Assembly (NCBI RefSeq): GCF_014203015.1
Contig: NZ_JACHIB010000004.1
Location: forward strand, 62,001 to 126,000
Direction: 5' to 3'
Length of the DNA: 64,000 nt
Origin: Castellaniella defragrans
GTDB lineage: Bacteria; Pseudomonadota; Gammaproteobacteria; Burkholderiales; Burkholderiaceae_B
The notes beneath the pieces were generated by a model. The model had not been told where the DNA came from. It made no database searches and saw only the letters and a list, made by a program, of their open reading frames with translations. Position 1 is the stretch's first letter. Each line of letters starts with the position of its first letter. Position numbers and translations under genes: made by a program. Shown here in pieces: positions 1 through 64,000 of this stretch.

Positions 1-542
1 TCGGCCGTGACGACCTTCAGCGACATGACGTTCTCGCGCATGGTGCCGTAGCGCACGGCGTTGGTGCCCGAGGCGCGCGTGGCCGCCATGCCGCCCAGGC
101 TGGCGTCGGCGCCCGGGTCGATGGGGAAGAACAGGCCGGTGTCGCGCAGGGCTTCGTTGAGCTGCTTGCGGGTCACGCCCGCCTGCACCGTGGCGGTGAA
201 GTCCTCGGCGTGCACGGCCACGATCCGGTCCATCCCGGACAGGTCCAGGCACACGCCGCCCTGGACCGCCAGCAGGTGGCCTTCCAGGGACGAGCCCGCG
301 CCGTAGGGGATCAGGGCGATGCCGTGGTCGTGGCAATGGCGCGCCACCCAGGCGACCTCGTCCACGTCCCGGGCGTAGACCACCGCGTCGGGCGGCATGA
401 CCGGATACGGGGATTCGTCGCGACCATGGTGCTCGCGCACCGCCTGCGCCGTGGAGCAGCGCTCGCCGAAGCGCGCGGCCAGCGCGTCGAGGAAGCCATC
501 CGGCAAGGGCCGGGCCCGCTGGGCGATGTGCAAGGTATCCAT
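1..542 (-). CDS. FAD-linked oxidase, GlcD/D-lactate dehydrogenase-like (3' part outside window)
   Basis: The minus-strand frame opens at the ATG ending at 542 (MDTLHIAQRARPLPDGF) and runs off the left edge after about 180 codons, so the C-terminus is missing. The visible part is the N-terminal FAD-binding (PCMH-type) domain. It shows ALIPYGAGSSLEGH near residue 75, the usual pyrophosphate-contacting loop, then VQAGVTRKQLNEAL and the DPGADASLGGM/ASGTNAVRYG region typical of GlcD and cytochrome-linked D-lactate dehydrogenases. Such enzymes oxidise 2-hydroxyacids and pass electrons to the respiratory chain. The exact substrate cannot be decided from this fragment. It lies about 60 bp downstream of aroG on the same strand and may be read with it. 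The family call is firm; the substrate is not. Confidence 0.85.
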   Translation of the reverse strand, partial: MDTLHIAQRARPLPDGFLDALAARFGERCSTAQAVREHHGRDESPYPVMPPDAVVYARDVDEVAWVARHCHDHGIALIPYGAGSSLEGHLLAVQGGVCLDLSGMDRIVAVHAEDFTATVQAGVTRKQLNEALRDTGLFFPIDPGADASLGGMAATRASGTNAVRYGTMRENVMSLKVVTA

Positions 543-599
543 GTTCGATCCTGTCTACTCGGAAGCCGGCGGACCCGCGGGCCCGCCGGGCGGAACGTT

Positions 600-1697
600 T
601 CAGGCGGCGCTGCCGACCGGCTCGGCCGCCGCGCCCACGGCCTGGCGGCGCGCGCGCACCGCGGCGGCCAGGCGGTCGAGCACGGCCACCGTCGTGTCCC
701 AGTCCACGCAGCCGTCGGTGATGCTCTGACCATACACCAGGGGCTTGCCCGGCACCAGGTCCTGGCGGCCGCCCACCAGGTGGCTTTCCACCATGACGCC
801 GAACAGGCGCATGTCGCCGGCCTCGACCTGGGTGCAGATGTCCTCGATCACCAGGGGCTGGCGGGCGTAGTCCTTGCTGCTGTTGGCGTGGCTGGCGTCC
901 ACCATGACGCGCGGGCGCATGCCGGCCTTTTCCAGGGCCGCGGCCGCCGCCTGGACGTGCTCGGCCTGGTAGTTGGGCGCCTTGCCGCCGCGCAGGATCA
1001 CGTGGCAGTCCTCGTTGCCGCGCGTGGACACGATGGCGGAATGCCCGCCCTTGGTGACCGAGAGGAAGTAGTGCGGCTGCGACGAGGCCTTGAGCGCGTC
1101 GATGGCGATGCGCGTGTTGCCATCGGTGCCGTTCTTGAAGCCCACCGGGCAGGACAGCCCCGAGGCCAGCTCGCGGTGCACCTGGCTTTCCGTGGTGCGC
1201 GCCCCGATGGCGCCCCAGGACACCAGGTCGGCGATGTACTGCGGCGTGATCATGTCGAGGAACTCGGTGCCGGCCGGCAGGCCCAGGGCGTTGATGTCGA
1301 TCAGCAGCTCGCGCGCGGTGCGCAGGCCCTGGTTGATGTCGAAGCTGCCATCCAGGCCCGGGTCGTTGATCAGGCCCTTCCAGCCCACCGTGGTGCGGGG
1401 CTTCTCGAAGTACACCCGCATGACGATTTCCAGGTCGGCGCCCAGCCGCTCGCGCTGCGGCGCCAGGCGGCGGGCGTATTCCATGGCCGCCTGGGTGTCG
1501 TGGATGGAACACGGCCCGACCACGACCACCAGGCGGTCGTCCGCGCCGTAGAGCACGTCGTGGATGGCGCGCCGCGCATCGTGCACCGTGCGGGAAATGT
1601 CCGCCGTGCAGGGAAATTCACGCATCACGTGGGCGGGCGGGGCCAGCTCGCGGATTTCTCGGATGCGGGTATCGTCGGTATTGTGTGACACGGTCAT
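600..1697 (-). CDS. aroG: 3-deoxy-7-phosphoheptulonate (DAHP) synthase, class I
   Basis: This 365-aa class I (AroG/F/H) DAHP synthase condenses phosphoenolpyruvate and erythrose 4-phosphate, the entry step of the shikimate pathway. Family landmarks are VVVGPCSIHD near residue 60, the R-x-x-F-E-K-P-R-T-x-x-G-W-K-G segment, the INDPGLDGSF loop, GARTTESQ, and SVTKGGHSAIV. The length is normal. The ATG at 1697 (MTVSHNTDDTRI) is the natural start. Upstream on the same strand are a 27-codon Phe/Tyr-rich leader and an intrinsic terminator, so transcription into this gene is probably attenuated by charged Phe/Tyr-tRNA. The N-terminal segment resembles the regulated AroG/F/H type. Which amino acid feedback-inhibits the enzyme cannot be read reliably here. 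Confidence 0.95.
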   Translation of the reverse strand: MTVSHNTDDTRIREIRELAPPAHVMREFPCTADISRTVHDARRAIHDVLYGADDRLVVVVGPCSIHDTQAAMEYARRLAPQRERLGADLEIVMRVYFEKPRTTVGWKGLINDPGLDGSFDINQGLRTARELLIDINALGLPAGTEFLDMITPQYIADLVSWGAIGARTTESQVHRELASGLSCPVGFKNGTDGNTRIAIDALKASSQPHYFLSVTKGGHSAIVSTRGNEDCHVILRGGKAPNYQAEHVQAAAAALEKAGMRPRVMVDASHANSSKDYARQPLVIEDICTQVEAGDMRLFGVMVESHLVGGRQDLVPGKPLVYGQSITDGCVDWDTTVAVLDRLAAAVRARRQAVGAAAEPVGSAA

Positions 1698-1733
1698 GCT
1701 CCATTCATGGGCCGGATGCGGGAAGGCGGCAAC

Positions 1734-1766
1734 AAAAAAGCCGCCTGGCAGCGCCGGCGGCTTTTT
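1734..1766 (-). terminator. Intrinsic terminator in the aroG leader (attenuator)
   Basis: On the minus strand the arm AAAAAGCCGCC pairs with GGCGGCTTTTTT around a loop of about ten bases and ends in six T. It lies between the leader peptide stop (1781) and the aroG start (1697), so it can only stop aroG transcription prematurely. AAAGCCGCC also occurs inside the leader peptide codons (1815-1823). That second copy could pair with the 3' arm GGCGGCTTT and compete with the terminator. The terminator itself is clear; the alternative fold is inferred. Confidence 0.85.
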
Positions 1767-1780
1767 CGGGAATGTGTGGT

Positions 1781-1864
1781 CTACCTTTTAGTACAGCGAT
1801 TCCCTTCCTCCACCGGCGGCTTTGGAAACGTAAAAAAGTAGAAAAAATAAGGAATCGAGTGCAT
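1781..1864 (-). CDS. Phe/Tyr-rich leader peptide of aroG (pheL-like)
   Basis: This 27-codon ORF begins at ATG 1864 with AGGA seven bases upstream and ends at TAG 1781-1783. Its N-terminus reads MHSIPYFFYFFTFPKPP: five Phe and two Tyr in eight consecutive codons apart from one Thr. Many are TTT or TAT, unusual in this GC-rich genome. E. coli pheL reads [15 protein letters not shown], so the I-P-aromatic run-T-F-P order is strikingly alike. The ORF sits directly before the terminator at 1734-1766 and then aroG, the layout of a translating-ribosome attenuator. Expected behaviour is that stalling at Phe or Tyr codons lets aroG be transcribed. The regulatory role is inferred from layout and composition. 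Confidence 0.85.
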   Translation of the reverse strand: MHSIPYFFYFFTFPKPPVEEGNRCTKR

Positions 1865-1865
1865 T

Positions 1866-2085
1866 GGTGAATCCTAGCACAGTCACCACCCCTGGAGCAA
1901 GAAAGTTGCTCCGGCGATCCCTGCAGGATTTTTCGCGCCCGAAGGATTTCCTACGCTCCCCCAGCCTTTTCCATGCGATCCGGACGTTCCGCATGAATTG
2001 ATGGGTGAATCCTAGCACGCCCCCCGCCCTCCACGGCCAGAAAATTGCTCCGGCGACTCCCGAAGGATTTTCCGCGCGGGCCGGG
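1866..2085. repeat. Imperfect tandem duplication upstream of the aroG leader (two ~80-bp copies)
   Basis: About 80 bp at 1866-1945 recur at 2004-2085, offset by 138 bp. Shared blocks are GGTGAATCCTAGCAC (1866-1880 and 2004-2018), TTGCTCCGGCGA or its near copy, and a GGATTTT.CGCGC block. Read toward aroG, each copy ends in GTGCTAGGATTCACC. This holds an extended -10-like TGCTAGGAT and, in the proximal copy, the AGGA used by the leader peptide. The duplication may give aroG two start points. Nothing codes here. Confidence 0.6.
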
Positions 2086-2124
2086 TTTCACGCCGGGGTT
2101 CGCGCTCCGGACATTTCCAGTCAA

Positions 2125-2152
2125 TTGATTCGTGCTGAAATCATTCTATAAT
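2125..2152 (+). promoter_or_regulatory. Sigma-70 promoter of ehuBCDA
   Basis: TTGATT (2125-2130) and a perfect TATAAT (2147-2152) are separated by 16 bp. Transcription would begin near 2159. This rules out the upstream GTG at 2132 as the ehuB start and supports the ATG at 2204. Confidence 0.75.
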
Positions 2153-2203
2153 GCATCATTCGCCAAGAGATCATTTCATATGCACACATCCAGGAGACCC
2201 TCT

Positions 2204-3064
2204 ATGAAAACCGCACTGAAACCCTGGCTGCTGGCCGCGGCCGCCGCCTGCGTCCTGGGCCCCGGCGCCGCCGCGCAGGCGGCCGACCTCGACGCCCTGC
2301 GCAACGGCGGCACGCTGCGCGTGGCCATCGCCAACGAGATCCCCTACGGCTATATGGACCTGAACGGAGAAGCCAAGGGCGTGGGACCGGACGTGGCCAA
2401 GCACATCGCCAAGGCCCTGGGCATCGGCAAGATCGAATGGACCACCACGGCCTTCGGCTCGCTGATCCCCGGCCTGCAGGCCGACCGCTACGACATGGTG
2501 GCCGCCGAGATGGCCATCCTGCCGCAGCGCTGCGAGCAGGTGCTCTATTCCGAGCCGAACAGCTCCTATGGCGAGGGCCTGCTGGTCGCCAAGGGCAACC
2601 CGAAGAACCTCCACGACTATGAGAACTTCGCCGCCTCGGACCACAAGATCGCCATCATGGCCGGCGCCGACCAGCTGGAGATCCTGCAGGCGCTGAAGGT
2701 GCCCGCCAGCCGCATCGTCACCATCGCCAACAACGCCGACGCCATCTCCACGGTGACCACCGGGCGCGCGGACGGCTACGCCGCCACCAGCCTCACCGTC
2801 GGCGAACTGGCCGCCAAGAGCCGGGGCAAGGCCGAGGCCGCGCGCGACTTCAAGGACCCGGTGGTGGACGGTCAGCCCGTGCGCAGCTGGGGCGGCTTCG
2901 CCTTCTCCAAGGATTCGGGCGCGCTGCGCGACGCCGTGAACCAGGAGCTGGCGAAATTCAAGAAGACCGAGGACTGGAAGAAGATCATGAGCGGCTACGG
3001 CTTTTCCGCCGAGGACGCCTCGCAGTCCTTCGAGCGCAGCACGGCGCAGCTCTGCGCCGGGTAA
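2204..3064 (+). CDS. ehuB: Ectoine/hydroxyectoine ABC transporter, periplasmic binding protein EhuB
   Basis: This 286-aa family 3 solute-binding protein has a Sec signal peptide (MKTALKPWLLAAAAACVLG...AQA). It is followed by LRNGGTLRVAIANEIPYGYMD, GPDVAKHIAKALGI, and FGSLIPGLQADRYDMVAAEMAI. The segment PQRCEQVLYSEPNSSYGEGL is what I associate with EhuB rather than other amino-acid binding proteins. The ATG at 2204 has AGGAGA at 2191-2196 and lies downstream of the promoter. It heads ehuBCDA and faces the ectABCD operon tail to tail, so uptake of ectoine or hydroxyectoine is the most coherent role. A polar amino-acid ligand remains the alternative. Confidence 0.85.
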   Translation: MKTALKPWLLAAAAACVLGPGAAAQAADLDALRNGGTLRVAIANEIPYGYMDLNGEAKGVGPDVAKHIAKALGIGKIEWTTTAFGSLIPGLQADRYDMVAAEMAILPQRCEQVLYSEPNSSYGEGLLVAKGNPKNLHDYENFAASDHKIAIMAGADQLEILQALKVPASRIVTIANNADAISTVTTGRADGYAATSLTVGELAAKSRGKAEAARDFKDPVVDGQPVRSWGGFAFSKDSGALRDAVNQELAKFKKTEDWKKIMSGYGFSAEDASQSFERSTAQLCAG

Positions 3065-3082
3065 GGCCGGTCCGCGCTCCGC

Positions 3083-3754
3083 ATGGATTGGCTGTCCTAC
3101 CTGAACCCCCTGATGCAGGGCGCCTGGGTCACGATCCGGCTGGCCCTGTATTCCACCCTGCTGGGGGGGCTGTTCTCCTTCCTGTTCGGCATCGGCCGCC
3201 TGTCCCGGTCCGCGCCCTGCCGCTGGGCCTCGATCGCCCTGATCGAGGTCTTCCGCGGGACCTCGCTGCTGGTGCAGCTGTTCTGGCTGTTCTTCGCCCT
3301 GCCGGTGCTGGGCCAGGCCCTGGGCGTGGACCTGCGCCTGCCGCCGGTGGTGGCGGGCACGCTGGCCCTGAGCCTGAACATCGGCGCCTACGGGGCCGAG
3401 GTGGTGCGCGGCGCCATCCAGGCCGTGCCGCGCAGCCAGCACGAGGCGGCCAAGGCGCTGGATTTCACGCCGCGCCAGATCCTCTGGCGCATCGCCATCC
3501 CGCAGGCCGTGCCGGAAATGATGCCCAGCTTCGGCAACCTGGCCGTGCAGAACCTGAAGGACACGGCCCTGGTCTCGCTCATCGGCCTGGGCGACCTGGC
3601 CTTCCAGGCCGAGCGCGTGCGCAACTTCACCCAGGACAGCATCGGGGTCTACACCCTGCTGCTGCTGATGTATTTCGGCATGGCGCTGGTGCTGGCCGGG
3701 CTGATGCGGCTGCTGGAAACCCGCGTCGGGCGCTGGCGCCCCAAGGGGATCTGA
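3083..3754 (+). CDS. ehuC: Ectoine ABC transporter permease EhuC
   Basis: This 223-aa HisM/GlnP-family inner-membrane permease has about five hydrophobic helices. The cytoplasmic EAA loop (EAAKALDFTPRQILWRIAIPQA, residues about 129-150) docks the ATPase. The family signature ALSLNIGAYGAEVVRGAIQ lies just before it. It follows ehuB by 18 bp and abuts ehuD with no gap, so the two permeases are co-translated and likely form a heterodimer. The length is normal. Specificity comes from EhuB and the ectoine context rather than from this sequence. Confidence 0.85.
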   Translation: MDWLSYLNPLMQGAWVTIRLALYSTLLGGLFSFLFGIGRLSRSAPCRWASIALIEVFRGTSLLVQLFWLFFALPVLGQALGVDLRLPPVVAGTLALSLNIGAYGAEVVRGAIQAVPRSQHEAAKALDFTPRQILWRIAIPQAVPEMMPSFGNLAVQNLKDTALVSLIGLGDLAFQAERVRNFTQDSIGVYTLLLLMYFGMALVLAGLMRLLETRVGRWRPKGI

Positions 3755-4447
3755 ATGCTCTTCGGCATCGAATGGAACACGGCCAACGACTGGATCTTCG
3801 CCTGGTCGATCCTGCCCATCCTGCTGCGCGGCCTGGTCGTCACGATCGAGGCCACCCTGCTGGGCTTCGTCGTCGGCGCCGCGCTCGGCCTGGTGCTGGC
3901 GGCCCTGAAGAGCGTGCGCTTCCGGCTGATCGCCTGGCCGGCGCGGGTGTTCACGGAATTCCTGCGCGACACCCCGCTGCTGGTGCAGCTGTTCTTTCTC
4001 TACTACGTGCTGCCGGAATACGGGCTGGTGCTGCCCGCCTTCCTGACGGGCGCGCTGGCGCTGGGGGTGCAGTACAGCGCCTACATGTCCGAGGTCTACC
4101 GCGCCGGGCTGGAATCGATCAGCCGGGGCCAGACTGAGGCCGCGCGCGCCCTGGACATCTCGCCCCTGCGCACCTTCGCGGTCATCGTCCTGCCCCAGGC
4201 CATCCCCCGCATCATCCCGGCCCTGGGCAACTACCTGGTGTCCATCATGAAGGACGTGCCGGTGCTGTCCGTGGTGTCCATCCTGGAAATGCTCAACGTC
4301 GCGCGCATCATCGGCGACCGCAGCTTCAACTACATGGTGCCGCTGACCCTGGTGGGCGTGCTCTACCTGATCCTGACCCTGGTCGCCTCGGCCGGCGTGC
4401 GCCTGCTGGACGAACGCCTGCCCAAGCGCGGCATCCCCCTACGCTGA
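3755..4447 (+). CDS. ehuD: Ectoine ABC transporter permease EhuD
   Basis: This 230-aa second permease is paralogous to EhuC. It shows the EAA loop EAARALDISPLRTFAVIVLPQAI near residue 128 and the preceding LGVQYSAYMSEVYRAGLESI segment. An N-terminal EWNTANDWIFAWSILP stretch is typical of EhuD-like proteins. The ATG immediately follows the ehuC stop, and ehuA starts 6 bp after this stop, so the four genes are one transcription unit. It forms half of the membrane channel of the importer. Confidence 0.85.
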   Translation: MLFGIEWNTANDWIFAWSILPILLRGLVVTIEATLLGFVVGAALGLVLAALKSVRFRLIAWPARVFTEFLRDTPLLVQLFFLYYVLPEYGLVLPAFLTGALALGVQYSAYMSEVYRAGLESISRGQTEAARALDISPLRTFAVIVLPQAIPRIIPALGNYLVSIMKDVPVLSVVSILEMLNVARIIGDRSFNYMVPLTLVGVLYLILTLVASAGVRLLDERLPKRGIPLR

Positions 4448-4453
4448 ACCGAC

Positions 4454-5266
<813 letters not shown>

Positions 5267-5280
5267 GGGGCGGGGGTCCG

Positions 5281-6201
5281 CTAGGCCGCCGCCCGCAGCG
5301 GCGTCAGCGGCTCGGCCGAACGCCGCGCCGCGATGTGCTCGGGCCGGGGCTTCATGCCATGGAACGGCGCCTGCAGGCGGTTCTCCACGCTGTTGTAGAC
5401 CATGAAGACGTTGCTGCGCGGCCAGGGCGAGAGATTGCCGGCCGAGCCGTGCAGCGTGTTGCAGTCGAAGAACACCACCGATCCGGCGGGCGCGATCGCC
5501 GCCTCCAGCCCGCCGCGCTCCGCCAGCAGGCGCAGGCTGACGGGATCGGGCACCCCGACTTCCTGGCGGCGCAGCGAGGTGCGGTAGTGGTCTTCCGGCG
5601 TCTCGCCGACGCAGGCCACGAACTGCCGGTGCGAGCCCGGGATCAGCATCAGCGGCCCGTTGAAGGCCGTGTTGTCCGTCAGCAGCACCGAGCAGCTCAG
5701 CGCCCGCATCGCCGGCATGCCGTCTTCCACGTGCCAGGTCTCGAAGTCCGAATGCCAGTAGAACTCCTTGCCGTCGAGCGCGGGCTTCATGTTCACCCGC
5801 GACTGGTGGATGTAGACCTCGGAGCCCAGGATCTGGCGCGCCACGTCCAGCAGGCGGGGATCGCGCGGCAGCTCGGCCAGCCGCCGCCCCAGCTCGTGCA
5901 CGCGGAAGATCGAGCGCAGCGCCGTGCCGCCCGGCTCGCGGATCACCTCCTCGCCCTCGCGCACCGCCGGATCGTGCTCCAGCGCCTGGGCTTCCTCGCG
6001 CAGCGCCTGGATCTCCGCGGCGCCGAACACGCCAGGCAGGATCAGGAAGCCGTCCCGTTCGTAGGCCTGCAGCTGCCCCTCGTCGAGCGCATCGGCATAG
6101 CGGCCCTCGCCATACACCACGGGCTCGCCGCGCGCGATCAGCGCCGCGTCCCGCCCCGTCCGTGATACGTAGAAATCCTTCATCTCGTCATCGTCTCCCA
6201 T
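5281..6201 (-). CDS. ectD: Ectoine hydroxylase (Fe(II)/2-oxoglutarate dioxygenase)
   Basis: EctD hydroxylates ectoine to 5-hydroxyectoine using Fe(II), O2 and 2-oxoglutarate. The diagnostic segment FYWHSDFETWHVEDGMPAM is present and supplies the first iron ligands (the His and Asp of HSD). DCNTLHGSAGNLSPWPRSN holds the distal His and the Arg that binds 2-oxoglutarate. The N-terminal SRTGRDAALIARGEPVVYG also fits EctD. Two in-frame starts are possible: ATG 6201 (306 aa) or ATG 6183 (MKDFYVSRTG, 300 aa). The second matches family N-termini better and has GGGAG upstream. It is the last gene of ectABCD, 12 bp after ectC. Confidence 0.93.
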   Translation of the reverse strand: MGDDDEMKDFYVSRTGRDAALIARGEPVVYGEGRYADALDEGQLQAYERDGFLILPGVFGAAEIQALREEAQALEHDPAVREGEEVIREPGGTALRSIFRVHELGRRLAELPRDPRLLDVARQILGSEVYIHQSRVNMKPALDGKEFYWHSDFETWHVEDGMPAMRALSCSVLLTDNTAFNGPLMLIPGSHRQFVACVGETPEDHYRTSLRRQEVGVPDPVSLRLLAERGGLEAAIAPAGSVVFFDCNTLHGSAGNLSPWPRSNVFMVYNSVENRLQAPFHGMKPRPEHIAARRSAEPLTPLRAAA

Positions 6202-6213
6202 GAAAGGCCCCGG

Positions 6214-6615
6214 TCAGGCGCCGGCGGCATCCGCCGCCAGCGGATAGACGCCGGAGGCGTCGTGGACCTCGCGGCCCGTCAGCGGCGGGTTGAACACGCA
6301 GATCACCCGCAGCGGCCGCTCGCCGCCGCGCAGCCAGTGCTCGTCGTGCCGGTCCAGGGCGTAGACCACGCCGGGGCCCAGGGCGTACCTGCGGCCGTCG
6401 GCGATGGTCTCGATCTCGCCGTCGCCCTCGATGCACCAGACGGCCTCCAGGTGATTGCGGTAGTGGATGTGCGTCTCGGTCCCCGGGAAGATCACCGTCT
6501 CGTGGAAGGAGAACCCCATGCCGTCGGCGGCCAGCAGCACCCGGCGGCTGGTCCAGTTGTCCGTGACGATTTCCTGGTCCGTCCCGATGACGTCCCTGAC
6601 GTTGCGCACGATCAT
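6214..6615 (-). CDS. ectC: L-ectoine synthase
   Basis: This 133-aa cupin cyclises N-gamma-acetyl-L-2,4-diaminobutyrate to ectoine. It starts MIVRNVRDVIGTDQEIVTDNWTSRR, the standard EctC N-terminus. It carries GMGFSFHETVIFPGTETHIHYRNHLEAVWCIEGDGE, the metal-binding cupin motif, then LDRHDEHWLR and VFNPPLTGREVHD. The ATG overlaps the ectB stop in an ATGA arrangement, so translation is coupled. Length and motifs are complete. Confidence 0.95.
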   Translation of the reverse strand: MIVRNVRDVIGTDQEIVTDNWTSRRVLLAADGMGFSFHETVIFPGTETHIHYRNHLEAVWCIEGDGEIETIADGRRYALGPGVVYALDRHDEHWLRGGERPLRVICVFNPPLTGREVHDASGVYPLAADAAGA

Positions 6616-7919
6616 TGCCCGCCTCCCGCGACCTTCAGCGTGCGGGTCGGGCGGCCCGCGCCGGCCAGGACCTCGCCCACGCTGCGCTCGATGATCTGCA
6701 GCCCCTGCTGCAGCAGTTCGCGCGGGATGGTCAGGGCCGGCAGCACCTTCAGCACCTCGTCGTGCGCGCCCGAGGTCTCGATCACCACGCCCTGCTCGAA
6801 GGCCCGGCGCGCGATCCGGCCGGCCAGGCCCTCGCCCACCGGCGCGACCAGGCCCTGGATCAGCCCGCGCCCGCGCACCCCCAGGCCCGCGTCGCGGCAG
6901 CTGTGCGCGAGGTTTTCCAGCCAGTCGCGCACCAGGCGCTCCTTGGCCGCGACCTCCTCGCTCAGCGCGCCGTCGGCCCAGTAGGTCTCCAGCGCCTGGG
7001 CCGCCGTGACGAACGCCAGGTTGTTGCCGCGGAAGGTGCCGCTGTGCGCGCCGGGTTCCCAGACGTCCAGTTCGCGGCGCAGCAGCACCAGCGACATGGG
7101 CAGTCCGAAGCCCGACAGGGACTTCGACAGCGTGACGATGTCCGGCGAAATCCCCGCCGCCTCGAAGCTGAAGAAACTGCCGGTGCGCCCGCATCCCACC
7201 TGGATGTCGTCCACGATCAGCAGCATGTCGTGGCGCCGGCACAGGCGTTCGAGCTCGCGCAGCCAGCGCTGCGAGGCCACGTTCACTCCGCCCTCGCCCT
7301 GCACCGTCTCGACGATCACCGCCGCCGGATGATCCAGGCCGCTGCTGGGATCGTCCAGCATGCGTTCCAGGTAGGCCATGGTGTTCACGTCCGGGCCGAA
7401 GTAGCCGTCGTAGGGCATGAAGCTGATGTTGCCCAGGGCCACGCCGGCGGCCTTGCGGAATTTCCGGTTGGCGGTGGCCGCCAGCGAGCCGCCGGACACG
7501 CCGTGGAAGCCGTGGGTGAAGGAGATCACGTTCTGGCGGTTCTTGACCTGGCGCGCGATCTTGAGCGCCGCCTCGACCGCGTTGGTGCCCGTGGGGCCGG
7601 TGAACTGCAGCACGTAGTCCAGCCCGCGCGGTTCGAGCACCAGCCGGGCCAGCGTCTGCATGAAGTATTTCTTGGCGCTGGTGGCCATGTCCAGGCCGTG
7701 CGTCACGCCGTCGGCCTCCAGGTACGCCATCATGCGCTCGCGCAGGACCGGGTTGTTGTGCCCGTAGTTCAGGGTGCCCGCGCCGCTGAAGAAGTCGATG
7801 TAGCGGCGGCCGTCCTCGTCATACAGTTCCGAGCCGCGCGCCTTGCTGAAAATGACCGGAAACGACCGGACGTAGCCTCTGACTTCCGACTCCATCCGGT
7901 CGAAGATTTTCAAGTCCAT
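6612..7919 (-). CDS. ectB: Diaminobutyrate-2-oxoglutarate transaminase
   Basis: EctB aminates aspartate beta-semialdehyde to L-2,4-diaminobutyrate with glutamate as donor, the first ectoine-specific step. This 435-aa class III PLP aminotransferase shows FFSGAGTLNYGHNNP, FTGPTGTNAVEAALKIAR (PLP phosphate loop), FHGVSGGSLAATAN, VIVETVQGEGGVNV, LLIVDDIQVGCGRTG, and the PLP lysine in TLSKSLSGFGLPMS. The start (ATG 7919, MDLKIFDRMESEVR) is fixed by a strong AAGGAGG. It lies 20 bp after ectA and overlaps ectC by 4 bp. Confidence 0.95.
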   Translation of the reverse strand: MDLKIFDRMESEVRGYVRSFPVIFSKARGSELYDEDGRRYIDFFSGAGTLNYGHNNPVLRERMMAYLEADGVTHGLDMATSAKKYFMQTLARLVLEPRGLDYVLQFTGPTGTNAVEAALKIARQVKNRQNVISFTHGFHGVSGGSLAATANRKFRKAAGVALGNISFMPYDGYFGPDVNTMAYLERMLDDPSSGLDHPAAVIVETVQGEGGVNVASQRWLRELERLCRRHDMLLIVDDIQVGCGRTGSFFSFEAAGISPDIVTLSKSLSGFGLPMSLVLLRRELDVWEPGAHSGTFRGNNLAFVTAAQALETYWADGALSEEVAAKERLVRDWLENLAHSCRDAGLGVRGRGLIQGLVAPVGEGLAGRIARRAFEQGVVIETSGAHDEVLKVLPALTIPRELLQQGLQIIERSVGEVLAGAGRPTRTLKVAGGGQ

Positions 7920-7939
7920 GGGGTCCTCCTTTTCATCGT

Positions 7940-8476
7940 TCATGGAATCCGGTCCGCTCCGGGGACCGGCGGGGTGAGCGGGCCGATGCGCAGCAGCGGC
8001 TCGGCCTCGTGCGCGTCCGCGCCGAACAGCGCGGCGTCGAACAGGGCCGTCTCGCCCAGCGGCGCGCCCAGGCGGGCGGCCAGCCGGGAAAACAGCCTGC
8101 GGGAGGCCCGGTTTGCGGGCCCCACCGTGGTCTCGATCCAGCGTGCCGGGCGCGGCGCCCGGCGCGACAGCAGGCCCAGCAGCATGCCCAGGCCCAGTCC
8201 CCGGCCGCGCGCCCGGGGATCCACCGCCACCTGCCAGACGAACAGCGTGTCGTCCCGGCCCGGCGGGCGGTAGCCCGTCGCCATCCCCAGCAGGCCGGCC
8301 GCATCCTCGGCCAGGATGCAGGTATCGGAGAAATGCTCCGCCAGGAGCAGGTAGAGATAGACGGAATTCAGGTCCAGCGGCGGGCAGCGCGCCACCAGGT
8401 CCCGCAGGGCCGGCCCGTCCGCGCGGGCCGGCGGGCGCAGCCGCGCCCCGGTGTCCGGCGTCGGTCCCGCGGTCAA
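7940..8476 (-). CDS. ectA: L-2,4-diaminobutyrate N-acetyltransferase, TTG start
   Basis: This 178-aa GNAT acetyltransferase makes N-gamma-acetyl-diaminobutyrate. EctA hallmarks are CPPLDLNSVYLYLLLAEHFSDTC, FVWQVAVDPRARGRGLG (acetyl-CoA loop), and the ETTVGPANRASRRLF segment. No ATG or GTG fits. The frame's best start is TTG at 8476-8474, overlapping the ectR stop as TTGA, so translation is probably coupled to the regulator. The next gene is ectB. Motifs and length leave little doubt; only the start is inferred. Confidence 0.9.
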   Translation of the reverse strand: MTAGPTPDTGARLRPPARADGPALRDLVARCPPLDLNSVYLYLLLAEHFSDTCILAEDAAGLLGMATGYRPPGRDDTLFVWQVAVDPRARGRGLGLGMLLGLLSRRAPRPARWIETTVGPANRASRRLFSRLAARLGAPLGETALFDAALFGADAHEAEPLLRIGPLTPPVPGADRIP

Positions 8477-9009
8477 ACCACCAGCCCGGATTCGGGCGCG
8501 ACGCTGCCCACGGGAACGTCCAGCATGGGGGACTGCGGATCGGCCGCATGCGCCAGCCCGGTGCCGGATTCGATCAGGCCCACCACGCGCTCGAGCGACA
8601 GGGTGATGGTGGCCTGCTCCAGCTCGGGCAGCGCCTGCAGCGCCTCGGCGAGCTTCTGCTGCAGCGGCGAGGGCGTGTCGCGCGCCAGGTCGCGCCCGGC
8701 GTCGGTGGCGCTGACGAACACGATGCGGCGGTCGGCGCGGCCGCGCTCGCGCACGATCAGACCCTTGTCCTCCAGCCGGTCGAGGATGCCCACGACCGTG
8801 CTGGCGCTGACGTGGACTTCGCGGCTGATGGCCGTGGCCGTCATCGGCCCTTTCTCGATCACGGTCCGCAGGCAGACCAGCTGGGGGCCGGTGATGTGGC
8901 TGCAGGCCGACAGCTGCCGGGAATGCAGGGCCACGGCCCGGGTGATGCGGCGCAGGGCCCGCAGGATCCGCAGGTCGTAGGCCTGCTGCGCATCCGTCTG
9001 GTTGTTCAT
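8473..9009 (-). CDS. ectR: MarR-family regulator of ectoine synthesis (EctR-like)
   Basis: This 178-aa winged-helix MarR protein has the core ITGPQLVCLRTVIEKGPMTATAISREVHVSASTVVGILDRLEDKGLIVRERGRADRRIVFVSATDAGR, with the recognition helix and the DRR wing. EctR1 of methylotrophic and other ectoine producers is a MarR repressor encoded directly upstream of ectABC, as here. Here it is co-directional with ectA and overlaps it by 4 bp, so repressor and operon probably share one promoter with feedback. The signal sensed (osmotic or ionic) cannot be seen. Confidence 0.87.
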   Translation of the reverse strand: MNNQTDAQQAYDLRILRALRRITRAVALHSRQLSACSHITGPQLVCLRTVIEKGPMTATAISREVHVSASTVVGILDRLEDKGLIVRERGRADRRIVFVSATDAGRDLARDTPSPLQQKLAEALQALPELEQATITLSLERVVGLIESGTGLAHAADPQSPMLDVPVGSVAPESGLVV

Positions 9010-9028
9010 GGCGATGGAAGATCCTCAG

Positions 9029-9040
9029 GAAATTAATTTC
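9029..9040. promoter_or_regulatory. Perfect palindrome in the ectR-ectABCD promoter
   Basis: GAAATTAATTTC is a perfect 12-bp palindrome about 20-30 bp upstream of the ectR ATG. It is flanked by TTTCAATAGAAA, giving two overlapping TTTC..GAAA symmetries in an AT-rich patch (9029-9056). It is a natural candidate for the EctR dimer operator. The assignment is positional only. Confidence 0.45.
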
Positions 9041-9104
9041 TATTGAAATGATAAGGCCATGAATCATGCGGGTCAACAGGAAACGGGGAGCGGAAGCGGA
9101 AGCG

Positions 9105-9144
9105 GCGCTCTCCGGAACGGGAGGAAGCGCTCTCCGGAACGGGA
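9105..9144. repeat. 18-bp direct repeat in the ectR-TonB receptor intergenic region
   Basis: GCGCTCTCCGGAACGGGA occurs at 9105-9122 and 9127-9144, 22 bp apart, after a short GGAAGC repeat. The stretch 9060-9200 has no convincing gene. The start of the receptor and its control sites follow at 9207-9443. Confidence 0.6.
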
Positions 9145-9206
9145 CGCTGCACGCTCCGGCACGCCGCCGGATACATCACAAGGCCATGTAAATCGATCCA
9201 CTACCC

Positions 9207-9245
9207 ATCATTTTCAAATGATATTTGCTATGAAGAATCATTCTC
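9207..9245 (+). promoter_or_regulatory. Candidate Fur operator and palindrome upstream of the TonB receptor
   Basis: The 19-mer at 9227-9245 (GCTATGAAGAATCATTCTC) matches 13 of 19 positions of the classical Fur box GATAATGATAATCATTATC. Just upstream, 9207-9222 is an inverted repeat ATCATTT-TC-AAATGAT. Both lie in an AT-rich patch before a siderophore-type receptor gene, so iron repression is plausible. Confidence 0.55.
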
Positions 9246-9442
9246 GTTAACATTTCGCCCATTCATGTTCCTGAATGAATGCTGAACGAACACCGACCAC
9301 CGCCTGGAGACCATCTGAAGTTCATTTGAAGAGCGTCCGAGGGTCACCCGGCGATTTCCCTGGCCACCATCCGGCGATCGCCCAGCGGTCCCCCGGCGAT
9401 CACCCGGCTTTTTCAACCCATCCGGCCCCGCGCCCCGACACC

Positions 9443-11446
9443 ATGCCTCCCATTCTCCGCCCCGTTCCGCTCGCCCTCGTCCTCGCCCTGCCATCCGGGC
9501 TGCTGCCCCTGGCGGCCTCGGCGCAATCCGACGTGAAGCAGCTCGACCAGGTCGTCGTCACCGCCACCGGCTACGAGCAGGCCGTCGAGGACGCGCCCGC
9601 CTCCATCAGCGTCCTGCCGCGCGAGGAACTCGAAAAACGGTCCTACCGGGACATCACCGACGCCCTGAAGGACGTGCCCGGCGTGGTCGTCACCGGCGGG
9701 GCGAGCTCCAGCGACATCAGCATCCGCGGCATGTCCTCGGCCTACACCCTGATCCTGATCGACGGCAAGCGCCAGAACTCCCGCGAGACCCGCCCCAACA
9801 GCGACAACGCCGGCATCGAGCAGGGCTGGCTGCCGCCGCTGCAGGCGATCGAACGCATCGAGGTCATCCGCGGCCCGATGTCCTCCCTCTACGGCTCGGA
9901 GGCCATGGGCGGAGTGATCAACATCATCACGCGCAAGGTCCACAAGGAATGGACCGGCTCCGTGCGCGCCGAGGGCACCTTCCAGGAAGACCGCGATTCC
10001 GGCGACATCCATCAGGGCAGCGTCTATCTGGCGGGCCCCATCCAGGAGGACCGCCTGGGCCTGCAGTTCTACGGCCAGCAGGTCCGCCGCCAGGAGGACG
10101 AGATCCTCAACGGCTTCAACCGGCAGGACACCCGCTCCGGCACCCTCAAGCTGACCCTGACGCCCAACGCCGACCACGACCTGGTCGCGGAAGTCGGCCG
10201 CACCCTGCAGACGCGCACCGCCACGCCCGGCAAGACGGTCGCGCGCGAGAACTGCGCGCGCGGCGCGTGCACGCCCAACGTCCTGTCCGAGTCCAAGTAC
10301 GCGCGCGACCTCTATTCCCTGCGGCATGCCGGCCGCTGGGGCTGGGCCACCTCGAACACCTACGTCCAGCGCGACGAAACGGCCAACCCCGGCCGCGACA
10401 TGTTCCTGACGAACACCGAATTCAACACCCAATGGACCCTGCCCCTGGCCAGCCACACGCTGACCGGCGGCTTCCAGTTCCTGCGCGAGGAGCTGCGGGA
10501 CGGCGGCAACCAGTACGCCGCCAGCGTGAACCGCCTCGAACGCAAGCAGTGGGCCGTGTTCGCCGAGGACGAATGGTCGCTGACGGAACGCTTCGCCCTG
10601 ACGGGCGGGCTGCGCATGACCCACGACGAGCACTACGGCAGCCACTGGACGCCGCGCCTGTACGGCGTCTGGCACGCGAGCGACACGCTCAGCGTCAAGG
10701 GCGGCGTGTCCACCGGTTTCAAGGCGCCCGGCCTGCGCCAGGCCGTGGCCGACTGGGGCCAGATTACCGGCGGCGGCGGCGTCCCCGCGATCATCATGGG
10801 CAACCCCGACCTGAAACCGGAAAAAAGCCTCAGCCAGGAACTGGGGGTGGTCTGGGACAACCGCAGCAACCTGAGCGCCAGCCTCACCCTGTTCAACACC
10901 GACTTCAAGGACAAGATCGCCGAAGTCCGCACCTGCACGGATCCCGCCAACCAGCCGAACTGCCACGTCCAGCCGGGCGACCAGGGCTACAAGTTCATCA
11001 GCGAGCGCATCAACGTGGACAAGGCCGTGATGCGCGGGGTGGAAGCCACCGCGACCTGGTCCGTCACCGAACGCCTGCGCCTGGCCGCGAACTACACCTA
11101 TACCCACTCGAAGCAGAAGAGCGGGCCGTTCGAGGGCCAGCCGCTGAACAAGATGCCGCGCCACATGGCCAACGCGACCCTGGACTGGGACGCCACGGAA
11201 CGCATCGGCCTGTGGTCGCGGGTCAACTTCCGCGGCCGCACGTCCGAATACCTGAGCCGCACCGCCATGGCCGACGGCACCCCGTCGCACACCTTCGTCG
11301 ACGTCGGGCTGAACTACCGCCTGAACAAGCACACGAGCTTCGGCGTCGGGGTCTACAACGTCCTCGACAAGCGCATCGACTACGAGGACTTCGACACGGT
11401 GCTCGACGGCCGCCGCTACTGGGCGCAGATGACCGTCGGCTTCTGA
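9443..11446 (+). CDS. TonB-dependent outer-membrane receptor (CirA-like)
   Basis: This receptor of about 667 aa takes up a ferric siderophore or similar ligand. From ATG 9443 (MPPILRPVPLALVLALPSG) a signal peptide ends at LAASAQS. The TonB box VKQLDQVVVTATG follows, then the plug domain (SISVLPREELEKR, SIRGMSSAYTLILIDGKR, IEVIRGPMSSLYGSEAMGGVINIITR) and a 22-strand barrel ending in WAQMTVGF with a terminal Phe. An earlier in-frame ATG at 9275 would add 56 residues without a signal peptide and is rejected. A Fur-like site lies upstream and a strong terminator downstream. The ligand is unknown. No siderophore genes adjoin it. Confidence 0.85.
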   Translation: MPPILRPVPLALVLALPSGLLPLAASAQSDVKQLDQVVVTATGYEQAVEDAPASISVLPREELEKRSYRDITDALKDVPGVVVTGGASSSDISIRGMSSAYTLILIDGKRQNSRETRPNSDNAGIEQGWLPPLQAIERIEVIRGPMSSLYGSEAMGGVINIITRKVHKEWTGSVRAEGTFQEDRDSGDIHQGSVYLAGPIQEDRLGLQFYGQQVRRQEDEILNGFNRQDTRSGTLKLTLTPNADHDLVAEVGRTLQTRTATPGKTVARENCARGACTPNVLSESKYARDLYSLRHAGRWGWATSNTYVQRDETANPGRDMFLTNTEFNTQWTLPLASHTLTGGFQFLREELRDGGNQYAASVNRLERKQWAVFAEDEWSLTERFALTGGLRMTHDEHYGSHWTPRLYGVWHASDTLSVKGGVSTGFKAPGLRQAVADWGQITGGGGVPAIIMGNPDLKPEKSLSQELGVVWDNRSNLSASLTLFNTDFKDKIAEVRTCTDPANQPNCHVQPGDQGYKFISERINVDKAVMRGVEATATWSVTERLRLAANYTYTHSKQKSGPFEGQPLNKMPRHMANATLDWDATERIGLWSRVNFRGRTSEYLSRTAMADGTPSHTFVDVGLNYRLNKHTSFGVGVYNVLDKRIDYEDFDTVLDGRRYWAQMTVGF

Positions 11447-11456
11447 CGGCCCCTGC

Positions 11457-11494
11457 AAAAAAGGCCTCCGCAACGGACTTGCGGAGGCCTTTTT
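11457..11494 (+). terminator. Terminator of the TonB receptor gene
   Basis: AAAAAAGGCCTCCGC pairs with GCGGAGGCCTTTTT around a short loop, 10 bp after the receptor stop. It is A/T-flanked on both sides and could also serve nirK from the other strand. Confidence 0.9.
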
Positions 11495-11540
11495 GGCCGC
11501 CTTTCCCCCGGGCCGGGCAAGCCGGCCGGGGGGACCGATG

Positions 11541-11592
11541 CCCCGGGGATCGGTGCCCCGGGGCATCGATGGCCCCGGGGTTCAATGCCCCG
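11541..11592. repeat. Short CCCCGGGG array at the nirK 3' end
   Basis: CCCCGGGG occurs at 11541, 11556 and 11573, with a partial copy at 11588, spaced 15-17 bp. The array spans the nirK stop codon at 11582. Spacers (ATCGGTG, CATCGATGG, TTCAATG) are related but not identical. Confidence 0.6.
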
Positions 11593-12988
11593 AATGCGGG
11601 TCGATCGGCTCGTCGCTGTGGAAGATCGCGGGGTCTTCCTTGCCCTTCACGGTGAGGAACCCGGCCAGGCCCTTCTCCATGCGCGACAGGGCGTGGTCCA
11701 CCAGCATGTAGCGGCCCGGGTAGTCGGTCTTGAACTCCACCATCGTGGCCCCGCCCGGCGGCACCAGCGTCGTCTGCACGTCGGTCAGGGGCTTGCTGGT
11801 GAGGGAAGCCTGGTCATAGACGCGGTCGAAGACCTCGCCGATGAGGTGCAGGCTGGAGGTCAGGTTCGGCCCGCCGACGCCGAAGAAGATCCGCACCGTG
11901 TCCCCGACCTTGGATTCCATGTTGTAGATCTTGGTCAGCGAGTCCATGGCACCGTTGAACATCATGTGCTCGGGATTTTCCGCCAGCAGCTTCTCCAGCG
12001 AGAATTCCTGCAGGCCGCTGCTGCCGTGCGCCTGGGCGGTGTAGAGCTCGCCCTGCATGACGTAGAACTCGCGGTCCACCTTGGACAGGCCGCCCTCGGG
12101 CTCGACCAGGATCATGCCGTACATGCCGTTGGTGATGTGCTGGGCCACCATCGGCGTGGCGCAGTGGTAGACGAACAGGCCGGGGTGCAGCGCCTTGAAG
12201 GAGAAGGACTTGGTCTGGCCCGGCGGCACCTGGGTCACGGCGGCCCCGCCGCCCGGCCCGGTGACCGCGTGGAAGTCCACCGAGTGGATGTGGGTGCTGT
12301 CCTTGGCGTTGGACACGTTGACCGTGACGTCGTCGCCGACCCGCACCCGGATGAACGGCCCCGGCACCTTGTTGTTGAAGGTCCAGAAGCGGTAGGTGCT
12401 GTTGTCGCCCAGGCGGCCCTCGACTTCCGTGGTGAGCAGGTCCACCGTGATCTTCTGCGGCCCGCGCTTGCCCACCGGCGTGCCGACGATGGACGGATCG
12501 TGCGCGATCTGCGGCGCCTCGACCTTGGCTTCCTGGGACGGTTCGCCCACGATCAGCTTGCCGACCATGCCCGCCGCCTTGTGGCCCGGCAGCGTGCACA
12601 GGTATTCGAAGGTGCCGTTCTTGGCCGCGCGGAACACGATGGCCGTGGCCGCGTTCTTGCCCGAGATCTGGTCCGAATGCGCATGGAATTCCGGCACCGC
12701 GATGTCGTGGGTCGCGCCGTCGGCGTTGATGAGGTTGATCTGCACCACCGCCCCTTCGGGCACCTTCAGATCGGGATTGACCGCATCGGCGATCGGCCCG
12801 CGCTCGCCGATGAACACCAGCTTGCCGCCGGAGATCGACGTGCGCAGCGTGAAGATGACGTCCGGCTTGTAGGTCACCGCCTGGCTGCCGCCCGACGCAT
12901 CGTCATGGTCGGCCCACGCCGTACCCGCCAGCCCCAGGCCGGCCACGCACAGCAGGAAGCCGCCCAGCAATCGCCCGAAAAGATTCAT
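11582..12988 (-). CDS. nirK: Copper-containing nitrite reductase with N-terminal cupredoxin domain
   Basis: NirK reduces nitrite to nitric oxide in the periplasm. This 468-aa precursor has a signal peptide (to about residue 26), then an extra cupredoxin domain (about 40-145) with its own type 1 copper ligands in THDIAVPEFHAH and YLCTLPGHKAAGM. The two-domain NirK core follows. Core ligands are visible: HIHSVDFHAVTG (type 1 and type 2 His plus catalytic Asp), FVYHCATPMVAQHITNGM (Cys, His and Met), and VDHALSRMEKGLAGF (type 2 His). N-terminal cupredoxin fusions are known from Hyphomicrobium-type enzymes. The gene stands alone and is divergent from fnr. Confidence 0.93.
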   Translation of the reverse strand: MNLFGRLLGGFLLCVAGLGLAGTAWADHDDASGGSQAVTYKPDVIFTLRTSISGGKLVFIGERGPIADAVNPDLKVPEGAVVQINLINADGATHDIAVPEFHAHSDQISGKNAATAIVFRAAKNGTFEYLCTLPGHKAAGMVGKLIVGEPSQEAKVEAPQIAHDPSIVGTPVGKRGPQKITVDLLTTEVEGRLGDNSTYRFWTFNNKVPGPFIRVRVGDDVTVNVSNAKDSTHIHSVDFHAVTGPGGGAAVTQVPPGQTKSFSFKALHPGLFVYHCATPMVAQHITNGMYGMILVEPEGGLSKVDREFYVMQGELYTAQAHGSSGLQEFSLEKLLAENPEHMMFNGAMDSLTKIYNMESKVGDTVRIFFGVGGPNLTSSLHLIGEVFDRVYDQASLTSKPLTDVQTTLVPPGGATMVEFKTDYPGRYMLVDHALSRMEKGLAGFLTVKGKEDPAIFHSDEPIDPHSGH

Positions 12989-13030
12989 GATTTCCCCTGA
13001 TTGATTGAAGACGAAATATTTTCTGCCTGG

Positions 13031-13059
13031 ATATTGTAGGCCCGCACTTTCTCTGTCAA
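13031..13059 (-). promoter_or_regulatory. Putative nirK promoter
   Basis: On the minus strand a perfect TTGACA (13059-13054) is followed by CAATAT after 17 bp, or TACAAT after 15 bp. I find no good TTGAT-N4-ATCAA box here, so direct FNR activation of nirK is not supported by the sequence. Confidence 0.5.
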
Positions 13060-13247
13060 TCTACTATACGGTAACACCCCGTCAAGCGTGGGGAAACAGG
13101 CGCGAAAAGCCGACAAATCTCAAGTTTCGCGCCCGGCCTGCCGGAAAAGGATAGTCCAGACCCCAAATGTTCCGGCAAAGAACTTATAATCCCTCACGAG
13201 ATCAGGGGCCTTTCCCTGGCGCTCATTTTTTTTGGCAGGTTCTAATT

Positions 13248-14021
13248 TTGCTGGCTGACCCTCCCTCTTCCGGGCCGATCCGCAGGATCAACGCGCCCCG
13301 GCGCATTGCCGTGGCGCCCGAGTCGACGCGATGTTCCACCTGCATGCTGAATGCCATCTGCCTGCCGCTGGGCATGACGCGCCAGGACGTGGCCAAGATG
13401 GACGAGCTGATCAAGGAACGCTTCCGCCTGCCCAAGGGCGGCACGCTGTACCGCCAGGGCGACGTCGCCGATGCCATCTACGGCCTGCGCTCCGGCTCGA
13501 TCAAGACCCAGATCGAGGACGCCAACGGCCAGGTGCAGATCACCGGCTTCCTGCTGCCCGGCGAAGTCCTGGGCCTGGACGGGCTGATGACCGACCAGCA
13601 GGTGTCCCACGCCATCGCGCTGGAAGACTCCGAGGTCTGCATCATCCGGCTGGACGAAATGGACCAGCTGGCGCCCCAGCTGCCTTCGCTGCAGCGCCAG
13701 CTGCGCCGCCTGATGAGCAAGGAGATCGGCCGCTCGCACCAGCTGCTGCTGGCGCTGGGCAGCCTGCGCTCGGAGCAGCGCCTGGCGGCCTTCCTGCTGA
13801 ACCTGTCCCAGCGCCTGCAGGTGCTGGGCTATTCGCCCTACGAATTCATCCTGCGCATGAGCCGCGAGGAAATCGGCAATTTCCTGGGCCTGACGCTGGA
13901 GACCGTCAGCCGGCTGTTCTCGCGCTTCGCCCGCGAGGGCCTGATCCGGGTCCAGCAGCGCGAGGTCCACATCCTGGACATGGCCGGCCTGCAGGCCCTG
14001 TCGGGCACCGACTGCAGCTAG
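13248..14021 (+). CDS. fnr: FNR/ANR-type oxygen-sensing transcription regulator
   Basis: This Crp/Fnr-family activator has the iron-sulfur cysteines CSTCMLNAIC (C-x2-C-x5-C) near the N-terminus and a fourth Cys in SEVCIIRLDE. It has the cyclic-nucleotide-like fold and the helix-turn-helix SREEIGNFLGLTLETVSRLFSRF, whose E..SR recognises TTGAT half-sites. I chose the TTG at 13248 (about 257 aa, GGCAGG upstream). The ATG at 13167 would add 27 atypical residues, and a TATAAT at 13185-13190 lies inside that extension. The start is uncertain. It is divergent from nirK and upstream of the cco genes, two of whose promoters contain FNR boxes. Confidence 0.9.
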   Translation: MLADPPSSGPIRRINAPRRIAVAPESTRCSTCMLNAICLPLGMTRQDVAKMDELIKERFRLPKGGTLYRQGDVADAIYGLRSGSIKTQIEDANGQVQITGFLLPGEVLGLDGLMTDQQVSHAIALEDSEVCIIRLDEMDQLAPQLPSLQRQLRRLMSKEIGRSHQLLLALGSLRSEQRLAAFLLNLSQRLQVLGYSPYEFILRMSREEIGNFLGLTLETVSRLFSRFAREGLIRVQQREVHILDMAGLQALSGTDCS

Positions 14022-14067
14022 GCCCTTTTCGCCGCCGGGCCGCCCCAAGGCGAAAAGCGCCCCCTCG

Positions 14068-14170
14068 GGGGGATGAGCCTGGACGCGGGGCAGTCCCTGC
14101 GGACTGGCCTGCGCCTGGTGAATCCGAGCGGCATGCAGGCCGCGAGGTGGATGCAAGCGGCCGTAGGCTG
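14068..14170 (-). repeat. Dispersed intergenic element, copy 1 (minus orientation)
   Basis: Read on the minus strand this carries GCGGC..GCCGC, CTCGGATTCACCAGGC, CAGTCC..GGACTG and GGCTCATCCCC, the same order as the elements at 20891-20982 and 38471-38561. It fills the gap between fnr and the convergent membrane protein gene. No ORF is convincing here. Confidence 0.65.
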
Positions 14171-14187
14171 CGCAGCGTGGGGGCTCT

Positions 14188-14439
14188 TTATTCCACGGGA
14201 TCGCCGAATTCGTCCAGCTCCACCCCGCGCGGGGCGATGCGCAGCGTCAGCGCGCTGGACAGGGCCGCCATGATCCAGAAAATGAAGAAGCCCACGGTGT
14301 ACACCGTGAGGCGGCCCGCGCGCAGGTATCCCAGGAACACGACGTCCAGGGGATCGACCAGCGCGAACACGACCGCGCTCGCGGCGCCCGCCATGAGAAA
14401 GGACGGCCAGAGTATCCACATCAGATTGCGTGCGTGCAA
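14188..14439 (-). CDS. Small two-helix membrane protein of the cco cluster
   Basis: This 83-aa protein has two predicted membrane segments, ILWPSFLMAGAASAVVFALV and VYTVGFFIFWIMAALSSALTL, joined by a short loop and ending in an acidic tail ELDEFGDPVE. The best start is TTG at 14439 with GGGAGA nine bases upstream; an ATG six codons later is the alternative. It follows fixH by 29 bp on the same strand, so it is probably co-transcribed with the cbb3 assembly genes. I do not recognise a family. A role in cbb3 assembly or stability is only a contextual guess. Confidence 0.7.
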   Translation of the reverse strand: MHARNLMWILWPSFLMAGAASAVVFALVDPLDVVFLGYLRAGRLTVYTVGFFIFWIMAALSSALTLRIAPRGVELDEFGDPVE

Positions 14440-14468
14440 GGCCTGTCTCCCATACGTGAACAGTGAAT

Positions 14469-14693
14469 TCAGCGCTGCGCCGCCGGGGCCGGGGGCGCGG
14501 CCACGACCAGGCCCTGCCGGACCCCGCCATCGATGATAGCCTGATCGCCGTAAGACTGGAACGCCAGCACGATGGTGATGACGCAGCCGACCACTGCCAC
14601 GGCGGGGCCCAGGATCAGCAGCCAGGGCCAGCGATGGCGCCACCAGGGCTGGCCTTCGGACAGTCCGTCCGTCTCGCGTGTCTTCGATGTCAT
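14469..14693 (-). CDS. Very short FixH/CcoH-like protein
   Basis: This 74-aa protein has the FixH N-terminal signature: WWRHRWPWLLILGPAVAVVGC, one membrane helix, then QAIIDGGVRQGLVV, corresponding to the region where FixH has DDYYKQGL. FixH/CcoH helps assemble and stabilise cbb3 oxidase. Family members are usually about 150 aa with a periplasmic beta-sandwich after the helix. That domain is absent here, and the frame ends cleanly in APPAPAAQR. Start ATG 14693 (MTSKTRETDG) follows ccoG, whose stop lies 19 bp upstream. Confidence 0.75.
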   Translation of the reverse strand: MTSKTRETDGLSEGQPWWRHRWPWLLILGPAVAVVGCVITIVLAFQSYGDQAIIDGGVRQGLVVAAPPAPAAQR

Positions 14694-14712
14694 GGTGTTT
14701 TCCTCTCGGGAC

Positions 14713-16218
14713 CTAGTTCGGTACATAGAAGCTGGACTGCTCGATCACCGAGGCGGCCTCGCCGGAACCGCGCTCGCCGCGGGTCTCGAACTGGATGTCG
14801 TACAGGCCGGGCTTGAGCCCGTCGGCGGGCGCGCGCAGCACCACCGGCACCAGCCGGGTGGCCGAGCCCTCGACCCGCACCCGGGTGGCGCCCTGGTCGG
14901 CGGTCTGCAGCGCCAGGCCCGGCACGCCGGTGGCGCGCAGGTCCAGTTCGATCGGGCTTTCGTCCGAATTGATGATCTGCAGCCGGTAGACGTTCTCGAT
15001 CAGACCGCCGGCGACCTCGCGGCCCAGCGCGCCCCGGTCGCGGATCACGTCCACCCGCAGCGTGGTGCGCGTGGCCAGCGAGAACACGAACGCGACGGCG
15101 ATGGCCCCCAGCAGGGCCGAATAGGCCAGCACGCGGGGACGCAGCATGCGGCGGCGCACCTGCGACTGGCTCAGGCGTTCCGTGATGGCGTTGCCGGAGG
15201 TGTAGCGGATCAGGCCGCGCTCGTAGCCCATCTTGTCCATCACCGTGTCGCAGGCATCGACGCAGGCGCCGCAGCCGATGCACATGTACTGCAGGCCGTC
15301 GCGGATGTCGATGCCGGTGGGACAGACCTGCACGCACAGGCTGCAGTCCACGCAGTCGCCCATGCCGGCTTCCTTGTGGTCGATCTTGCGCGAGCGCCCG
15401 CCGCGCGGCTCGCCGCGCACGTGGTCGTAGGTCACGACGAAGGTGTCGTCGTCCACCATCACGCTCTGGAAGCGCGCGTAGGGGCACATGTACTTGCACA
15501 CGGCCTCGCGCATGAAGCCGGCGTTGCCCCAGGTGGCGAAGGCGTAGAACAGCATCCAGAACCACTGCCAGGGGCCGAGGTCGAAGGCCATCAGGTGCGC
15601 GCCCAGGTCGCGGATCGGCGCGAAATAGCCGATGAAGGTATAGCCCGTCCACAGGGCCAGGGCGACCCAGAGGAAATGCTTGGTGGCCTTGATGCGCAGC
15701 TTGCGCAGGTTCCAGGGCTGCTCGTCCAGGCGGATGCGCGCCAGGCGGTCGCCTTCGACCCGGGCCTCGATCCACATGAAGAGCTCGGTGTAGACCGTCT
15801 GCGGACAGGCGTAGCCGCAGAACAGCCGCCCGGCCATGGCGGTGAACAGGAACAGGGCGAAGGCCGACAGCACCAGCAGCACCGTCAGGTAGATCACGTC
15901 CTGGGGCCACAGCACCATGCCGAACAGGTAGAACTTGCGCGCCCCCAGGTCGAACAGCACCGCCTGGCGGCCGTTCCATTCGATCCAGGGCAGGCCGTAG
16001 AAGACCAGCTGGGTCAGGAACACCATCAGCACGCGGATGCGCGCGAAGTTTCCCTGGACGGAGCGCGGGTAGATCTTGGAGCGGACCTCGGCGAGCGCCT
16101 TTTCCACCTGCGGCGAGGCGCCTCCCCCCGAGCCCTTGCGGATCCTGCGCGCGGGCTGCCAGGCCGGGGCATCGCGCGGCGTCTGCGCTGCGGCCTGTTG
16201 CGGGGGTTCCTTCTGCAT
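14713..16218 (-). CDS. ccoG: Cytochrome cbb3 oxidase accessory protein, polyferredoxin and copper reductase CcoG
   Basis: CcoG is a membrane polyferredoxin that reduces Cu(II) to Cu(I) for cbb3 oxidase assembly. This 501-aa protein has about five membrane helices. It carries NapH-like cysteine motifs CGYACPQTVYTE and CKYMCPYARFQ, two ferredoxin clusters CVDCSLCVQVCPTGID and CIGCGACVDACDTVMDK, and a C-terminal periplasmic immunoglobulin-like domain (from about residue 370). All expected cysteines are present. It lies downstream of ccoP after a gap holding a strong hairpin, and upstream of fixH. Confidence 0.95.
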   Translation of the reverse strand: MQKEPPQQAAAQTPRDAPAWQPARRIRKGSGGGASPQVEKALAEVRSKIYPRSVQGNFARIRVLMVFLTQLVFYGLPWIEWNGRQAVLFDLGARKFYLFGMVLWPQDVIYLTVLLVLSAFALFLFTAMAGRLFCGYACPQTVYTELFMWIEARVEGDRLARIRLDEQPWNLRKLRIKATKHFLWVALALWTGYTFIGYFAPIRDLGAHLMAFDLGPWQWFWMLFYAFATWGNAGFMREAVCKYMCPYARFQSVMVDDDTFVVTYDHVRGEPRGGRSRKIDHKEAGMGDCVDCSLCVQVCPTGIDIRDGLQYMCIGCGACVDACDTVMDKMGYERGLIRYTSGNAITERLSQSQVRRRMLRPRVLAYSALLGAIAVAFVFSLATRTTLRVDVIRDRGALGREVAGGLIENVYRLQIINSDESPIELDLRATGVPGLALQTADQGATRVRVEGSATRLVPVVLRAPADGLKPGLYDIQFETRGERGSGEAASVIEQSSFYVPN

Positions 16219-16282
16219 GATGTCCTCGGTCCCTGGATGACTGGTCTGTGTGACAGGCTCTTATGGTTGATATGAGAGGGTC

Positions 16283-16307
16283 GGCCGGCCCCGTCGCGGG
16301 GCCGGCC
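16283..16307. terminator. GC-rich hairpin between ccoP and ccoG
   Basis: GGCCGGCCCCG and CGGGGCCGGCC form an 11-bp stem around TCG between the ccoP stop (16314) and the ccoG start (16218). It lacks a T-run on the minus strand, so it is more likely an mRNA processing or stability element than a full terminator. Confidence 0.4.
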
Positions 16308-16313
16308 GGCGGT

Positions 16314-17216
16314 CTAGCGGTTGGACTGGCTCCACACCCAGGCCGTCAGCAGGCGGATCTGCTCGGGCGTGAGGTGTTCCTTCTGGGCCGGCATCTGGTT
16401 GTCGCGGCCCTTCAGGATGGTCTCGACGATGGTGGCCTCCGAGCTGCCGTACAGCCAGACGTCGTCGGTCAGGTTGGGCGCGCCCAGGGCCTGGTTGCCC
16501 TTGGCGTCGGCGCCGTGGCAGGCCACGCAGTAGGTCTCGAAGCCGCGCCGGCCGGCATTGACGCGCAGCGGGTCGTGCGCCAGCCCCGACAGCGAGCGGA
16601 CGTACTGGGCGATGGCGGAGGCCTCTTCGGGCTTGATCGCCGCGCTCCAGGCCGGCATCACGCCGTGGCGGCCTTCCGTGATGGTCTGCTGGATCTGTTC
16701 CGGCGCGCCGCCGTACAGCCAGTCGCCGTCGGTCAGGTTGGGGAAGCCGCGGCCGCCCCTGGCGTCCGAGCCGTGGCACTGGGCACAGTTGTTCAGGAAC
16801 AGCCGCTGGCCGATGTCCTGCGCCTGGGCGTCGCGCGCGATGTCCGGGATCGGCATGTCGCGGAAGCGCTCGTACACGGGCTGGATGCGCGCATTGAACG
16901 CTTCCTGTTCCTGCAGGACCTGCTTGCCGGCCGTGAAGCCGAGCGTGCCCTTCCAGGTGCCCAGGCCGGGATACAGCACCAGGTAGCCCAGCGCGAAGAT
17001 GCACAGGCCCAGGTACATCACCGTCCACCAGCGCGGCACGGGGTTGTTCAGCTCGGTCAGGTCGCCGTCCCAGACGTGACCGGTGTTCTCGACCTGCTCG
17101 ACGTTGCGCTTGAGCCAGGCGCGCTGCGAGAACAGCAGGTACACGCACCAGGCGATCCCGCCCAGGGCGATGACCGCGATGTAGTAGCTCCAGAAACTGC
17201 TGACGAAATCACTCAT
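16314..17216 (-). CDS. ccoP: Cytochrome cbb3 oxidase diheme subunit III CcoP
   Basis: This 300-aa CcoP has two N-terminal membrane helices (SYYIAVIALGGIAWCVYLLF and WWTVMYLGLCIFALGYLVLY). Two periplasmic c-type haem domains follow, with CAQCH (about residue 139) and CVACH (about 232). Distal Met ligands lie in GVMPAW and DNQMPAQ contexts. It passes electrons from the bc1 complex to CcoO and CcoN. Its ATG lies inside the end of ccoQ (8-bp overlap), so translation is coupled. Confidence 0.96.
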   Translation of the reverse strand: MSDFVSSFWSYYIAVIALGGIAWCVYLLFSQRAWLKRNVEQVENTGHVWDGDLTELNNPVPRWWTVMYLGLCIFALGYLVLYPGLGTWKGTLGFTAGKQVLQEQEAFNARIQPVYERFRDMPIPDIARDAQAQDIGQRLFLNNCAQCHGSDARGGRGFPNLTDGDWLYGGAPEQIQQTITEGRHGVMPAWSAAIKPEEASAIAQYVRSLSGLAHDPLRVNAGRRGFETYCVACHGADAKGNQALGAPNLTDDVWLYGSSEATIVETILKGRDNQMPAQKEHLTPEQIRLLTAWVWSQSNR

Positions 17217-17385
17217 TTGATTCCCCGGTATTCTTGTCGTTCTGATATTCCTCGGGCAGGGCGAAGGGCAGCATCGCCGCCTGCCGGTTGGCCTCGGCGC
17301 GATGCGTCGACCAGGCCCACCACACGATGCCCAGGAACGTCGCCATCCCCAGCGCCGTCACGATCCCGTTGATGATGCCGAGCAT
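17209..17385 (-). CDS. ccoQ: Cytochrome cbb3 oxidase small subunit CcoQ
   Basis: This 58-aa protein reads MLGIINGIVTALGMATFLGI then VWWAWSTHRAEANRQAAMLPF and ends in an acidic tail, a standard CcoQ with one membrane helix. It starts 2 bp after the ccoO stop and overlaps the ccoP start by 8 bp. CcoQ stabilises the oxidase core. Confidence 0.93.
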   Translation of the reverse strand: MLGIINGIVTALGMATFLGIVWWAWSTHRAEANRQAAMLPFALPEEYQNDKNTGESNE

Positions 17386-17386
17386 C

Positions 17387-18043
17387 TCAGCGCCCTCCGT
17401 CGACCATGGACTGCTGCGCGGCGGCGCGCCCGCCCACGCCCAGGCCCTGCAGGTAGGCCACGACCGCGTCTTCCTCGGTCTTGCCCTTGAGCTGCCCGGG
17501 CGCGGCGGCGATGTCCTCGTCCGTGTAGGGCACGCCCAGGGTGCGCAGCACCTTCATGCGTTCCTGGACGTCGGCGCCCTCGACCGAGTTCTTCTGCAGC
17601 CAGGGATAGGCCGGCATGTTGGATTCCTTGACCACGTCGCGCGGATTGCGCAGGTGGATGCGGTGCCATTCGTCGGAATAGCGCTGGCCGACGCGGGCAA
17701 GATCCGGACCCGTGCGCTTGGAGCCCCACAGGAAGGGGTGGTCGTAGACCGATTCCGAGGCGATGGAATACGGGCCGTAGCGCTGGACTTCGGACTGCAG
17801 CTTGCGGATCTGCTGGGAATGGCAGCCCACGCAGCCTTCGCGGATGTAGACGTCACGGCCCACCAGCCGCAGCGCCTCGTAGGGCTTGACGCCCTCGACC
17901 GCCGTGGTGGTGGAGTGCTGGTAGAACAGCGGGATGATCTGCACCAGGCCGGAGAACGACACCACCAGGATGCTGAAGAAGATCAGCAGGCCGACGTTGC
18001 GCTCCAGCATTTCATGGGAGAAGCGTTTCTTGGTACCAGACAT
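17387..18043 (-). CDS. ccoO: Cytochrome cbb3 oxidase monoheme subunit II CcoO
   Basis: This 218-aa membrane-anchored cytochrome c has the N-terminal helix [25 protein letters not shown], the haem motif [12 protein letters not shown], and the family region [31 protein letters not shown]. The axial Met is in [13 protein letters not shown] 18043 ([10 protein letters not shown]) is preceded by AAGGAG. A GTG two codons upstream is a less likely start. It lies between ccoN and ccoQ in the operon. Confidence 0.95.
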
Positions 18044-18055
18044 GGTCACAACTCC

Positions 18056-19537
18056 TTAGGCCGATGCCGGCACGGCGGTTTGGGGAACGGCGTGTGCGTG
18101 CGGGGTTTCCAGGGGCACCACCGGATTGACCCGGGGCTGGCCGCGCACCGTCAGCCAGGTGTTCCAGGCCATCAGGCCCATGCCCGACAGGAAGAACAGG
18201 CCGCCGATCATGCGGATGGTGTAGAACGGGTAGGTGGACTTCACGACCTCGACGAAGCTGTAGGTCAGCATGCCGTCCTCGCCCGTGGCGCGCCACATCA
18301 GGCCCTGCATCACGCCGGCGATCCACATCGCGGCGATGTACAGCACCACGCCCAGCGTCGCCAGCCAGAAGTGCAGGTTGATGTAGTCCGGGCGGGCCAT
18401 GCTTTCGCGGCCGTACAGGCGCGGGATCAGGTAGTACAGCGAGCCGAAGGTGATCATCGCCACCCAGCCCAGGGCGCCGGCGTGCACGTGGCCGACCGTC
18501 CAGTCGGTGTAGTGCGACAGCGCGTTGACCGTGCGGATGGACATCATGGAGCCCTCGAAGGTCGCCATGCCGTAGAAGGACAGCGCCACCACCAGGAACT
18601 TCAGGATCGGGTCGGTGCGCAGCTTGTGCCAGGCGCCCGAGACGGTCATGATGCCGTTGATCATCCCGCCCCAGGACGGCGCGAGCAGGATCAGCGAGAA
18701 CGCCATGCCCAGCGACTGGGTCCAGTCGGGCAGCGAGGTGTACAGCAGGTGGTGCGGACCGGCCCACATGTAGGTGAAGGCCAGCGCCCAGAAGTGCACG
18801 ATCGACAGGCGGTAGGAATAGATCGGGCGGCCGGCCTGCTTGGGCACGAAGTAGTACATCATGCCCAGGAAGCTGGTGGTCAGGAAGAAGCCCACGGCGT
18901 TGTGGCCGTACCACCACTGCACCATGGCGTCCTGCACGCCGGCGTAGGCGGAATAGGACTTCCACAGCGACACCGGCAGTTCGAGGTTGTTGAAGATGTG
19001 CAGGAGGGCGATCGTCAGGATGTAGGACCCGAAGAACCAGTTCGCCACGTAGATGTGCCTGACGCGGCGCTTGGCGATGGTGCCGAAGAACACGATGGCG
19101 TAGGCCACCCAGACCAGCGTGATCAGGATGTCGATGGGCCATTCGAGTTCGGCGTATTCCTTGGTCGAGGTATAGCCCAGGGGCAGGGTGATCACCGCCC
19201 CGACCAGCACGGCCTGCCAGCCCCAGAAGGTGAAGGCGGCGAGCTTGTCGGAGAACAGGCGGACCTGACAGGTACGCTGCACGACGTAGTAGGACGTGGC
19301 GAACAGGGCGCTGCCGCCGAAGGCGAAGATCACCCCGTTGGTGTGCAGCGGCCGCAGCCGCCCGTAGCTGAGCCACGGCGTGTTGAAGTTCAGTTCCGGC
19401 CAGATCAGCTGCGAAGCGATCAGCACGCCGACAGCCATGCCCACCACGCCCCAGAAGATCGTGGCGATGGTGAACTGTCGGACGACGCCGTAATTGAAGG
19501 TTTCGGCCGGTGTTCCGGCTGTACCGGTCGTGCCCAT
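18056..19537 (-). CDS. ccoN: Cytochrome cbb3 oxidase catalytic subunit I CcoN
   Basis: This 493-aa, 12-helix haem-copper oxidase subunit reduces O2 at high affinity. Metal ligands are visible in [15 protein letters not shown] (low-spin haem His), [13 protein letters not shown] (Cu-B His), [16 protein letters not shown] (Cu-B His pair), and [13 protein letters not shown] (haem b and haem b3 His). The cbb3-type cross-linked Tyr region is in TYMWAGPHH and following. It is the first gene of ccoNOQP. An FNR box overlapping the 3' end of ccoS lies 78-91 bp upstream of its ATG. Confidence 0.97.
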
Positions 19538-19586
19538 AAGCGTTCCCCTCAGAACAAGGTTAATAAGTGAATTTTTGAAAAGCTGA

Positions 19587-19628
19587 ATAATCCCCTACCC
19601 GCCTCGAAACCTCCTTGATTTAGGTCAA
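19587..19628 (-). promoter_or_regulatory. FNR-dependent promoter of ccoNOQP
   Basis: TTGAT-TTAG-GTCAA (19615-19628) matches the FNR consensus TTGAT-N4-ATCAA with one mismatch. On the minus strand GATTAT (19592-19587) is a plausible -10. The implied start near 19580 places the box centre at -41.5, the class II activator position. The box overlaps the ccoS stop codon. Confidence 0.8.
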
Positions 19629-19786
19629 GGCCCCCCGGGGTGGGCGTGATCGTCATCGTCCAGGATGGCGGAGGCCGCATCCCGGGTGTCGTCGAACTGG
19701 CCGGCGAAGATCGCCCACCAGAACGCCACGCCGATTCCCAGGACGAACAGCAGGGAAATCGGCAGAAGCAGGAACAGCGCGTCCAT
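19625..19786 (-). CDS. ccoS: Cytochrome cbb3 oxidase maturation protein CcoS
   Basis: This 53-aa small membrane protein reads MDALFLLLPISLLFVLGIG, then VAFWWAIFAGQFDDTRDAAS and an Asp/His tail. The AFWWA..GQFDD motif is characteristic of CcoS, which is needed for cofactor insertion into cbb3 oxidase. It follows the CcoI-like gene by 7 bp. Its last codons overlap the FNR box of ccoN. Confidence 0.92.
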   Translation of the reverse strand: MDALFLLLPISLLFVLGIGVAFWWAIFAGQFDDTRDAASAILDDDDHAHPGGP

Positions 19787-19793
19787 GGCGGCC

Positions 19794-20708
19794 TCAGACG
19801 GGCTGGGCGGCCGCCCGCCGCCCGGCCACGCCGCCGCCGGCCGGGCGCACCAGGCGCCAGGCGTTGGCCGCGACGGCCAGGGAGGACAGCAGCATGGTGA
19901 TGGCGGCCACCCAGGGCTGCACCCAGCCGACGGCCGCCAGCGGCGCCATCAGCAGATGCCAGGCGAGGGATCCATGGAGATTCTGGCGCGCGATGCGCCG
20001 CATGGCGCGATCCAGCGCGGCGGGGTCGCGCACCCCGTCCGCGCCCGCGCGCAGGCGCGCCGCATGGCGGGCGGCCAGGGCGGCCGGCACCGACATGGAG
20101 AGCGCACAGGGACAGCTTATGACCAGCAGGGCGACCGTCACGGCGAGGGCCTGGCCGGGCTGCGCGTGCCACCAGTACAGGCCGACGGCGGCGGCCAGCA
20201 GGATCTGCGCGCAGACGAACCAGAAGGCCAGGCGGTCGGCCGAGCGCAGCAGCGCGGCGTCCCGGGCCTCGGGGGACTGGCCGCTGACGGCCTGCCGGGC
20301 ACAGGTCTCCAGGAAACGGGCCGTCAGCAGGAAGGCCACGAACATGGACACCGAATCGAAATAGACTTCGCCCGTGTCGCGCCAGGTGGCGGCCACGCTG
20401 GGCACGAAGGCGGCGAGGATGCCCAGCGCCACGGGCACGTCCATGCCGATGCGCCGCCGCGACAGCGAGCGCCAGGCGCCGCGCCACACTGGCCAGGCAC
20501 AGTACAGGACCAGCGGGACGCAGAGCACCAGGCTGAGCCAGTTCATCAGCACGATGGCCTGCTCCAGGGACTGCTGGGCGTCGGGCGCGCGCGCGCCGTG
20601 GCGCAGGTACCCCGGGAAGGCCAGCATCATGACCTGCATCATCACCAGCCAGGCCAGCCCGGTGCGGGCGAGCATGTGCCGCCGGGCGCGGCGCATGGCA
20701 TCGGACAT
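19794..20708 (-). CDS. CcoI-like membrane scaffold: copper P-type ATPase lacking its cytoplasmic catalytic domains
   Basis: This protein of about 304 aa aligns by eye with the eight membrane helices of CcoI/CopA2 copper P1B-ATPases: ALAWLVMMQVMMLAFPGYL, MNWLSLVLCVPLVLYCAW, MDVPVALGILAAF, and VYFDSVSMFVAFLLTARFLE. Then come FWFVCAQILLAAAVGLYWW, the CPC metal helix VISCPCALSMSVPAAL, and the final pair LLMAPLAAVGWVQPW/MLLSSLAVAANAWRL. The N-terminal metal domain, the actuator domain between helices 4 and 5, and the DKTG phosphorylation/nucleotide domain between helices 6 and 7 are missing. Short linkers replace them and the frame is intact. Full CcoI is about 700-800 aa. ATP-driven transport is therefore impossible alone. 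Start uncertain (ATG 20708, ATG 20744 or GTG 20762). Confidence 0.85.
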   Translation of the reverse strand: MSDAMRRARRHMLARTGLAWLVMMQVMMLAFPGYLRHGARAPDAQQSLEQAIVLMNWLSLVLCVPLVLYCAWPVWRGAWRSLSRRRIGMDVPVALGILAAFVPSVAATWRDTGEVYFDSVSMFVAFLLTARFLETCARQAVSGQSPEARDAALLRSADRLAFWFVCAQILLAAAVGLYWWHAQPGQALAVTVALLVISCPCALSMSVPAALAARHAARLRAGADGVRDPAALDRAMRRIARQNLHGSLAWHLLMAPLAAVGWVQPWVAAITMLLSSLAVAANAWRLVRPAGGGVAGRRAAAQPV

Positions 20709-20751
20709 GTTCGGCGGAGGGGTGAATAGAGAGGGGCTGCGCATGGGGTGG

Positions 20752-20793
20752 ACTATAGCCACGAGCCGGGATGTGAACCTTGATACAGATCAA
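20752..20793 (-). promoter_or_regulatory. Class II FNR promoter of the ccoI-like/ccoS unit
   Basis: A perfect FNR box TTGAT-ACAG-ATCAA lies at 20780-20793. On the minus strand TATAGT (20757-20752) is the -10, giving a start near 20745 and placing the box centre at -41.5. This also argues against the GTG at 20762 as the gene start. Confidence 0.85.
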
Positions 20794-20839
20794 AACTTAT
20801 TTTTCACCCCGGCCACGGCCCGGGACCCGCCAGGCACCC

Positions 20840-20869
20840 AAAAAAAACGGGAAGGCATCCGCCTTCCCG
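20840..20869 (-). terminator. Terminator of aceA
   Basis: On the minus strand CGGGAAGGC pairs with GCCTTCCCG around GGAT and is followed by eight T. It lies about 155 bp beyond the aceA stop, so aceA has a long 3' UTR containing dispersed element copy 2. Confidence 0.85.
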
Positions 20870-20890
20870 AAAGCACACCGCAGGGGAGCC

Positions 20891-20982
20891 CCTCGCTCCT
20901 CCTCGCGGCCCGCAGGCCGCTCGGATTCGCCTGGCGCGGACCCGTCCTCAGGAGGACTCATCCGCGCCCGGGCCCATCCCTG
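20891..20982 (+). repeat. Dispersed intergenic element, copy 2
   Basis: Contains the stem GCGGCC-CGCA-GGCCGC, the conserved CTCGGATTCGCCTGGC, a second stem GTCCT-CAGG-AGGAC and the tail CGCGCCCGGGCCCATCCC. Compare 14068-14170 and 38471-38561. It lies in the aceA 3' region, transcribed antisense to its plus orientation. Confidence 0.65.
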
Positions 20983-21023
20983 CCCTCTCTCAACTCGTCT
21001 CTCTGCGTTCAGGCCGCCCGGGA

Positions 21024-22343
<1,320 letters not shown>

Positions 22344-22418
22344 GATGATGCTCCTGAGAAGAAAAAATGGATCGTCGATGGGAAACAGTCTACGCCGATG
22401 ATGCGCTGCACACATGAC

Positions 22419-22440
22419 TTCTATCTTATATAAGATAGAA
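22419..22440. promoter_or_regulatory. 22-bp perfect palindrome upstream of aceA
   Basis: Two 11-base arms (TTCTATCTTAT and its exact complement) meet without a spacer in an AT-rich patch unlike its surroundings. It lies 76-97 bp upstream of the aceA ATG and about 220 bp upstream of the divergent queF start. It is a strong candidate operator for a dimeric regulator of the glyoxylate bypass. The regulator is unknown. Confidence 0.7.
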
Positions 22441-22540
22441 AATTTTTCTCTTTATAATCATATTGTTAACATTTTTATTCCATGTCATGAAATTATATTT
22501 CTGACAATGAAAAGGGGGAAAGGGCAGCGCAGCATTTCTC

Positions 22541-22576
22541 TTTCACATCATGAAATAAAAATGCCATCATGTGAAA
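22541..22576. promoter_or_regulatory. Spaced inverted repeat in the aceA-queF intergenic region
   Basis: TTTCACAT (22541-22548) and ATGTGAAA (22569-22576) are exact inverted copies 20 bp apart. They lie nearer queF (start 22661). Between 22441 and 22540 the sequence is AT-rich with several -10-like hexamers but no gene. Confidence 0.45.
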
Positions 22577-22660
22577 AACGACCCGGGCGGCGCGGGCGGC
22601 GGCGGTAGAATGGGAGCGCCGTCCCCCCTGCGGGACACCAGACCGTCTTTTCCCCACGCC

Positions 22661-23491
22661 ATGAACCCCGATTCCCTTTCCGCCAGCCCACTGGGACGCT
22701 CCACCCCGGGTTCGGCCCACTACGACCCGGCCCTGCTGTTTCCCATCGCCCGCGCCGACACACGCGCCGGGCTGGACCTGCCCCAGGCGACCCATGGTGC
22801 CGACATCTGGAACGCCTACGAGCTGTCCTGGCTGAACGCCAAGGGCAAGCCGGTCGTGGCGATCGGCCGCTTCACCGTCCCGATGGACAGCCCCAGCCTG
22901 ATCGAATCCAAGTCGCTCAAGCTCTACCTGAACAGCTACAACGAGGAACGCTTCGAGTACGCGGACATCGTGCGCCAGCGCCTGCACACCGACCTGTCGC
23001 GCGCCTGCGGCAAACCGGTGCACGTGGAGATCCTGTCGGTGCGCCCGGCCTTCGAGCTCAGCTGCGCGCCGCTGCGCGGCACCTGCATCGACGACCAGGA
23101 CCTGGATTTCGAGGCCGGCCGGACGCCGCGGCCCGACAGCCTGGTGCTGTCGGAGCCCGCCCCCTTCGTGCGCGAGGTCCTGGTGTCCGAGCTGCTGAAA
23201 TCCAACTGTCCCGTGACCGGGCAGCCGGACTGGGCCAGCCTGCAGATCCGCTACGCCGGCCCGCGCATCGACCACGCCGGGCTGCTGCGCTACATCGTGT
23301 CCCTGCGCCAGCACCAGGAATTCCACGAGCTGTGCGTGGAAAAGATCTACGGGGAAATCATGCGGCGCTGCGCGCCCGAGGAACTGCTGGTCTACGCGCG
23401 CTACACCCGGCGCGGCGGGCTGGACATCAATCCCTGGCGGGCCAGCCACCAGCCCACCGACATCGGCCAGACGCGCACGCTGCGGCAGTAA
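22661..23491 (+). CDS. queF: NADPH-dependent 7-cyano-7-deazaguanine reductase, QueF type II
   Basis: QueF reduces preQ0 to preQ1 in queuosine biosynthesis. This 276-aa long-form enzyme has tandem T-fold domains. The N-terminal half has IGRFTVPMDSPSLIESKSLKLYLNSYN. The C-terminal half has the catalytic Cys in LLKSNCPVTGQPDWASLQIRYAG and the FHELCVEKIYGEIMR segment. The natural start is ATG 22661 (MNPDSLSASPLGRSTPG); the GTG at 22571 would add 30 low-complexity residues. No preQ1 riboswitch is evident upstream. Confidence 0.95.
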   Translation: MNPDSLSASPLGRSTPGSAHYDPALLFPIARADTRAGLDLPQATHGADIWNAYELSWLNAKGKPVVAIGRFTVPMDSPSLIESKSLKLYLNSYNEERFEYADIVRQRLHTDLSRACGKPVHVEILSVRPAFELSCAPLRGTCIDDQDLDFEAGRTPRPDSLVLSEPAPFVREVLVSELLKSNCPVTGQPDWASLQIRYAGPRIDHAGLLRYIVSLRQHQEFHELCVEKIYGEIMRRCAPEELLVYARYTRRGGLDINPWRASHQPTDIGQTRTLRQ

Positions 23492-23605
23492 AGAGGCACC
23501 GGAAGCGCGCCGGGCGCGCCGAAGGGCGCCGGGGATGGCGAGGAATGCCGGAAGCGCGGGCCGCACGCCTGGAGAGGCGGGCGGCGCGGCCCGCCCCGGG
23601 GCGGC

Positions 23606-24175
23606 CTAGGACCGGTCGCGGATCTCCGGCCAGGCCTTTTTCAGGTAGTAGCACATCGACCAGACCGTGAGGATGGCGGCGATCACGATCAGGACTTCGC
23701 CGACGATGTGGGTGGGCACGCCTTCCAGGGGCTGCCAGTACAGCAGGCAGGGGATGGCGACCATCTGCGCGGCGGTCTTGAACTTGCCCAGCCAGTGGAC
23801 CGCTACGCTGCTGCTGGCGCCGATCTTCGCCATCCATTCGCGCAGGGCGGAAATGGTGATTTCCCGGCCGATGATCACCAGGGCGATGAGGGAATCGACG
23901 CGGTCCAGGTTCAGCAGGATCAGCAGCGCCGCGCAGACCATCAGCTTGTCGGCCACCGGGTCCAGGAACGCGCCGAAGGCCGAGGTCTGGTTCCAGCGCC
24001 GCGCCAGCCAGCCGTCGAGCCAGTCGGTGACGGCGGCCACGATGAAGGCCAGGGCGGCGGCCGTGTCGCGCCAGCCGGATCCGGTCCAGGCGTCCGGCAG
24101 GTAATACAGCCCCACGATCAGGGGGATCATGGCGATGCGCAGCCAGGTCAGGGCGATGGGGATATTGAGCGGCAT
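23606..24175 (-). CDS. pgsA: CDP-diacylglycerol-glycerol-3-phosphate 3-phosphatidyltransferase
   Basis: PgsA makes phosphatidylglycerophosphate, the committed step to phosphatidylglycerol and cardiolipin. This 189-aa integral membrane protein carries the CDP-alcohol phosphotransferase motif D-G-x2-A-R-x8-G-x3-D-x3-D in TDWLDGWLARRWNQTSAFGAFLDPVADK. Start ATG 24175 (MPLNIPIALTWLR) is standard. It follows uvrC by about 110 bp on the same strand, the usual uvrC-pgsA order of proteobacteria. Confidence 0.95.
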   Translation of the reverse strand: MPLNIPIALTWLRIAMIPLIVGLYYLPDAWTGSGWRDTAAALAFIVAAVTDWLDGWLARRWNQTSAFGAFLDPVADKLMVCAALLILLNLDRVDSLIALVIIGREITISALREWMAKIGASSSVAVHWLGKFKTAAQMVAIPCLLYWQPLEGVPTHIVGEVLIVIAAILTVWSMCYYLKKAWPEIRDRS

Positions 24176-24285
24176 GATAAGCGTAATACTACCTGAAGGA
24201 ACCGCCCGCCGCCCGCACACTGGCCCGCCCCCGGCCCGCGGCACGCCCCATGCAGCCGCCAGGCCCGGCGAAATGCGCGGCGCCC

Positions 24286-26109
24286 CTACCGCAGCGCGTG
24301 GTAGATGCGCTCGGCCAGGGCTTCCGAGATCCCCTCGACGCTGCGCAGTTCGTCGATGCTGGCGTCGGCCACCCCGCTGAAGCCGCCGAAGCGCGCCAGC
24401 AGGTTCTGGCGCCGCTGCTTGCCCACGCCCTCGATGTCCTCCAGGCGCGAAACGTTGCGCGCCTTGGCCCGCCGGGCGCGCATGCCGGTGATGGCGAAGC
24501 GGTGGGCCTCGTCGCGGATCTGCGCCACCAGCATCAGGGCGGCCGATTCCACCCCCAGCGCCACCGGCGGGCGGCCGTCGACGAAGACCAGGGTCTCCAG
24601 GCCGACCTTGCGGTGGTCGCCCTTCTTCACCCCGACGATGCGGCTGACGTCCAGGCCCAGCTCGACGAAGACCTGGCGCGCGACCCCGACCTGGCCCTCG
24701 CCGCCGTCGATCAGCACCACGTCGGGCATCTCGGTCTCGCCGTCGGCCACCCGCGCGTAGCGCCGCGTCAGCGCCTGGCGCATGGCGGCGTAGTCGTCGC
24801 CCGGCTCGATGCCGGCGATGTTGAAGCGCCGGTACAGCGAGGTCTGCATGGCGTGGTGGCGGTACACCACGCAGGACGCCTGGGTCGCCTCGCCCGAGGT
24901 ATGGCTGATGTCGAAGCACTCGATGTGCAGGGCGTCGAGCGCGGCGTCGTCCGTGTCCAGGTCCAGCTCCACGGCCAGCGCCCGGGTGCGCGCCTCGCGC
25001 GCGCTGGATTCGGACAGGCGCTGCGCCAGCGCCATCCGGGCATTGCGCTGGGCCTGCTCCAGCCAGGCGCGGCGCGCGCCCTGGGGCCGGGTCAGCACGC
25101 GGATGCGGTGGCCGTGCTGCTCGGCCAGCAGCGCCGGCAGGTCGGGGTCGGACAGGGCGTGCGAGCACACCAGCACGGGCGGGGCCGGGTTGTCGGCATA
25201 GTGCTGCGCCACGAAGGCGCTCAGCACCTCCTCGGGGGATTCGTCCTGCGCCTGGGTGGGGAACAGCGGCTTGTCGCCCAGGTGCCGCCCGGCCCGCACC
25301 ATCGCCAGGTTGACGCACACGCGCCCGCCCGCGGGCTCCACCGCGATGACGTCGACGCTGTCGTCGCCCACCTGCTCCATGGTCTGCTGCTGCAGGACCT
25401 TGGCCAGCGCGCGCATCTGGTCGCGCAGCACGGCGGCCTGCTCGAAGTCCTGGCGCTCGGCGGCGGCGGTCATGCGCCGCTCGATGTCGTCCATGACCTC
25501 GCTCGCCCGGCCTTCCAGGAAGCGGATGGCGCGCTCGACGTCGGCCCGGTAGTCCTCGGGCGAGATCAGGTTGACGCAGGGCGCCGAGCAGCGGCCGATC
25601 TGGTAGAGCAGGCACGGACGCGTGCGGTGGGCGTAGACGCTGTCCTCGCAGGTGCGCAGGCGAAAGACCTTCTGCAGGATCTGGATGGTCTCGCGCACCG
25701 CCCAGGAATTGGGATAGGGGCCGAAGAAGCGGCCCGGGCCGTGGGTGCTGCCCCGGTAGTACACGATGCGCGGGATCTCGTGCGCGGTGATGTGCAGGTA
25801 GGGGTAGGACTTGTCGTCCCGGAAGAGGATGTTGTAGCGCGGCTTGAGGCGCTTGATCAGGTTGTTTTCCAGGATCAGCGCCTCGGCCTCGGTGCGCGTG
25901 ACCGTGATCTCGGTGCGCGCCACGCGCGCCAGCATGTGCTCGATGCGCGGGCCGTGGCCGGACTTCTGGAAATACGAGCTGACGCGGCGCTTCAGGTCGC
26001 GCGCCTTGCCGACGTACAGGACCTCGCCCTGGGCGTCGATGTGGCGGTAGACCCCCGGCAGGTGCGGCAGATCAGATAGAAAGGTTTTCAGATCGAAGGC
26101 TTCGGGCAC
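24286..26109 (-). CDS. uvrC: Excinuclease ABC subunit C
   Basis: UvrC makes both incisions in nucleotide excision repair. This 607-aa protein shows the GIY-YIG domain ([27 protein letters not shown]), the UVR domain ([13 protein letters not shown].., about residue 200), the RNase H-like endonuclease region ([21 protein letters not shown]), and C-terminal helix-hairpin-helix motifs ([19 protein letters not shown]). The start is GTG at 26109, giving an unusual 38-bp same-strand overlap with the end of nagZ. pgsA follows. Confidence 0.95.
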
Positions 26110-27148
26110 GGAGATACCTCGGATCGGACAGCAGCCCCGTCCAGTCGGGCGCGGGCCGGGACGGCATCAGCCGCCGGATGCGGCGCGCGGCCTGGGGGTC
26201 CGGCGACCGGCCGGCCAGGGCCGCCAGCAGCTCGTCGGCCAGGTCGGGACGGTTGCAGACCAGCACCATGTCGCAGCCGGCCGCCAGCGCGGCCAGGGCC
26301 CGGGCGCGGATGTCGCCGGCCACGCTCGCGCCTTCCATGGTGAGGTCGTCGGAGAACACCACGCCGTCGTATTCCATCCGGCCGCGCAGGATGTCGGTCA
26401 CCCAGCGGCGCGAGAAGCCGGCCGGCTCGGGCGCGACCCGGGGATAGATGACGTGGGCCGGCATCACGGCCGGCAGGGCCAGGTCGCCCAGCCAGCGGTA
26501 CGGCGCCGCGTCCGCCTCCAGGATGTCTTCCAGCGGCCGGTCGTCCACGGGAATCGCCAGGTGGGAATCGGCCGCCACCGCGCCGTGGCCCGGGAAGTGC
26601 TTGCCGCAGGCCGCCATGCCGGCCTGGGACAGGCCCTGGATCAGCGCGCGGGCCAGCAGGGCCACGACGGCCGGGTCCTCGTGCAGCGCCCGGTTGCCGA
26701 TCACCTGGCTGACGCCGTAATCCAGGTCCAGCACCGGCGTGAAGCTGAAATCCACGCCGCAGGCGCGCAGTTCGCTCGCCAGCACGAAGCCGGTCTCGGT
26801 GGCCGCGCGCAGGGCGGCCTGGGGGTCGCGGTCGTACCACTGGCCGAAGATCCGCATCGCCGGCAGCGGGGTGAAGCCGTCCGTGCGGAAGCGCTGCACC
26901 CGGCCGCCTTCGTGGTCCACGGCGATCAGCAGGGGTTCGTCGCGCGCGCCGTGGATGGCGGCGCACAGGGCCGCGAGCTGGGCCCGGTCGGAGAAATTGC
27001 GCGCGAACAGGATCACGCCGCCGACCTGCGGGTGGCGCAGGCGCGCGCGCTCGGCCCCGCTCAGTTCGAGCCCGGCCACGTCGACCATGACGGGGCCCGG
27101 AGGCATGGCGGCGCCGCCGCCGGAATGCGTGTGCTGGTGCGGGGTCAT
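26072..27148 (-). CDS. nagZ: Beta-N-acetylhexosaminidase (peptidoglycan recycling)
   Basis: NagZ removes N-acetylglucosamine from anhydromuropeptides in the cytoplasm. This 358-aa GH3 enzyme shows [31 protein letters not shown], the catalytic loop [18 protein letters not shown] with its His, and [12 protein letters not shown] with the nucleophile Asp. ATG 27148 overlaps the acpS stop (ATGA). The C-terminus runs 38 bp into uvrC. An N-terminal QHTHSGGG stretch precedes the conserved fold. Confidence 0.93.
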
Positions 27149-27585
27149 GATGCGGTGCTTTCCTTGGGGTGGAGTCCGGCGGGCAGGGCCTCGATCACGA
27201 CGAAGGCCGCCACCATGTCGGCCTCGTCGGTCATGGACACGTGCGCCCGGCCGAAACGGACGGCGTACCAGTCGGCCAGGGGGCCGGACAAGCGGATTTC
27301 GGGCGCGCCGCCGGGCCGGTTCAGGATCTGCACCCGGGACCAGGTCATGGGCATGTGGATGCCCAGCCCGATGGCCTTGGAGAAGGCTTCCTTGGCCGCG
27401 AAGCGGGTCGCCAGGTAGAGGATGCCGCGGCGCGGATCGCGCGCCCGGCGGCGTCGATGGACGAGCTGCTCGTCGGCGCCCAGGATGCGGCGCACGAAGC
27501 GGTCGCCGTGCCGCGCGTAGATGCGCTCGATGCGCTCGACCCGCAGCAGGTCGGTGCCGATGCCGGCGATGGCTGCACTGGACAC
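27145..27585 (-). CDS. acpS: Holo-[acyl-carrier-protein] synthase
   Basis: AcpS transfers 4'-phosphopantetheine from CoA to acyl carrier protein. This 146-aa protein has [30 protein letters not shown] and [15 protein letters not shown], the two metal-binding and catalytic blocks, and [16 protein letters not shown]. An Arg-rich insert ([12 protein letters not shown]) lies between them. It is coupled to nagZ. The pdxJ that often precedes acpS is absent; orn lies upstream instead. Confidence 0.93.
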
Positions 27586-27651
27586 GGACAGGCTCCGAAG
27601 AAACGGCGGTGGAACGCTGCGCGGGCCGCCGCGCGGGCGGCCCGGCGGGCG

Positions 27652-28197
27652 TCACAGCCGGATGAAATGTTCCCGGTAATGCTTGAGTTCGTCGATCGAT
27701 TCCTGGATGTCGGCCAGCGCCTCGTGCTTGCTCGCCTTGACGAAGCTGCGGTAGACCTCGGGCTTCCAGCGCAGGGACAGTTCCTTGAGCGTGCTGACGT
27801 CCAGGTTGCGGTAATGGAAATAGGCTTCCAGCCGGGGCATGTATTTGACCATGAAGCGGCGGTCCTGGCCGATGGTGTTGCCGCACATCGGCGACTTGCC
27901 GGCCGGCACCAGCGGGGCCAGGAATTCCAGCAGGATGTCCTCGGCCTGCGATTCGGTCAGAGTCGAGGCCTTGACCTTGTCGATCAGGCCGCTCTTGCCG
28001 TGGGTGGACTGGTTCCATTTGTCCATGCCGTCCAGCACGGCGGCGTCCTGGTGGATCACCAGCACCGGCGCCTGCGCCACCGGGGTCAGGTCGGGCTCGG
28101 TGACGACCATGGCGATCTCCAGGATGCGTTCCTTTTCGGGATCCAGGCCGGACATTTCCATGTCCAGCCAGATCAGGCGCTGATCGTTCGCGGCCAT
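27652..28197 (-). CDS. orn: Oligoribonuclease
   Basis: Orn degrades 2-5 nt RNAs and the c-di-GMP product pGpG. This 181-aa DEDDh exonuclease has [22 protein letters not shown] (Exo I with Asp and Glu), the [28 protein letters not shown] region (Exo II), and [19 protein letters not shown] (Exo III with catalytic His and Asp). ATG 28197 is 55 bp from the divergent M48 protease gene. Confidence 0.96.
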
Positions 28198-28252
28198 ATC
28201 CTATAATCCTCTGCTAGCAAAGAATCGATTTTCGCACATTGGCCGGACGGAC

Positions 28253-29497
28253 ATGCTGACCCTCCTGTTTCTCGCCTGCCTGGTGGGTGACCTGCTGCTG
28301 CGCTACTGGCTGGCGCGCCGGCAGATCCGTCACGTGCTGGCGCACCGCGACACGGTCCCCGCGGCCTTCGCCGACCGCGTCGGCCTGCACAGCCATCAGC
28401 GCGCCGCCGACTACACCGTGGCGCGCTGCCAGCTCGCCATGATCGAACGCATCGTCGAGGCCGCCGTGCTGCTGGGCCTGACCCTGCTGGGCGGCCTGCA
28501 AGCCCTGGACCTGGCCCTGGGCCGCCTCATCGAATCCGAGCTCTGGCGCCAGATGGCCCTGGTGGGCGTCGTACTGGCCCTGCTGGGCACCGTCGGGCTG
28601 GTCTTCTCCGCCTGGCGCACCTTCCGCCTGGAGGCCCGCTTCGGCTTCAACCGCATGACGCCCCGCCTGTTCGTCACCGACGCCCTGAAGATGCTGGCCG
28701 TCACCCTGGTGCTGGGCGCCCCGCTGCTGGCCGCCATCCTGTGGATCATGGAATCGGCCGGCACCGACTGGGCCTGGTGGGCCTGGGGCGTGTGGGTGGG
28801 CTTCAACCTGCTCGTGCTGTGGCTGTACCCGAGCTTCATCGCCCCGCTGTTCAACCGCTTCACCCCGCTGGACGACCCCGAGCTCGCCCAGCGCATCCAC
28901 GCCCTGGCCAAGCGCTGCCACTTCGGCCTGTCGGGCCTGTTCGTCATGGACGGCTCGCGCCGCTCCGCCCACGGCAACGCCTATTTCACCGGCTTCGGCC
29001 GCCACCGCCGCATCGTGTTCTTCGACACCCTGCTCGCGCGCCTGAACACCGACGAGGTCGAGGCGGTCCTGGCCCACGAACTGGGCCATTTCGCCCACCG
29101 CCACATCCTGCGGCGCATCGTCATCAGCTTCGCCGCGGCCGGCGTGCTGCTGCACCTGCTGGCGTGGCTGTCCACCCAGCTCTGGTTCTACACCGGCCTG
29201 GGCGTCGTCCCGCAACTGGGCCGGCCCAACGACGGCCTGGCCCTGGTGCTGTTCATGCTGGCCCTGCCGGTGCTGACGTTCTGGTCCACGCCCATCGCCA
29301 GCCTGCTGTCGCGGCGCGACGAATTCCAGGCCGACCGCTACGCGGTGCGGCAATGCGGCGCGGCGCCGCTCTCCAGCGCGCTGGTCAAGCTCTACGACGA
29401 CAACGCCGCCACGCTGACGCCGGATCCGATCCATTCGGCCTGGTACGACAGCCACCCGCCGGCCCCCGTGCGCATCGCGCACCTGCGCGATGCCTGA
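28253..29497 (+). CDS. M48-family zinc metalloprotease, Ste24/CAAX prenyl protease 1-like
   Basis: This 414-aa multi-pass membrane protease carries the zinc site HELGHFAHRH (about residue 275) and the distal Glu in DEFQADRYAV. About six hydrophobic segments precede and follow the site, as in Ste24-type proteins. The segment NRMTPRLFVTDALK and MDGSRRSAHGNAYFTGFGRHRRIVFFDTLL are family landmarks. Bacterial members act in membrane protein quality control; prenyl substrates are not expected. The stop overlaps the rsgA start by 8 bp, so the two are co-translated. Confidence 0.9.
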   Translation: MLTLLFLACLVGDLLLRYWLARRQIRHVLAHRDTVPAAFADRVGLHSHQRAADYTVARCQLAMIERIVEAAVLLGLTLLGGLQALDLALGRLIESELWRQMALVGVVLALLGTVGLVFSAWRTFRLEARFGFNRMTPRLFVTDALKMLAVTLVLGAPLLAAILWIMESAGTDWAWWAWGVWVGFNLLVLWLYPSFIAPLFNRFTPLDDPELAQRIHALAKRCHFGLSGLFVMDGSRRSAHGNAYFTGFGRHRRIVFFDTLLARLNTDEVEAVLAHELGHFAHRHILRRIVISFAAAGVLLHLLAWLSTQLWFYTGLGVVPQLGRPNDGLALVLFMLALPVLTFWSTPIASLLSRRDEFQADRYAVRQCGAAPLSSALVKLYDDNAATLTPDPIHSAWYDSHPPAPVRIAHLRDA

Positions 29498-30389
29498 ACC
29501 CGCCGCGCTGCAGGGCCTCGTCATCGCCGCTCATGGCCGCCACTACGACGTCGAGATCGACGGCGGCGGCCAGCGCCAATGCTACACGCGCGGCAAGAAG
29601 GCCGGTCCGGCCGTGGGCGACCGGGTGCGCGTGCGCCCCGAGGGCCGCCAGGAAGGCGTCATCCTCGACATCCTGCCGCGCCGCAACCTGTTCTACCGTT
29701 CCGACGCCCAGCGCAGCAAGCAGTTCGCCGCCAACATCGACCAGCTGCTGCTGGTGCTGGCCTCCGACCCCGGGTTCTCCGACGACCTGACCGGCCGCGC
29801 CCTGGTGGCGGCCGCCAGCGCCGGCGTGCCGGCGCTCATCGTGCTGAACAAGGCCGACCTGCCCGGCGCCGCCGCCGCCCGCGCGCGGCTGGCGACCGTC
29901 GAATCGCTGGGCACGCCGGTCATCATGCTCAGCGCCCTGGACGCGGCCCAGGTGCGCGCCCTGCTGGCCCCCCGCCTGCAGGGCCGCCTCACGCTGCTGC
30001 TGGGCCAGAGCGGCATGGGCAAGTCCACCCTGCTCAACGCGCTGGTGCCCGAGGCCCTGGCGGCGACCCAGGCGCATTCCGAGGCCCTGGGCACCGGCCG
30101 CCACACCACCACCCGCACGCAGCGCTACGCCCTGCCCGGAGGCGGCGGCCTGATCGACTCGCCCGGCTTCCAGGCCTTCGGCCTGCAGCACCTGAGCGCC
30201 CACGACATCGAGCAGGGCTTCCCGGAATTCGCCGGGCCGATCGCCGAATGCCGCTTCTACAACTGCACCCACCGCCACGAACCGGGCTGCGGCGTGCTGG
30301 CGGCCGTCGCGCGCGGCGAGGTGCGCGCCGAGCGCCACGCCCTCTACATGCGCATCCTGGCGGAAAACGAGGCGGGAAAGCGGTATTAG
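29490..30389 (+). CDS. rsgA: Ribosome small-subunit biogenesis GTPase RsgA
   Basis: This 299-aa circularly permuted GTPase matures the 30S subunit. An N-terminal OB-fold (GRHYDVEIDGGGQRQCYTRG...VGDRVRV) is followed by G4 NKADLP (about residue 118), G1 GQSGMGKSTLLNAL (about 173), the switch THTTTR-like GRHTTTRTQRY, G3 IDSPGFQAF, and the C-terminal zinc knuckle CRFYNCTHRHEPGC. The ATG lies inside the end of the M48 protease gene. Confidence 0.95.
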   Translation: MPEPAALQGLVIAAHGRHYDVEIDGGGQRQCYTRGKKAGPAVGDRVRVRPEGRQEGVILDILPRRNLFYRSDAQRSKQFAANIDQLLLVLASDPGFSDDLTGRALVAAASAGVPALIVLNKADLPGAAAARARLATVESLGTPVIMLSALDAAQVRALLAPRLQGRLTLLLGQSGMGKSTLLNALVPEALAATQAHSEALGTGRHTTTRTQRYALPGGGGLIDSPGFQAFGLQHLSAHDIEQGFPEFAGPIAECRFYNCTHRHEPGCGVLAAVARGEVRAERHALYMRILAENEAGKRY

Positions 30390-30478
30390 CGTCTGCGATT
30401 CCGGTTGAGCCCTCCCCTGGAACCGGGCCATGGGCGCAACGCCGATTCCCGCTGCGACCCTGGTCCGAGGGTCCGGGT

Positions 30479-30505
30479 TGTCACAAAATGGGGGCCTCGA
30501 TCGTC
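30479..30505 (+). promoter_or_regulatory. ECF41-type promoter of the sigma factor gene
   Basis: TGTCACA (30479-30485), 16 bp, CGTC (30502-30505). This is the signature described for ECF41 sigma factors, so the gene is probably autoregulated. The implied start lies only a few bases before the ATG at 30517, suggesting a near-leaderless mRNA. Confidence 0.85.
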
Positions 30506-30516
30506 TGGATGCCGAC

Positions 30517-31422
30517 ATGAGCGACGCGACCCTTACCTTCAATCTCCACCGGCCCCGCCTGCAGGGCATCGCCTACCGCATGCTCGGCTCCTGGGCCGAG
30601 GCCGAGGACGTCGTCCAGGACGCCTGGCTGAAATGGCACGCGGCGGACCAGGGCGCCCTGGCGAACATCGAGGCCTGGCTGGTCGCCGTCACGACCCGGC
30701 TGTCCATCGACCGGCTGCGGGCCGCCAAGGCGCGGCGGGAGCACTACGCCGGCGCCTGGCTGCCGGAGCCCGACCTGGCGGACCTGGCCGATCCCGCGCC
30801 CTCGCCGGAACAGGCGCTGGAGCGCTCGCACGACGTCTCCTACGCCCTGCTGGCGGTGCTGGAACGGCTCTCGCCCGAGGCGCGCGCGGCCTTCCTGCTG
30901 CGGGACGTGTTCGACGAGGACTACGGCGAGATCGCCCGGGTGCTGGACCGGACCGAGGCCGCCTGCCGCCAGCTGGTGCACCGCGCCCGGACCCGGCTCA
31001 AGGACGAGCGCAAGCCGGCGCCCGTGGCGCCGGAGACGCAGCGCGACCTGCTGCGGGCCTTCGCCCAGGCGGCGTCGAGCGGCGACTTCACCGCGCTCAA
31101 ATCGGTGCTGGCGGCCGACGCCCAGCTGGTCGGCGACGGCGGCGGCAAGGTCGCCAGCTTCGGCGTGCCGCTGCGGGGCGGACAGCGCATCGCGCAGCTC
31201 TACCTGGCGACCTGCCTGCGCTTCCGCGGCCGGGTGCGCTGCGAAATCGCCCTCGCCGCGGGCCAATGGCGGCTGCTGCGCTTCATCGACGGCAGGCTGG
31301 AATCGGCGCAGTACCTGGAGACCGACGGCGCGCGCATCACCCGCATCCACGCGCAGCGCAACCCCGACAAGCTGGCGCGGCTCGCGCGGCTCCTGGGCTG
31401 TGAACTGAGCGTTCAAGCCTGA
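30517..31422 (+). CDS. ECF41-family sigma factor with fused SnoaL-like regulatory domain
   Basis: This 301-aa sigma factor has region 2 (IAYRMLGSWAEAEDVVQDAWLKW), the linker motif YAGAWLPEPDL, and region 4 (FLLRDVFDEDYGEIARVLDRTEAACRQLVHRARTRL). A C-terminal SnoaL-like domain of about 120 residues contains DGGGKVASFGVPL. WLPEP and DGGGK are the hallmark motifs of ECF41, whose C-terminal domain replaces an anti-sigma factor. No anti-sigma gene adjoins it. The three downstream genes are of the carboxymuconolactone decarboxylase, epimerase and oxidoreductase types typical of ECF41 loci, and their promoter carries the same signature. Confidence 0.92.
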   Translation: MSDATLTFNLHRPRLQGIAYRMLGSWAEAEDVVQDAWLKWHAADQGALANIEAWLVAVTTRLSIDRLRAAKARREHYAGAWLPEPDLADLADPAPSPEQALERSHDVSYALLAVLERLSPEARAAFLLRDVFDEDYGEIARVLDRTEAACRQLVHRARTRLKDERKPAPVAPETQRDLLRAFAQAASSGDFTALKSVLAADAQLVGDGGGKVASFGVPLRGGQRIAQLYLATCLRFRGRVRCEIALAAGQWRLLRFIDGRLESAQYLETDGARITRIHAQRNPDKLARLARLLGCELSVQA

Positions 31423-31472
31423 TCCGCGCACCGGCCCAGGATACCGGGCCGGAAAAATTTTTCGGACGATGC

Positions 31473-31499
31473 CGTCACAACACGGCCGTGCCGTCCGTC
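31473..31499 (+). promoter_or_regulatory. ECF41-type promoter of the partner operon
   Basis: CGTCACA (31473-31479), 16 bp, CGTC (31496-31499). It matches the element before the sigma gene in sequence and spacing except for the first base. It lies 41 bp upstream of the AhpD-like gene. Confidence 0.8.
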
Positions 31500-31539
31500 T
31501 TGAGTGTGAACCCTTCCACTTTCCACTCGAGGTGATTCC

Positions 31540-31998
31540 ATGTCGTACCCCCGCCTGAACTGGACGGACATCGCGCCCAGGACCTACAAAGCCATGGCCG
31601 GCGTCAACGCCACCCTCTCCGGCTCCGCCCTGGGGCCGATCCTGACGGATCTGGTCCAGACCCGCGTTTCGCAGATCAACGGCTGCGCCTTCTGCCTGGA
31701 CATGCACGCGCGCGACCTGCGCAAGAACGGCGAGACCTGGCAGCGCATCAACAGCCTCCCGACCTGGCGCGAGACCGAACTCTACAGCGCCCGCGAACGG
31801 GCGGCGCTGAACTGGGCCGAGACCATGACACGCCTGGCCGACCGGCACGGCGACCGGGATGCCGACTTCGCGGCGCTCCAGGCCGAATTCAGCGACCAGG
31901 AAATCGTCGAACTCTGCTGGATGATCGCCGCGATCAACGCCTGGAACCGGATGGCCATCGGCATGCGCGCGCCCATCCCCGCGAAACCGATCGACTGA
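31540..31998 (+). CDS. Carboxymuconolactone decarboxylase/AhpD-like protein
   Basis: This 152-aa all-helical protein has the AhpD-type redox centre NGCAFCLDMHARDLRKNGE, with Cys 49 and Cys 52 followed by the catalytic His. The C-terminal half ELCWMIAAINAWNRMAIGM completes the fold. Such proteins are peroxidase-like or disulfide-exchange enzymes; decarboxylase activity is not implied. It is the first gene of the presumed ECF41 regulon operon, followed by NmrA-like and SDR genes. Its physiological substrate is unknown. Confidence 0.88.
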   Translation: MSYPRLNWTDIAPRTYKAMAGVNATLSGSALGPILTDLVQTRVSQINGCAFCLDMHARDLRKNGETWQRINSLPTWRETELYSARERAALNWAETMTRLADRHGDRDADFAALQAEFSDQEIVELCWMIAAINAWNRMAIGMRAPIPAKPID

Positions 31999-32069
31999 AC
32001 GCGGCCCGTCCCCGCCATTTCCCGGAGGGCGCGCGCCCTCCGATCCCCATTTTCACTCAAGGAACCCTG

Positions 32070-32825
32070 ATGAACATCGTCATTATCGGCGGCACCGGCC
32101 TCATCGGCCGCAAGCTCTCGGCGCGCCTGCGGCAGGCGGACCACCGCGTGCTGGCCGCCGCGCCCTCCTCGGGCGTGAACTCGGTGACCGGCGAAGGCCT
32201 GGACCAGGCGCTGCAAGGCGCCGAGGTCCTGATCGATGTCACCAACGCCCCCTCCTTTGAAGACGGCGCCGTGATGGCGTTCTTCCGCGCCTCCACCGGC
32301 AAGCTGCTGCGTGCAGGACGGGCAGCCGGCATCCGCCACTACGTCGCGCTGTCCGTGGTGGGCTCCGAGCGCCTGCCCGAAAGCGGCTACTTCCGTGCCA
32401 AGATCGCCCAGGAGTCTCTGATCGCGGACGGCCCGCTTCCCTACACGATCGTCCGCGCCACGCAGTTCTTTGAATTCCTGGATGCCATCGCCCAGTCCTT
32501 CACGCGGGACGGGATCATCCGGGCACCCGCCGCCCTGCTGCAACCGATGGCCGCGGATGACGTCGCCGCGGCACTCGCCCGAGTTGCCGTCGAACCGCCC
32601 CTGAACGGCCTGCGCGAGGTCGCGGGCCCCGCGCCGTTCCGCCTGACCGACCTGCTGCGAAAAGCGCTCCCGGCACCGGCCGCGGCAAGGATCGTCCAGG
32701 ACGACGACGCGCTGTATTTCGGCGACCGGATCGACGACACGACCCTGATGCCCGGCGCGCAGGCCAGGCTCGGAACCCTGTCCCTGGAAAACTGGTTGGC
32801 GGCCCAAGCCGTGCCGGCCCACTGA
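32070..32825 (+). CDS. NAD(P)-binding NmrA-like/atypical SDR protein
   Basis: This 251-aa Rossmann protein starts MNIVIIGGTGLIGRKLSARL, with the NAD(P) loop GGTGLIG. It has HYVALSVVGSERLPESGYFRAKIAQE (active-site-like Ser and a Tyr-x3-Lys) and YTIVRATQFFEFLDAI, which mark NmrA/SDR-a proteins acting as redox sensors or reductases. It belongs to the epimerase class often linked to ECF41 sigma factors. It abuts the following SDR gene. Confidence 0.85.
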   Translation: MNIVIIGGTGLIGRKLSARLRQADHRVLAAAPSSGVNSVTGEGLDQALQGAEVLIDVTNAPSFEDGAVMAFFRASTGKLLRAGRAAGIRHYVALSVVGSERLPESGYFRAKIAQESLIADGPLPYTIVRATQFFEFLDAIAQSFTRDGIIRAPAALLQPMAADDVAAALARVAVEPPLNGLREVAGPAPFRLTDLLRKALPAPAAARIVQDDDALYFGDRIDDTTLMPGAQARLGTLSLENWLAAQAVPAH

Positions 32826-32836
32826 TGGGAGGTTCC

Positions 32837-33589
32837 ATGCAGACAGCCACACCCCGGATCGCGCTCATCACCGGCGGCGGAGCCGGCATCGGCCTGGCGG
32901 CGGCCAGGGCCTTCGCAGCGGCCGGCACCCGCGCCGTGATCACCGGCAGAAACGAGGCCCGCCTGGCCGCCGTCGCCCGGCAGACGCCGGGCATCGACTA
33001 TATCGTCGCGGACGCGGCCAGCGCGGCGGATGCGGAACGCACCATCGCCACCACCCTCCGGCGCTGGGGACGGCTGGACGTCCTGGTCAACAACGCCGGT
33101 GCCGGAGCCCTCCTGCCGCTGGCGCAGGCCGACGCCGAACGCATCGCCGCGATCTTCGCCACCAACGTCGTCGGCCCCTCGCTGCTTGCGCGCGCCGCCC
33201 TGCCCCACCTGAAGGCGAGCGCCGGGGCCATCGTCAACGTGTCCAGCACCTTCGGCCACAAGGCCGCCGCGGGACTCTCGCACTATGCCGCCAGCAAGGC
33301 GGCCCTGGAGCACATGACGCGCTGCTGGGCGCTGGAGCTCGCGGCGGACGGCATCCGCGTCAACGCGGTCGCCGCGGGACCGACCGAAACCCGCTTCCTG
33401 CAGGAGCGCATGCAACTGACGCCCGCCCGGATCGAGGCGGTGAAGGCCGAGGAACGCGCCAGGATCCCGCTGGGTCGGCGCGGTGAACCCGAGGACATCG
33501 CACCCTGGATCGTCTCGCTGGCCGCGCCCGGGGCCGCCTGGATCACCGGCCAAGTCCTCTGCGTCGACGGCGGCCTGGACGTCACTTGA
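32837..33589 (+). CDS. Short-chain dehydrogenase/reductase
   Basis: This 250-aa classical SDR has the cofactor loop TGGGAGIGLAAARAF, NNAGAGALLPLA (NNAG), the catalytic Ser in VNVSSTFG, YAASKAALEHM (Tyr-x3-Lys), and a C-terminal GQVLCVDGGLDVT. The ATG 32837 has GGGAGG upstream. It is the last gene of the ECF41 partner operon and overlaps the convergent NUDIX gene by 8 bp. The substrate is unknown. Confidence 0.9.
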   Translation: MQTATPRIALITGGGAGIGLAAARAFAAAGTRAVITGRNEARLAAVARQTPGIDYIVADAASAADAERTIATTLRRWGRLDVLVNNAGAGALLPLAQADAERIAAIFATNVVGPSLLARAALPHLKASAGAIVNVSSTFGHKAAAGLSHYAASKAALEHMTRCWALELAADGIRVNAVAAGPTETRFLQERMQLTPARIEAVKAEERARIPLGRRGEPEDIAPWIVSLAAPGAAWITGQVLCVDGGLDVT

Positions 33590-34433
33590 GGTCGTTGCCG
33601 CCTTGAGGATCGGCCCCGTGCGGGGCTTCCTCCTGAGGGATTTCTTCTTGCGGAACGGCGTCCTGCGGAACGGCGCTCTCAGGAACGACGCCCTGGGGTG
33701 CGACGCCCGGGGCGACGATGCCCTGCGAGGCCGCCAGGAAGTGGTAGAAATTGCGGATCAGGATCGCCGTGGCGCCCCAGATGAAATGGGACTGCCAGCG
33801 GATCGCGAAATAGCATCGACCGTGGCCCAGGGCGGATTCCATCCGGTGCAGCACGTGCCGGCCGGGGTCCATCAGGACCGCCAGAGGCACCTCGAAGACC
33901 TCGGCCACCTCGGATGCGTCGGGCCGGATGTGGAAGCCCGGCAGCAGTTCGCCGATCACCGGCGTCATTAGGAACTGGGTCGTGGTCAGCAGCGTCGGCT
34001 GCGTGCCGATGACCTGGACGAAGCGCTGATCGACGCCGATTTCCTCGCGGGTTTCACGGATGGCCGCCGCGATCGGTCCGCTGTCGGTGGACTCGATGCG
34101 TCCGCCCGGAAAACTGATCTGGCCGGCATGATGATGCAGGTGCGCGGCGCGGCGCGTGAAGAGCACGTGCAGGCCGGCCTTGCGCTGGACCAGCGGCATC
34201 AGGACCGCGGCCTGGCGCGCCCGGGCATAGGAATCCCCGCCGGGGACGAAGGCCTGGGCGAACAGGGGCTCGACCCGCCATTCGACCGGATGCTGGAACG
34301 CCTCGCGGATGGCGTCCAGCCGCAGACTTGCCGCGGGCAGGGGCGGCAAGGGCGTGCAGGGCAAGATGGGCTGGACCTGGGGATCGAACCCTGCGACTCG
34401 TTCCCTGTCCGGGGCCGGCATCCGATACGACAT
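33582..34433 (-). CDS. NUDIX hydrolase, CoA pyrophosphatase-like, with pentapeptide-repeat tail
   Basis: This 283-aa protein has the NUDIX box GGRIESTDSGPIAAAIRETREEIG and, just before it, HHHAGQISFPGG, the signature of the NudL/CoA-diphosphatase subfamily. The fold ends near residue 235. The last 40 residues before GNDLK are eight tandem pentads of the form x-V-P-Q-x. This tail is encoded by a 15-bp tandem repeat and is not part of the fold. It lies downstream of rplS on the same strand, a position common for this gene in betaproteobacteria. Confidence 0.88.
   Translation of the reverse strand: MSYRMPAPDRERVAGFDPQVQPILPCTPLPPLPAASLRLDAIREAFQHPVEWRVEPLFAQAFVPGGDSYARARQAAVLMPLVQRKAGLHVLFTRRAAHLHHHAGQISFPGGRIESTDSGPIAAAIRETREEIGVDQRFVQVIGTQPTLLTTTQFLMTPVIGELLPGFHIRPDASEVAEVFEVPLAVLMDPGRHVLHRMESALGHGRCYFAIRWQSHFIWGATAILIRNFYHFLAASQGIVAPGVAPQGVVPESAVPQDAVPQEEIPQEEAPHGADPQGGNDLK
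33600..33719. repeat. Coding 15-bp tandem repeat (8 copies) in the NUDIX gene
   Basis: Eight 15-bp units encode pentads such as AVPQD, AVPQE, EIPQE and VAPQG. Copies have diverged mostly at the last two codons. The array ends 15 bp before the stop codon. Confidence 0.85.
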
Positions 34434-34447
34434 GAAATCCCGATGGC

Positions 34448-34480
34448 AAAAACAACAAGGGCACCCGAACGGGTGCCCTT
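34448..34480 (-). terminator. Terminator of rplS
   Basis: On the minus strand AAGGGCACCC pairs with GGGTGCCCTT around GTTC and is followed by GTTGTTTTT, 23 bp after the rplS stop. It separates rplS from the NUDIX gene. Confidence 0.85.
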
Positions 34481-34502
34481 GGATCGATCCGCGATGCCGC
34501 GA

Positions 34503-34874
34503 TCAGACGGCCTTGCGAACCAGCTTTTCCTTGATGCGAGCGGCCTTGCCCGTCAGGTTGCGCAGATAATACAGTTTAGCACGGCGGACATCGCCCCGGC
34601 GCTTGACCTCGATCGAGGCGATCTGCGGGGAATACAGCTGGAAGGTCCGCTCGACGGCTTCGCCCGAGGAGATCTTGCGCACGGTGAAGGCGGAATTCAG
34701 GCCGCGGTTGCGACGGGCGATGACCACGCCTTCATAGGCCTGGGCGCGCTTGCGCGAACCTTCGACCACGTTGACGTTCACGACGACCGTGTCGCCCGGG
34801 GCGAATTCGGGGATGGTGCGGCCTTCGGTCAGGCGCGCGATTTCTTCTTTTTCGAGGGTTTCGATCAGGTTCAA
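34503..34874 (-). CDS. rplS: 50S ribosomal protein L19
   Basis: This 123-aa L19 has the complete family pattern: [89 protein letters not shown]19 sits at the 30S-50S interface. In most proteobacteria it ends an rpsP-rimM-trmD-rplS operon. Here no trmD lies upstream; the next plausible gene is a small membrane protein at 35003-35362. Confidence 0.97.
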
Positions 34875-34967
34875 GATAGGCTCCAGGGCATCATGGGCAC
34901 CGGGTTTTGATCACGAATGTGAATGTATTGGGAAGACCGGGCCAGAGGATGCAAACCAGGGATTATA

Positions 34968-35023
34968 TCAGAACCCGGCGGCCGCACAGCCATCGGAACC
35001 CATCAGAACCCGGCGGCCGCACC
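34968..35023. repeat. 21-bp direct repeat at the 3' end of the small membrane-protein gene
   Basis: ATCAGAACCCGGCGGCCGCAC occurs near 34967 and again near 35002, about 35 bp apart. Each copy supplies a stop codon and an AAAGF-like C-terminus in a minus-strand frame, as though the gene's 3' end had been duplicated. Confidence 0.7.
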
Positions 35024-35362
35024 CAGCCACATCATGCCGGGGATCATGGCGGCCCAGGTGAGAACCATGAGGACATCGCCCGCCAGCGCCGCCAGACGGC
35101 GCCAGCCCAGCCCCAGGCCGGCACGGGGCCGATGGACCCGCACCGCCGCCCGCGCAGGCCGCCCCCGCCGGACGGGGTGCCCCGCCGGCCGGCCGCCCCA
35201 CGAGCCGCCCGGCACCCAGGGCCCCTGCAGCACGCCCGGGGCATGCGGACGCAAGGCCCGCGCCGCGCCGTGCGCCGGACCGCGAGCCGTGCCGCGCCCG
35301 GTAGCGCCCGCGTGCGCGCCATTCCAGCCCCACGCCCCATTCCAAGCCATCGATCCCGCCAT
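35003..35362 (-). CDS. Small tail-anchored-like membrane protein behind two LexA boxes
   Basis: This 119-aa protein (MAGSMAWNGAWGWNGAHAG) is supported by GGAGG six bases before its ATG at 35362. Residues 1-70 are Gly/Ala/Pro-rich and probably disordered, 65-89 are Arg-rich, and 90-118 form a single hydrophobic segment (LAALAGDVLMVLTWAAMIPG). It would thus be anchored by its C-terminus with the N-terminus in the cytoplasm. I do not recognise a family. The promoter carries two LexA-type operators (35404-35447), so it is probably induced by DNA damage. SOS-induced small membrane proteins elsewhere include cell-division inhibitors (SidA) and toxins (TisB); that analogy is speculative. Confidence 0.65.
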   Translation of the reverse strand: MAGSMAWNGAWGWNGAHAGATGRGTARGPAHGAARALRPHAPGVLQGPWVPGGSWGGRPAGHPVRRGRPARAAVRVHRPRAGLGLGWRRLAALAGDVLMVLTWAAMIPGMMWLGAAAGF

Positions 35363-35403
35363 GTCGAACCTCCAAGGTGCGCCCGGCGTGAAAGCCGCCG
35401 GAA

Positions 35404-35447
35404 CTGTTGTTTTATCCAGTATTCGCAGATACTGTACAAAGAAACAG
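35404..35447 (-). promoter_or_regulatory. SOS promoter: two LexA boxes
   Basis: CTGT-N8-ACAG (35432-35447, full consensus) and CTGT-N8-CCAG (35404-35419, one mismatch) are 28 bp apart. On the minus strand TTGTAC and GATAAA, 17 bp apart, are the likely -35 and -10, each overlapped by a box. Between them lies CAGTAT..ATACTG. The ATG at 35362 is 42 bp from the nearer box. Confidence 0.8.
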
Positions 35448-35846
35448 TGGTGGATGCAAGAGGAGAATTTCCGGAAGGAATCCCGCATGCGTCGTTCCCG
35501 CGCCGGGCGCAGCCACGCTGGCCGATCCATCCGACAACGAGGGCGACGATGCCGTGCCGGCGGCGAAGCCGGCACGCCCCGCACCCTGCGCCCCTGGAAC
35601 ACAGGGCCGCTACTGCGGCAGGACCGGAAACCGCCGGCGGCGCCTGCCGGGCATCGCGGCCTGCAAGGCCCTGTTCCGCTCCCGGGACCGATCCACCAGG
35701 CTCGCCAGCTTGCTCAGCGAAAACGAAAACCCCGGCGCCGGACGGGGTCCGGCGGCCGGGGTCGGGGCGGCCCGCAGCGGGGCCGGCATGCGGGGGATCG
35801 GGTACAGGATCCGATGCGGAATCCGGTCCGGAACCTGATCGGGGAA
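35448..35846. other. About 400 bp with no supported gene
   Basis: Open frames on both strands here are Arg/Pro/Gly-rich with no fold, and their starts are not convincing. A plus-strand ATG at 35487 has AAGGAA upstream but encodes an Arg-rich low-complexity product. Several GC-rich inverted repeats (for example GGCGCCGG and GGCCGGGG blocks near 35740) may mark the end of a transcript. This may be a decayed region. Confidence 0.4.
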
Positions 35847-36488
35847 TCAGAGGTCCGGCTGCGGCGTGATGCGCAGGTAGGGGCGGATCTCGGTGTAGCC
35901 CTTGGGGAATTTTTCCTTCAGGACGGCCGGGTCCTTGATCGAGGGGGCGATGATGACGTCCTCGCCCTGCTTCCAGTTCACCGGGGTGGCGACGCTGTAG
36001 TTGTCGGTCAGCTGGAGGGAATCCAGGGCGCGCAGGATCTCGTCGAAGTTGCGGCCGGTGCTGGCCGGGTAGGTCAGGATCAGGCGGATCTTCTTGTTCG
36101 GGTCGATGACGAACACCGAGCGCACCGTGGCGGTGGTGCTGGCGTTCGGGTGGATCATGTCGTAGAGGGTCGCGACCTTGCGGTCCTCGTCGGCCAGAAT
36201 CGGGTACTGGACGTCGGTCTTCTGGGTGTCGTTGATGTCCTTGATCCAGTCGATGTGCGACTGCTTGCCGTCGACCGAGACGGCGATCACCTTGGCGCCG
36301 CGCTTGGCGAATTCGCCCGACAGGATGGCGGTGTAGCCCAGCTCGGTGGTGCAGACGGGCGTGAAGTCGGCCGGATGGGAGAACAGGACACCCCAGCTGT
36401 CGCCCAGGAATTCGTGAAACTTGATCTTGCCCAGGGAGGATTCCTGTTCAAAATCGGGGGCGGTGTCGCCCAGACGCAGAGTGGCCAT
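35847..36488 (-). CDS. 1-Cys peroxiredoxin (Prx6 family)
   Basis: This 213-aa peroxiredoxin has the catalytic motif HPADFTPVCTTELG (peroxidatic Cys near residue 47), the partner Arg in the TATVRSVFVIDPNKKIRL segment, and the extended Prx6 C-terminal domain (TPVNWKQGEDVIIAPSI..., KGYTEIRPYLRITPQ). No resolving Cys is evident. It reduces peroxides in the cytoplasm. ATG 36488 has CAGGAG upstream. The 114-bp upstream gap is AT-rich and contains an AATAGCTATT palindrome. Confidence 0.93.
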   Translation of the reverse strand: MATLRLGDTAPDFEQESSLGKIKFHEFLGDSWGVLFSHPADFTPVCTTELGYTAILSGEFAKRGAKVIAVSVDGKQSHIDWIKDINDTQKTDVQYPILADEDRKVATLYDMIHPNASTTATVRSVFVIDPNKKIRLILTYPASTGRNFDEILRALDSLQLTDNYSVATPVNWKQGEDVIIAPSIKDPAVLKEKFPKGYTEIRPYLRITPQPDL

Positions 36489-36602
36489 CAATAGCTCCTG
36501 TTTCAAGTGTCTGCCGCCCGGACGATCCGGGCGGCGAATTGGTTTAGACACTTAAGATTTTTGCAGAATATAAATAGCTATTGAAATACCGGATCGTTAT
36601 GT

Positions 36603-38417
36603 CTATATCTGCGCCTGGCGCACATAGCGGTCCACCAGCCCGCCGTCCCGGATGGCCGACTGCAGCGCCAGCGTGCGCGGCAGCACGTGGGCGGCGTACT
36701 GCACGGCCGTGGCGATCTTGTTCGGGTGGAAGGCGTCGGTCGAGCCCTCGCCGATGGCCGCGGCCGCGGCCAGGGCGGAGCGCCCCAGCTGCCAGCCGGC
36801 GTGCGCGGTGCCGGCCAGCATCAGGCACGGCACGCTGCCGGTGAAGACGCCGCGGATGTCCTCGCGCACGTGCTCCAGCACGAAGGCCAGCGCCGATTCG
36901 TAGGCGCCGGCCGCCGTGTCCAGGCGCTCGCCGATCATGGCCAGCGCATCGGCATGCACGCCGCTGGCCGCCCGCAGGGCCGCGGCCGTCTCGCGCATCC
37001 CGGCGATCTGCCCGCGCGCCACGGCGCCGCCGTCGCGCACCAGCTTGCGGCCGATAAAGTCGTTGGCCTGGATCGCCGTGGTGCCTTCGTAGATGGGCAG
37101 GATGCGGGCGTCGCGGTAATACTGGGCGGCGCCGGTTTCCTCGATGAAGCCCATGCCGCCATGCACCTGCACGCCCAGCGAGGCGACCTCGACGGAGGAT
37201 TCGGTGGAGAATCCCTTGACGATGGGCACGAAGTATTCGTAGATGGCCTTGCAGCGGGCGCGTTCCGCCTCGTCCGCCAGATGGGCCGCCTTGTCGCGGT
37301 AGCCGGCCGCCACGTAGGCGACGGCGCGCGCGCCTTCGGTCAGGCCGCGCATGGTCCCCAGCATGCGCGCCACGTCGGGATGGCGCACGATGGGCACCGG
37401 GCCGGCGGAGCCTTCCAGGGCATTGCCCTGGATGCGCTCGGCCGCATAGGCCGCCGCATGCTGCAGCGCGCGTTCGGACACCGCCACGCCCTGCAGGCCG
37501 ACGGCGTAGCGCGCCGCGTTCATCATGATGAACATGTATTCCAGGCCGCGGTTCTCCTCGCCGATCAGGTAGCCGACGGCGCCGCCCTCGCCCGCCTCGC
37601 CCTGGCCCGAACCGTACAGCAGCACCGCCGTCGGGCTGCCGTGGATGCCGAGCTTGTGCTCGAGGGACGCGCACACCACGTCGTTGCGGGCGCCCAGGCT
37701 GCCGTCGTCCCGGACCAGGAACTTGGGCACGATGAACAGGGAGATGCCCTTGACGCCCTTGGGCGCGTCCGGCGTGCGCGCCAGCACCAGGTGGATGATG
37801 TTCTCCGCCATGTCGTGATCCCCATACGTGATGAAGATCTTCTGGCCGGTGATGCGGTAGCTGCCGTCGTCCTGGCGCACGGCCCGGCTCTTGAGCAGGG
37901 CCAGGTCGGAGCCGGCCTGCGGCTCGGTGAGGTTCATGGTGCCGGTCCAGCGGCCTTCCAGCAGGGGCGGGATGAAGCGGGCCTTCTGCGCGTCCGAGCC
38001 CACCATGGACAGGGCCTCGATCACGCCGTCGGTCAGCAGCGGACACAGGGAAAAGGCCAGGTTGCCGGCGTTGATGCTTTCGGTGACCGGCGCGGCGACG
38101 AGCTTGGGCAGCCCCTGGCCGCCGAGTTCGGCCTCGTGCGGCAGGCCCTGCCAGCCGCCTTGCGCGAAGGCCTGGAACGCCGCCTTGAAGCCGGGCGTGG
38201 TGCGCACGCCGTCCTCGCTCCAGCGGGCCGGCTCGGTGTCGCCCGCGCGGTTCAGCGGCGCGATCTCCTGTTCGACGAAGCGCGCGTTTTCCTCCAGCAC
38301 GGCATCGACGAGGTCTTCGGAGACCTCCTCGAAGCCCGGCAGCGCCAGCACGCCGCGCAGGTCGGCCAGCTCGCGCAGAATGAAACGGATATCCTGGATG
38401 GGAACCTGGTATGTCAT
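36603..38417 (-). CDS. Acyl-CoA dehydrogenase (DmdC/long form, C-terminal extension)
   Basis: This 604-aa flavoprotein is longer than typical acyl-CoA dehydrogenases (about 380 aa) because of a C-terminal extension from about residue 470. It shows MNLTEPQAGSDLALLKSRA, ITGQKIFITYGDHDM, LEHKLGIHGSPTA, and HGGMGFIEETGAAQYYRDARILPIYEGTTAIQANDF, which contains the region of the catalytic Glu. The overall form resembles 3-methylmercaptopropionyl-CoA dehydrogenase (DmdC) and related acyl-CoA dehydrogenases. Adjacent etfBA supplies its electron acceptor. Substrate chain length cannot be told from sequence. Confidence 0.9.
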   Translation of the reverse strand: MTYQVPIQDIRFILRELADLRGVLALPGFEEVSEDLVDAVLEENARFVEQEIAPLNRAGDTEPARWSEDGVRTTPGFKAAFQAFAQGGWQGLPHEAELGGQGLPKLVAAPVTESINAGNLAFSLCPLLTDGVIEALSMVGSDAQKARFIPPLLEGRWTGTMNLTEPQAGSDLALLKSRAVRQDDGSYRITGQKIFITYGDHDMAENIIHLVLARTPDAPKGVKGISLFIVPKFLVRDDGSLGARNDVVCASLEHKLGIHGSPTAVLLYGSGQGEAGEGGAVGYLIGEENRGLEYMFIMMNAARYAVGLQGVAVSERALQHAAAYAAERIQGNALEGSAGPVPIVRHPDVARMLGTMRGLTEGARAVAYVAAGYRDKAAHLADEAERARCKAIYEYFVPIVKGFSTESSVEVASLGVQVHGGMGFIEETGAAQYYRDARILPIYEGTTAIQANDFIGRKLVRDGGAVARGQIAGMRETAAALRAASGVHADALAMIGERLDTAAGAYESALAFVLEHVREDIRGVFTGSVPCLMLAGTAHAGWQLGRSALAAAAAIGEGSTDAFHPNKIATAVQYAAHVLPRTLALQSAIRDGGLVDRYVRQAQI

Positions 38418-38470
38418 GGCAATTCCTGTGGTGCGCGGGGCCTAAAAAGGCCCCCCAACGCCGCGCCTTC

Positions 38471-38561
38471 GGCTTGTATCCACCGCGCGGCTCGCAAGCC
38501 GCTTGGATTCGCCAGGCACGGAACAGTCCACTAGGACTGTCCCGTGTCCGGGCTCATCCCC
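38471..38561 (+). repeat. Dispersed intergenic element, copy 3
   Basis: Contains stem GCGGCT-CGCA-AGCCGC, the conserved CTTGGATTCGCCAGGC, stem ACAGTCC-ACTA-GGACTGT and the tail CGTGTCCGGGCTCATCCCC. It fills the 165-bp gap between the acyl-CoA dehydrogenase start and the etfA stop. Confidence 0.65.
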
Positions 38562-38582
38562 GCGAGCTTGGTCAGATCAGGC

Positions 38583-39512
38583 TTAGAGCGCCTGGACGAG
38601 TTCGGGCACGGCCTGGAACAGGTCGGCCACCAGGCCGTAGTCGGCCACCCCGAAGATCGGCGCCTCGGCGTCCTTGTTGATCGCCACGATCACCTTCGAG
38701 TCCTTCATCCCCGCCAGGTGCTGGATCGCCCCCGAGATCCCGACGGCCACGTACAGCTGCGGCGCCACGATCTTGCCCGTCTGGCCCACCTGCCAGTCGT
38801 TGGGCGCGTAGCCCGCGTCCACCGCCGCGCGCGACGCGCCCAGCGCCGCGCCCAGCTTGTCGGCCAGCGGATCCAGGATCTTGAAGTTCTCCGCGCTGCC
38901 CAGACCGCGCCCGCCCGAGACGACCACCTTCGCGGCGGTCAGCTCCGGCCGGTCGCTCTTGGCCAGCTCGCGGCCCACGAACGAGGACTTGCCCGCATCG
39001 CCCACCGCCTCGACCGTCTCGATCGCCGCCGCGCCGCCCTCGGCCGCCACCGCGTCGAACGCCGTCGTGCGCACCGTGATGACCTTCTTCGCGTCGCCCG
39101 ACTGCACCGTCGCCAGCGCGTTGCCCGCGTAGATCGGCCGCACGAACGTGTCGGCCGACTCCACCGCCACGATGTCCGAGATCTGCGCCACGTCCAGCCT
39201 GGCCGCCACGCGCGGGGCCACGTTCTTGCCCGAGGCCGTGGCCGCGAACAGGATGTGCCCGTAGCCGCCGGCCACCGCCAGCACCTGCGCGGCCAGGTTC
39301 TCGGCCAGCCCCTCGGCCAGCGCCGCGCCGTCGGCCAGCAGCACCTTGCTCACCGAGCCCACCTGCGCGGCCTGCTCGGCCACCGCGCGCGCGCCCGAGC
39401 CCGCCACCAGCACGTGCACCTCGCCGCCGATGGCCGCAGCCGCCGCCACCACGTTGCGCGTCGCCGCCCCCAGCTGGGCGTTGTCGTGTTCAGCTATGAC
39501 CAGAATGCTCAT
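38583..39512 (-). CDS. etfA: Electron transfer flavoprotein alpha subunit
   Basis: This 309-aa EtfA carries the FAD-binding C-terminal domain ([89 protein letters not shown]). With EtfB it carries electrons from acyl-CoA dehydrogenases to ETF-ubiquinone oxidoreductase. It directly abuts etfB. Codon use here is strongly GC-biased at third positions, suggesting high expression. Confidence 0.97.
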
Positions 39513-40262
39513 TCAAACCACCTTCGCTTCGTTCTTGAGTTTGTCCACCAGGGTCGCCACGTCGGGCACGATCACGCCGGCCGCGCGGCTGGGCGGCTCG
39601 GCCACCTTCAGCGTCTTCAGGCGCGGGGCCACGTCCACCCCCAGCGACTCGGGCGTGACCGTGTCCAGCGGCTTTTTCTTCGCCTTCATGATGTTGGGCA
39701 GCGTCACGTAGCGCGGCTCGTTCAGCCGCAGGTCGGTGGTGATCACCGCCGGCAGCGCCAGGCTGAGCGTCTCCAGGCCGCCATCGACCTCGCGCGTGAC
39801 CTGGACGCGATCGCCCTGCACCTCCACGCGGCTCGCGTTGGTCGCCTGCGGCCAGTCCAGCAGCGCGGCCAGCATCTGGCCGGTCTGGTTGGCGTCGTCG
39901 TCGATCGCCTGCTTGCCCAGCACCACCAGCCCGGGCTGCTCCTTGTCCACCAGCGCCTTGAGCAGCTTGGCCACCGCCAGCGGCTGCAGCTCGGCATCGC
40001 TCTGCACCAGGATGCCCCGGTCCGCGCCGATGGCCATGGCCGTGCGCAGGGTCTCCTGGCACTGCGCCACCCCGCACGACACCGCCACGATCTCGGCGGC
40101 CGCACCCTTTTCCTTCAGCCGCACCGCTTCCTCGACCGCGATTTCGTCGAACGGGTTCATCGACATCTTGACGTTGGCGATGTCCACGCCAGTGTGATCG
40201 GATTTCACGCGTACCTTGACGTTGTAGTCAACCACGCGCTTGACCGGTACCAGGACCTTCAT
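39513..40262 (-). CDS. etfB: Electron transfer flavoprotein beta subunit
   Basis: This 249-aa EtfB shows [63 protein letters not shown] (AMP site), and the recognition loop [20 protein letters not shown]. It precedes etfA with no gap, and the acyl-CoA dehydrogenase lies about 165 bp beyond etfA, forming a fatty-acid oxidation electron module. Confidence 0.97.
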
Positions 40263-40334
40263 CGAGCATACTCCAGAATGGAAAGAAAACAGGACGGCCG
40301 CGCCCGGCGACGAATCGCACCGCGCGCGGCCCCA

Positions 40335-41258
40335 TCAGTAACCGCCCAGCGCCCGCACATGCGCCACCGCGCTGCGCCCCAGGGCGGACAGGTCGTAACC
40401 GCCTTCGAGGAAGCTGACGATCCGCCCCTGGGCGGATTCGGCCGCGATCTCGACCAGACGTTCGGTGATCCAGGCGTAGTCCGCCTCGACCAGTTTGAGA
40501 CTGCCCATGTCGTCCTCGCGGTGGGCGTCGAAGCCCGCCGACACCAGGATCAGCTCGGGCTGGAAACTGCGCAGCGCCGGCAGCCAGTATTTCGACACGA
40601 GGGTGCGGATCACGTCGCCGCCGGAATACGCATCGACCGGGATGTTGAGCATGTTCGGCCCCAGGTCTTCGTGGCGGGTATCCGGGAACAGCGGGTATTG
40701 ATAGAAGCTGCACATCAGGATCCGGTCTTCCTTCAGGAAGACTTCTTCGGTGCCGTTGCCGTGGTGGACGTCGAAATCCACGATGGCGACGCGCGACAGG
40801 CCGTAGTGGTCCAGGGCGTAGCGCGCCGCGATGGCGATGTTGTTGAAGAAGCAGAAGCCCATGGCCTTTTCGGGACAGGCATGATGGCCCGGCGGACGGA
40901 TGGCGCAGAAGGCGGTCTGCGCATGGCCGGCCATGATCTCGTCCAGGGCCGTCAGGCCGGCGCCGGCCGCCGCCCAGGCCGCCTGCAGGGTGTCCGGGTT
41001 CATGATCGTGTCCGGATCCACCGGGAAATAGCCGTGCGCCGGCGCGTGCTGGCGCAGATACGCCAGGTATTCCGGCGTGTGCACCCGCAGCACGTCTTCG
41101 GGCCGGGCCGGGCGCCCCGTGCGGTGAGACAGGAAATCCATCAAGCCGTTGGCGGCCAGCTGATCGGCCACCGCATCCAGGCGTTGGGGGGATTCGGGGT
41201 GCCAGGCCCCCATCTCATGCAGCCGGCAGGCCGGATGGGTAATATAGAGTGTCTCCAT
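40335..41258 (-). CDS. Histone-deacetylase-like amidohydrolase
   Basis: This 307-aa class II HDAC/acetylpolyamine-amidohydrolase-type enzyme has the zinc site residues in RPPGHHACPEKAMGFCFFNNIAIAARY (His-His), IVDFDVHHGNGTEEVF (Asp and His), SAGFDAHREDDMG (Asp), and SFLEGGYDLSALG. Bacterial members deacetylate proteins, polyamines or small metabolites. The start METLYITHPA at 41258 lies only 10 bp from the divergent mltB start, so its promoter must lie within mltB coding sequence. etfB is the next gene downstream. Confidence 0.92.
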   Translation of the reverse strand: METLYITHPACRLHEMGAWHPESPQRLDAVADQLAANGLMDFLSHRTGRPARPEDVLRVHTPEYLAYLRQHAPAHGYFPVDPDTIMNPDTLQAAWAAAGAGLTALDEIMAGHAQTAFCAIRPPGHHACPEKAMGFCFFNNIAIAARYALDHYGLSRVAIVDFDVHHGNGTEEVFLKEDRILMCSFYQYPLFPDTRHEDLGPNMLNIPVDAYSGGDVIRTLVSKYWLPALRSFQPELILVSAGFDAHREDDMGSLKLVEADYAWITERLVEIAAESAQGRIVSFLEGGYDLSALGRSAVAHVRALGGY

Positions 41259-41268
41259 AAGGGCGATT

Positions 41269-42492
41269 ATGTTCAGACCAACCCGTATTTTGCAAGTTGC
41301 CGTAGCGTCGCTTTTCATTTCGGGCTGCGCCAGCAGCCATAGCGATTCCGGACCGTCCGCCGCCGCCCTTGCGGGGACAACGAATCAAACAATTGTTTCA
41401 AACGATCGTATTAATTCTAGCAGAACACTTTCCATTGGGAAACAGGCGCCCGTGCGCGGCGATTTCCTCGGCGCCGACGGCCGCCTGCTGCCCGAAGTGC
41501 AGGCCTTCGCCCGCGAAACCGCGCAGGCGCACGCCCTGCCCCTGGACGGCGTGGAAGCCCTGCTGGCCGAGGCCCGCTACGACGCCACGGCGGCCCGCCT
41601 GATGGCGCCGCCCGCGCGCACGGGCCGCATCCGCCGCGCCTGGACCAGCTACCGCCAGCGCCACGTCGATGCGGTGCGCATCCGCGAGGGCGTCTCGTTC
41701 TGGCAGGCGCACCGGGCCGCGCTGGACCGCGCCAGCGCGCGCACCGGCGTGCCGCCCTCGATCATCGTCGCCATCATCGGCATCGAGACCGTCTACGGCC
41801 GCTACACCGGCGACCACCGTGTCCTGGACACCCTGGCCACGCTGGGATTCCGCTATCCCGACCCGAACCGGCCGGAGCGCCAGGCGATGTTCCGCGAACA
41901 GCTGGCCGACCTGATCGTGCTGGACCACCGGGGGGAACTGGATGCGCGGGTCGTGGAAGGCTCGTTCGCGGGCGCCATGGGGCTGCCCCAGTTCATGCCG
42001 GGCAGCCTGATGCGCTACGCCGCGGACGGCGACGGCGACGGCCGCGTGGACCTGGCCGGCAACACGGAAGACGCCATCGCCTCGGTGGCGGCGTTCCTGC
42101 AGGCGCACGGCTGGGTGCGGGGCGTGCCGGTCTTCGCCCCCGTGGCCCTGCCCGCCGATGCCGTGCGGCGGGCCCAGGACGGCCTGAAGCCCGAAACCGA
42201 CTGGGCCGCGCTGCGGGCGGCGGGCGCCCGGGCGCTGCCGGGCGGCGGCACGGCCTGGCAGGCCCAGCCGCTGGGGGTGATCGACCTGCGCGACGAGATC
42301 CGCGGCACCCACGAGGTGCGCTGCGCCACGCCCAATTTCTTCGCCATCACCCACTACAACCGCAGCTATTTCTACGCGGCGTCGGTGGCGGATCTGGCGC
42401 ACGAGATCGCCGACCGCATCGGCTACGGCGATCCGAACCGGCTCGACGGGCCGGGAGCGCGGGCGGCCGCGGGACGCCTCCCCCGCGGCTGA
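41269..42492 (+). CDS. mltB: Membrane-bound lytic murein transglycosylase B (lipoprotein)
   Basis: This 407-aa lipoprotein has the signal and lipobox VAVASLFISGC. The MltB fold carries the catalytic Glu in PPSIIVAIIGIETVYGRYTGDHRVLDTLATLGFRYP. Other blocks are SFAGAMGLPQFMPGSLMRYAADGDGDGRVDL and the C-terminal FFAITHYNRSYFYAASVADLAHEI. Residues about 38-62 (TNQTIVSNDRINSSRTLSIG) form an unusually AT-rich linker between the lipobox and catalytic domain, possibly because they hold the divergent promoter of the HDAC-like gene. Confidence 0.93.
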   Translation: MFRPTRILQVAVASLFISGCASSHSDSGPSAAALAGTTNQTIVSNDRINSSRTLSIGKQAPVRGDFLGADGRLLPEVQAFARETAQAHALPLDGVEALLAEARYDATAARLMAPPARTGRIRRAWTSYRQRHVDAVRIREGVSFWQAHRAALDRASARTGVPPSIIVAIIGIETVYGRYTGDHRVLDTLATLGFRYPDPNRPERQAMFREQLADLIVLDHRGELDARVVEGSFAGAMGLPQFMPGSLMRYAADGDGDGRVDLAGNTEDAIASVAAFLQAHGWVRGVPVFAPVALPADAVRRAQDGLKPETDWAALRAAGARALPGGGTAWQAQPLGVIDLRDEIRGTHEVRCATPNFFAITHYNRSYFYAASVADLAHEIADRIGYGDPNRLDGPGARAAAGRLPRG

Positions 42493-42532
42493 GGCTGCCG
42501 GCCGGGAGCCCCCGCGGCCTGGCGGCCCGTTC

Positions 42533-42676
42533 GTTCAGTGCCCAGGTCGTTCAGCGTCCGGTTCGTTCGGTGACCGATTCGTTCGATGACCGGCGCGTTC
42601 GGTGACCGGTTCGTTCGGTGCCCAGGTCGTCCAGTGTTCAGGTCGTCCGGTGCCCAGATCGTCCAGCGTTCAGTTG
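42533..42676. repeat. 16-bp minisatellite, nine exact-period copies
   Basis: GTTC or GTCC cores recur at 42533, 42549, 42565, 42581, 42597, 42613, 42629, 42645 and 42661, exactly 16 bp apart. The consensus is close to GGTTCGTTCGGTGACC. The array fills the gap between the mltB and cysM stops and covers the cysM stop codon (42670). Confidence 0.9.
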
Positions 42677-43575
42677 AAGACGCCGGTGGACAGGTAGCGG
42701 TCGCCGCGGTCGCAGACGATGAAGACGATGGTGGCATCGTGCGCCGTGGCGGCCACGCGCAGCGCGGCCACGGCCGCGCCGGCCGAGGAGATCCCGCCGA
42801 AGATGCCTTCCTCGGCGGCCAGGCGCCGCGCCATGGTCTCGGCCTGCTCCTGGGTGATGGGCTCGAAGGCGTCGACGCCGGCCGGATCGTAGATGCTGGG
42901 CTGGTAGGCCTCGGGCCACTTGCGGATGCCGGGAATGTGCGCGCCTTCGGCCGGCTGGGCGCCGATGATGCGCACGGCCGGATTGCGCTCGCGCAGGAAC
43001 GCCCCCACCCCCATGATGGTGCCGGTCGTGCCCATGGCGCTGACGAAGTGGGTGATCCGGCCGCCGGTCTGCTCCCAGATTTCCGGGCCGGTGGTTTCGT
43101 AATGCGCGCGGGGATTGTCGGCGTTGGAGAACTGGTCCAGGACCTTGCCCTTGCCCTCGGCCTGCATCCGCAGCGCCAGATCGCGGGCGTATTCCATGCC
43201 GCCGCCCTGGGCGGGCGTGAGGATGAGCTCGGCCCCGTAGGCCGTCATGGCGGCGCAGCGTTCCTGGGAGGAGTTGTCGGGCATGATCAGGATCATGCGG
43301 TAGCCGCGCACGGCGGCGGCCATGGCCAGGGCGATGCCGGTGTTGCCGCTGGTCGCCTCGATCAGGGTGTCGCCGGGACGGATGTCGCCGCGCGATTCGG
43401 CCTGCCGGATCATGCTGAGGGCGGCGCGGTCCTTGACCGAGCCGGCGGGATTGTTGCCTTCCAGCTTGGCCAGGATCACGTTGCCGCGCGGCTCGCCGAG
43501 GTCGCCCGGCAGCCGCTGCAGGCGCACCAGAGGCGTGGAACCGATGACGTCTTCGATGGTGGGGTAGGTTTTCAT
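42670..43575 (-). CDS. cysM: Cysteine synthase B
   Basis: This 301-aa PLP enzyme condenses O-acetylserine with sulfide or thiosulfate. It has IGSTPLVRLQRLP, the PLP lysine in KLEGNNPAGSVKDRAAL, the phosphate loop EATSGNTGIALA, and GTTGTIMGVGAFL. EGIFGGISSAGAAVAAL and VCDRGDRYLSTGVF complete the fold; the RDRYLSTG-type ending is typical of CysM. Start ATG 43575 (MKTYPTIEDVIG); ATG 43587 four codons earlier is also possible. The 16-bp minisatellite begins at its stop. Confidence 0.94.
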   Translation of the reverse strand: MKTYPTIEDVIGSTPLVRLQRLPGDLGEPRGNVILAKLEGNNPAGSVKDRAALSMIRQAESRGDIRPGDTLIEATSGNTGIALAMAAAVRGYRMILIMPDNSSQERCAAMTAYGAELILTPAQGGGMEYARDLALRMQAEGKGKVLDQFSNADNPRAHYETTGPEIWEQTGGRITHFVSAMGTTGTIMGVGAFLRERNPAVRIIGAQPAEGAHIPGIRKWPEAYQPSIYDPAGVDAFEPITQEQAETMARRLAAEEGIFGGISSAGAAVAALRVAATAHDATIVFIVCDRGDRYLSTGVFN

Positions 43576-43717
43576 GGACGAAATCATACACCCGCCCATC
43601 CGCCGCGCCGGGCTTGTCCCCAGGACCGGAATATGCTTATGAGAAGACGGCATACCGGGCGGCATGCCGCGCCTGTCCGGTGCGCACATCCCGGGCCCGG
43701 GGACGAGCGGCGCGGGC

Positions 43718-44446
43718 TCAGCGCCTGCCCGCCGCCGGCCGCGCCGCAGCCGCAGCCGCCGAGCCTGGCGCGCCGGGCAGGCCGGGCGAACCCGCTGCCC
43801 CGGACGAGCCCGCTGCCCCCGAAGCGCCCGCTGTCCCCGAAGCGCCCGCCGGGCCGGGCAAGCCCGATGAACCGGATGGGCCACCGGCGCCGGCCGCCCC
43901 GGCGGCGGCCCGGGCGGCGGCGCCCTGCCCCGACAGGCGCGTGCCGCCGCCGTCGATGGTCAGGCCCGCCGACTGCAGGGCCTGGGCGCGGCGCGGGCCG
44001 ATGCCGCGCACGCGATCCGACAGGTCGGCGAACGACAGGTAGCGTCCGCCCCGCTCGCGTTCGTCGAGGATGACCTGGGCGGTCTTGGGGCCGATGCCGC
44101 GGATGCCGCGCAGCTGGTCCAGCGTGGCGGTGTTCAGGTCCACCGCGCCCGCCGCGCCGGCCCAGGCCAGGGCGGCGACGCCGGCCGCCGCCAGCAGGCG
44201 CGACAGGCGGTGTACGTGCGGCCGGACGGCGCGCCGGACGCCCGACCGCCCCCGGGCCGCGGCATCGGGAACGCAAGGCCCGGGGGCGCCCGCCGGCCGG
44301 GAGAGGCCCGAAAGCCCCGCAAGGCCGGCGGCCGGCGCGCCGGGGCCGGGAATGCGGATCCGCGACCCATCATCCGGGCGGGTGCGGACGGCATCGGAAG
44401 ACGCGGCCGCCGGCCGGCCGGCCGTCTCGTGCAGAAAAGGATTCAT
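43718..44446 (-). CDS. ComEA-like helix-hairpin-helix protein with collagen-like C-terminus
   Basis: This 242-aa protein combines three parts. An N-terminal Pro/Gly-rich stretch of about 80 residues precedes a hydrophobic anchor (LLAAAGVAALAWAGAAGA, about 84-101). A ComEA-type double helix-hairpin-helix DNA-binding domain follows (VDLNTATLDQLRGIRGIGPKTA...FADLSDRVRGIGPRRAQAL, about 102-160). The C-terminus (about 177-224) has about 16 uninterrupted Gly-X-Y triplets, for example GLPGPAGASGTAGAS. The start at ATG 44446 has AGGAG upstream. ComEA binds incoming DNA in natural transformation. The collagen-like tail is unusual for this family. Confidence 0.85.
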   Translation of the reverse strand: MNPFLHETAGRPAAASSDAVRTRPDDGSRIRIPGPGAPAAGLAGLSGLSRPAGAPGPCVPDAAARGRSGVRRAVRPHVHRLSRLLAAAGVAALAWAGAAGAVDLNTATLDQLRGIRGIGPKTAQVILDERERGGRYLSFADLSDRVRGIGPRRAQALQSAGLTIDGGGTRLSGQGAAARAAAGAAGAGGPSGSSGLPGPAGASGTAGASGAAGSSGAAGSPGLPGAPGSAAAAAARPAAGRR

Positions 44447-44633
44447 GACCGACTCCTGTGGTGTGAGGGTCCGGTCATGATGCCCTGGACGGGCGGCGCA
44501 TGGAGGGGGTCTTGATCCGGAATGTCCGTCCGGGAAAACACGCGCGGCGCGCGTGCGCCGGCGACGCAGGCTGCGGCAGCCGGCGGCGCGCCGCCGACCC
44601 GGCCGGCCCGCGGCGCGGGCGCCCCGCCCGGGA

Positions 44634-45638
44634 TCAGCCGACCGTCAGCCGCCCCGATTCCAGCAGCCGGGCGACGTAGGCGTTCACCCCCGTCTGCACG
44701 TCGCTGAAGGCGCCCGTGTAGCCGGCGGCGCGCAGCCGGGCCAGGTCGGCCTGGGTGTGACTCTGGTAGCGGCCCTTCAGGTCGTCCGGGAACGGGATGT
44801 AGCGCAGCTGCCCGCCCGCCGCCAGTTCCTCCAGCGGCAGGGCGAGCTGGCCTTTGTGCACGCGCAGGCTGTTGACCACGGTCTGGGCGACGTCGTTGAA
44901 GGGCTGGGCGCGTCCGGTGCCGCAATTGAAGATGCCGGAGACTTCCGGGTGATCGAGGAAGTGCAGGTTGACCTTGACCACGTCGTCGATGAAGACGAAG
45001 TCGCGCTGCTGGCCGCCGTCCGGGTAGCCGTCCCAGCCGCCGAACAGGCGCACGTGGCCTTCGCGCGCGTACTGGTTCATGTTGTGGAAGGCCACCGACG
45101 CCATGCGGCCCTTGTGCTGCTCGCGCGGACCGTAAACGTTGAAATAGCGCAGGCCCACCACCTGGGCCGTGAGGCGGTCCATGCGCCGGCGCAGCACCTG
45201 GTCGAACAGCAGCTTGGAATAGCCGTAGACGTTCAGCGGCGCCTCGCAGGCCGGGTCCTCGACGTAGCGCGGGCCGGCCCCGTACACGGCGGCCGAGGAG
45301 GCGTACAGGAAGGGGACTTCCCGGGCCTGGCAGTACTCGAACAGTTCCAGCGTGACGCGGAAATTGTTGTCCATCATGAAGCGGCCGTCGCGCTCCGTGG
45401 TGTCGGAGCAGGCGCCCTGGTGGAACACGGCTTCGGGCCGCGGCAGCTCGCCCGCCAGCACGCGGCGGCGGAAATCGTCCTTGTGCTGGTAGTCGGCGAT
45501 CTGCAGGTCGGCCAGGTTGCGGAACTTGTCGCCGTCGGTCAGGTCGTCGACCGCCAGGATGTCGGTGATGCCGCGCGCGTTCAGGCCGCGGACCAGGTTG
45601 CTGCCGATGAAGCCGGCCGCGCCGGTGACCACGATCAT
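44634..45638 (-). CDS. hldD: ADP-L-glycero-D-manno-heptose 6-epimerase
   Basis: This 334-aa extended SDR converts ADP-D-glycero- to ADP-L-glycero-manno-heptose for the lipopolysaccharide core. It has [23 protein letters not shown] (NADP loop), [47 protein letters not shown] (catalytic Tyr-x3-Lys), and [18 protein letters not shown]. Its start overlaps the hldA stop (ATGA). Length is normal. Confidence 0.96.
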
Positions 45639-46693
45639 GATGTCAATTCCTCTGCGGTGACGATGGAGGTGCCCAGCTTGCCGACGACGATGCCGCCGGC
45701 GCGGTTGGCCCAGGTCATGGCATCGAACCAGTCCAGGCCGGCAGCCCGGGCGACGGCCAGGGTGGCGAGCACGGTGTCGCCCGCGCCGGACACGTCGAAG
45801 ACTTCGTGCGCCTGGGCGTCCGCGTGCTGGCGGCCTTCGGCGGTGAACAGGGTCATGCCCTGCTCGGAGCGGGTGATCAGCAGGGCTTCCAGTTCCAGTT
45901 CCTGGCGCAGGGCCTGGGCGCGGCGCGTCAGGTCGTCCTCGGAATCCCAGCGGCCGACGGCGTCCTGCATCTCGCTGCGGTTGGGCGTGACCAGGGTGGC
46001 CCCGCGGTAGCGCGGGTAGCGGTGGCCCTTGGGATCGACCAGCACCGGGATGCCGCGCGCGCGCGCCGCGCGGATCATGGGCTCGACCCGGGACAGGGCG
46101 CCCTTGGCGTAGTCGGACAGCACCAGCAGGTCGTAGTCCGCCAGAGCCTCGGCCAGGCCCGCGTCCAGGGCGTCCAGCGCGCGCGCGCCCGGCCCCTGCT
46201 CGAAATCGACCCGCAGCAGCTGCTGCTGGCGCCCCAGCACCCGCATCTTCAGGGTGGTGTCCATGCCTTCGGCGTCCTCGACCAGGTGGTCGCGCACGCC
46301 GGCCTCGCGCGCCAGGGCGCGCACACGGTCGCCGGCCTCGTCGGTGCCGATCACGCCCAGCAGCCCCGCGCGGGCGCCCAGGGCGACGATGTTGCGGGCG
46401 ACGTTGGCCGCGCCGCCCAGGCGGTCTTCCCGGCGGGCGACCCGCACCACCGGCACGGGCGCCTCGGGCGAGATGCGGTCGACTTCGCCGAACCAGTAGC
46501 GGTCCAGCATGATGTCGCCGGCGACGAGGATCCGGGCGGCGGCGGCCGCCTGGACCGGGAATACGGTGACGGACTCCGGTCCGCGGGCCGGCGCTCCGCC
46601 GCCACTATTCAGGGGAGCCTTCGGCTCCGAATGGGAACCGCCTCGCTCGGCCCCGGCGTGACCGGCGAGGCCTGCGCTCTGGCGCGTGGTCAT
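45635..46693 (-). CDS. hldA: D-glycero-beta-D-manno-heptose-7-phosphate kinase
   Basis: This 352-aa ribokinase-family kinase phosphorylates heptose 7-phosphate at C1. It has [78 protein letters not shown], and the anion-hole motif [14 protein letters not shown]. The adenylyltransferase domain found in E. coli HldE is absent, so this is the kinase-only form and another gene must supply the nucleotidyltransferase. The chosen start ATG 46693 overlaps the lapB stop (ATGA). The N-terminal 50 residues are a low-complexity extension. Confidence 0.93.
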
Positions 46694-47955
46694 CGAATTT
46701 CCTCCAGGCGGCGCGGCCGGTAGGTTTCCCAGGTGTTGCAGCCCGGGCATTGCCAGTAATAGCGCCGCGCCTCGAAGCCGCAGTGGCCGCAGGCGTAGCG
46801 GTCCAGGCGCTGGGTGTGCTTGTGGATCATGCTGCGCAGCAGGCCCAGGTCGGCCCCCGGCACCAGCGGCTCGCCGGGAAGGCCCCCGCCGCCCGGGGAA
46901 ACGTCCGGCGCGGCCTCCGCCGTGCGCCCGGCGCGTTCGCCCCCCCCCTGGGCGAGCTCGACTTCCAGCAGGCGGTCCAGGCCCAGCAGCGAGGGATGGG
47001 CGCGCAGCGCCTGGCGGGCGAAGGCCCAGGCCGGGACGGCGCCTTCCGTGGCGCGCAGGGCGCGGAAGATGACGTTGAACAGGTCGAGCGTGGGCAGCCG
47101 CCCGTACTGCTCGCGCAGCAGCGACAGGCCCTCGGCGGCGCGTCCCAGGGCGGCGTAGCAGTCCAGCAGCGGCTGGGCCACCAGGCCGGAGAATTCGGGC
47201 GCCGTGGACAGGACGTCCTGGAGGTGCGCGCGCTGGGATTCCAGGTCGCCGCGCAGGGCCGCCCAGCGGGCGCGCAGCATGCGCACGCGGGTTTCGGAGG
47301 CGGGGGTGGAGCCGTTGCGGCGCACGGCGTTCTCGGCGGCGTCCAGGGCCTGGGCGGCGGCGTCGAAATCGGGCGTTCTGGCTTCCATCAGCGCCTGCGC
47401 CCGCTCGCAGTGGTAGTGCGCCAGCTGCGGGACGGGCTCGTCGATGCGGGCGCGCAGCTGCTGGACGGTGTCGATCGCCTTGTCCCAGTCGTGCTCGGAT
47501 TCGTGGATGCGCACCAGGGCGCGCAGGGCCTCCAGATCGTGGCGGGTCTGCAGCACCGCCCGGAAGCCTTGTTCGGCGCGGTCCAGCATGCCGGCCTTGA
47601 GGAAGTCCTGGGCCAGGGCCAGCTGGGCGTTTTCACGGTCCGGCAGGGGCAGGTCGCCGCGCGAAAGCAGGCTCTGGTGCACGCGGATGGCGCGCTCGAT
47701 CTCGCCCCGGCGGCGGAACAGGCTGCCCAGGGCGAAATGCAGTTCGGTGGTTTCCGGATCGAGCTTGGCGACCTCGACGAAGGCGTCGATGGCCCGGTCG
47801 GGCTGCTCGTTGAGCAGGAAATTCAGGCCCTTGAAGTAGGAATCGGGCAGCGCCCGGGTCTCCGACAGCATCTGGCGGAAGTCGAAGCGCGCCGCCAGCC
47901 AGCCCAGGCCGAACAGCACCGGGACGATGATCAGCCACCAGGGCTCGAAATCCAC
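46690..47955 (-). CDS. lapB: Lipopolysaccharide assembly protein B (TPR, rubredoxin-like)
   Basis: LapB (YciM) tunes LpxC proteolysis by FtsH. This 421-aa protein has an N-terminal membrane helix (WWLIIVPVLFGLGWLAARFD), about nine TPR units beginning SYFKGLNFLLNEQPDRAIDAFVEVAKLDPETTELHFALGSLFRRRGE, and a C-terminal zinc rubredoxin motif CGHC..YYWQCPGCNTW. A Gly-rich insert (GGGERAGRTAEAAPDVSPGGGG) precedes the rubredoxin part. It lies in lapA-lapB-hldA-hldD order, all tied to LPS supply. Confidence 0.94.
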   Translation of the reverse strand: MDFEPWWLIIVPVLFGLGWLAARFDFRQMLSETRALPDSYFKGLNFLLNEQPDRAIDAFVEVAKLDPETTELHFALGSLFRRRGEIERAIRVHQSLLSRGDLPLPDRENAQLALAQDFLKAGMLDRAEQGFRAVLQTRHDLEALRALVRIHESEHDWDKAIDTVQQLRARIDEPVPQLAHYHCERAQALMEARTPDFDAAAQALDAAENAVRRNGSTPASETRVRMLRARWAALRGDLESQRAHLQDVLSTAPEFSGLVAQPLLDCYAALGRAAEGLSLLREQYGRLPTLDLFNVIFRALRATEGAVPAWAFARQALRAHPSLLGLDRLLEVELAQGGGERAGRTAEAAPDVSPGGGGLPGEPLVPGADLGLLRSMIHKHTQRLDRYACGHCGFEARRYYWQCPGCNTWETYRPRRLEEIR

Positions 47956-47971
47956 GGCCCGCCCCCCGGAC

Positions 47972-48295
47972 TTACAGGGGCGCCAGCGGCGCGACGGTTT
48001 CGGGGATCACCGGGGCGGATGCGGCCTGGGGATGATCCAGGGCATCCTGGACGCGGGCGAGCTCGCGGCGCAGGCGATTGATCTCGCGGCGGCGGCGCAG
48101 CATGGACGTGGCCGCCATCAGCAGGCCGAAGGCCACGCCCAGGACGAAGGCCGCGAGCATCACGACGATCAGCGGAACCTGGCTGAGGACGTGGTCGGCG
48201 AACAGGCCGACATCCACCGGCGCCGTGTTCTTGAGGGCGAAAAGCAGCACGATGACAAAGATCACCAGCCGCAGAATCCAGACCAGGTAGCGCAT
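47972..48295 (-). CDS. lapA: Lipopolysaccharide assembly protein A domain protein
   Basis: This 107-aa membrane protein has two helices (VWILRLVIFVIVLLFALKN and VPLIVVMLAAFVLGVAFGLL), with the LapA pattern NTAPVDVGLF between them. A basic coiled-coil tail follows (RRRREINRLRRELARVQDAL). ATG 48295 has GAGGAG upstream. It precedes lapB by 16 bp. Confidence 0.9.
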   Translation of the reverse strand: MRYLVWILRLVIFVIVLLFALKNTAPVDVGLFADHVLSQVPLIVVMLAAFVLGVAFGLLMAATSMLRRRREINRLRRELARVQDALDHPQAASAPVIPETVAPLAPL

Positions 48296-48351
48296 GCGAC
48301 AAGCTCCTCGGGGCAATCCCGCCATTGTAAACGGAAAGGGAATCGGTAATG

Positions 48352-48386
48352 AAAACGGGCGGGGCCTCGCAGGAGGCACCGCCCGT
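48352..48386 (-). terminator. Terminator after ihfB
   Basis: On the minus strand ACGGGCGG-TGCCTC pairs with GAGGCC-CCGCCCGT and is followed by TTTTC. It lies about 34 bp beyond the ihfB stop and ends the rpsA-ihfB unit, leaving lapA to its own promoter or to read-through. Confidence 0.7.
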
Positions 48387-48419
48387 CGTATCGGCCGCGA
48401 TGGCGCGGCCCGGCCCGCG

Positions 48420-48773
48420 TCACATCATGCGGGCCTGGTACAGATCGGCCACGGTGGCGGGCTCGTCGGCGTCGCCGCCGCCGGGGCCCTGGTCCACGCG
48501 TTCGCGCAGTTCCTTGCCGGGCTTGAAGTGCGGCACCAGCTTGGCCGGCACATGCACTTTTTCACCCGACTTGGGATTGCGTCCCACGCGCGGCTGGCGC
48601 CGCGAGAGGGAAAAACTGCCGAAGCCGCGGATTTCGATGCGCTGGCCCTGGGCCAGCGCATCGGCCATCGCGTCGAGGACCGTCTTGACAGCAAAGTCCA
48701 TGTCGCGGGCCGCCAGTTGAGGATAGCGGCCCGCCAGCACGGCGATGAGTTCGGACTTGGTCAGGCCAGGCAT
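48420..48773 (-). CDS. ihfB: Integration host factor beta subunit
   Basis: This 117-aa DNABII protein starts [20 protein letters not shown] and has [44 protein letters not shown], the intercalating arm. With IhfA it bends DNA. A C-terminal extension of about 20 residues ([20 protein letters not shown]) exceeds E. coli IhfB. The ATG shares one base with the rpsA stop (TGATG), so translation is coupled. Confidence 0.95.
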
Positions 48774-50485
48774 CACTCGTCGCGCTGCTGGTCGAGCTTG
48801 GCCTTCAGCAGGGCGCCCAGGTTGGTGGTGCCCGAGGAGGCGCTGGCTTCGGTCATGCGCTGGATGGTTTCGGCCGTCTCGGCGTTGTCGCGGGCCTTGA
48901 TCGACAGCTGGATCGAACGCGCCTTGCGGTCGATGTTGATGATCATGGCTTCGACCTGGTCGCCGGCGTGCAGGACCGTGGTGGCGTCCTCGACGCGGCC
49001 GGCGGAGATTTCCGAGGCGCGCAGGTAGCCTTCGACGTCCACGGACAGCGTCACGACGGCGCCCTTGGGTTCGACGGACTTCACGGTGCCCGACAGGACG
49101 GCGCCCTTGTCGTAGGTGGCCACGAAGTTGTTGAACGGATCGCCTTCGAGCTGCTTGACGCCCAGGGAGATGCGTTCCTTGTCGGTGTCGATGCCCAGCA
49201 CCACGGCGTCGATCTCGTCGCCCTTCTTGAAGTTGCGCACGGCCTCTTCGCCGGTCTCGGACCAGGAGATGTCGGACAGGTGCACCAGGCCGTCGATGCC
49301 GCCGGGCAGGCCGACGAACACGCCGAAGTCGGTGATCGACTTGATGGCGCCGTGGACCTTGTCGCCGCGCTTGAAGTTGGAGGCGAAATCCTCCCAGGGG
49401 TTCGGGCGGCACTGCTTCATGCCCAGCGAGATGCGGCGGCGGTCTTCGTCGATTTCCAGGACCATGACTTCGACTTCTTCGCCCAGGGTCACGACCTTGC
49501 GCGGATCGACGTTCTTGTTGGTCCAGTCCATTTCGGAGACGTGCACCAGGCCTTCGATGCCGGCTTCGACTTCGACGAACGCACCGTAGTCGGTGAGGTT
49601 GGTGACCTTGCCGAACAGGCGGGTGCCTTGCGGGTAGCGGCGGCCCAGGCCGATCCAGGGATCTTCGCCCAGCTGCTTGACGCCCAGCGAGACGCGGGAT
49701 TTTTCCTGGTCGAACTTGAGGACCTTGGCTTCGATTTCCTGGCCCACCTGCAGCACTTCGGAGGGGTGGCGGACACGGCGCCAGGCCATGTCGGTGATGT
49801 GCAGCAGGCCGTCGATGCCGCCCAGGTCCACGAACGCGCCGTAGTCGGTGATGTTCTTGACGATGCCCTTGACGATGGCGCCTTCGTGCAGCGTTTCGAG
49901 CAGCTTTTCGCGTTCCTCGCCCATGCTGGCTTCGAGCACGGCGCGGCGCGACAGCACGACGTTGTTGCGCTTGCGGTCGAGCTTGATGACCTTGAATTCG
50001 AGGGTCTTGCCTTCGTAGGGGGTGGTGTCCTTGACGGGACGCAGATCGACCAGCGAGCCCGGCAGGAAGGCGCGGATGCCGTTGGTCATGACCGTCAGGC
50101 CGCCCTTGACCTTGCCGGTGATGGTGCCGTTGACCAGTTCGCCGGATTCCAGGGCCTGTTCGAGCTGCAGCCAGGCCGACAGGCGCTTGGCGCGGTCGCG
50201 CGACAGGATGGTGTCGCCGTAGCCATTTTCCAGGGAATCGATGGCGACGGAGACGAAGTCCCCGCCCTGCACTTCCAGGTCGCCCTGGTCGTTCAGGAAT
50301 TCTTCGAGGGGGATGTAGGCCTCGGACTTGAGGCCGGCGTTGACCACGACGAAATTGTGGTCGACGCGCACGACTTCGGCGGAGATGACCTCGCCGGAGC
50401 GCATGTTCTGATCCTTGATGCTGGCGGCAAACAGATCGGCAAAGCTTTCACCGCCCAGGGCGGCTTCGGTGGTAAGGGTGGACAT
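48773..50485 (-). CDS. rpsA: 30S ribosomal protein S1
   Basis: This 570-aa S1 has six S1 RNA-binding domains, recognisable by repeated [43 protein letters not shown] and [22 protein letters not shown] blocks. It melts and delivers mRNA to the ribosome. I prefer ATG 50485 ([19 protein letters not shown]). The ATG five codons upstream would add MDLSF encoded by codons unlike the gene. It follows aroA-cmk by about 110 bp and precedes ihfB, the standard cmk-rpsA-ihfB order. Confidence 0.97.
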
Positions 50486-50595
50486 GAACGATAGATCCAT
50501 ACGCCCCGAGGGGCAATCATGACACGCCGGACAAAACGCCCGGCGGAGTGAACAACATCCCGCCGCGGGGAAGACGCCGGAAAAAGGCGCCTTCC

Positions 50596-52623
50596 TCAGG
50601 CGGGCCCGCGTGCAGACCAGAGATCCAGCACTTGACGCACCACGTCATCGATCCCCTGATGGGACGAATCCACGGTGACCGCATCCGCCGCGGCAACAAG
50701 CGGCGCATGCGCCCGACCCCGGTCTCGTGCATCACGAGACCGCAGGTCTTGCAAAAGGTCGTCTAGATTAGCAGAAAAACCCTTGTCCTTCAACTGCTTA
50801 TGGCGCCGTTGCGCCCGCACCTCGACGCCCGCGTCGAGAAAGATTTTCAGGGGGGCGTCGGGGAAGACCACGGTGCCCATGTCGCGCCCGTCCGCCACCA
50901 GGCCCGGCGCCCGGCGAAAGTCCTGCTGGCGCGCCAGCAGCGCCTCGCGCACCGCCGGCCAGGCGGCCACGCGCGAGGCCAGGTTGCCGACCGCTTCCTG
51001 GCGGATCAGGCGGCCGACGTCCTCGCCGCCCAGGAAGACGGTATCGGACTCGAAGCGCGCGTCCAGGTGCCGCGCCAGCCGGGCCGCCTGGGCCTCGTCG
51101 CTGCCGTCGCCGCCCTCGCGCAGCACCGCCAGGGCGGTCAGGCGGTAGAGCGCGCCGCTGTCGAGCACGTGCCAGCCCAGGGCCCGGGCCACCCGCTGGG
51201 CGATCGTGCCCTTGCCCGAGGCCGTGGGGCCGTCGATGGTGATGACCGGCGCGCTCCGCGCCGGGGCGCCGCCGGCGGGATCCGCGGCCTCCAGCAGGCG
51301 GCGGAAGTCGGTGAAATAGTCCGGATAGGTCTTGCTGACACAGCCTGGGTCCAGGATGGTCACCGGCACCGGGCCGAAGGCCGCCAGCGAGAAGCACATC
51401 GCCATGCGGTGATCGTCGTAGGTGCGGATCTCGGCGGCGCGCCAGCCGTCCGGCGGCAGGGGATGCACGGTGAGGCTGTCGGCGTCGGATTCCACGCGCG
51501 CGCCCAGGCGGACGAGTTCGGCGTGCATGGCGGCGATGCGGTCGGTTTCCTTGACGCGCCAGCTGGCGATGTTGCGCAGCCGGCAGGGGCCGTCGGCGTA
51601 CAGCGCCAGCACGGCGGCGGTCATGGCGGCGTCGGGAATCAGGTTGAAGTCCCGGTCGAAGGCCTTGAGCCGCCCGCCGGCGGCCACCACGCGGCCCCGC
51701 ACCGTCAGGGCGCCGGCCTCGCGTTCGACCCGCGCGCCCATGGCCTCGACCACCTCGGCGAAGGCCACGTCGCCCTGGATGCTGTCGCCGCCCACGCCTT
51801 CGATGCGGATCGGACCGCCCGCGATGGCGCCCAGCCCGAGGAAGTACGAGGCGGACGAGGCGTCGCCCTCGATGCGGTAGCGGCCCGGGCTGCGATAGCG
51901 CGCGTCGGCCGGGATGGTGAAGCGTTCCCAGCCCTCGCGCCGCACGCGCACGCCGAAGCGTTCCATCAGGTTCAGGGTGATGAGGATGTACGGCTTGGAG
52001 ATCAGCGGGCCGTCCAGCTCGACGACCACGTCATGGCCGGCGCGGCGGGCCGCGATCGGCGCGGCCATCAGCAGCGCCGTGAGGAACTGGCTGGACACGG
52101 AGCCGCGCACCCGCACCGGCCGGCGCACGTCCAGGCGCCCGCGGCCGATGCGCAGCGGCGGATAGCCGTCCTGGCCCTCGTATTCGATCTCGCAGCCCAG
52201 GCCGCGCAGCGCCTCGACCAGGTCGCCGATGGGCCGTTCGTGCATGCGCGGCACGCCCGAGAGGCGGTAGTCCCCGCCCATCATCGCCAGGGCGGCGGTG
52301 AGCGGCCGGAAGGCCGTGCCCGCGTTGCCGAGGAACAGGTCGGCCTGTTTCTGCGGCCAGTCGGCGGCGCCGTCCAGGCTCAGCCGCTCCGGGCCGTCCG
52401 GGCGCAATTCCAGGCCCAGGCCCTGCAGGGCCGCGCGCATGACCCGCGTGTCGTCGGAATCGAGCAGGCCTTCCAGCCCGGTCGTGCCTTCGGCCAGCGC
52501 CGCCAGCAGCAGCGCCCGGTTGGAAATGCTCTTGGATCCCGGCAGCGTCACCGTGCCGCGCGCCCGCGCGGCCGGCGCCAGGCACAGGGAAGGTTCGCGC
52601 CCCGCGGCGCCGGTCGTGTTCAT
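50596..52623 (-). CDS. aroA-cmk: Fused EPSP synthase and cytidylate kinase (AroA-Cmk)
   Basis: One 675-aa frame joins two enzymes. Residues about 1-440 are EPSP synthase: [54 protein letters not shown]-like [15 protein letters not shown], and [19 protein letters not shown]. After a short linker ([11 protein letters not shown]), residues about 450-675 are CMP kinase: [68 protein letters not shown]. AroA performs the sixth shikimate step; Cmk makes CDP. In related genomes the two are usually adjacent separate genes. The ATG overlaps the tyrA stop. Confidence 0.95.
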
Positions 52624-53519
52624 TGCATCTGGCTCCTGCCGCCCCAGAACCGGCGGGCGAGCGCCGCCTGTTCGAGCAGGGCTTCGAGCGCGGCGGGGTC
52701 GGGCTCGCCTTCGAGGGTCGCCCGCAGCAGCCGCAGCGCCTGGTCGAAGCCGTCCAGTTCGCGCAGCACCGCCGCCCGGTTGGAAAGAAAGATGTCGCGC
52801 CAGACCTCGGCGGAGCCCGCCGCGATCCGGGTGAAGTCCCGGAACCCCGTGCCGGCCAGGCTCAGGCGCGTATCGGCGTCGTCGGCCCGGACGATCTGGG
52901 CCATGTAGGCGGCCGCCAGGAAATGCGGCACGTGGCTGACGGCCGCCAGCGCCCGGTCGTGAGCCTCGGGCGTCATCAGCGCGATGCGCGCGCCGCAGGC
53001 TTCCCAGACCCGGATCAGGCGATGCTGCAGCAGGCCGGGCGTGTCCTCGAACGGGGTCAGCACGACCTTGCGGCCGTGGTACAGCATGGGATCGGCCGCC
53101 TCGGGGCCGGTCATTTCCGAGCCCGCGATGGGGTGGCCGGGGATGAACTGCGCGTGGCGCTCGCCCAGGATGTCCAGGGCCAGGCGCGCCACGTCGGCCT
53201 TGGTGCTGCCGGCGTCGGTGATCAGGGTGCCGGGCCGCAGCACGGGCGCGAGGTCCCGCAGGACCGGCGCCATGGCGCCCACCGGGGTGGCGAGGAAGAT
53301 CAGGTCGGCCTCGGCCGCCGCCCGGGGCAGGTCGGCGATCTCGTCGATCAGGCCGAGGTCGCGCGCACGCTGGAGCGAGGCGGGATTGCGGCCGACGCCC
53401 AGCACCCGGCCCGCCTGCCCCACCCGGCGCAGGGCCGCCGCGAACGAGCCGCCGATCAGCCCCGTGCCGACGACGGCCAGCACCGGAACGAGTGGAACGG
53501 AACCGGGGTCGTCGTTCAT
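52620..53519 (-). CDS. tyrA: Prephenate/arogenate dehydrogenase
   Basis: This 299-aa TyrA oxidatively decarboxylates prephenate (or arogenate) toward tyrosine. It shows the NAD loop [46 protein letters not shown], and the substrate block [31 protein letters not shown] with the catalytic His. [12 protein letters not shown] follows. No ACT domain is present. It overlaps hisC and aroA-cmk by 4 bp each. Confidence 0.95.
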
Positions 53520-54628
53520 GCCTGCAGCACGGCCTTCAGGGCATCGAGGAGGCGGGCGTTTTCCTCGGGCAGGCCGATGCTGACCCGCAGATGCTCGGGC
53601 AGGCCGTCGCCGGCCACGGGGCGCACGATGACGCCCCGGCGCAGGAGCTCGCCGTTGATGCGGGCGGCCTCGCCCACGCGCACCAGCACGAAATTCGCGG
53701 AGCTGGGCACGAAATCCAGTCCCAGTGCGGCGAAGCCTTCCTGGAGCTGCGTGCGGCCCGCGCGGTTCAGCGCATAGGTGCGCGCCAGGAAATCGGCGTC
53801 GTCCAGGGCGACGCGCGCGGCGAGCTGGGCGAGGACGCCGACGTTGAAGGGCTGGCGCACGCGGTTGAGCAGGTCGGTGAGCGCCGGCTGCGCCAGGGCG
53901 TAGCCCACGCGCAGCCCCGCCAGGCCGTAGGCCTTGGAGAAGGTGCGGGTGACGATGAGGTTGGGGAATTCGCGCACCCACTGCGTGCTGTCCGCGCGCT
54001 CGTCGGGATCGAGATATTCGTCGTAGGCTTCGTCCAGCAGCACGACGACGCGCTCGCCGTGCCGTTCGCGGACGGATTCCAGGAAGGCGCGCACGCGCGG
54101 GCCGGACAGATGGGTGCCGGTGGGGTTGTTCGGATTGGCGATGAACACCAGCCGCGTGTCCCCGGCGACCGCCGCCAGCATGGCGTCCAGGTCGTGGCCG
54201 TAGTCGCGCGCCGGCACCATGAGGTGGCGCGCGCCGCGGGCCTGGGTGGCGAGGCGGTAGACCACGAACGCGTGCTGCGCGTAGACGGCCGACGTGCCCT
54301 CGTCCAGCAGCGCCAGGGAGGCGAGCTCCAGCAGGTCGTTGGAGCCGTTGCCCAGCGTGAGCCAGTTCGCCGGCACCTGGTGGCGCGCCGCGAGCGCGGC
54401 CTTCAGCTCGAAGCCGTTGGGGTCCGGATAGCGGCCGTGCAGGGCGCCGGCGGCCTCGGCGAGCGCCGCGCGCACGCGGTCCGAGCAGCCCAGCGGGTTT
54501 TCGTTGGAGGCGAGCTTGATGATGCCGGCCGGGTCCAGCCCGTATTCGCGGGCGAGTTCCTCGATCGGCTTGCCGGCCTGGTAGGGAGCGATGGCGCGGA
54601 CGTGGGCGGGCGCCGGGATGTCTGTCAT
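53516..54628 (-). CDS. hisC: Histidinol-phosphate/aromatic aminotransferase
   Basis: This 370-aa class I/II PLP aminotransferase has [56 protein letters not shown], and the PLP lysine in [17 protein letters not shown]. The motif fits HisC. Its place between pheA and tyrA suggests it transaminates phenylpyruvate, hydroxyphenylpyruvate or prephenate as well as, or instead of, imidazole-acetol phosphate. A second hisC in a his operon elsewhere would support that. Confidence 0.92.
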
Positions 54629-54638
54629 GGATGCGACC

Positions 54639-55730
54639 TCATTGCCGGGGGTAGGATCCCAGCACCTTGAAGAAGGCGACCTGCTGGCGCAGTTCGGCCA
54701 GGGCCTGGGCGACGGGCTCGTCCTCCCGGTGGCCCAGCAGATCGACGTAGAAATAATATTCCCACTGCCCCGTGCGGGCGGGGCGCGACTCGAAGCGCGT
54801 CATGGACACGCCGTGCCGGGACAGCGGCGCCAGCATGTCGTAGACCGCGCCGGCGCGGTTGGGCACGGCCAGGACCAGGCTGGTCTTGTCGCGGCCGGTG
54901 GGCCCGGCGTCGCGCGGCCCGACGGCCACGAAGCGGGTCTGGTTCTGGGGATCGTCCTGGATGCCGCTGACCACGGCGCTCAGTCCCCAGGCGGCGGCGG
55001 CCGCGTCGCCGGCGATCGCCGCACAGGTGGGGTCTTCCGAAGCCATGCGCGCCGCCTGGGCATTGCTCGCCACGGGCAGGCGCTCCAGTTCGGGATGGTT
55101 GCGGCTGAGCCAGGCCTGGCACTGGGCCAGGGCCTGGGGATGCCCCAGCACCCGGGTGACGCCTTCCAGCCCGCCGGTGCGGGTGAGCAGGTTGTGGTGG
55201 ATGCGGATGGTGCGCTCGCCCAGGACCTTCAGCGAGGAATTCAGCAGCAGGTCCAGGCTGCGGTTGACCGCGCCTTCCGAGGAGTTTTCCACCGGCACGA
55301 TGCCGACGTCCGCCTGCCCGGCCTCGACGGCGCGGAAGACCTCGTCGAAGGACTCGCAGCGCAGGCCGGTGATGGCATGGCCGAAATGCTCGTAGGCCGC
55401 CTGTTCGGAAAACGAGCCCTGCGGCCCCAGGAAGGCGGCGGTCAGCACGCTTTCCAGGCCGCGACAGGTGGAGATGATCTGGCGCCAGATGGCGGCGACG
55501 GCCTCATCCGGGACCGGCCCGGGGTTGTCGGACTGCAGCCGCCGGATGATGAGCGCCTCGCGCTCGGGCTTGAGGATCGGTCCGGCGGCGTCGAACGCCT
55601 TCTTGACCTCGCCGACCTCCAGGGCCGCGCGCGCGCGCTGGTTGAGCAGGTCGAGGATCTGCGTGTCCAGCGCGTCGATGCGCTGGCGCAGGGGTTCCAG
55701 CCGGGACTGGAGCGTATGTTCATCCGCCAT
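54639..55730 (-). CDS. pheA: Bifunctional chorismate mutase/prephenate dehydratase (P-protein)
   Basis: This 363-aa P-protein makes phenylpyruvate. Residues 1-95 are AroQ chorismate mutase ([31 protein letters not shown]). About 95-270 are prephenate dehydratase ([33 protein letters not shown], and a TRF-type catalytic loop later). About 280-363 are an ACT domain with [22 protein letters not shown], the ESRP Phe-binding motif, so feedback inhibition by phenylalanine is expected. It overlaps serC by 11 bp. No attenuator precedes it here; the Phe leader lies before aroG instead. Confidence 0.96.
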
Positions 55731-56849
55731 GGCGGGCCTCGAAGTCCTTGAGAAAATCGATCAGGGCCCGCACGCCTTCCATGGGCATGGCGTTGTACAG
55801 CGAGGCGCGCATGCCGCCCACGGCCTTGTGGCCCTTCAGGGCCAGCAGCCCCGCGGCCTCGGCCTCGGCCAGGAAGGCGGCGTTCAGCGACTCGTCGCGC
55901 AGGAAGAACGGCACGTTCATGCGCGAACGCCAGGCCGGCGCGATGCGGTTCTCGTACAGGTCCGAGCCGTCCAGGTAGTCGTACAGGGCGCGCGCCTTGG
56001 CTTCGCTGGCGGCATCCATCGCCGCCACCCCGCCCTGGCGCAGCAGCCACTTGAAGACCAGGCCCGCCACGTAGATGGCGTAGGTGGGCGGCGTGTTGAA
56101 CATGGACTGGGCGCCGGCCACGTTGGCGTAGTCGAACACCGAGGGGCACTGCGGCAGCGCATGGCCGATCAGGTCCTTGCGCACGAAAGTCAGTGTGACC
56201 CCGGCCGGGCCGGCGTTCTTCTGCGCCCCGGCGTAGACCATGCCCAGCCGCGAGAAGTCGATGGGCCGCGACAGGATGTTGGACGACATGTCGGCCACCA
56301 GCGGCACGTCGGGCGCGCCCAGGGCGGCCATGTCGGGCATGACGGGCTGTTCGATCCCGCCGATGGTCTCGTTGGCGCACAGGTGCAGATAGGCCGCGTC
56401 GGGGCGGACCCGCCACTGGGCGTGATCGGGCAGCCAGCACCAGGGGCCGTAGCGCCGGCCGTCCACGACGGTCTCGGATTCGGCCGTGGCGGCCACCGCG
56501 ATGTCGCCGTAGCGCGCGGCCTCGTTGAAGGACTTGCGCGCCCAGTGGCCGCTCAGCACGTAGTCCGCCCGGCCCAGGCCGGCGCGGCCGATCAGGTTCA
56601 GGGGCACGATGGCGTTCTGCGCCGAGGCGCCGCCCTGCATGAACAGCACCTCGAAGTCGTCCGGCACCGCCAGCAGGGCGCGCAGGTCGGCCTCGGCCTC
56701 GTCGCGGATGCGGCTGTAGTGCTTGCCGCGGTGGCTCATTTCCATGACCGAGGTGCCGCTGCCGTGCCAGTCGCACATTTCGGCGGCGGCCTGCTGCAGG
56801 ACTTCGAGCGGCAGGGTGGAAGGGCCTGCGGCAAAATTCCAGGGGCGGT

Positions 56850-56853
<4 letters not shown>
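55720..56853 (-). CDS. serC: Phosphoserine aminotransferase
   Basis: This 377-aa PLP enzyme converts 3-phosphohydroxypyruvate to phosphoserine and also serves pyridoxal 5'-phosphate synthesis. It starts [22 protein letters not shown] and shows [18 protein letters not shown]-type [52 protein letters not shown] with the PLP lysine, and [12 protein letters not shown]. It overlaps gyrA (ATGA) upstream and pheA downstream. Confidence 0.96.
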
Positions 56854-59534
<2,681 letters not shown>

Positions 59535-59933
59535 GGCGTATCCGAAAAACCTTCAGGCTTGAATGACTGGACCGAACGGAGCCCGGGCCAATCGATGATT
59601 CTATCATTCAGCCTCCCTGCTCCAGGCGGGCCGGTCCCGGCGGACCGCGCCGGCCCCCGCGGCCGGCATCCGGGCCGGTCCGCCGGTCCGGGTGTTGCTA
59701 AAAGCCGACACCCGGCCGCGTCCATCCGCGTAAAACACTCCAAGAGGGCGCGGGAAGGGATTTGTACTTAACCCGGCGGGGGAAAATGCCTTAAGATTTC
59801 GCCTAACACGCATGAAACCCAGCGCAACTTCTGAGCACTCCAACTCGACATTGCTATACTGGAAGCGTTCTTCGATATGCGGCGGGGGTTCGCTGCGGTC
59901 ACTTTCAAGCATCATGCTCAAACGAGGAGAAAC
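59535..59933. other. gyrA-ompA divergent intergenic region
   Basis: No gene is supported in these 399 bp. A TATACT at 59855-59860 is a plausible -10 for the plus-strand OmpA-like gene; its -35 is weak. A run CCGGTCCCGGCGGACCG and related GC-rich inverted repeats lie at 59630-59690. AT-richer sequence at 59750-59870 probably holds both promoters. Confidence 0.4.
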
Positions 59934-60503
59934 ATGAACAAACCCTCCAAAATCGCTATTGGACTCGCCATTGCTGCCATGTCTGCCGTCGGCACCGCCT
60001 CGGCCTCCGACAACTGGACGAACGTGGACGGCCATGTCTGGAAGGACGCGAGCGGCCAGAACTGCTGGCGTGATGCTTTCTGGACGCCGGCCACCGCCGC
60101 CGAAGGCTGCGGCAAGCCCGTCGCCGAAGCGCCCGTCGTCGCCCCGACGGCCAGCAAGGTCGTCCTGAACGCCGACACCTTCTTCGACTTCGACAAGTCC
60201 ACCCTGAAGCCCGAAGGCAAGCAGGTCCTGGATCAGGTCGCCCAGCAAGCCGGCTCGATCAACCTGGAAACGGTCATCGCCACCGGCCACACCGACTCCA
60301 TCGGCACCGAAGCCTACAACCAGAAGCTGTCCGAACGCCGCGCCAACTCGGTCAAGCAATACCTGATCAGCAAGGGCGTGCCGGCCGACCGCATCTACGC
60401 CGAAGGCAAGGGCGAACTGCAACCCGTCGCGTCCAACAAGACCCGCGAAGGCCGCGCGCAGAACCGCCGCGTGGAAATCGAAATCGTCGGTACCCGCAAG
60501 TAA
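59934..60503 (+). CDS. OmpA-family peptidoglycan-associated outer-membrane protein
   Basis: This 189-aa protein has a signal peptide (MNKPSKIAIGLAIAAMSAVGTASA), a short N-terminal region WTNVDGHVWKDASGQNCWRDAFWTPATAAEGCGKP with a Cys pair, and then a complete OmpA-like domain. That domain includes FFDFDKSTLKPEGKQVLDQ, TGHTDSIGTEAYNQKLSERRANSVKQYL, and AEGKGELQPVASNKTREGRAQNRRVEI. It lacks a beta-barrel, matching the short OmpA-like proteins of Bordetella relatives. The start at ATG 59934 has GAGGAG upstream. Codon bias suggests high expression. Confidence 0.93.
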   Translation: MNKPSKIAIGLAIAAMSAVGTASASDNWTNVDGHVWKDASGQNCWRDAFWTPATAAEGCGKPVAEAPVVAPTASKVVLNADTFFDFDKSTLKPEGKQVLDQVAQQAGSINLETVIATGHTDSIGTEAYNQKLSERRANSVKQYLISKGVPADRIYAEGKGELQPVASNKTREGRAQNRRVEIEIVGTRK

Positions 60504-60549
60504 TTCCGCTGGCCGCACGAAGCCGCCGCGCCCCGCGCGCGGCGGCTAC

Positions 60550-60578
60550 AATAGGGCTCCGTTCGACGGAGCCCTATT
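60550..60578. terminator. Perfect 13-bp hairpin between the OmpA-like gene and ubiG
   Basis: AATAGGGCTCCGT and its exact complement flank a TCG loop. Another GC-rich stem (CCGCCGCG..CGCGGCGG) precedes it at about 60522-60544. It probably ends the OmpA-like transcript, although only CATTTCT follows instead of a T-run. Confidence 0.5.
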
Positions 60579-60606
60579 CATTTCTGGAGCCTTCTGGAGC
60601 CTGCCC

Positions 60607-61314
60607 ATGCACGCAGCCAACGCCGATCCGGCGGAACTCGACAAATTCAGCGCCCTCGCCTCCAGCTGGTGGGACCCCCAGGGCGAGCTGAAGACCCTGC
60701 ACGACATCAATCCCCTGCGGCTGGACTGGATCCGCGCCCAGGCCGGCGCGCTGGAGGGCCAGCGGGTGCTGGACGTCGGCTGCGGCGGCGGCCTGCTGGC
60801 CGAGGCCCTGGCGGCCGAGGGCGCCCGGGTCACGGGCATCGACCTGGCCAAGCAGTCGCTGCAGATCGCGCGGCTGCACGGCCACGAATCGGGCATCCAG
60901 GTGCAGTACGAATGCGCCAGCGCGGAAGACTACGCGCAGCGGCAGGCCGGCCAGTTCGACCTCGTCACCTGCATGGAACTGCTGGAACACGTGCCCGATC
61001 CGGCCTCGGTCGTCGGCGCCTGCGCCCGGCTGGTCCGTCCGGGCGGGCTGGTGTGCTTCTCCACCCTGAACCGCAACCCGAAATCCTTCCTGCTGGCCAT
61101 CGTGGCGGCGGAATACGTGATGCGCATGCTGCCCCGGGGCACGCACAGCTACGAGCACTTCATCACCCCCAGCGAACTGGCCGCCGCCGCGCGCGCGGCC
61201 GGGCTGGAGGTCGTGGCGCTGTCGGGCATGGGCTACCAGCCCCTCACCCGGCGCTACAGCCTGACGCCGGACACCGGCGTCAACTACCTGATGGCCGCGC
61301 GGCGCCCGGAATGA
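60607..61314 (+). CDS. ubiG: Bifunctional ubiquinone O-methyltransferase
   Basis: UbiG performs both O-methylations of ubiquinone biosynthesis. This 235-aa protein has the UbiG N-terminus [33 protein letters not shown] (here starting [10 protein letters not shown]), the SAM loop [46 protein letters not shown], and [35 protein letters not shown]. It overlaps gph by 4 bp (ATGA). Confidence 0.96.
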   Translation: [235 protein letters not shown]

Positions 61315-61997
61315 ACGCGATGCGCCGCCTCGTCCTGTTCGATTTCGACGGCACCCTGGCCGACACGGCGCCGGACCTGGCCGCCGCGGCCAACCTCCAG
61401 CGCCACTACCGGGGCCTGCCTCCCCTGCCCTACGAGGCCCTGCGGCCGTATGCCTCGCACGGGGCGCGCGGCCTGCTGAAGGCCGCGCTGGGCCTGGACG
61501 CCGGATCGGGCGAATACGAAGCCGCCCGGCAGCGCTTCCTGCGCGACTACGCCGATGCCATGGTGGTGCGCACCCGGCTGTTTCCCGGCATCGCGGAGCT
61601 ACTGGACCTGCTGGGCGGCCCGCCCTACGGCTGGGGCATCGTGACCAACAAGGTCGAATCGCTCGCCCTGCCCATCGTGCGCCATCTGGGCCTGCAGGAC
61701 CGCTGCCTGGTGACGGTGGGCGGCGACACCACCCCCCACACCAAGCCGCACCCCGAGCCCTTGCTGCACGCCGCCCGCCAGGCCGGCATCGCGCCCGAGC
61801 ACTGCATCTACATCGGCGACGACGAGCGCGACATCGTGGCCGGCCAGGCGGCCGGCATGGTCACCGTGGCCGCGGCCTACGGCTATTGCGCGGACGACCC
61901 GGCCCGCTGGGGTGCCGACGCCATCGCCGACGCCCCCGACGCGCTCTGGCCCCTCATCGAGCGCTGGGCCGGGGGAGGCCTGAACCGGCGGCCGTGA
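61311..61997 (+). CDS. gph: HAD-family phosphatase, phosphoglycolate phosphatase-like
   Basis: This 228-aa HAD hydrolase has motif [23 protein letters not shown], motif II ILTNK-type [14 protein letters not shown], motif [14 protein letters not shown], and motif [19 protein letters not shown]. Placement after ubiG is typical of Gph/MupP. The substrate may be 2-phosphoglycolate or N-acetylmuramic acid 6-phosphate. Its 3' end overlaps the convergent sstT gene by 44 bp. Confidence 0.9.
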
Positions 61998-63186
61998 ACA
62001 GCACGTCGGTCGAGGAATTCAGCGCCGTCTCGGCGGAATCCTGCAGCACGCCGATGATGAAGCCCACCCCGACGACCTGCATCGCCAGGTCGTTGGAAAT
62101 GCCGAACAGGCTGCAGGCCACCGGAATCAGCAGCAGCGATCCTCCGGCCACGCCGGACGCCCCGCAGGCGCAGATCGCGGCCACGACGCTGAGCAGCAGC
62201 GCCGTGGGCAGGTCCACCGCCATCCCCAGGGTATGGACCGCCGCCAGCGTGAGCACCGTGATGGTGACGGCGGCCCCCGCCATGTTGATGGTGGCCCCCA
62301 GGGGGATGGACACGGAATAGGTGTCCTCCTCCAGGCCCAGCTTGCGGCACAGGGCCATGTTGACCGGGATGTTCGCCGCCGAACTGCGCGTGAAGAAAGC
62401 CGTGACGCCCGATTCGCGCAGGCAGGTGAACACCAGCGGATAGGGATTGGTCCGCAGCCGCAGGAACACGATGAGCGGGTTGACCACCAGCGCCACGAAC
62501 AGCATGCAGCCCAGCAGCACCGCCAGCAGGCGGGCGTAGTCCAGCAGCGCGCCGAAGCCGGTCTCGGCCATGGTCGAGGCGACCAGGCCGAAGATCCCGA
62601 CCGGCGCGGTGCGGATGACCACCTTGACGATGTACGACACGCCCGCCGACAGGTCCGCCATGACGGCCTTGGTGGAGGCGTTGGCATGGCGCAGCGCGAT
62701 GCCCAGGCCGATGGCCCAGGCCAGGATGCCGATGTAGTTGGCCTCGGCCAGGGCGCGCACGGGATTGTCCACCACGCTCAGGAGCAGGTTGCGCAGCACC
62801 TCGACCACGCCGCCGGGCGGGCTGAGCGCGGCCTCGCCCAGCTGCAGGCGGAGGGTCAGGGGGAACATGAAGCTGGCCGCCACGGCGACCACCGCCGCCG
62901 CGAAGGTGCCGATCAGGTACAGGGCCAGGATCGGCCCCAGCCGCGCCTGGGCGCCCTGCTGGTGGTTGGCGATGGAGGCGGCCACCAGCACGAAGACGAG
63001 GACCGGGGCGATGGATTTCAGCGCCGTGACGAACAGGCCGCCCAGCAGGCCGGCGGCCCGGGCGGCTTCGGGCGAAAGGAGCGCCAGGATCGCGCCGGCG
63101 GCCAGGCCGATCATGATCTGCCTCACGAGGCTGCCGTTGCGCACGAACTGGAACAGGGGAAAGGATTTCAGGACGTGGGACGTCAT
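61954..63186 (-). CDS. sstT: Sodium:serine/threonine symporter SstT
   Basis: This 410-aa dicarboxylate/amino acid:cation symporter has nine or ten hydrophobic segments. SstT landmarks are [45 protein letters not shown] (reentrant loop HP1 and helix 7) and [39 protein letters not shown] at the end. Start ATG 63186 ([20 protein letters not shown]). Longer in-frame extensions upstream are low-complexity and derive from a 13-bp tandem repeat, so they are rejected. Confidence 0.93.
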
Positions 63187-63310
63187 GGGGATGATGGACT
63201 CCGGGAAGGGATTTTCCGGCGCGCGGAGGCGGGCCTGCGCGCACGGCCCCGGTCGGGCCGGCGCGCGCGGCGGACCTCCGGAACCCGCGAACGGGCGCCA
63301 TTCTAGCATC

Positions 63311-63440
63311 GCGGCCCGGCATGGCGGCACGGCACCGCGGCCCGGCACGGCGGCCCTGCGCCGCGATCCTGCGCCGCGGCCCTGCACCGCGATCCTGCGC
63401 CGCGGCCCGGCACGGCGGCCCGGCACGGCGGCCCTGCACC
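63311..63440. repeat. 13-bp minisatellite, ten exact copies in length
   Basis: Ten consecutive 13-bp units with consensus GCGGCCCKGCRCC fill 63311-63440 without indels. Variants are GCGGCCCGGCACG, GCGGCCCTGCRCC and GCGATCCTGCGCC. The array lies in the divergent gap between sstT and ddh. The rest of 63187-63563 shows no gene. Confidence 0.9.
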
Positions 63441-63563
63441 GTGGTCGCGGCTGCGCCGCCCCGGCGAGCCGATACAATCGAGACTTGCCGCGCCGCACGC
63501 GCCGCGCCCGCGCGGGACGGCGGGCACACGGCATGCCCACCTCACGTTCTCCGAAGGAATTCC

Positions 63564-64000
63564 ATGGCATCACACACGATCCGCGTCGGCGTCGCAGGCT
63601 ACGGCAACCTGGGGCGCGGCGCCCTGGCGGCCCTGGCCCGCTGTCCCGACATGCGCCTGGCCGGCGTGTTCACGCGCCGCGATCCGGCCTCGTTGCGCCT
63701 GCCCGACCCCTCGACGCCGGTGTACTCCCTGGACGACGCCGCCGCGCATCGCGGCGAGATCGACGTCATGATCCTGTGCGGCGGCTCCAAGGACGACCTG
63801 CCCGTCCAGGGCCCCGCGCTGGCCGAATGGTTCACCACGGTGGACAGCTACGACACCCACGCGCGGATTCCCCAGTACTTCGAGGCGGTGGACGCCGCCG
63901 CCCGCGCGCACGGCACCCTCTCCATCATCGCGGTGGGCTGGGATCCGGGCCTGTTCTCGATCAACCGCCTGGTGGGCGAGGCCATCCTGCCGGACGGCGC
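63564..64000 (+). CDS. ddh: meso-diaminopimelate dehydrogenase (3' part outside window)
   Basis: The frame opens at ATG 63564 ([20 protein letters not shown]) with GAAGGAAT upstream and runs off the right edge after about 145 codons. The NADP-binding fold, [35 protein letters not shown] and [17 protein letters not shown] match meso-DAP dehydrogenase, which makes meso-DAP in one step from tetrahydrodipicolinate, a shortcut in lysine and peptidoglycan synthesis. The enzyme is patchily distributed in proteobacteria. Confidence 0.9.

Follow-up and report, generated by a model that had tools for sequence, protein, structure and literature searches.

The 64,000 nt of Castellaniella defragrans DNA analysed here (the window) carry a cbb3 oxidase operon in which the place of ccoI is held by a gene for a CcoI protein reduced to its membrane domain (short ccoI). 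Is this a broken or wrongly assembled copper pump gene, or has it kept a function, and what could a pump still do once its catalytic domains are gone?

Gene and operon

The reading frame of short ccoI is unbroken across 19794–20744, the single intact frame described in an earlier reading made from the DNA letters alone (the sequence-only reading). That reading began the protein at 20708, but the conserved ATG lies 36 nt further upstream, at 20744, adding 12 residues. The N-terminal motif MRxxSIF is common to relatives, and because this motif is shared and the ATG lies 40–45 nt from the centre of an FNR box, the start was assigned to 20744. The features of the operon, in the order in which short ccoI and its neighbours are read, are:

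19794..20744, minus strand: short ccoI (membrane domain only), 316 aa, eight helices, conserved start MRSPSLF
19625..19786, minus strand: ccoS, 53 aa; PF03597 7.8e-16, TIGR00847 1.1e-14
18056..19537, minus strand: ccoN, catalytic subunit with the CuB site; open frame; best TIGR00780 match in its own genome 7.3e-226, without listed place
17387..18049, minus strand: ccoO; open frame; same-order match in 11 of 11 relatives' operons
17209..17385, minus strand: ccoQ; open frame; matched in relatives' operons
16314..17216, minus strand: ccoP; open frame; matched in relatives' operons
14713..16218, minus strand: ccoG, cupric reductase family; TIGR02745 4e-149
14469..14726, minus strand: ccoH-like, 85 aa; PF05751 9.4e-4 (below cut-off), covering the first 33 of 150 FixH positions
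13167..14021, plus strand: Fnr-type regulator adjoining the operon; NF008365 1.5e-64, 217.7 bits (just under the cut-off of 228)

The three open frames following ccoN are presumably ccoO, ccoQ and ccoP, names taken from gene order. The gene ccoS begins 7 nt past the stop codon of short ccoI, directly after it as previously described, and matches to ccoS and ccoN lie downstream in all 68 loci examined.

Stop-to-stop frames matching CcoH are at most 106 aa long in nine of ten loci of the family, relatives with full-length CcoI included. The exception is L240, where the match sits towards the end of a longer frame; in the sole locus from outside the family the frame is 180 aa long. As ccoH is short even beside full-length CcoI, the shrinkage of CcoH may predate that of CcoI.

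FNR box and predicted transcript

Two FNR-type boxes are found in this part of the window, the first being the perfect box already recognised upstream of the gene:

20780..20793, no strand assigned: perfect FNR box TTGATACAGATCAA, centred 42.5 nt before the A of the start codon (A = +1)
19615..19628, no strand assigned: second FNR-like box (9/10), between ccoS and ccoN

A box matching in at least nine of ten positions lies ahead of the start in 56 of 61 non-duplicate short loci (0.5% in shuffled controls), and in 54 of these 56 the conserved ATG is 40–45 nt from the box centre. Full-length loci have a box near the start in 19 of 72 cases, five of them with the same spacing, so that this arrangement also occurs outside the short form. 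FNR sites from which the activator makes direct contact are usually centred 41.5 nt before the transcript start. Combined with the distance between box and ATG, this would put the transcript start at or very near the ATG (box and ATG together span 20742–20793 of the window), and short ccoI is predicted to be transcribed as a leaderless, FNR-activated mRNA.

Lost domains and retained helices

Alignment with full-length CcoI bore out that the eight CcoI helices are retained and that the metal-binding, actuator and phosphorylation/ATP domains are absent. The helix columns align throughout; what is missing is the N-terminal metal-binding part and two internal stretches, of about 111 columns (actuator) and about 325 columns (phosphorylation/ATP). 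The approximate junctions left by the internal losses are:

20247..20288, minus strand: actuator-loss junction in the helix 4–5 loop, residues ~153–166; ~111 columns absent
20016..20051, minus strand: phosphorylation/ATP-loss junction in the helix 6–7 loop, residues ~232–243; ~325 columns absent

The Pfam E1-E2_ATPase match begins past the actuator part and is confined to the helix 5–6 part (profile positions 102–173 of 181, E 2.8e-11), while the TIGR01511 match is split into three pieces. Pfam gave no HMA match in short CcoI, and the first long helix of the structural model starts at residue 15. DKTG is missing from all 40 short-form rows checked (fragments and repeats included), as is TGE from the same 40; L128 and L129 were counted as short, having been labelled full-length solely from a long stop-to-stop frame. 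Judged from these sequences, short CcoI cannot by itself hydrolyse ATP or be an ATP-driven pump. Without the catalytic features that define a P-type ATPase it does not count as one; its sequence, fold and descent place it in the CcoI lineage.

An AlphaFold2 model made from the window protein and 31 relatives (7 short, 24 full-length) shows eight long helices, the sixth interrupted at CPC (mean pLDDT 88.2, pTM 0.83), the full-length pumps in the alignment favouring a pump fold. When this model was compared with the PDB by Foldseek, the best ten matches were all P1B copper ATPases (TM-score by query 0.46–0.57, four with E ≤ 0.001), headed by 4bbj (E 7.8e-05). The match of the modelled fold to these ATPases is clear but moderate, and prediction and alignment together support the eight-helix membrane core envisaged by the sequence-only reading.

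Metal-site residues

P1B pumps are described as having two membrane copper sites, one at CPC and the other a motif with Met and Ser among its residues (PMC8475189). The corresponding residues of short CcoI are:

20106..20114, minus strand: CPC codons, C211-P212-C213, helix 6; both Cys in 69 of 69 short rows
19956..19958, minus strand: His263, helix 7; His in 69 of 69 short rows, Asn in full-length CcoI
19881..19895, minus strand: Met284...Ser287-Ser288, helix 8; Met in 69, first Ser in 69 and second Ser in 68 of 69 short rows

The CPC cysteines are invariant in the 69 short rows (repeats included) and in 72 full-length rows, and the helix-8 Met and first Ser are present in all 67 ungapped full-length rows. 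The earlier description of a preserved helix order, CPC helix included, was right, but helix 7 is altered, with Tyr-Asn replaced by Trp-His. The Asn occurs in all 71 ungapped full-length rows and in all 24 CopA rows, and the residue before the new His is Trp in 66 and Phe in three of the 69 short rows, against Tyr in CcoI and CopA. From work on CopA, we take the helix-7 Asn to belong to the second membrane copper site, and its change to His would swap one ligand of that site for histidine.

Two readings that would dispense with copper pumping bear on these residues. Possibly the helices form a passive transmembrane path along which Cu(I) is drawn, without ATP, by tight capture in CcoN or in periplasmic chaperones. 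The metal-site residues of helices 6, 7 and 8, either retained or swapped for another possible ligand, would suit such a path, as would a modelled fold that is that of a P1B pump. However, a pathway that leaks copper to or from the cytosol would carry a cost, and P-type pumps are gated by the domains lost here; a conduit is considered unlikely.

Less probable still, with perhaps a slim chance, is that short CcoI binds no metal and just stabilises CcoN or other subunits during assembly, its conserved residues being structural. That CcoN is basically absent from Rhodobacter capsulatus lacking CcoI (PMC8475189) is consistent with a stabilising role, but the 48 of 283 columns that are invariant across the 69 short rows include the two cysteines of CPC, Met and Ser of helix 8 and the new His.

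Distribution in Alcaligenaceae and the order

The sequence-only reading had pointed to relatives as the place to look for the same short form, and short ccoI is not peculiar to the window's genome. A protein search of 268 Alcaligenaceae genomes gave matches in 205 at E ≤ 1e-8, spread over 37 of 43 genera; 184 genomes, from 31 of 43 genera, have the short form and the 21 further matches are longer pumps, counts that are not independent since the genomes are related. The two forms were told apart by E-value and coverage, backed by sequence checks on 69 short rows and on those longer pumps that were among the loci; one of the 21 longer-pump assignments, G192 (8.9e-9), was placed by table values alone.

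The presence of short ccoI follows that of the oxidase. A ccoN match (TIGR00780) above the curated cut-off was found in 199 of the 268 genomes, and in 203 at E ≤ 1e-100. These 203 comprise 180 genomes with the short form (interrupted in G084), 19 with the full-length type and four in which the copy is unreadable. The full-length type accompanies ccoN in G110, G111, G142, G152, G153, G154, G156, G184, G188–G191, G194, G196, G197, G214, G225, G227 and G238, the copy of G227 being cut, apparently by a contig end. All four unreadable cases lie at contig ends, three by coordinates (G097, G130 and G168); in G166 the locus stops just upstream of ccoS, from which we infer that the copy was lost to the contig end. 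Among the 65 genomes without ccoN, the short form occurs in only four, the exceptions being G047 (ccoN broken), G019 (a fragment), G066 (a shortened copy) and G251 (truncated at a contig end). G114–G116, which are of the window's genus, show neither ccoN nor short ccoI. Where the oxidase is absent, short ccoI is nearly always absent too, the window's genus included.

The order was sampled with 399 genomes, Alcaligenaceae among them; the best matches listed there from outside the family were partial and 36–56% identical, mostly in frames of about 700–1180 aa. A few shorter frames, of 404, 428, 476 and 621 aa, were among the matches listed, those of 428 and 476 aa starting less than 450 nt from a contig end. 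At least seven named short forms were present in the 80 of 264 rows from which names were drawn: Pollutimonas harenae, P. bauzanensis, Achromobacter pulmonis, A. denitrificans, A. animicus, Mesopusillimonas faecipullorum and Alcaligenaceae bacterium CGII-56. Over the columns used for the tree, three of the seven do not differ from genomes of the searched family, which identifies that family as Alcaligenaceae. No place covering 80% of short CcoI was found among 3369 matching plasmid records. Full-length and short CcoI were not seen together in any genome, considering the three best candidates per genome and, for the window's genome, a full search.

Some full-length relatives have peculiarities of their own. 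L107 and L108 (G110, G111) and L054 (G184) are full-length and CcoI-like with DKTG present and the exact TGE string missing; as other full-length rows also lack the exact string (e.g., SGE in L142), this absence may be minor. Full-length-type CcoI in shorter frames, of 672 and 773 aa, adjoins ccoN in L057/L111 (G225) and L055 (G188).

Single origin and selection

A tree of 283 membrane-domain columns places all 53 short forms in one clade (SH-aLRT 100) that lies inside full-length CcoI, a branch of 61 rows (SH-aLRT 95), and apart from CopA. The tree came from a quick search with 119 of 165 rows, the window's own row being omitted as a near-copy of L009 (90% identical). Next to the short clade stand full-length rows from a single genus of Alcaligenaceae (L047, L048, L050 and L052) together with G238; the exact sister is unsure, as the joining branch has a support of 86 and L053 (G238) is a long branch. 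The helix 1 motif MMQxMM is found in CcoI and in the short form, and not in CopA. Repeated independent truncation was also considered, and was ruled out by the single short-form clade.

The dN/dS of short ccoI ranged from 0.04 to 0.31 (Nei–Gojobori; the 46 pairs with fewest synonymous changes of 93 compared, taken within nine groups, some of which span two genera), values that are rough because many pairs are near synonymous saturation. Group medians for ccoN were 0.02–0.09 (five of the nine groups). Short ccoI is under clear purifying selection, weaker than that on ccoN, and the relaxed selection (dN/dS near 1) that the sequence-only reading named as a danger to its case was not what these pairs gave.

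The same data bear on the reading of short ccoI as a decaying or mis-assembled gene. G084 has a gene of this kind: its copy lies in two pieces (L099, L120) about 1.1 kb apart and its ccoN match is weak and fragmented, so short ccoI does decay where cbb3 is damaged. Against this stand the spread over 31 of 43 genera, the dN/dS values and the invariant sites, and also the recurrence of the short frame across the family with no internal stop among the matches listed, which excludes chance and artefact, including an assembly error or frameshift hiding the missing domains. With the single clade added, decay or mis-assembly of the window's gene can practically be dismissed. A sequencing error or pseudogene was likewise ruled out by family-wide recurrence and dN/dS. 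A retained function, for which the first reading had argued, is upheld by the single origin, dN/dS, invariant metal-site residues and conservation across the family, as well as by the fixed operon and promoter geometry and the near-absence of the gene where ccoN is absent.

Other ATPases and copper supply

The window's genome is 99.99% complete, in 45 contigs, and a PF00122 search of it found six other P-type ATPases. The two of copper type (L001 and L003) fall in the CopA group (SH-aLRT 100) and are on other contigs. Judging from sequence, we take L002 to be ZntA-like, L004 and L005 not to be heavy-metal types and L006 to be KdpB-like. L003, CopA-like with a CPMHP/CPKCGM N-terminal motif, is on a 4.6 kb contig (C34), so short that it is perhaps a repeat or mobile element.

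A query with the CcoI phosphorylation/ATP domain matched just these six ATPases in the window's genome, and hence no orphan catalytic domain. A split gene with a separate motor was rejected on this search, and a second full-length CcoI was rejected because the copper-type pair sit in the CopA clade. The suggestion that short CcoI partners a full-length CcoI encoded elsewhere is accordingly not supported in the window's genome, where neither a full-length CcoI nor an orphan catalytic domain was found.

Other copper-handling genes are present. SCO1-SenC and PCuAC genes occur in the window's genome, and a CopA-type pump was recognised by motif in all 14 checked genomes that are at least 95% complete, in eight of which (G078, G163, G217, G218, G219, G221, G237 and G241) it was the sole other match to the family model. 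This co-occurrence, to which L001 and L003 of the window's genome belong, would fit a partnership in which short CcoI binds to a CopA1 pump and diverts copper from it towards cbb3 assembly. However, the CopA-like genes of the window's genome are on other contigs, and no CopA type was recognised by motif in G252 (91% complete) or G180 (92%), both of which carry ccoN and short ccoI, although incompleteness could explain this. In R. capsulatus, moreover, raised CopA does not compensate for the loss of CcoI (PMC8475189), which points to a CcoI role that CopA cannot fill. Such a partnership seems very unlikely.

Proposed function

The reading we favour, and consider probable, is that CcoI lost its catalytic and metal-binding domains in the ancestor of most Alcaligenaceae and that the remaining core has since been selected as a non-catalytic assembly factor that passes Cu(I) to the cbb3 oxidase. 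Linkage and homology suggest the role in cbb3 assembly. An ancestral CcoI would have shed the N-terminal metal-binding, actuator and phosphorylation/ATP domains, while the membrane core stayed and remained encoded within the cbb3 operon. Cu(I) would be held by Cys211, Cys213, Met284 and probably His263, and passed to CcoN within the membrane, with short CcoI acting as metallochaperone and scaffold without ATP. CopZ, CopA or the periplasmic chaperones Sco and PCuAC would supply the copper, with CcoS and CcoG assisting. Most economically, docking and Cu(I) hand-over, the part of CcoI that is not replaceable, would have been kept and the motor dropped. On a narrower version of this proposal, for which the case is evenly balanced, the membrane domain of a P-type ATPase may have become a stand-alone, ATP-independent Cu(I) relay, its second site re-ligated from Asn to His and its copper moving sideways to CuB.

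Several observations count against a Cu(I)-passing assembly factor. In R. capsulatus, CcoI exports Cu(I) at the expense of ATP, and mutation of its CPC leaves just 2% of cbb3 activity (PMC8475189), which argues that the ancestral function used pumping. After loss of ccoI in that species, copper was no help in earlier work, while one assay of the same account regained about 30% of activity with copper (PMC8475189), and a Campylobacter jejuni ccoI mutant was partially rescued by copper (PMC8267372); the recovery in both species means that supply alone may be the point. The CopA-type pumps found by motif in 14 of 14 genomes could provide that supply. Selection is also weaker on short ccoI than on ccoN. 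Finally, with nothing to drive conformational change, a Cu(I) site in the membrane may trap copper instead of donating it.

Comparison with known systems

A conserved family of CcoI proteins without a motor suggests that copper can be handed to the cbb3 oxidase without ATP-driven pumping. A 2020 review calls it puzzling that the copper of cbb3 oxidase, although inserted from the periplasmic side, has to be drawn from a pool in the cytosol by CcoI export (PMC7558416); if the relay reading is true, active pumping through the cytosol is not obligatory for cbb3 assembly, and a pump fold would have been reused without ATP. As the family is a natural one consisting of the membrane core only, whether pumping or hand-over in the membrane is the essential part becomes directly testable. 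Among the matches listed, no open-licence title or abstract opening described a P1B ATPase, CcoI or other, that lacks the catalytic domains. A survey of copper proteins in beta-proteobacteria says that it omits this ATPase class (PMC6769254), and for Bordetella pertussis, where ccoN is a pseudogene, the functions of the copper proteins of oxidase assembly are called uncharacterised (PMC13038864).

Short CcoI resembles the CcoI/FixI/CopA2-type P1B-1 ATPases in the order and sequence of its eight helices, in MMQxMM, CPC and the helix-8 Met and Ser-Ser, in adjoining ccoS and ccoN, and in being nested in the CcoI tree. It differs from CcoI/FixI in having no metal-binding, actuator or phosphorylation/ATP domain and in the helix-7 change from Asn to His. 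With CopA/CopA1, for which structures are solved (4bbj, 3rfu, 7r0g), it shares the membrane fold (TM-score by query 0.51), CPC and the helix-8 Met and Ser-Ser, but CopA forms a separate clade and has YN in helix 7, all catalytic domains and no MMQxMM. Other bacteria require CcoS and CcoH for their oxidase to be active (PMC8267372, PMC7558416). Like these small, non-catalytic cbb3 assembly proteins, short CcoI is a membrane protein encoded in the same operon. To our knowledge it is homologous to neither of them and, unlike them, it descends from a pump.
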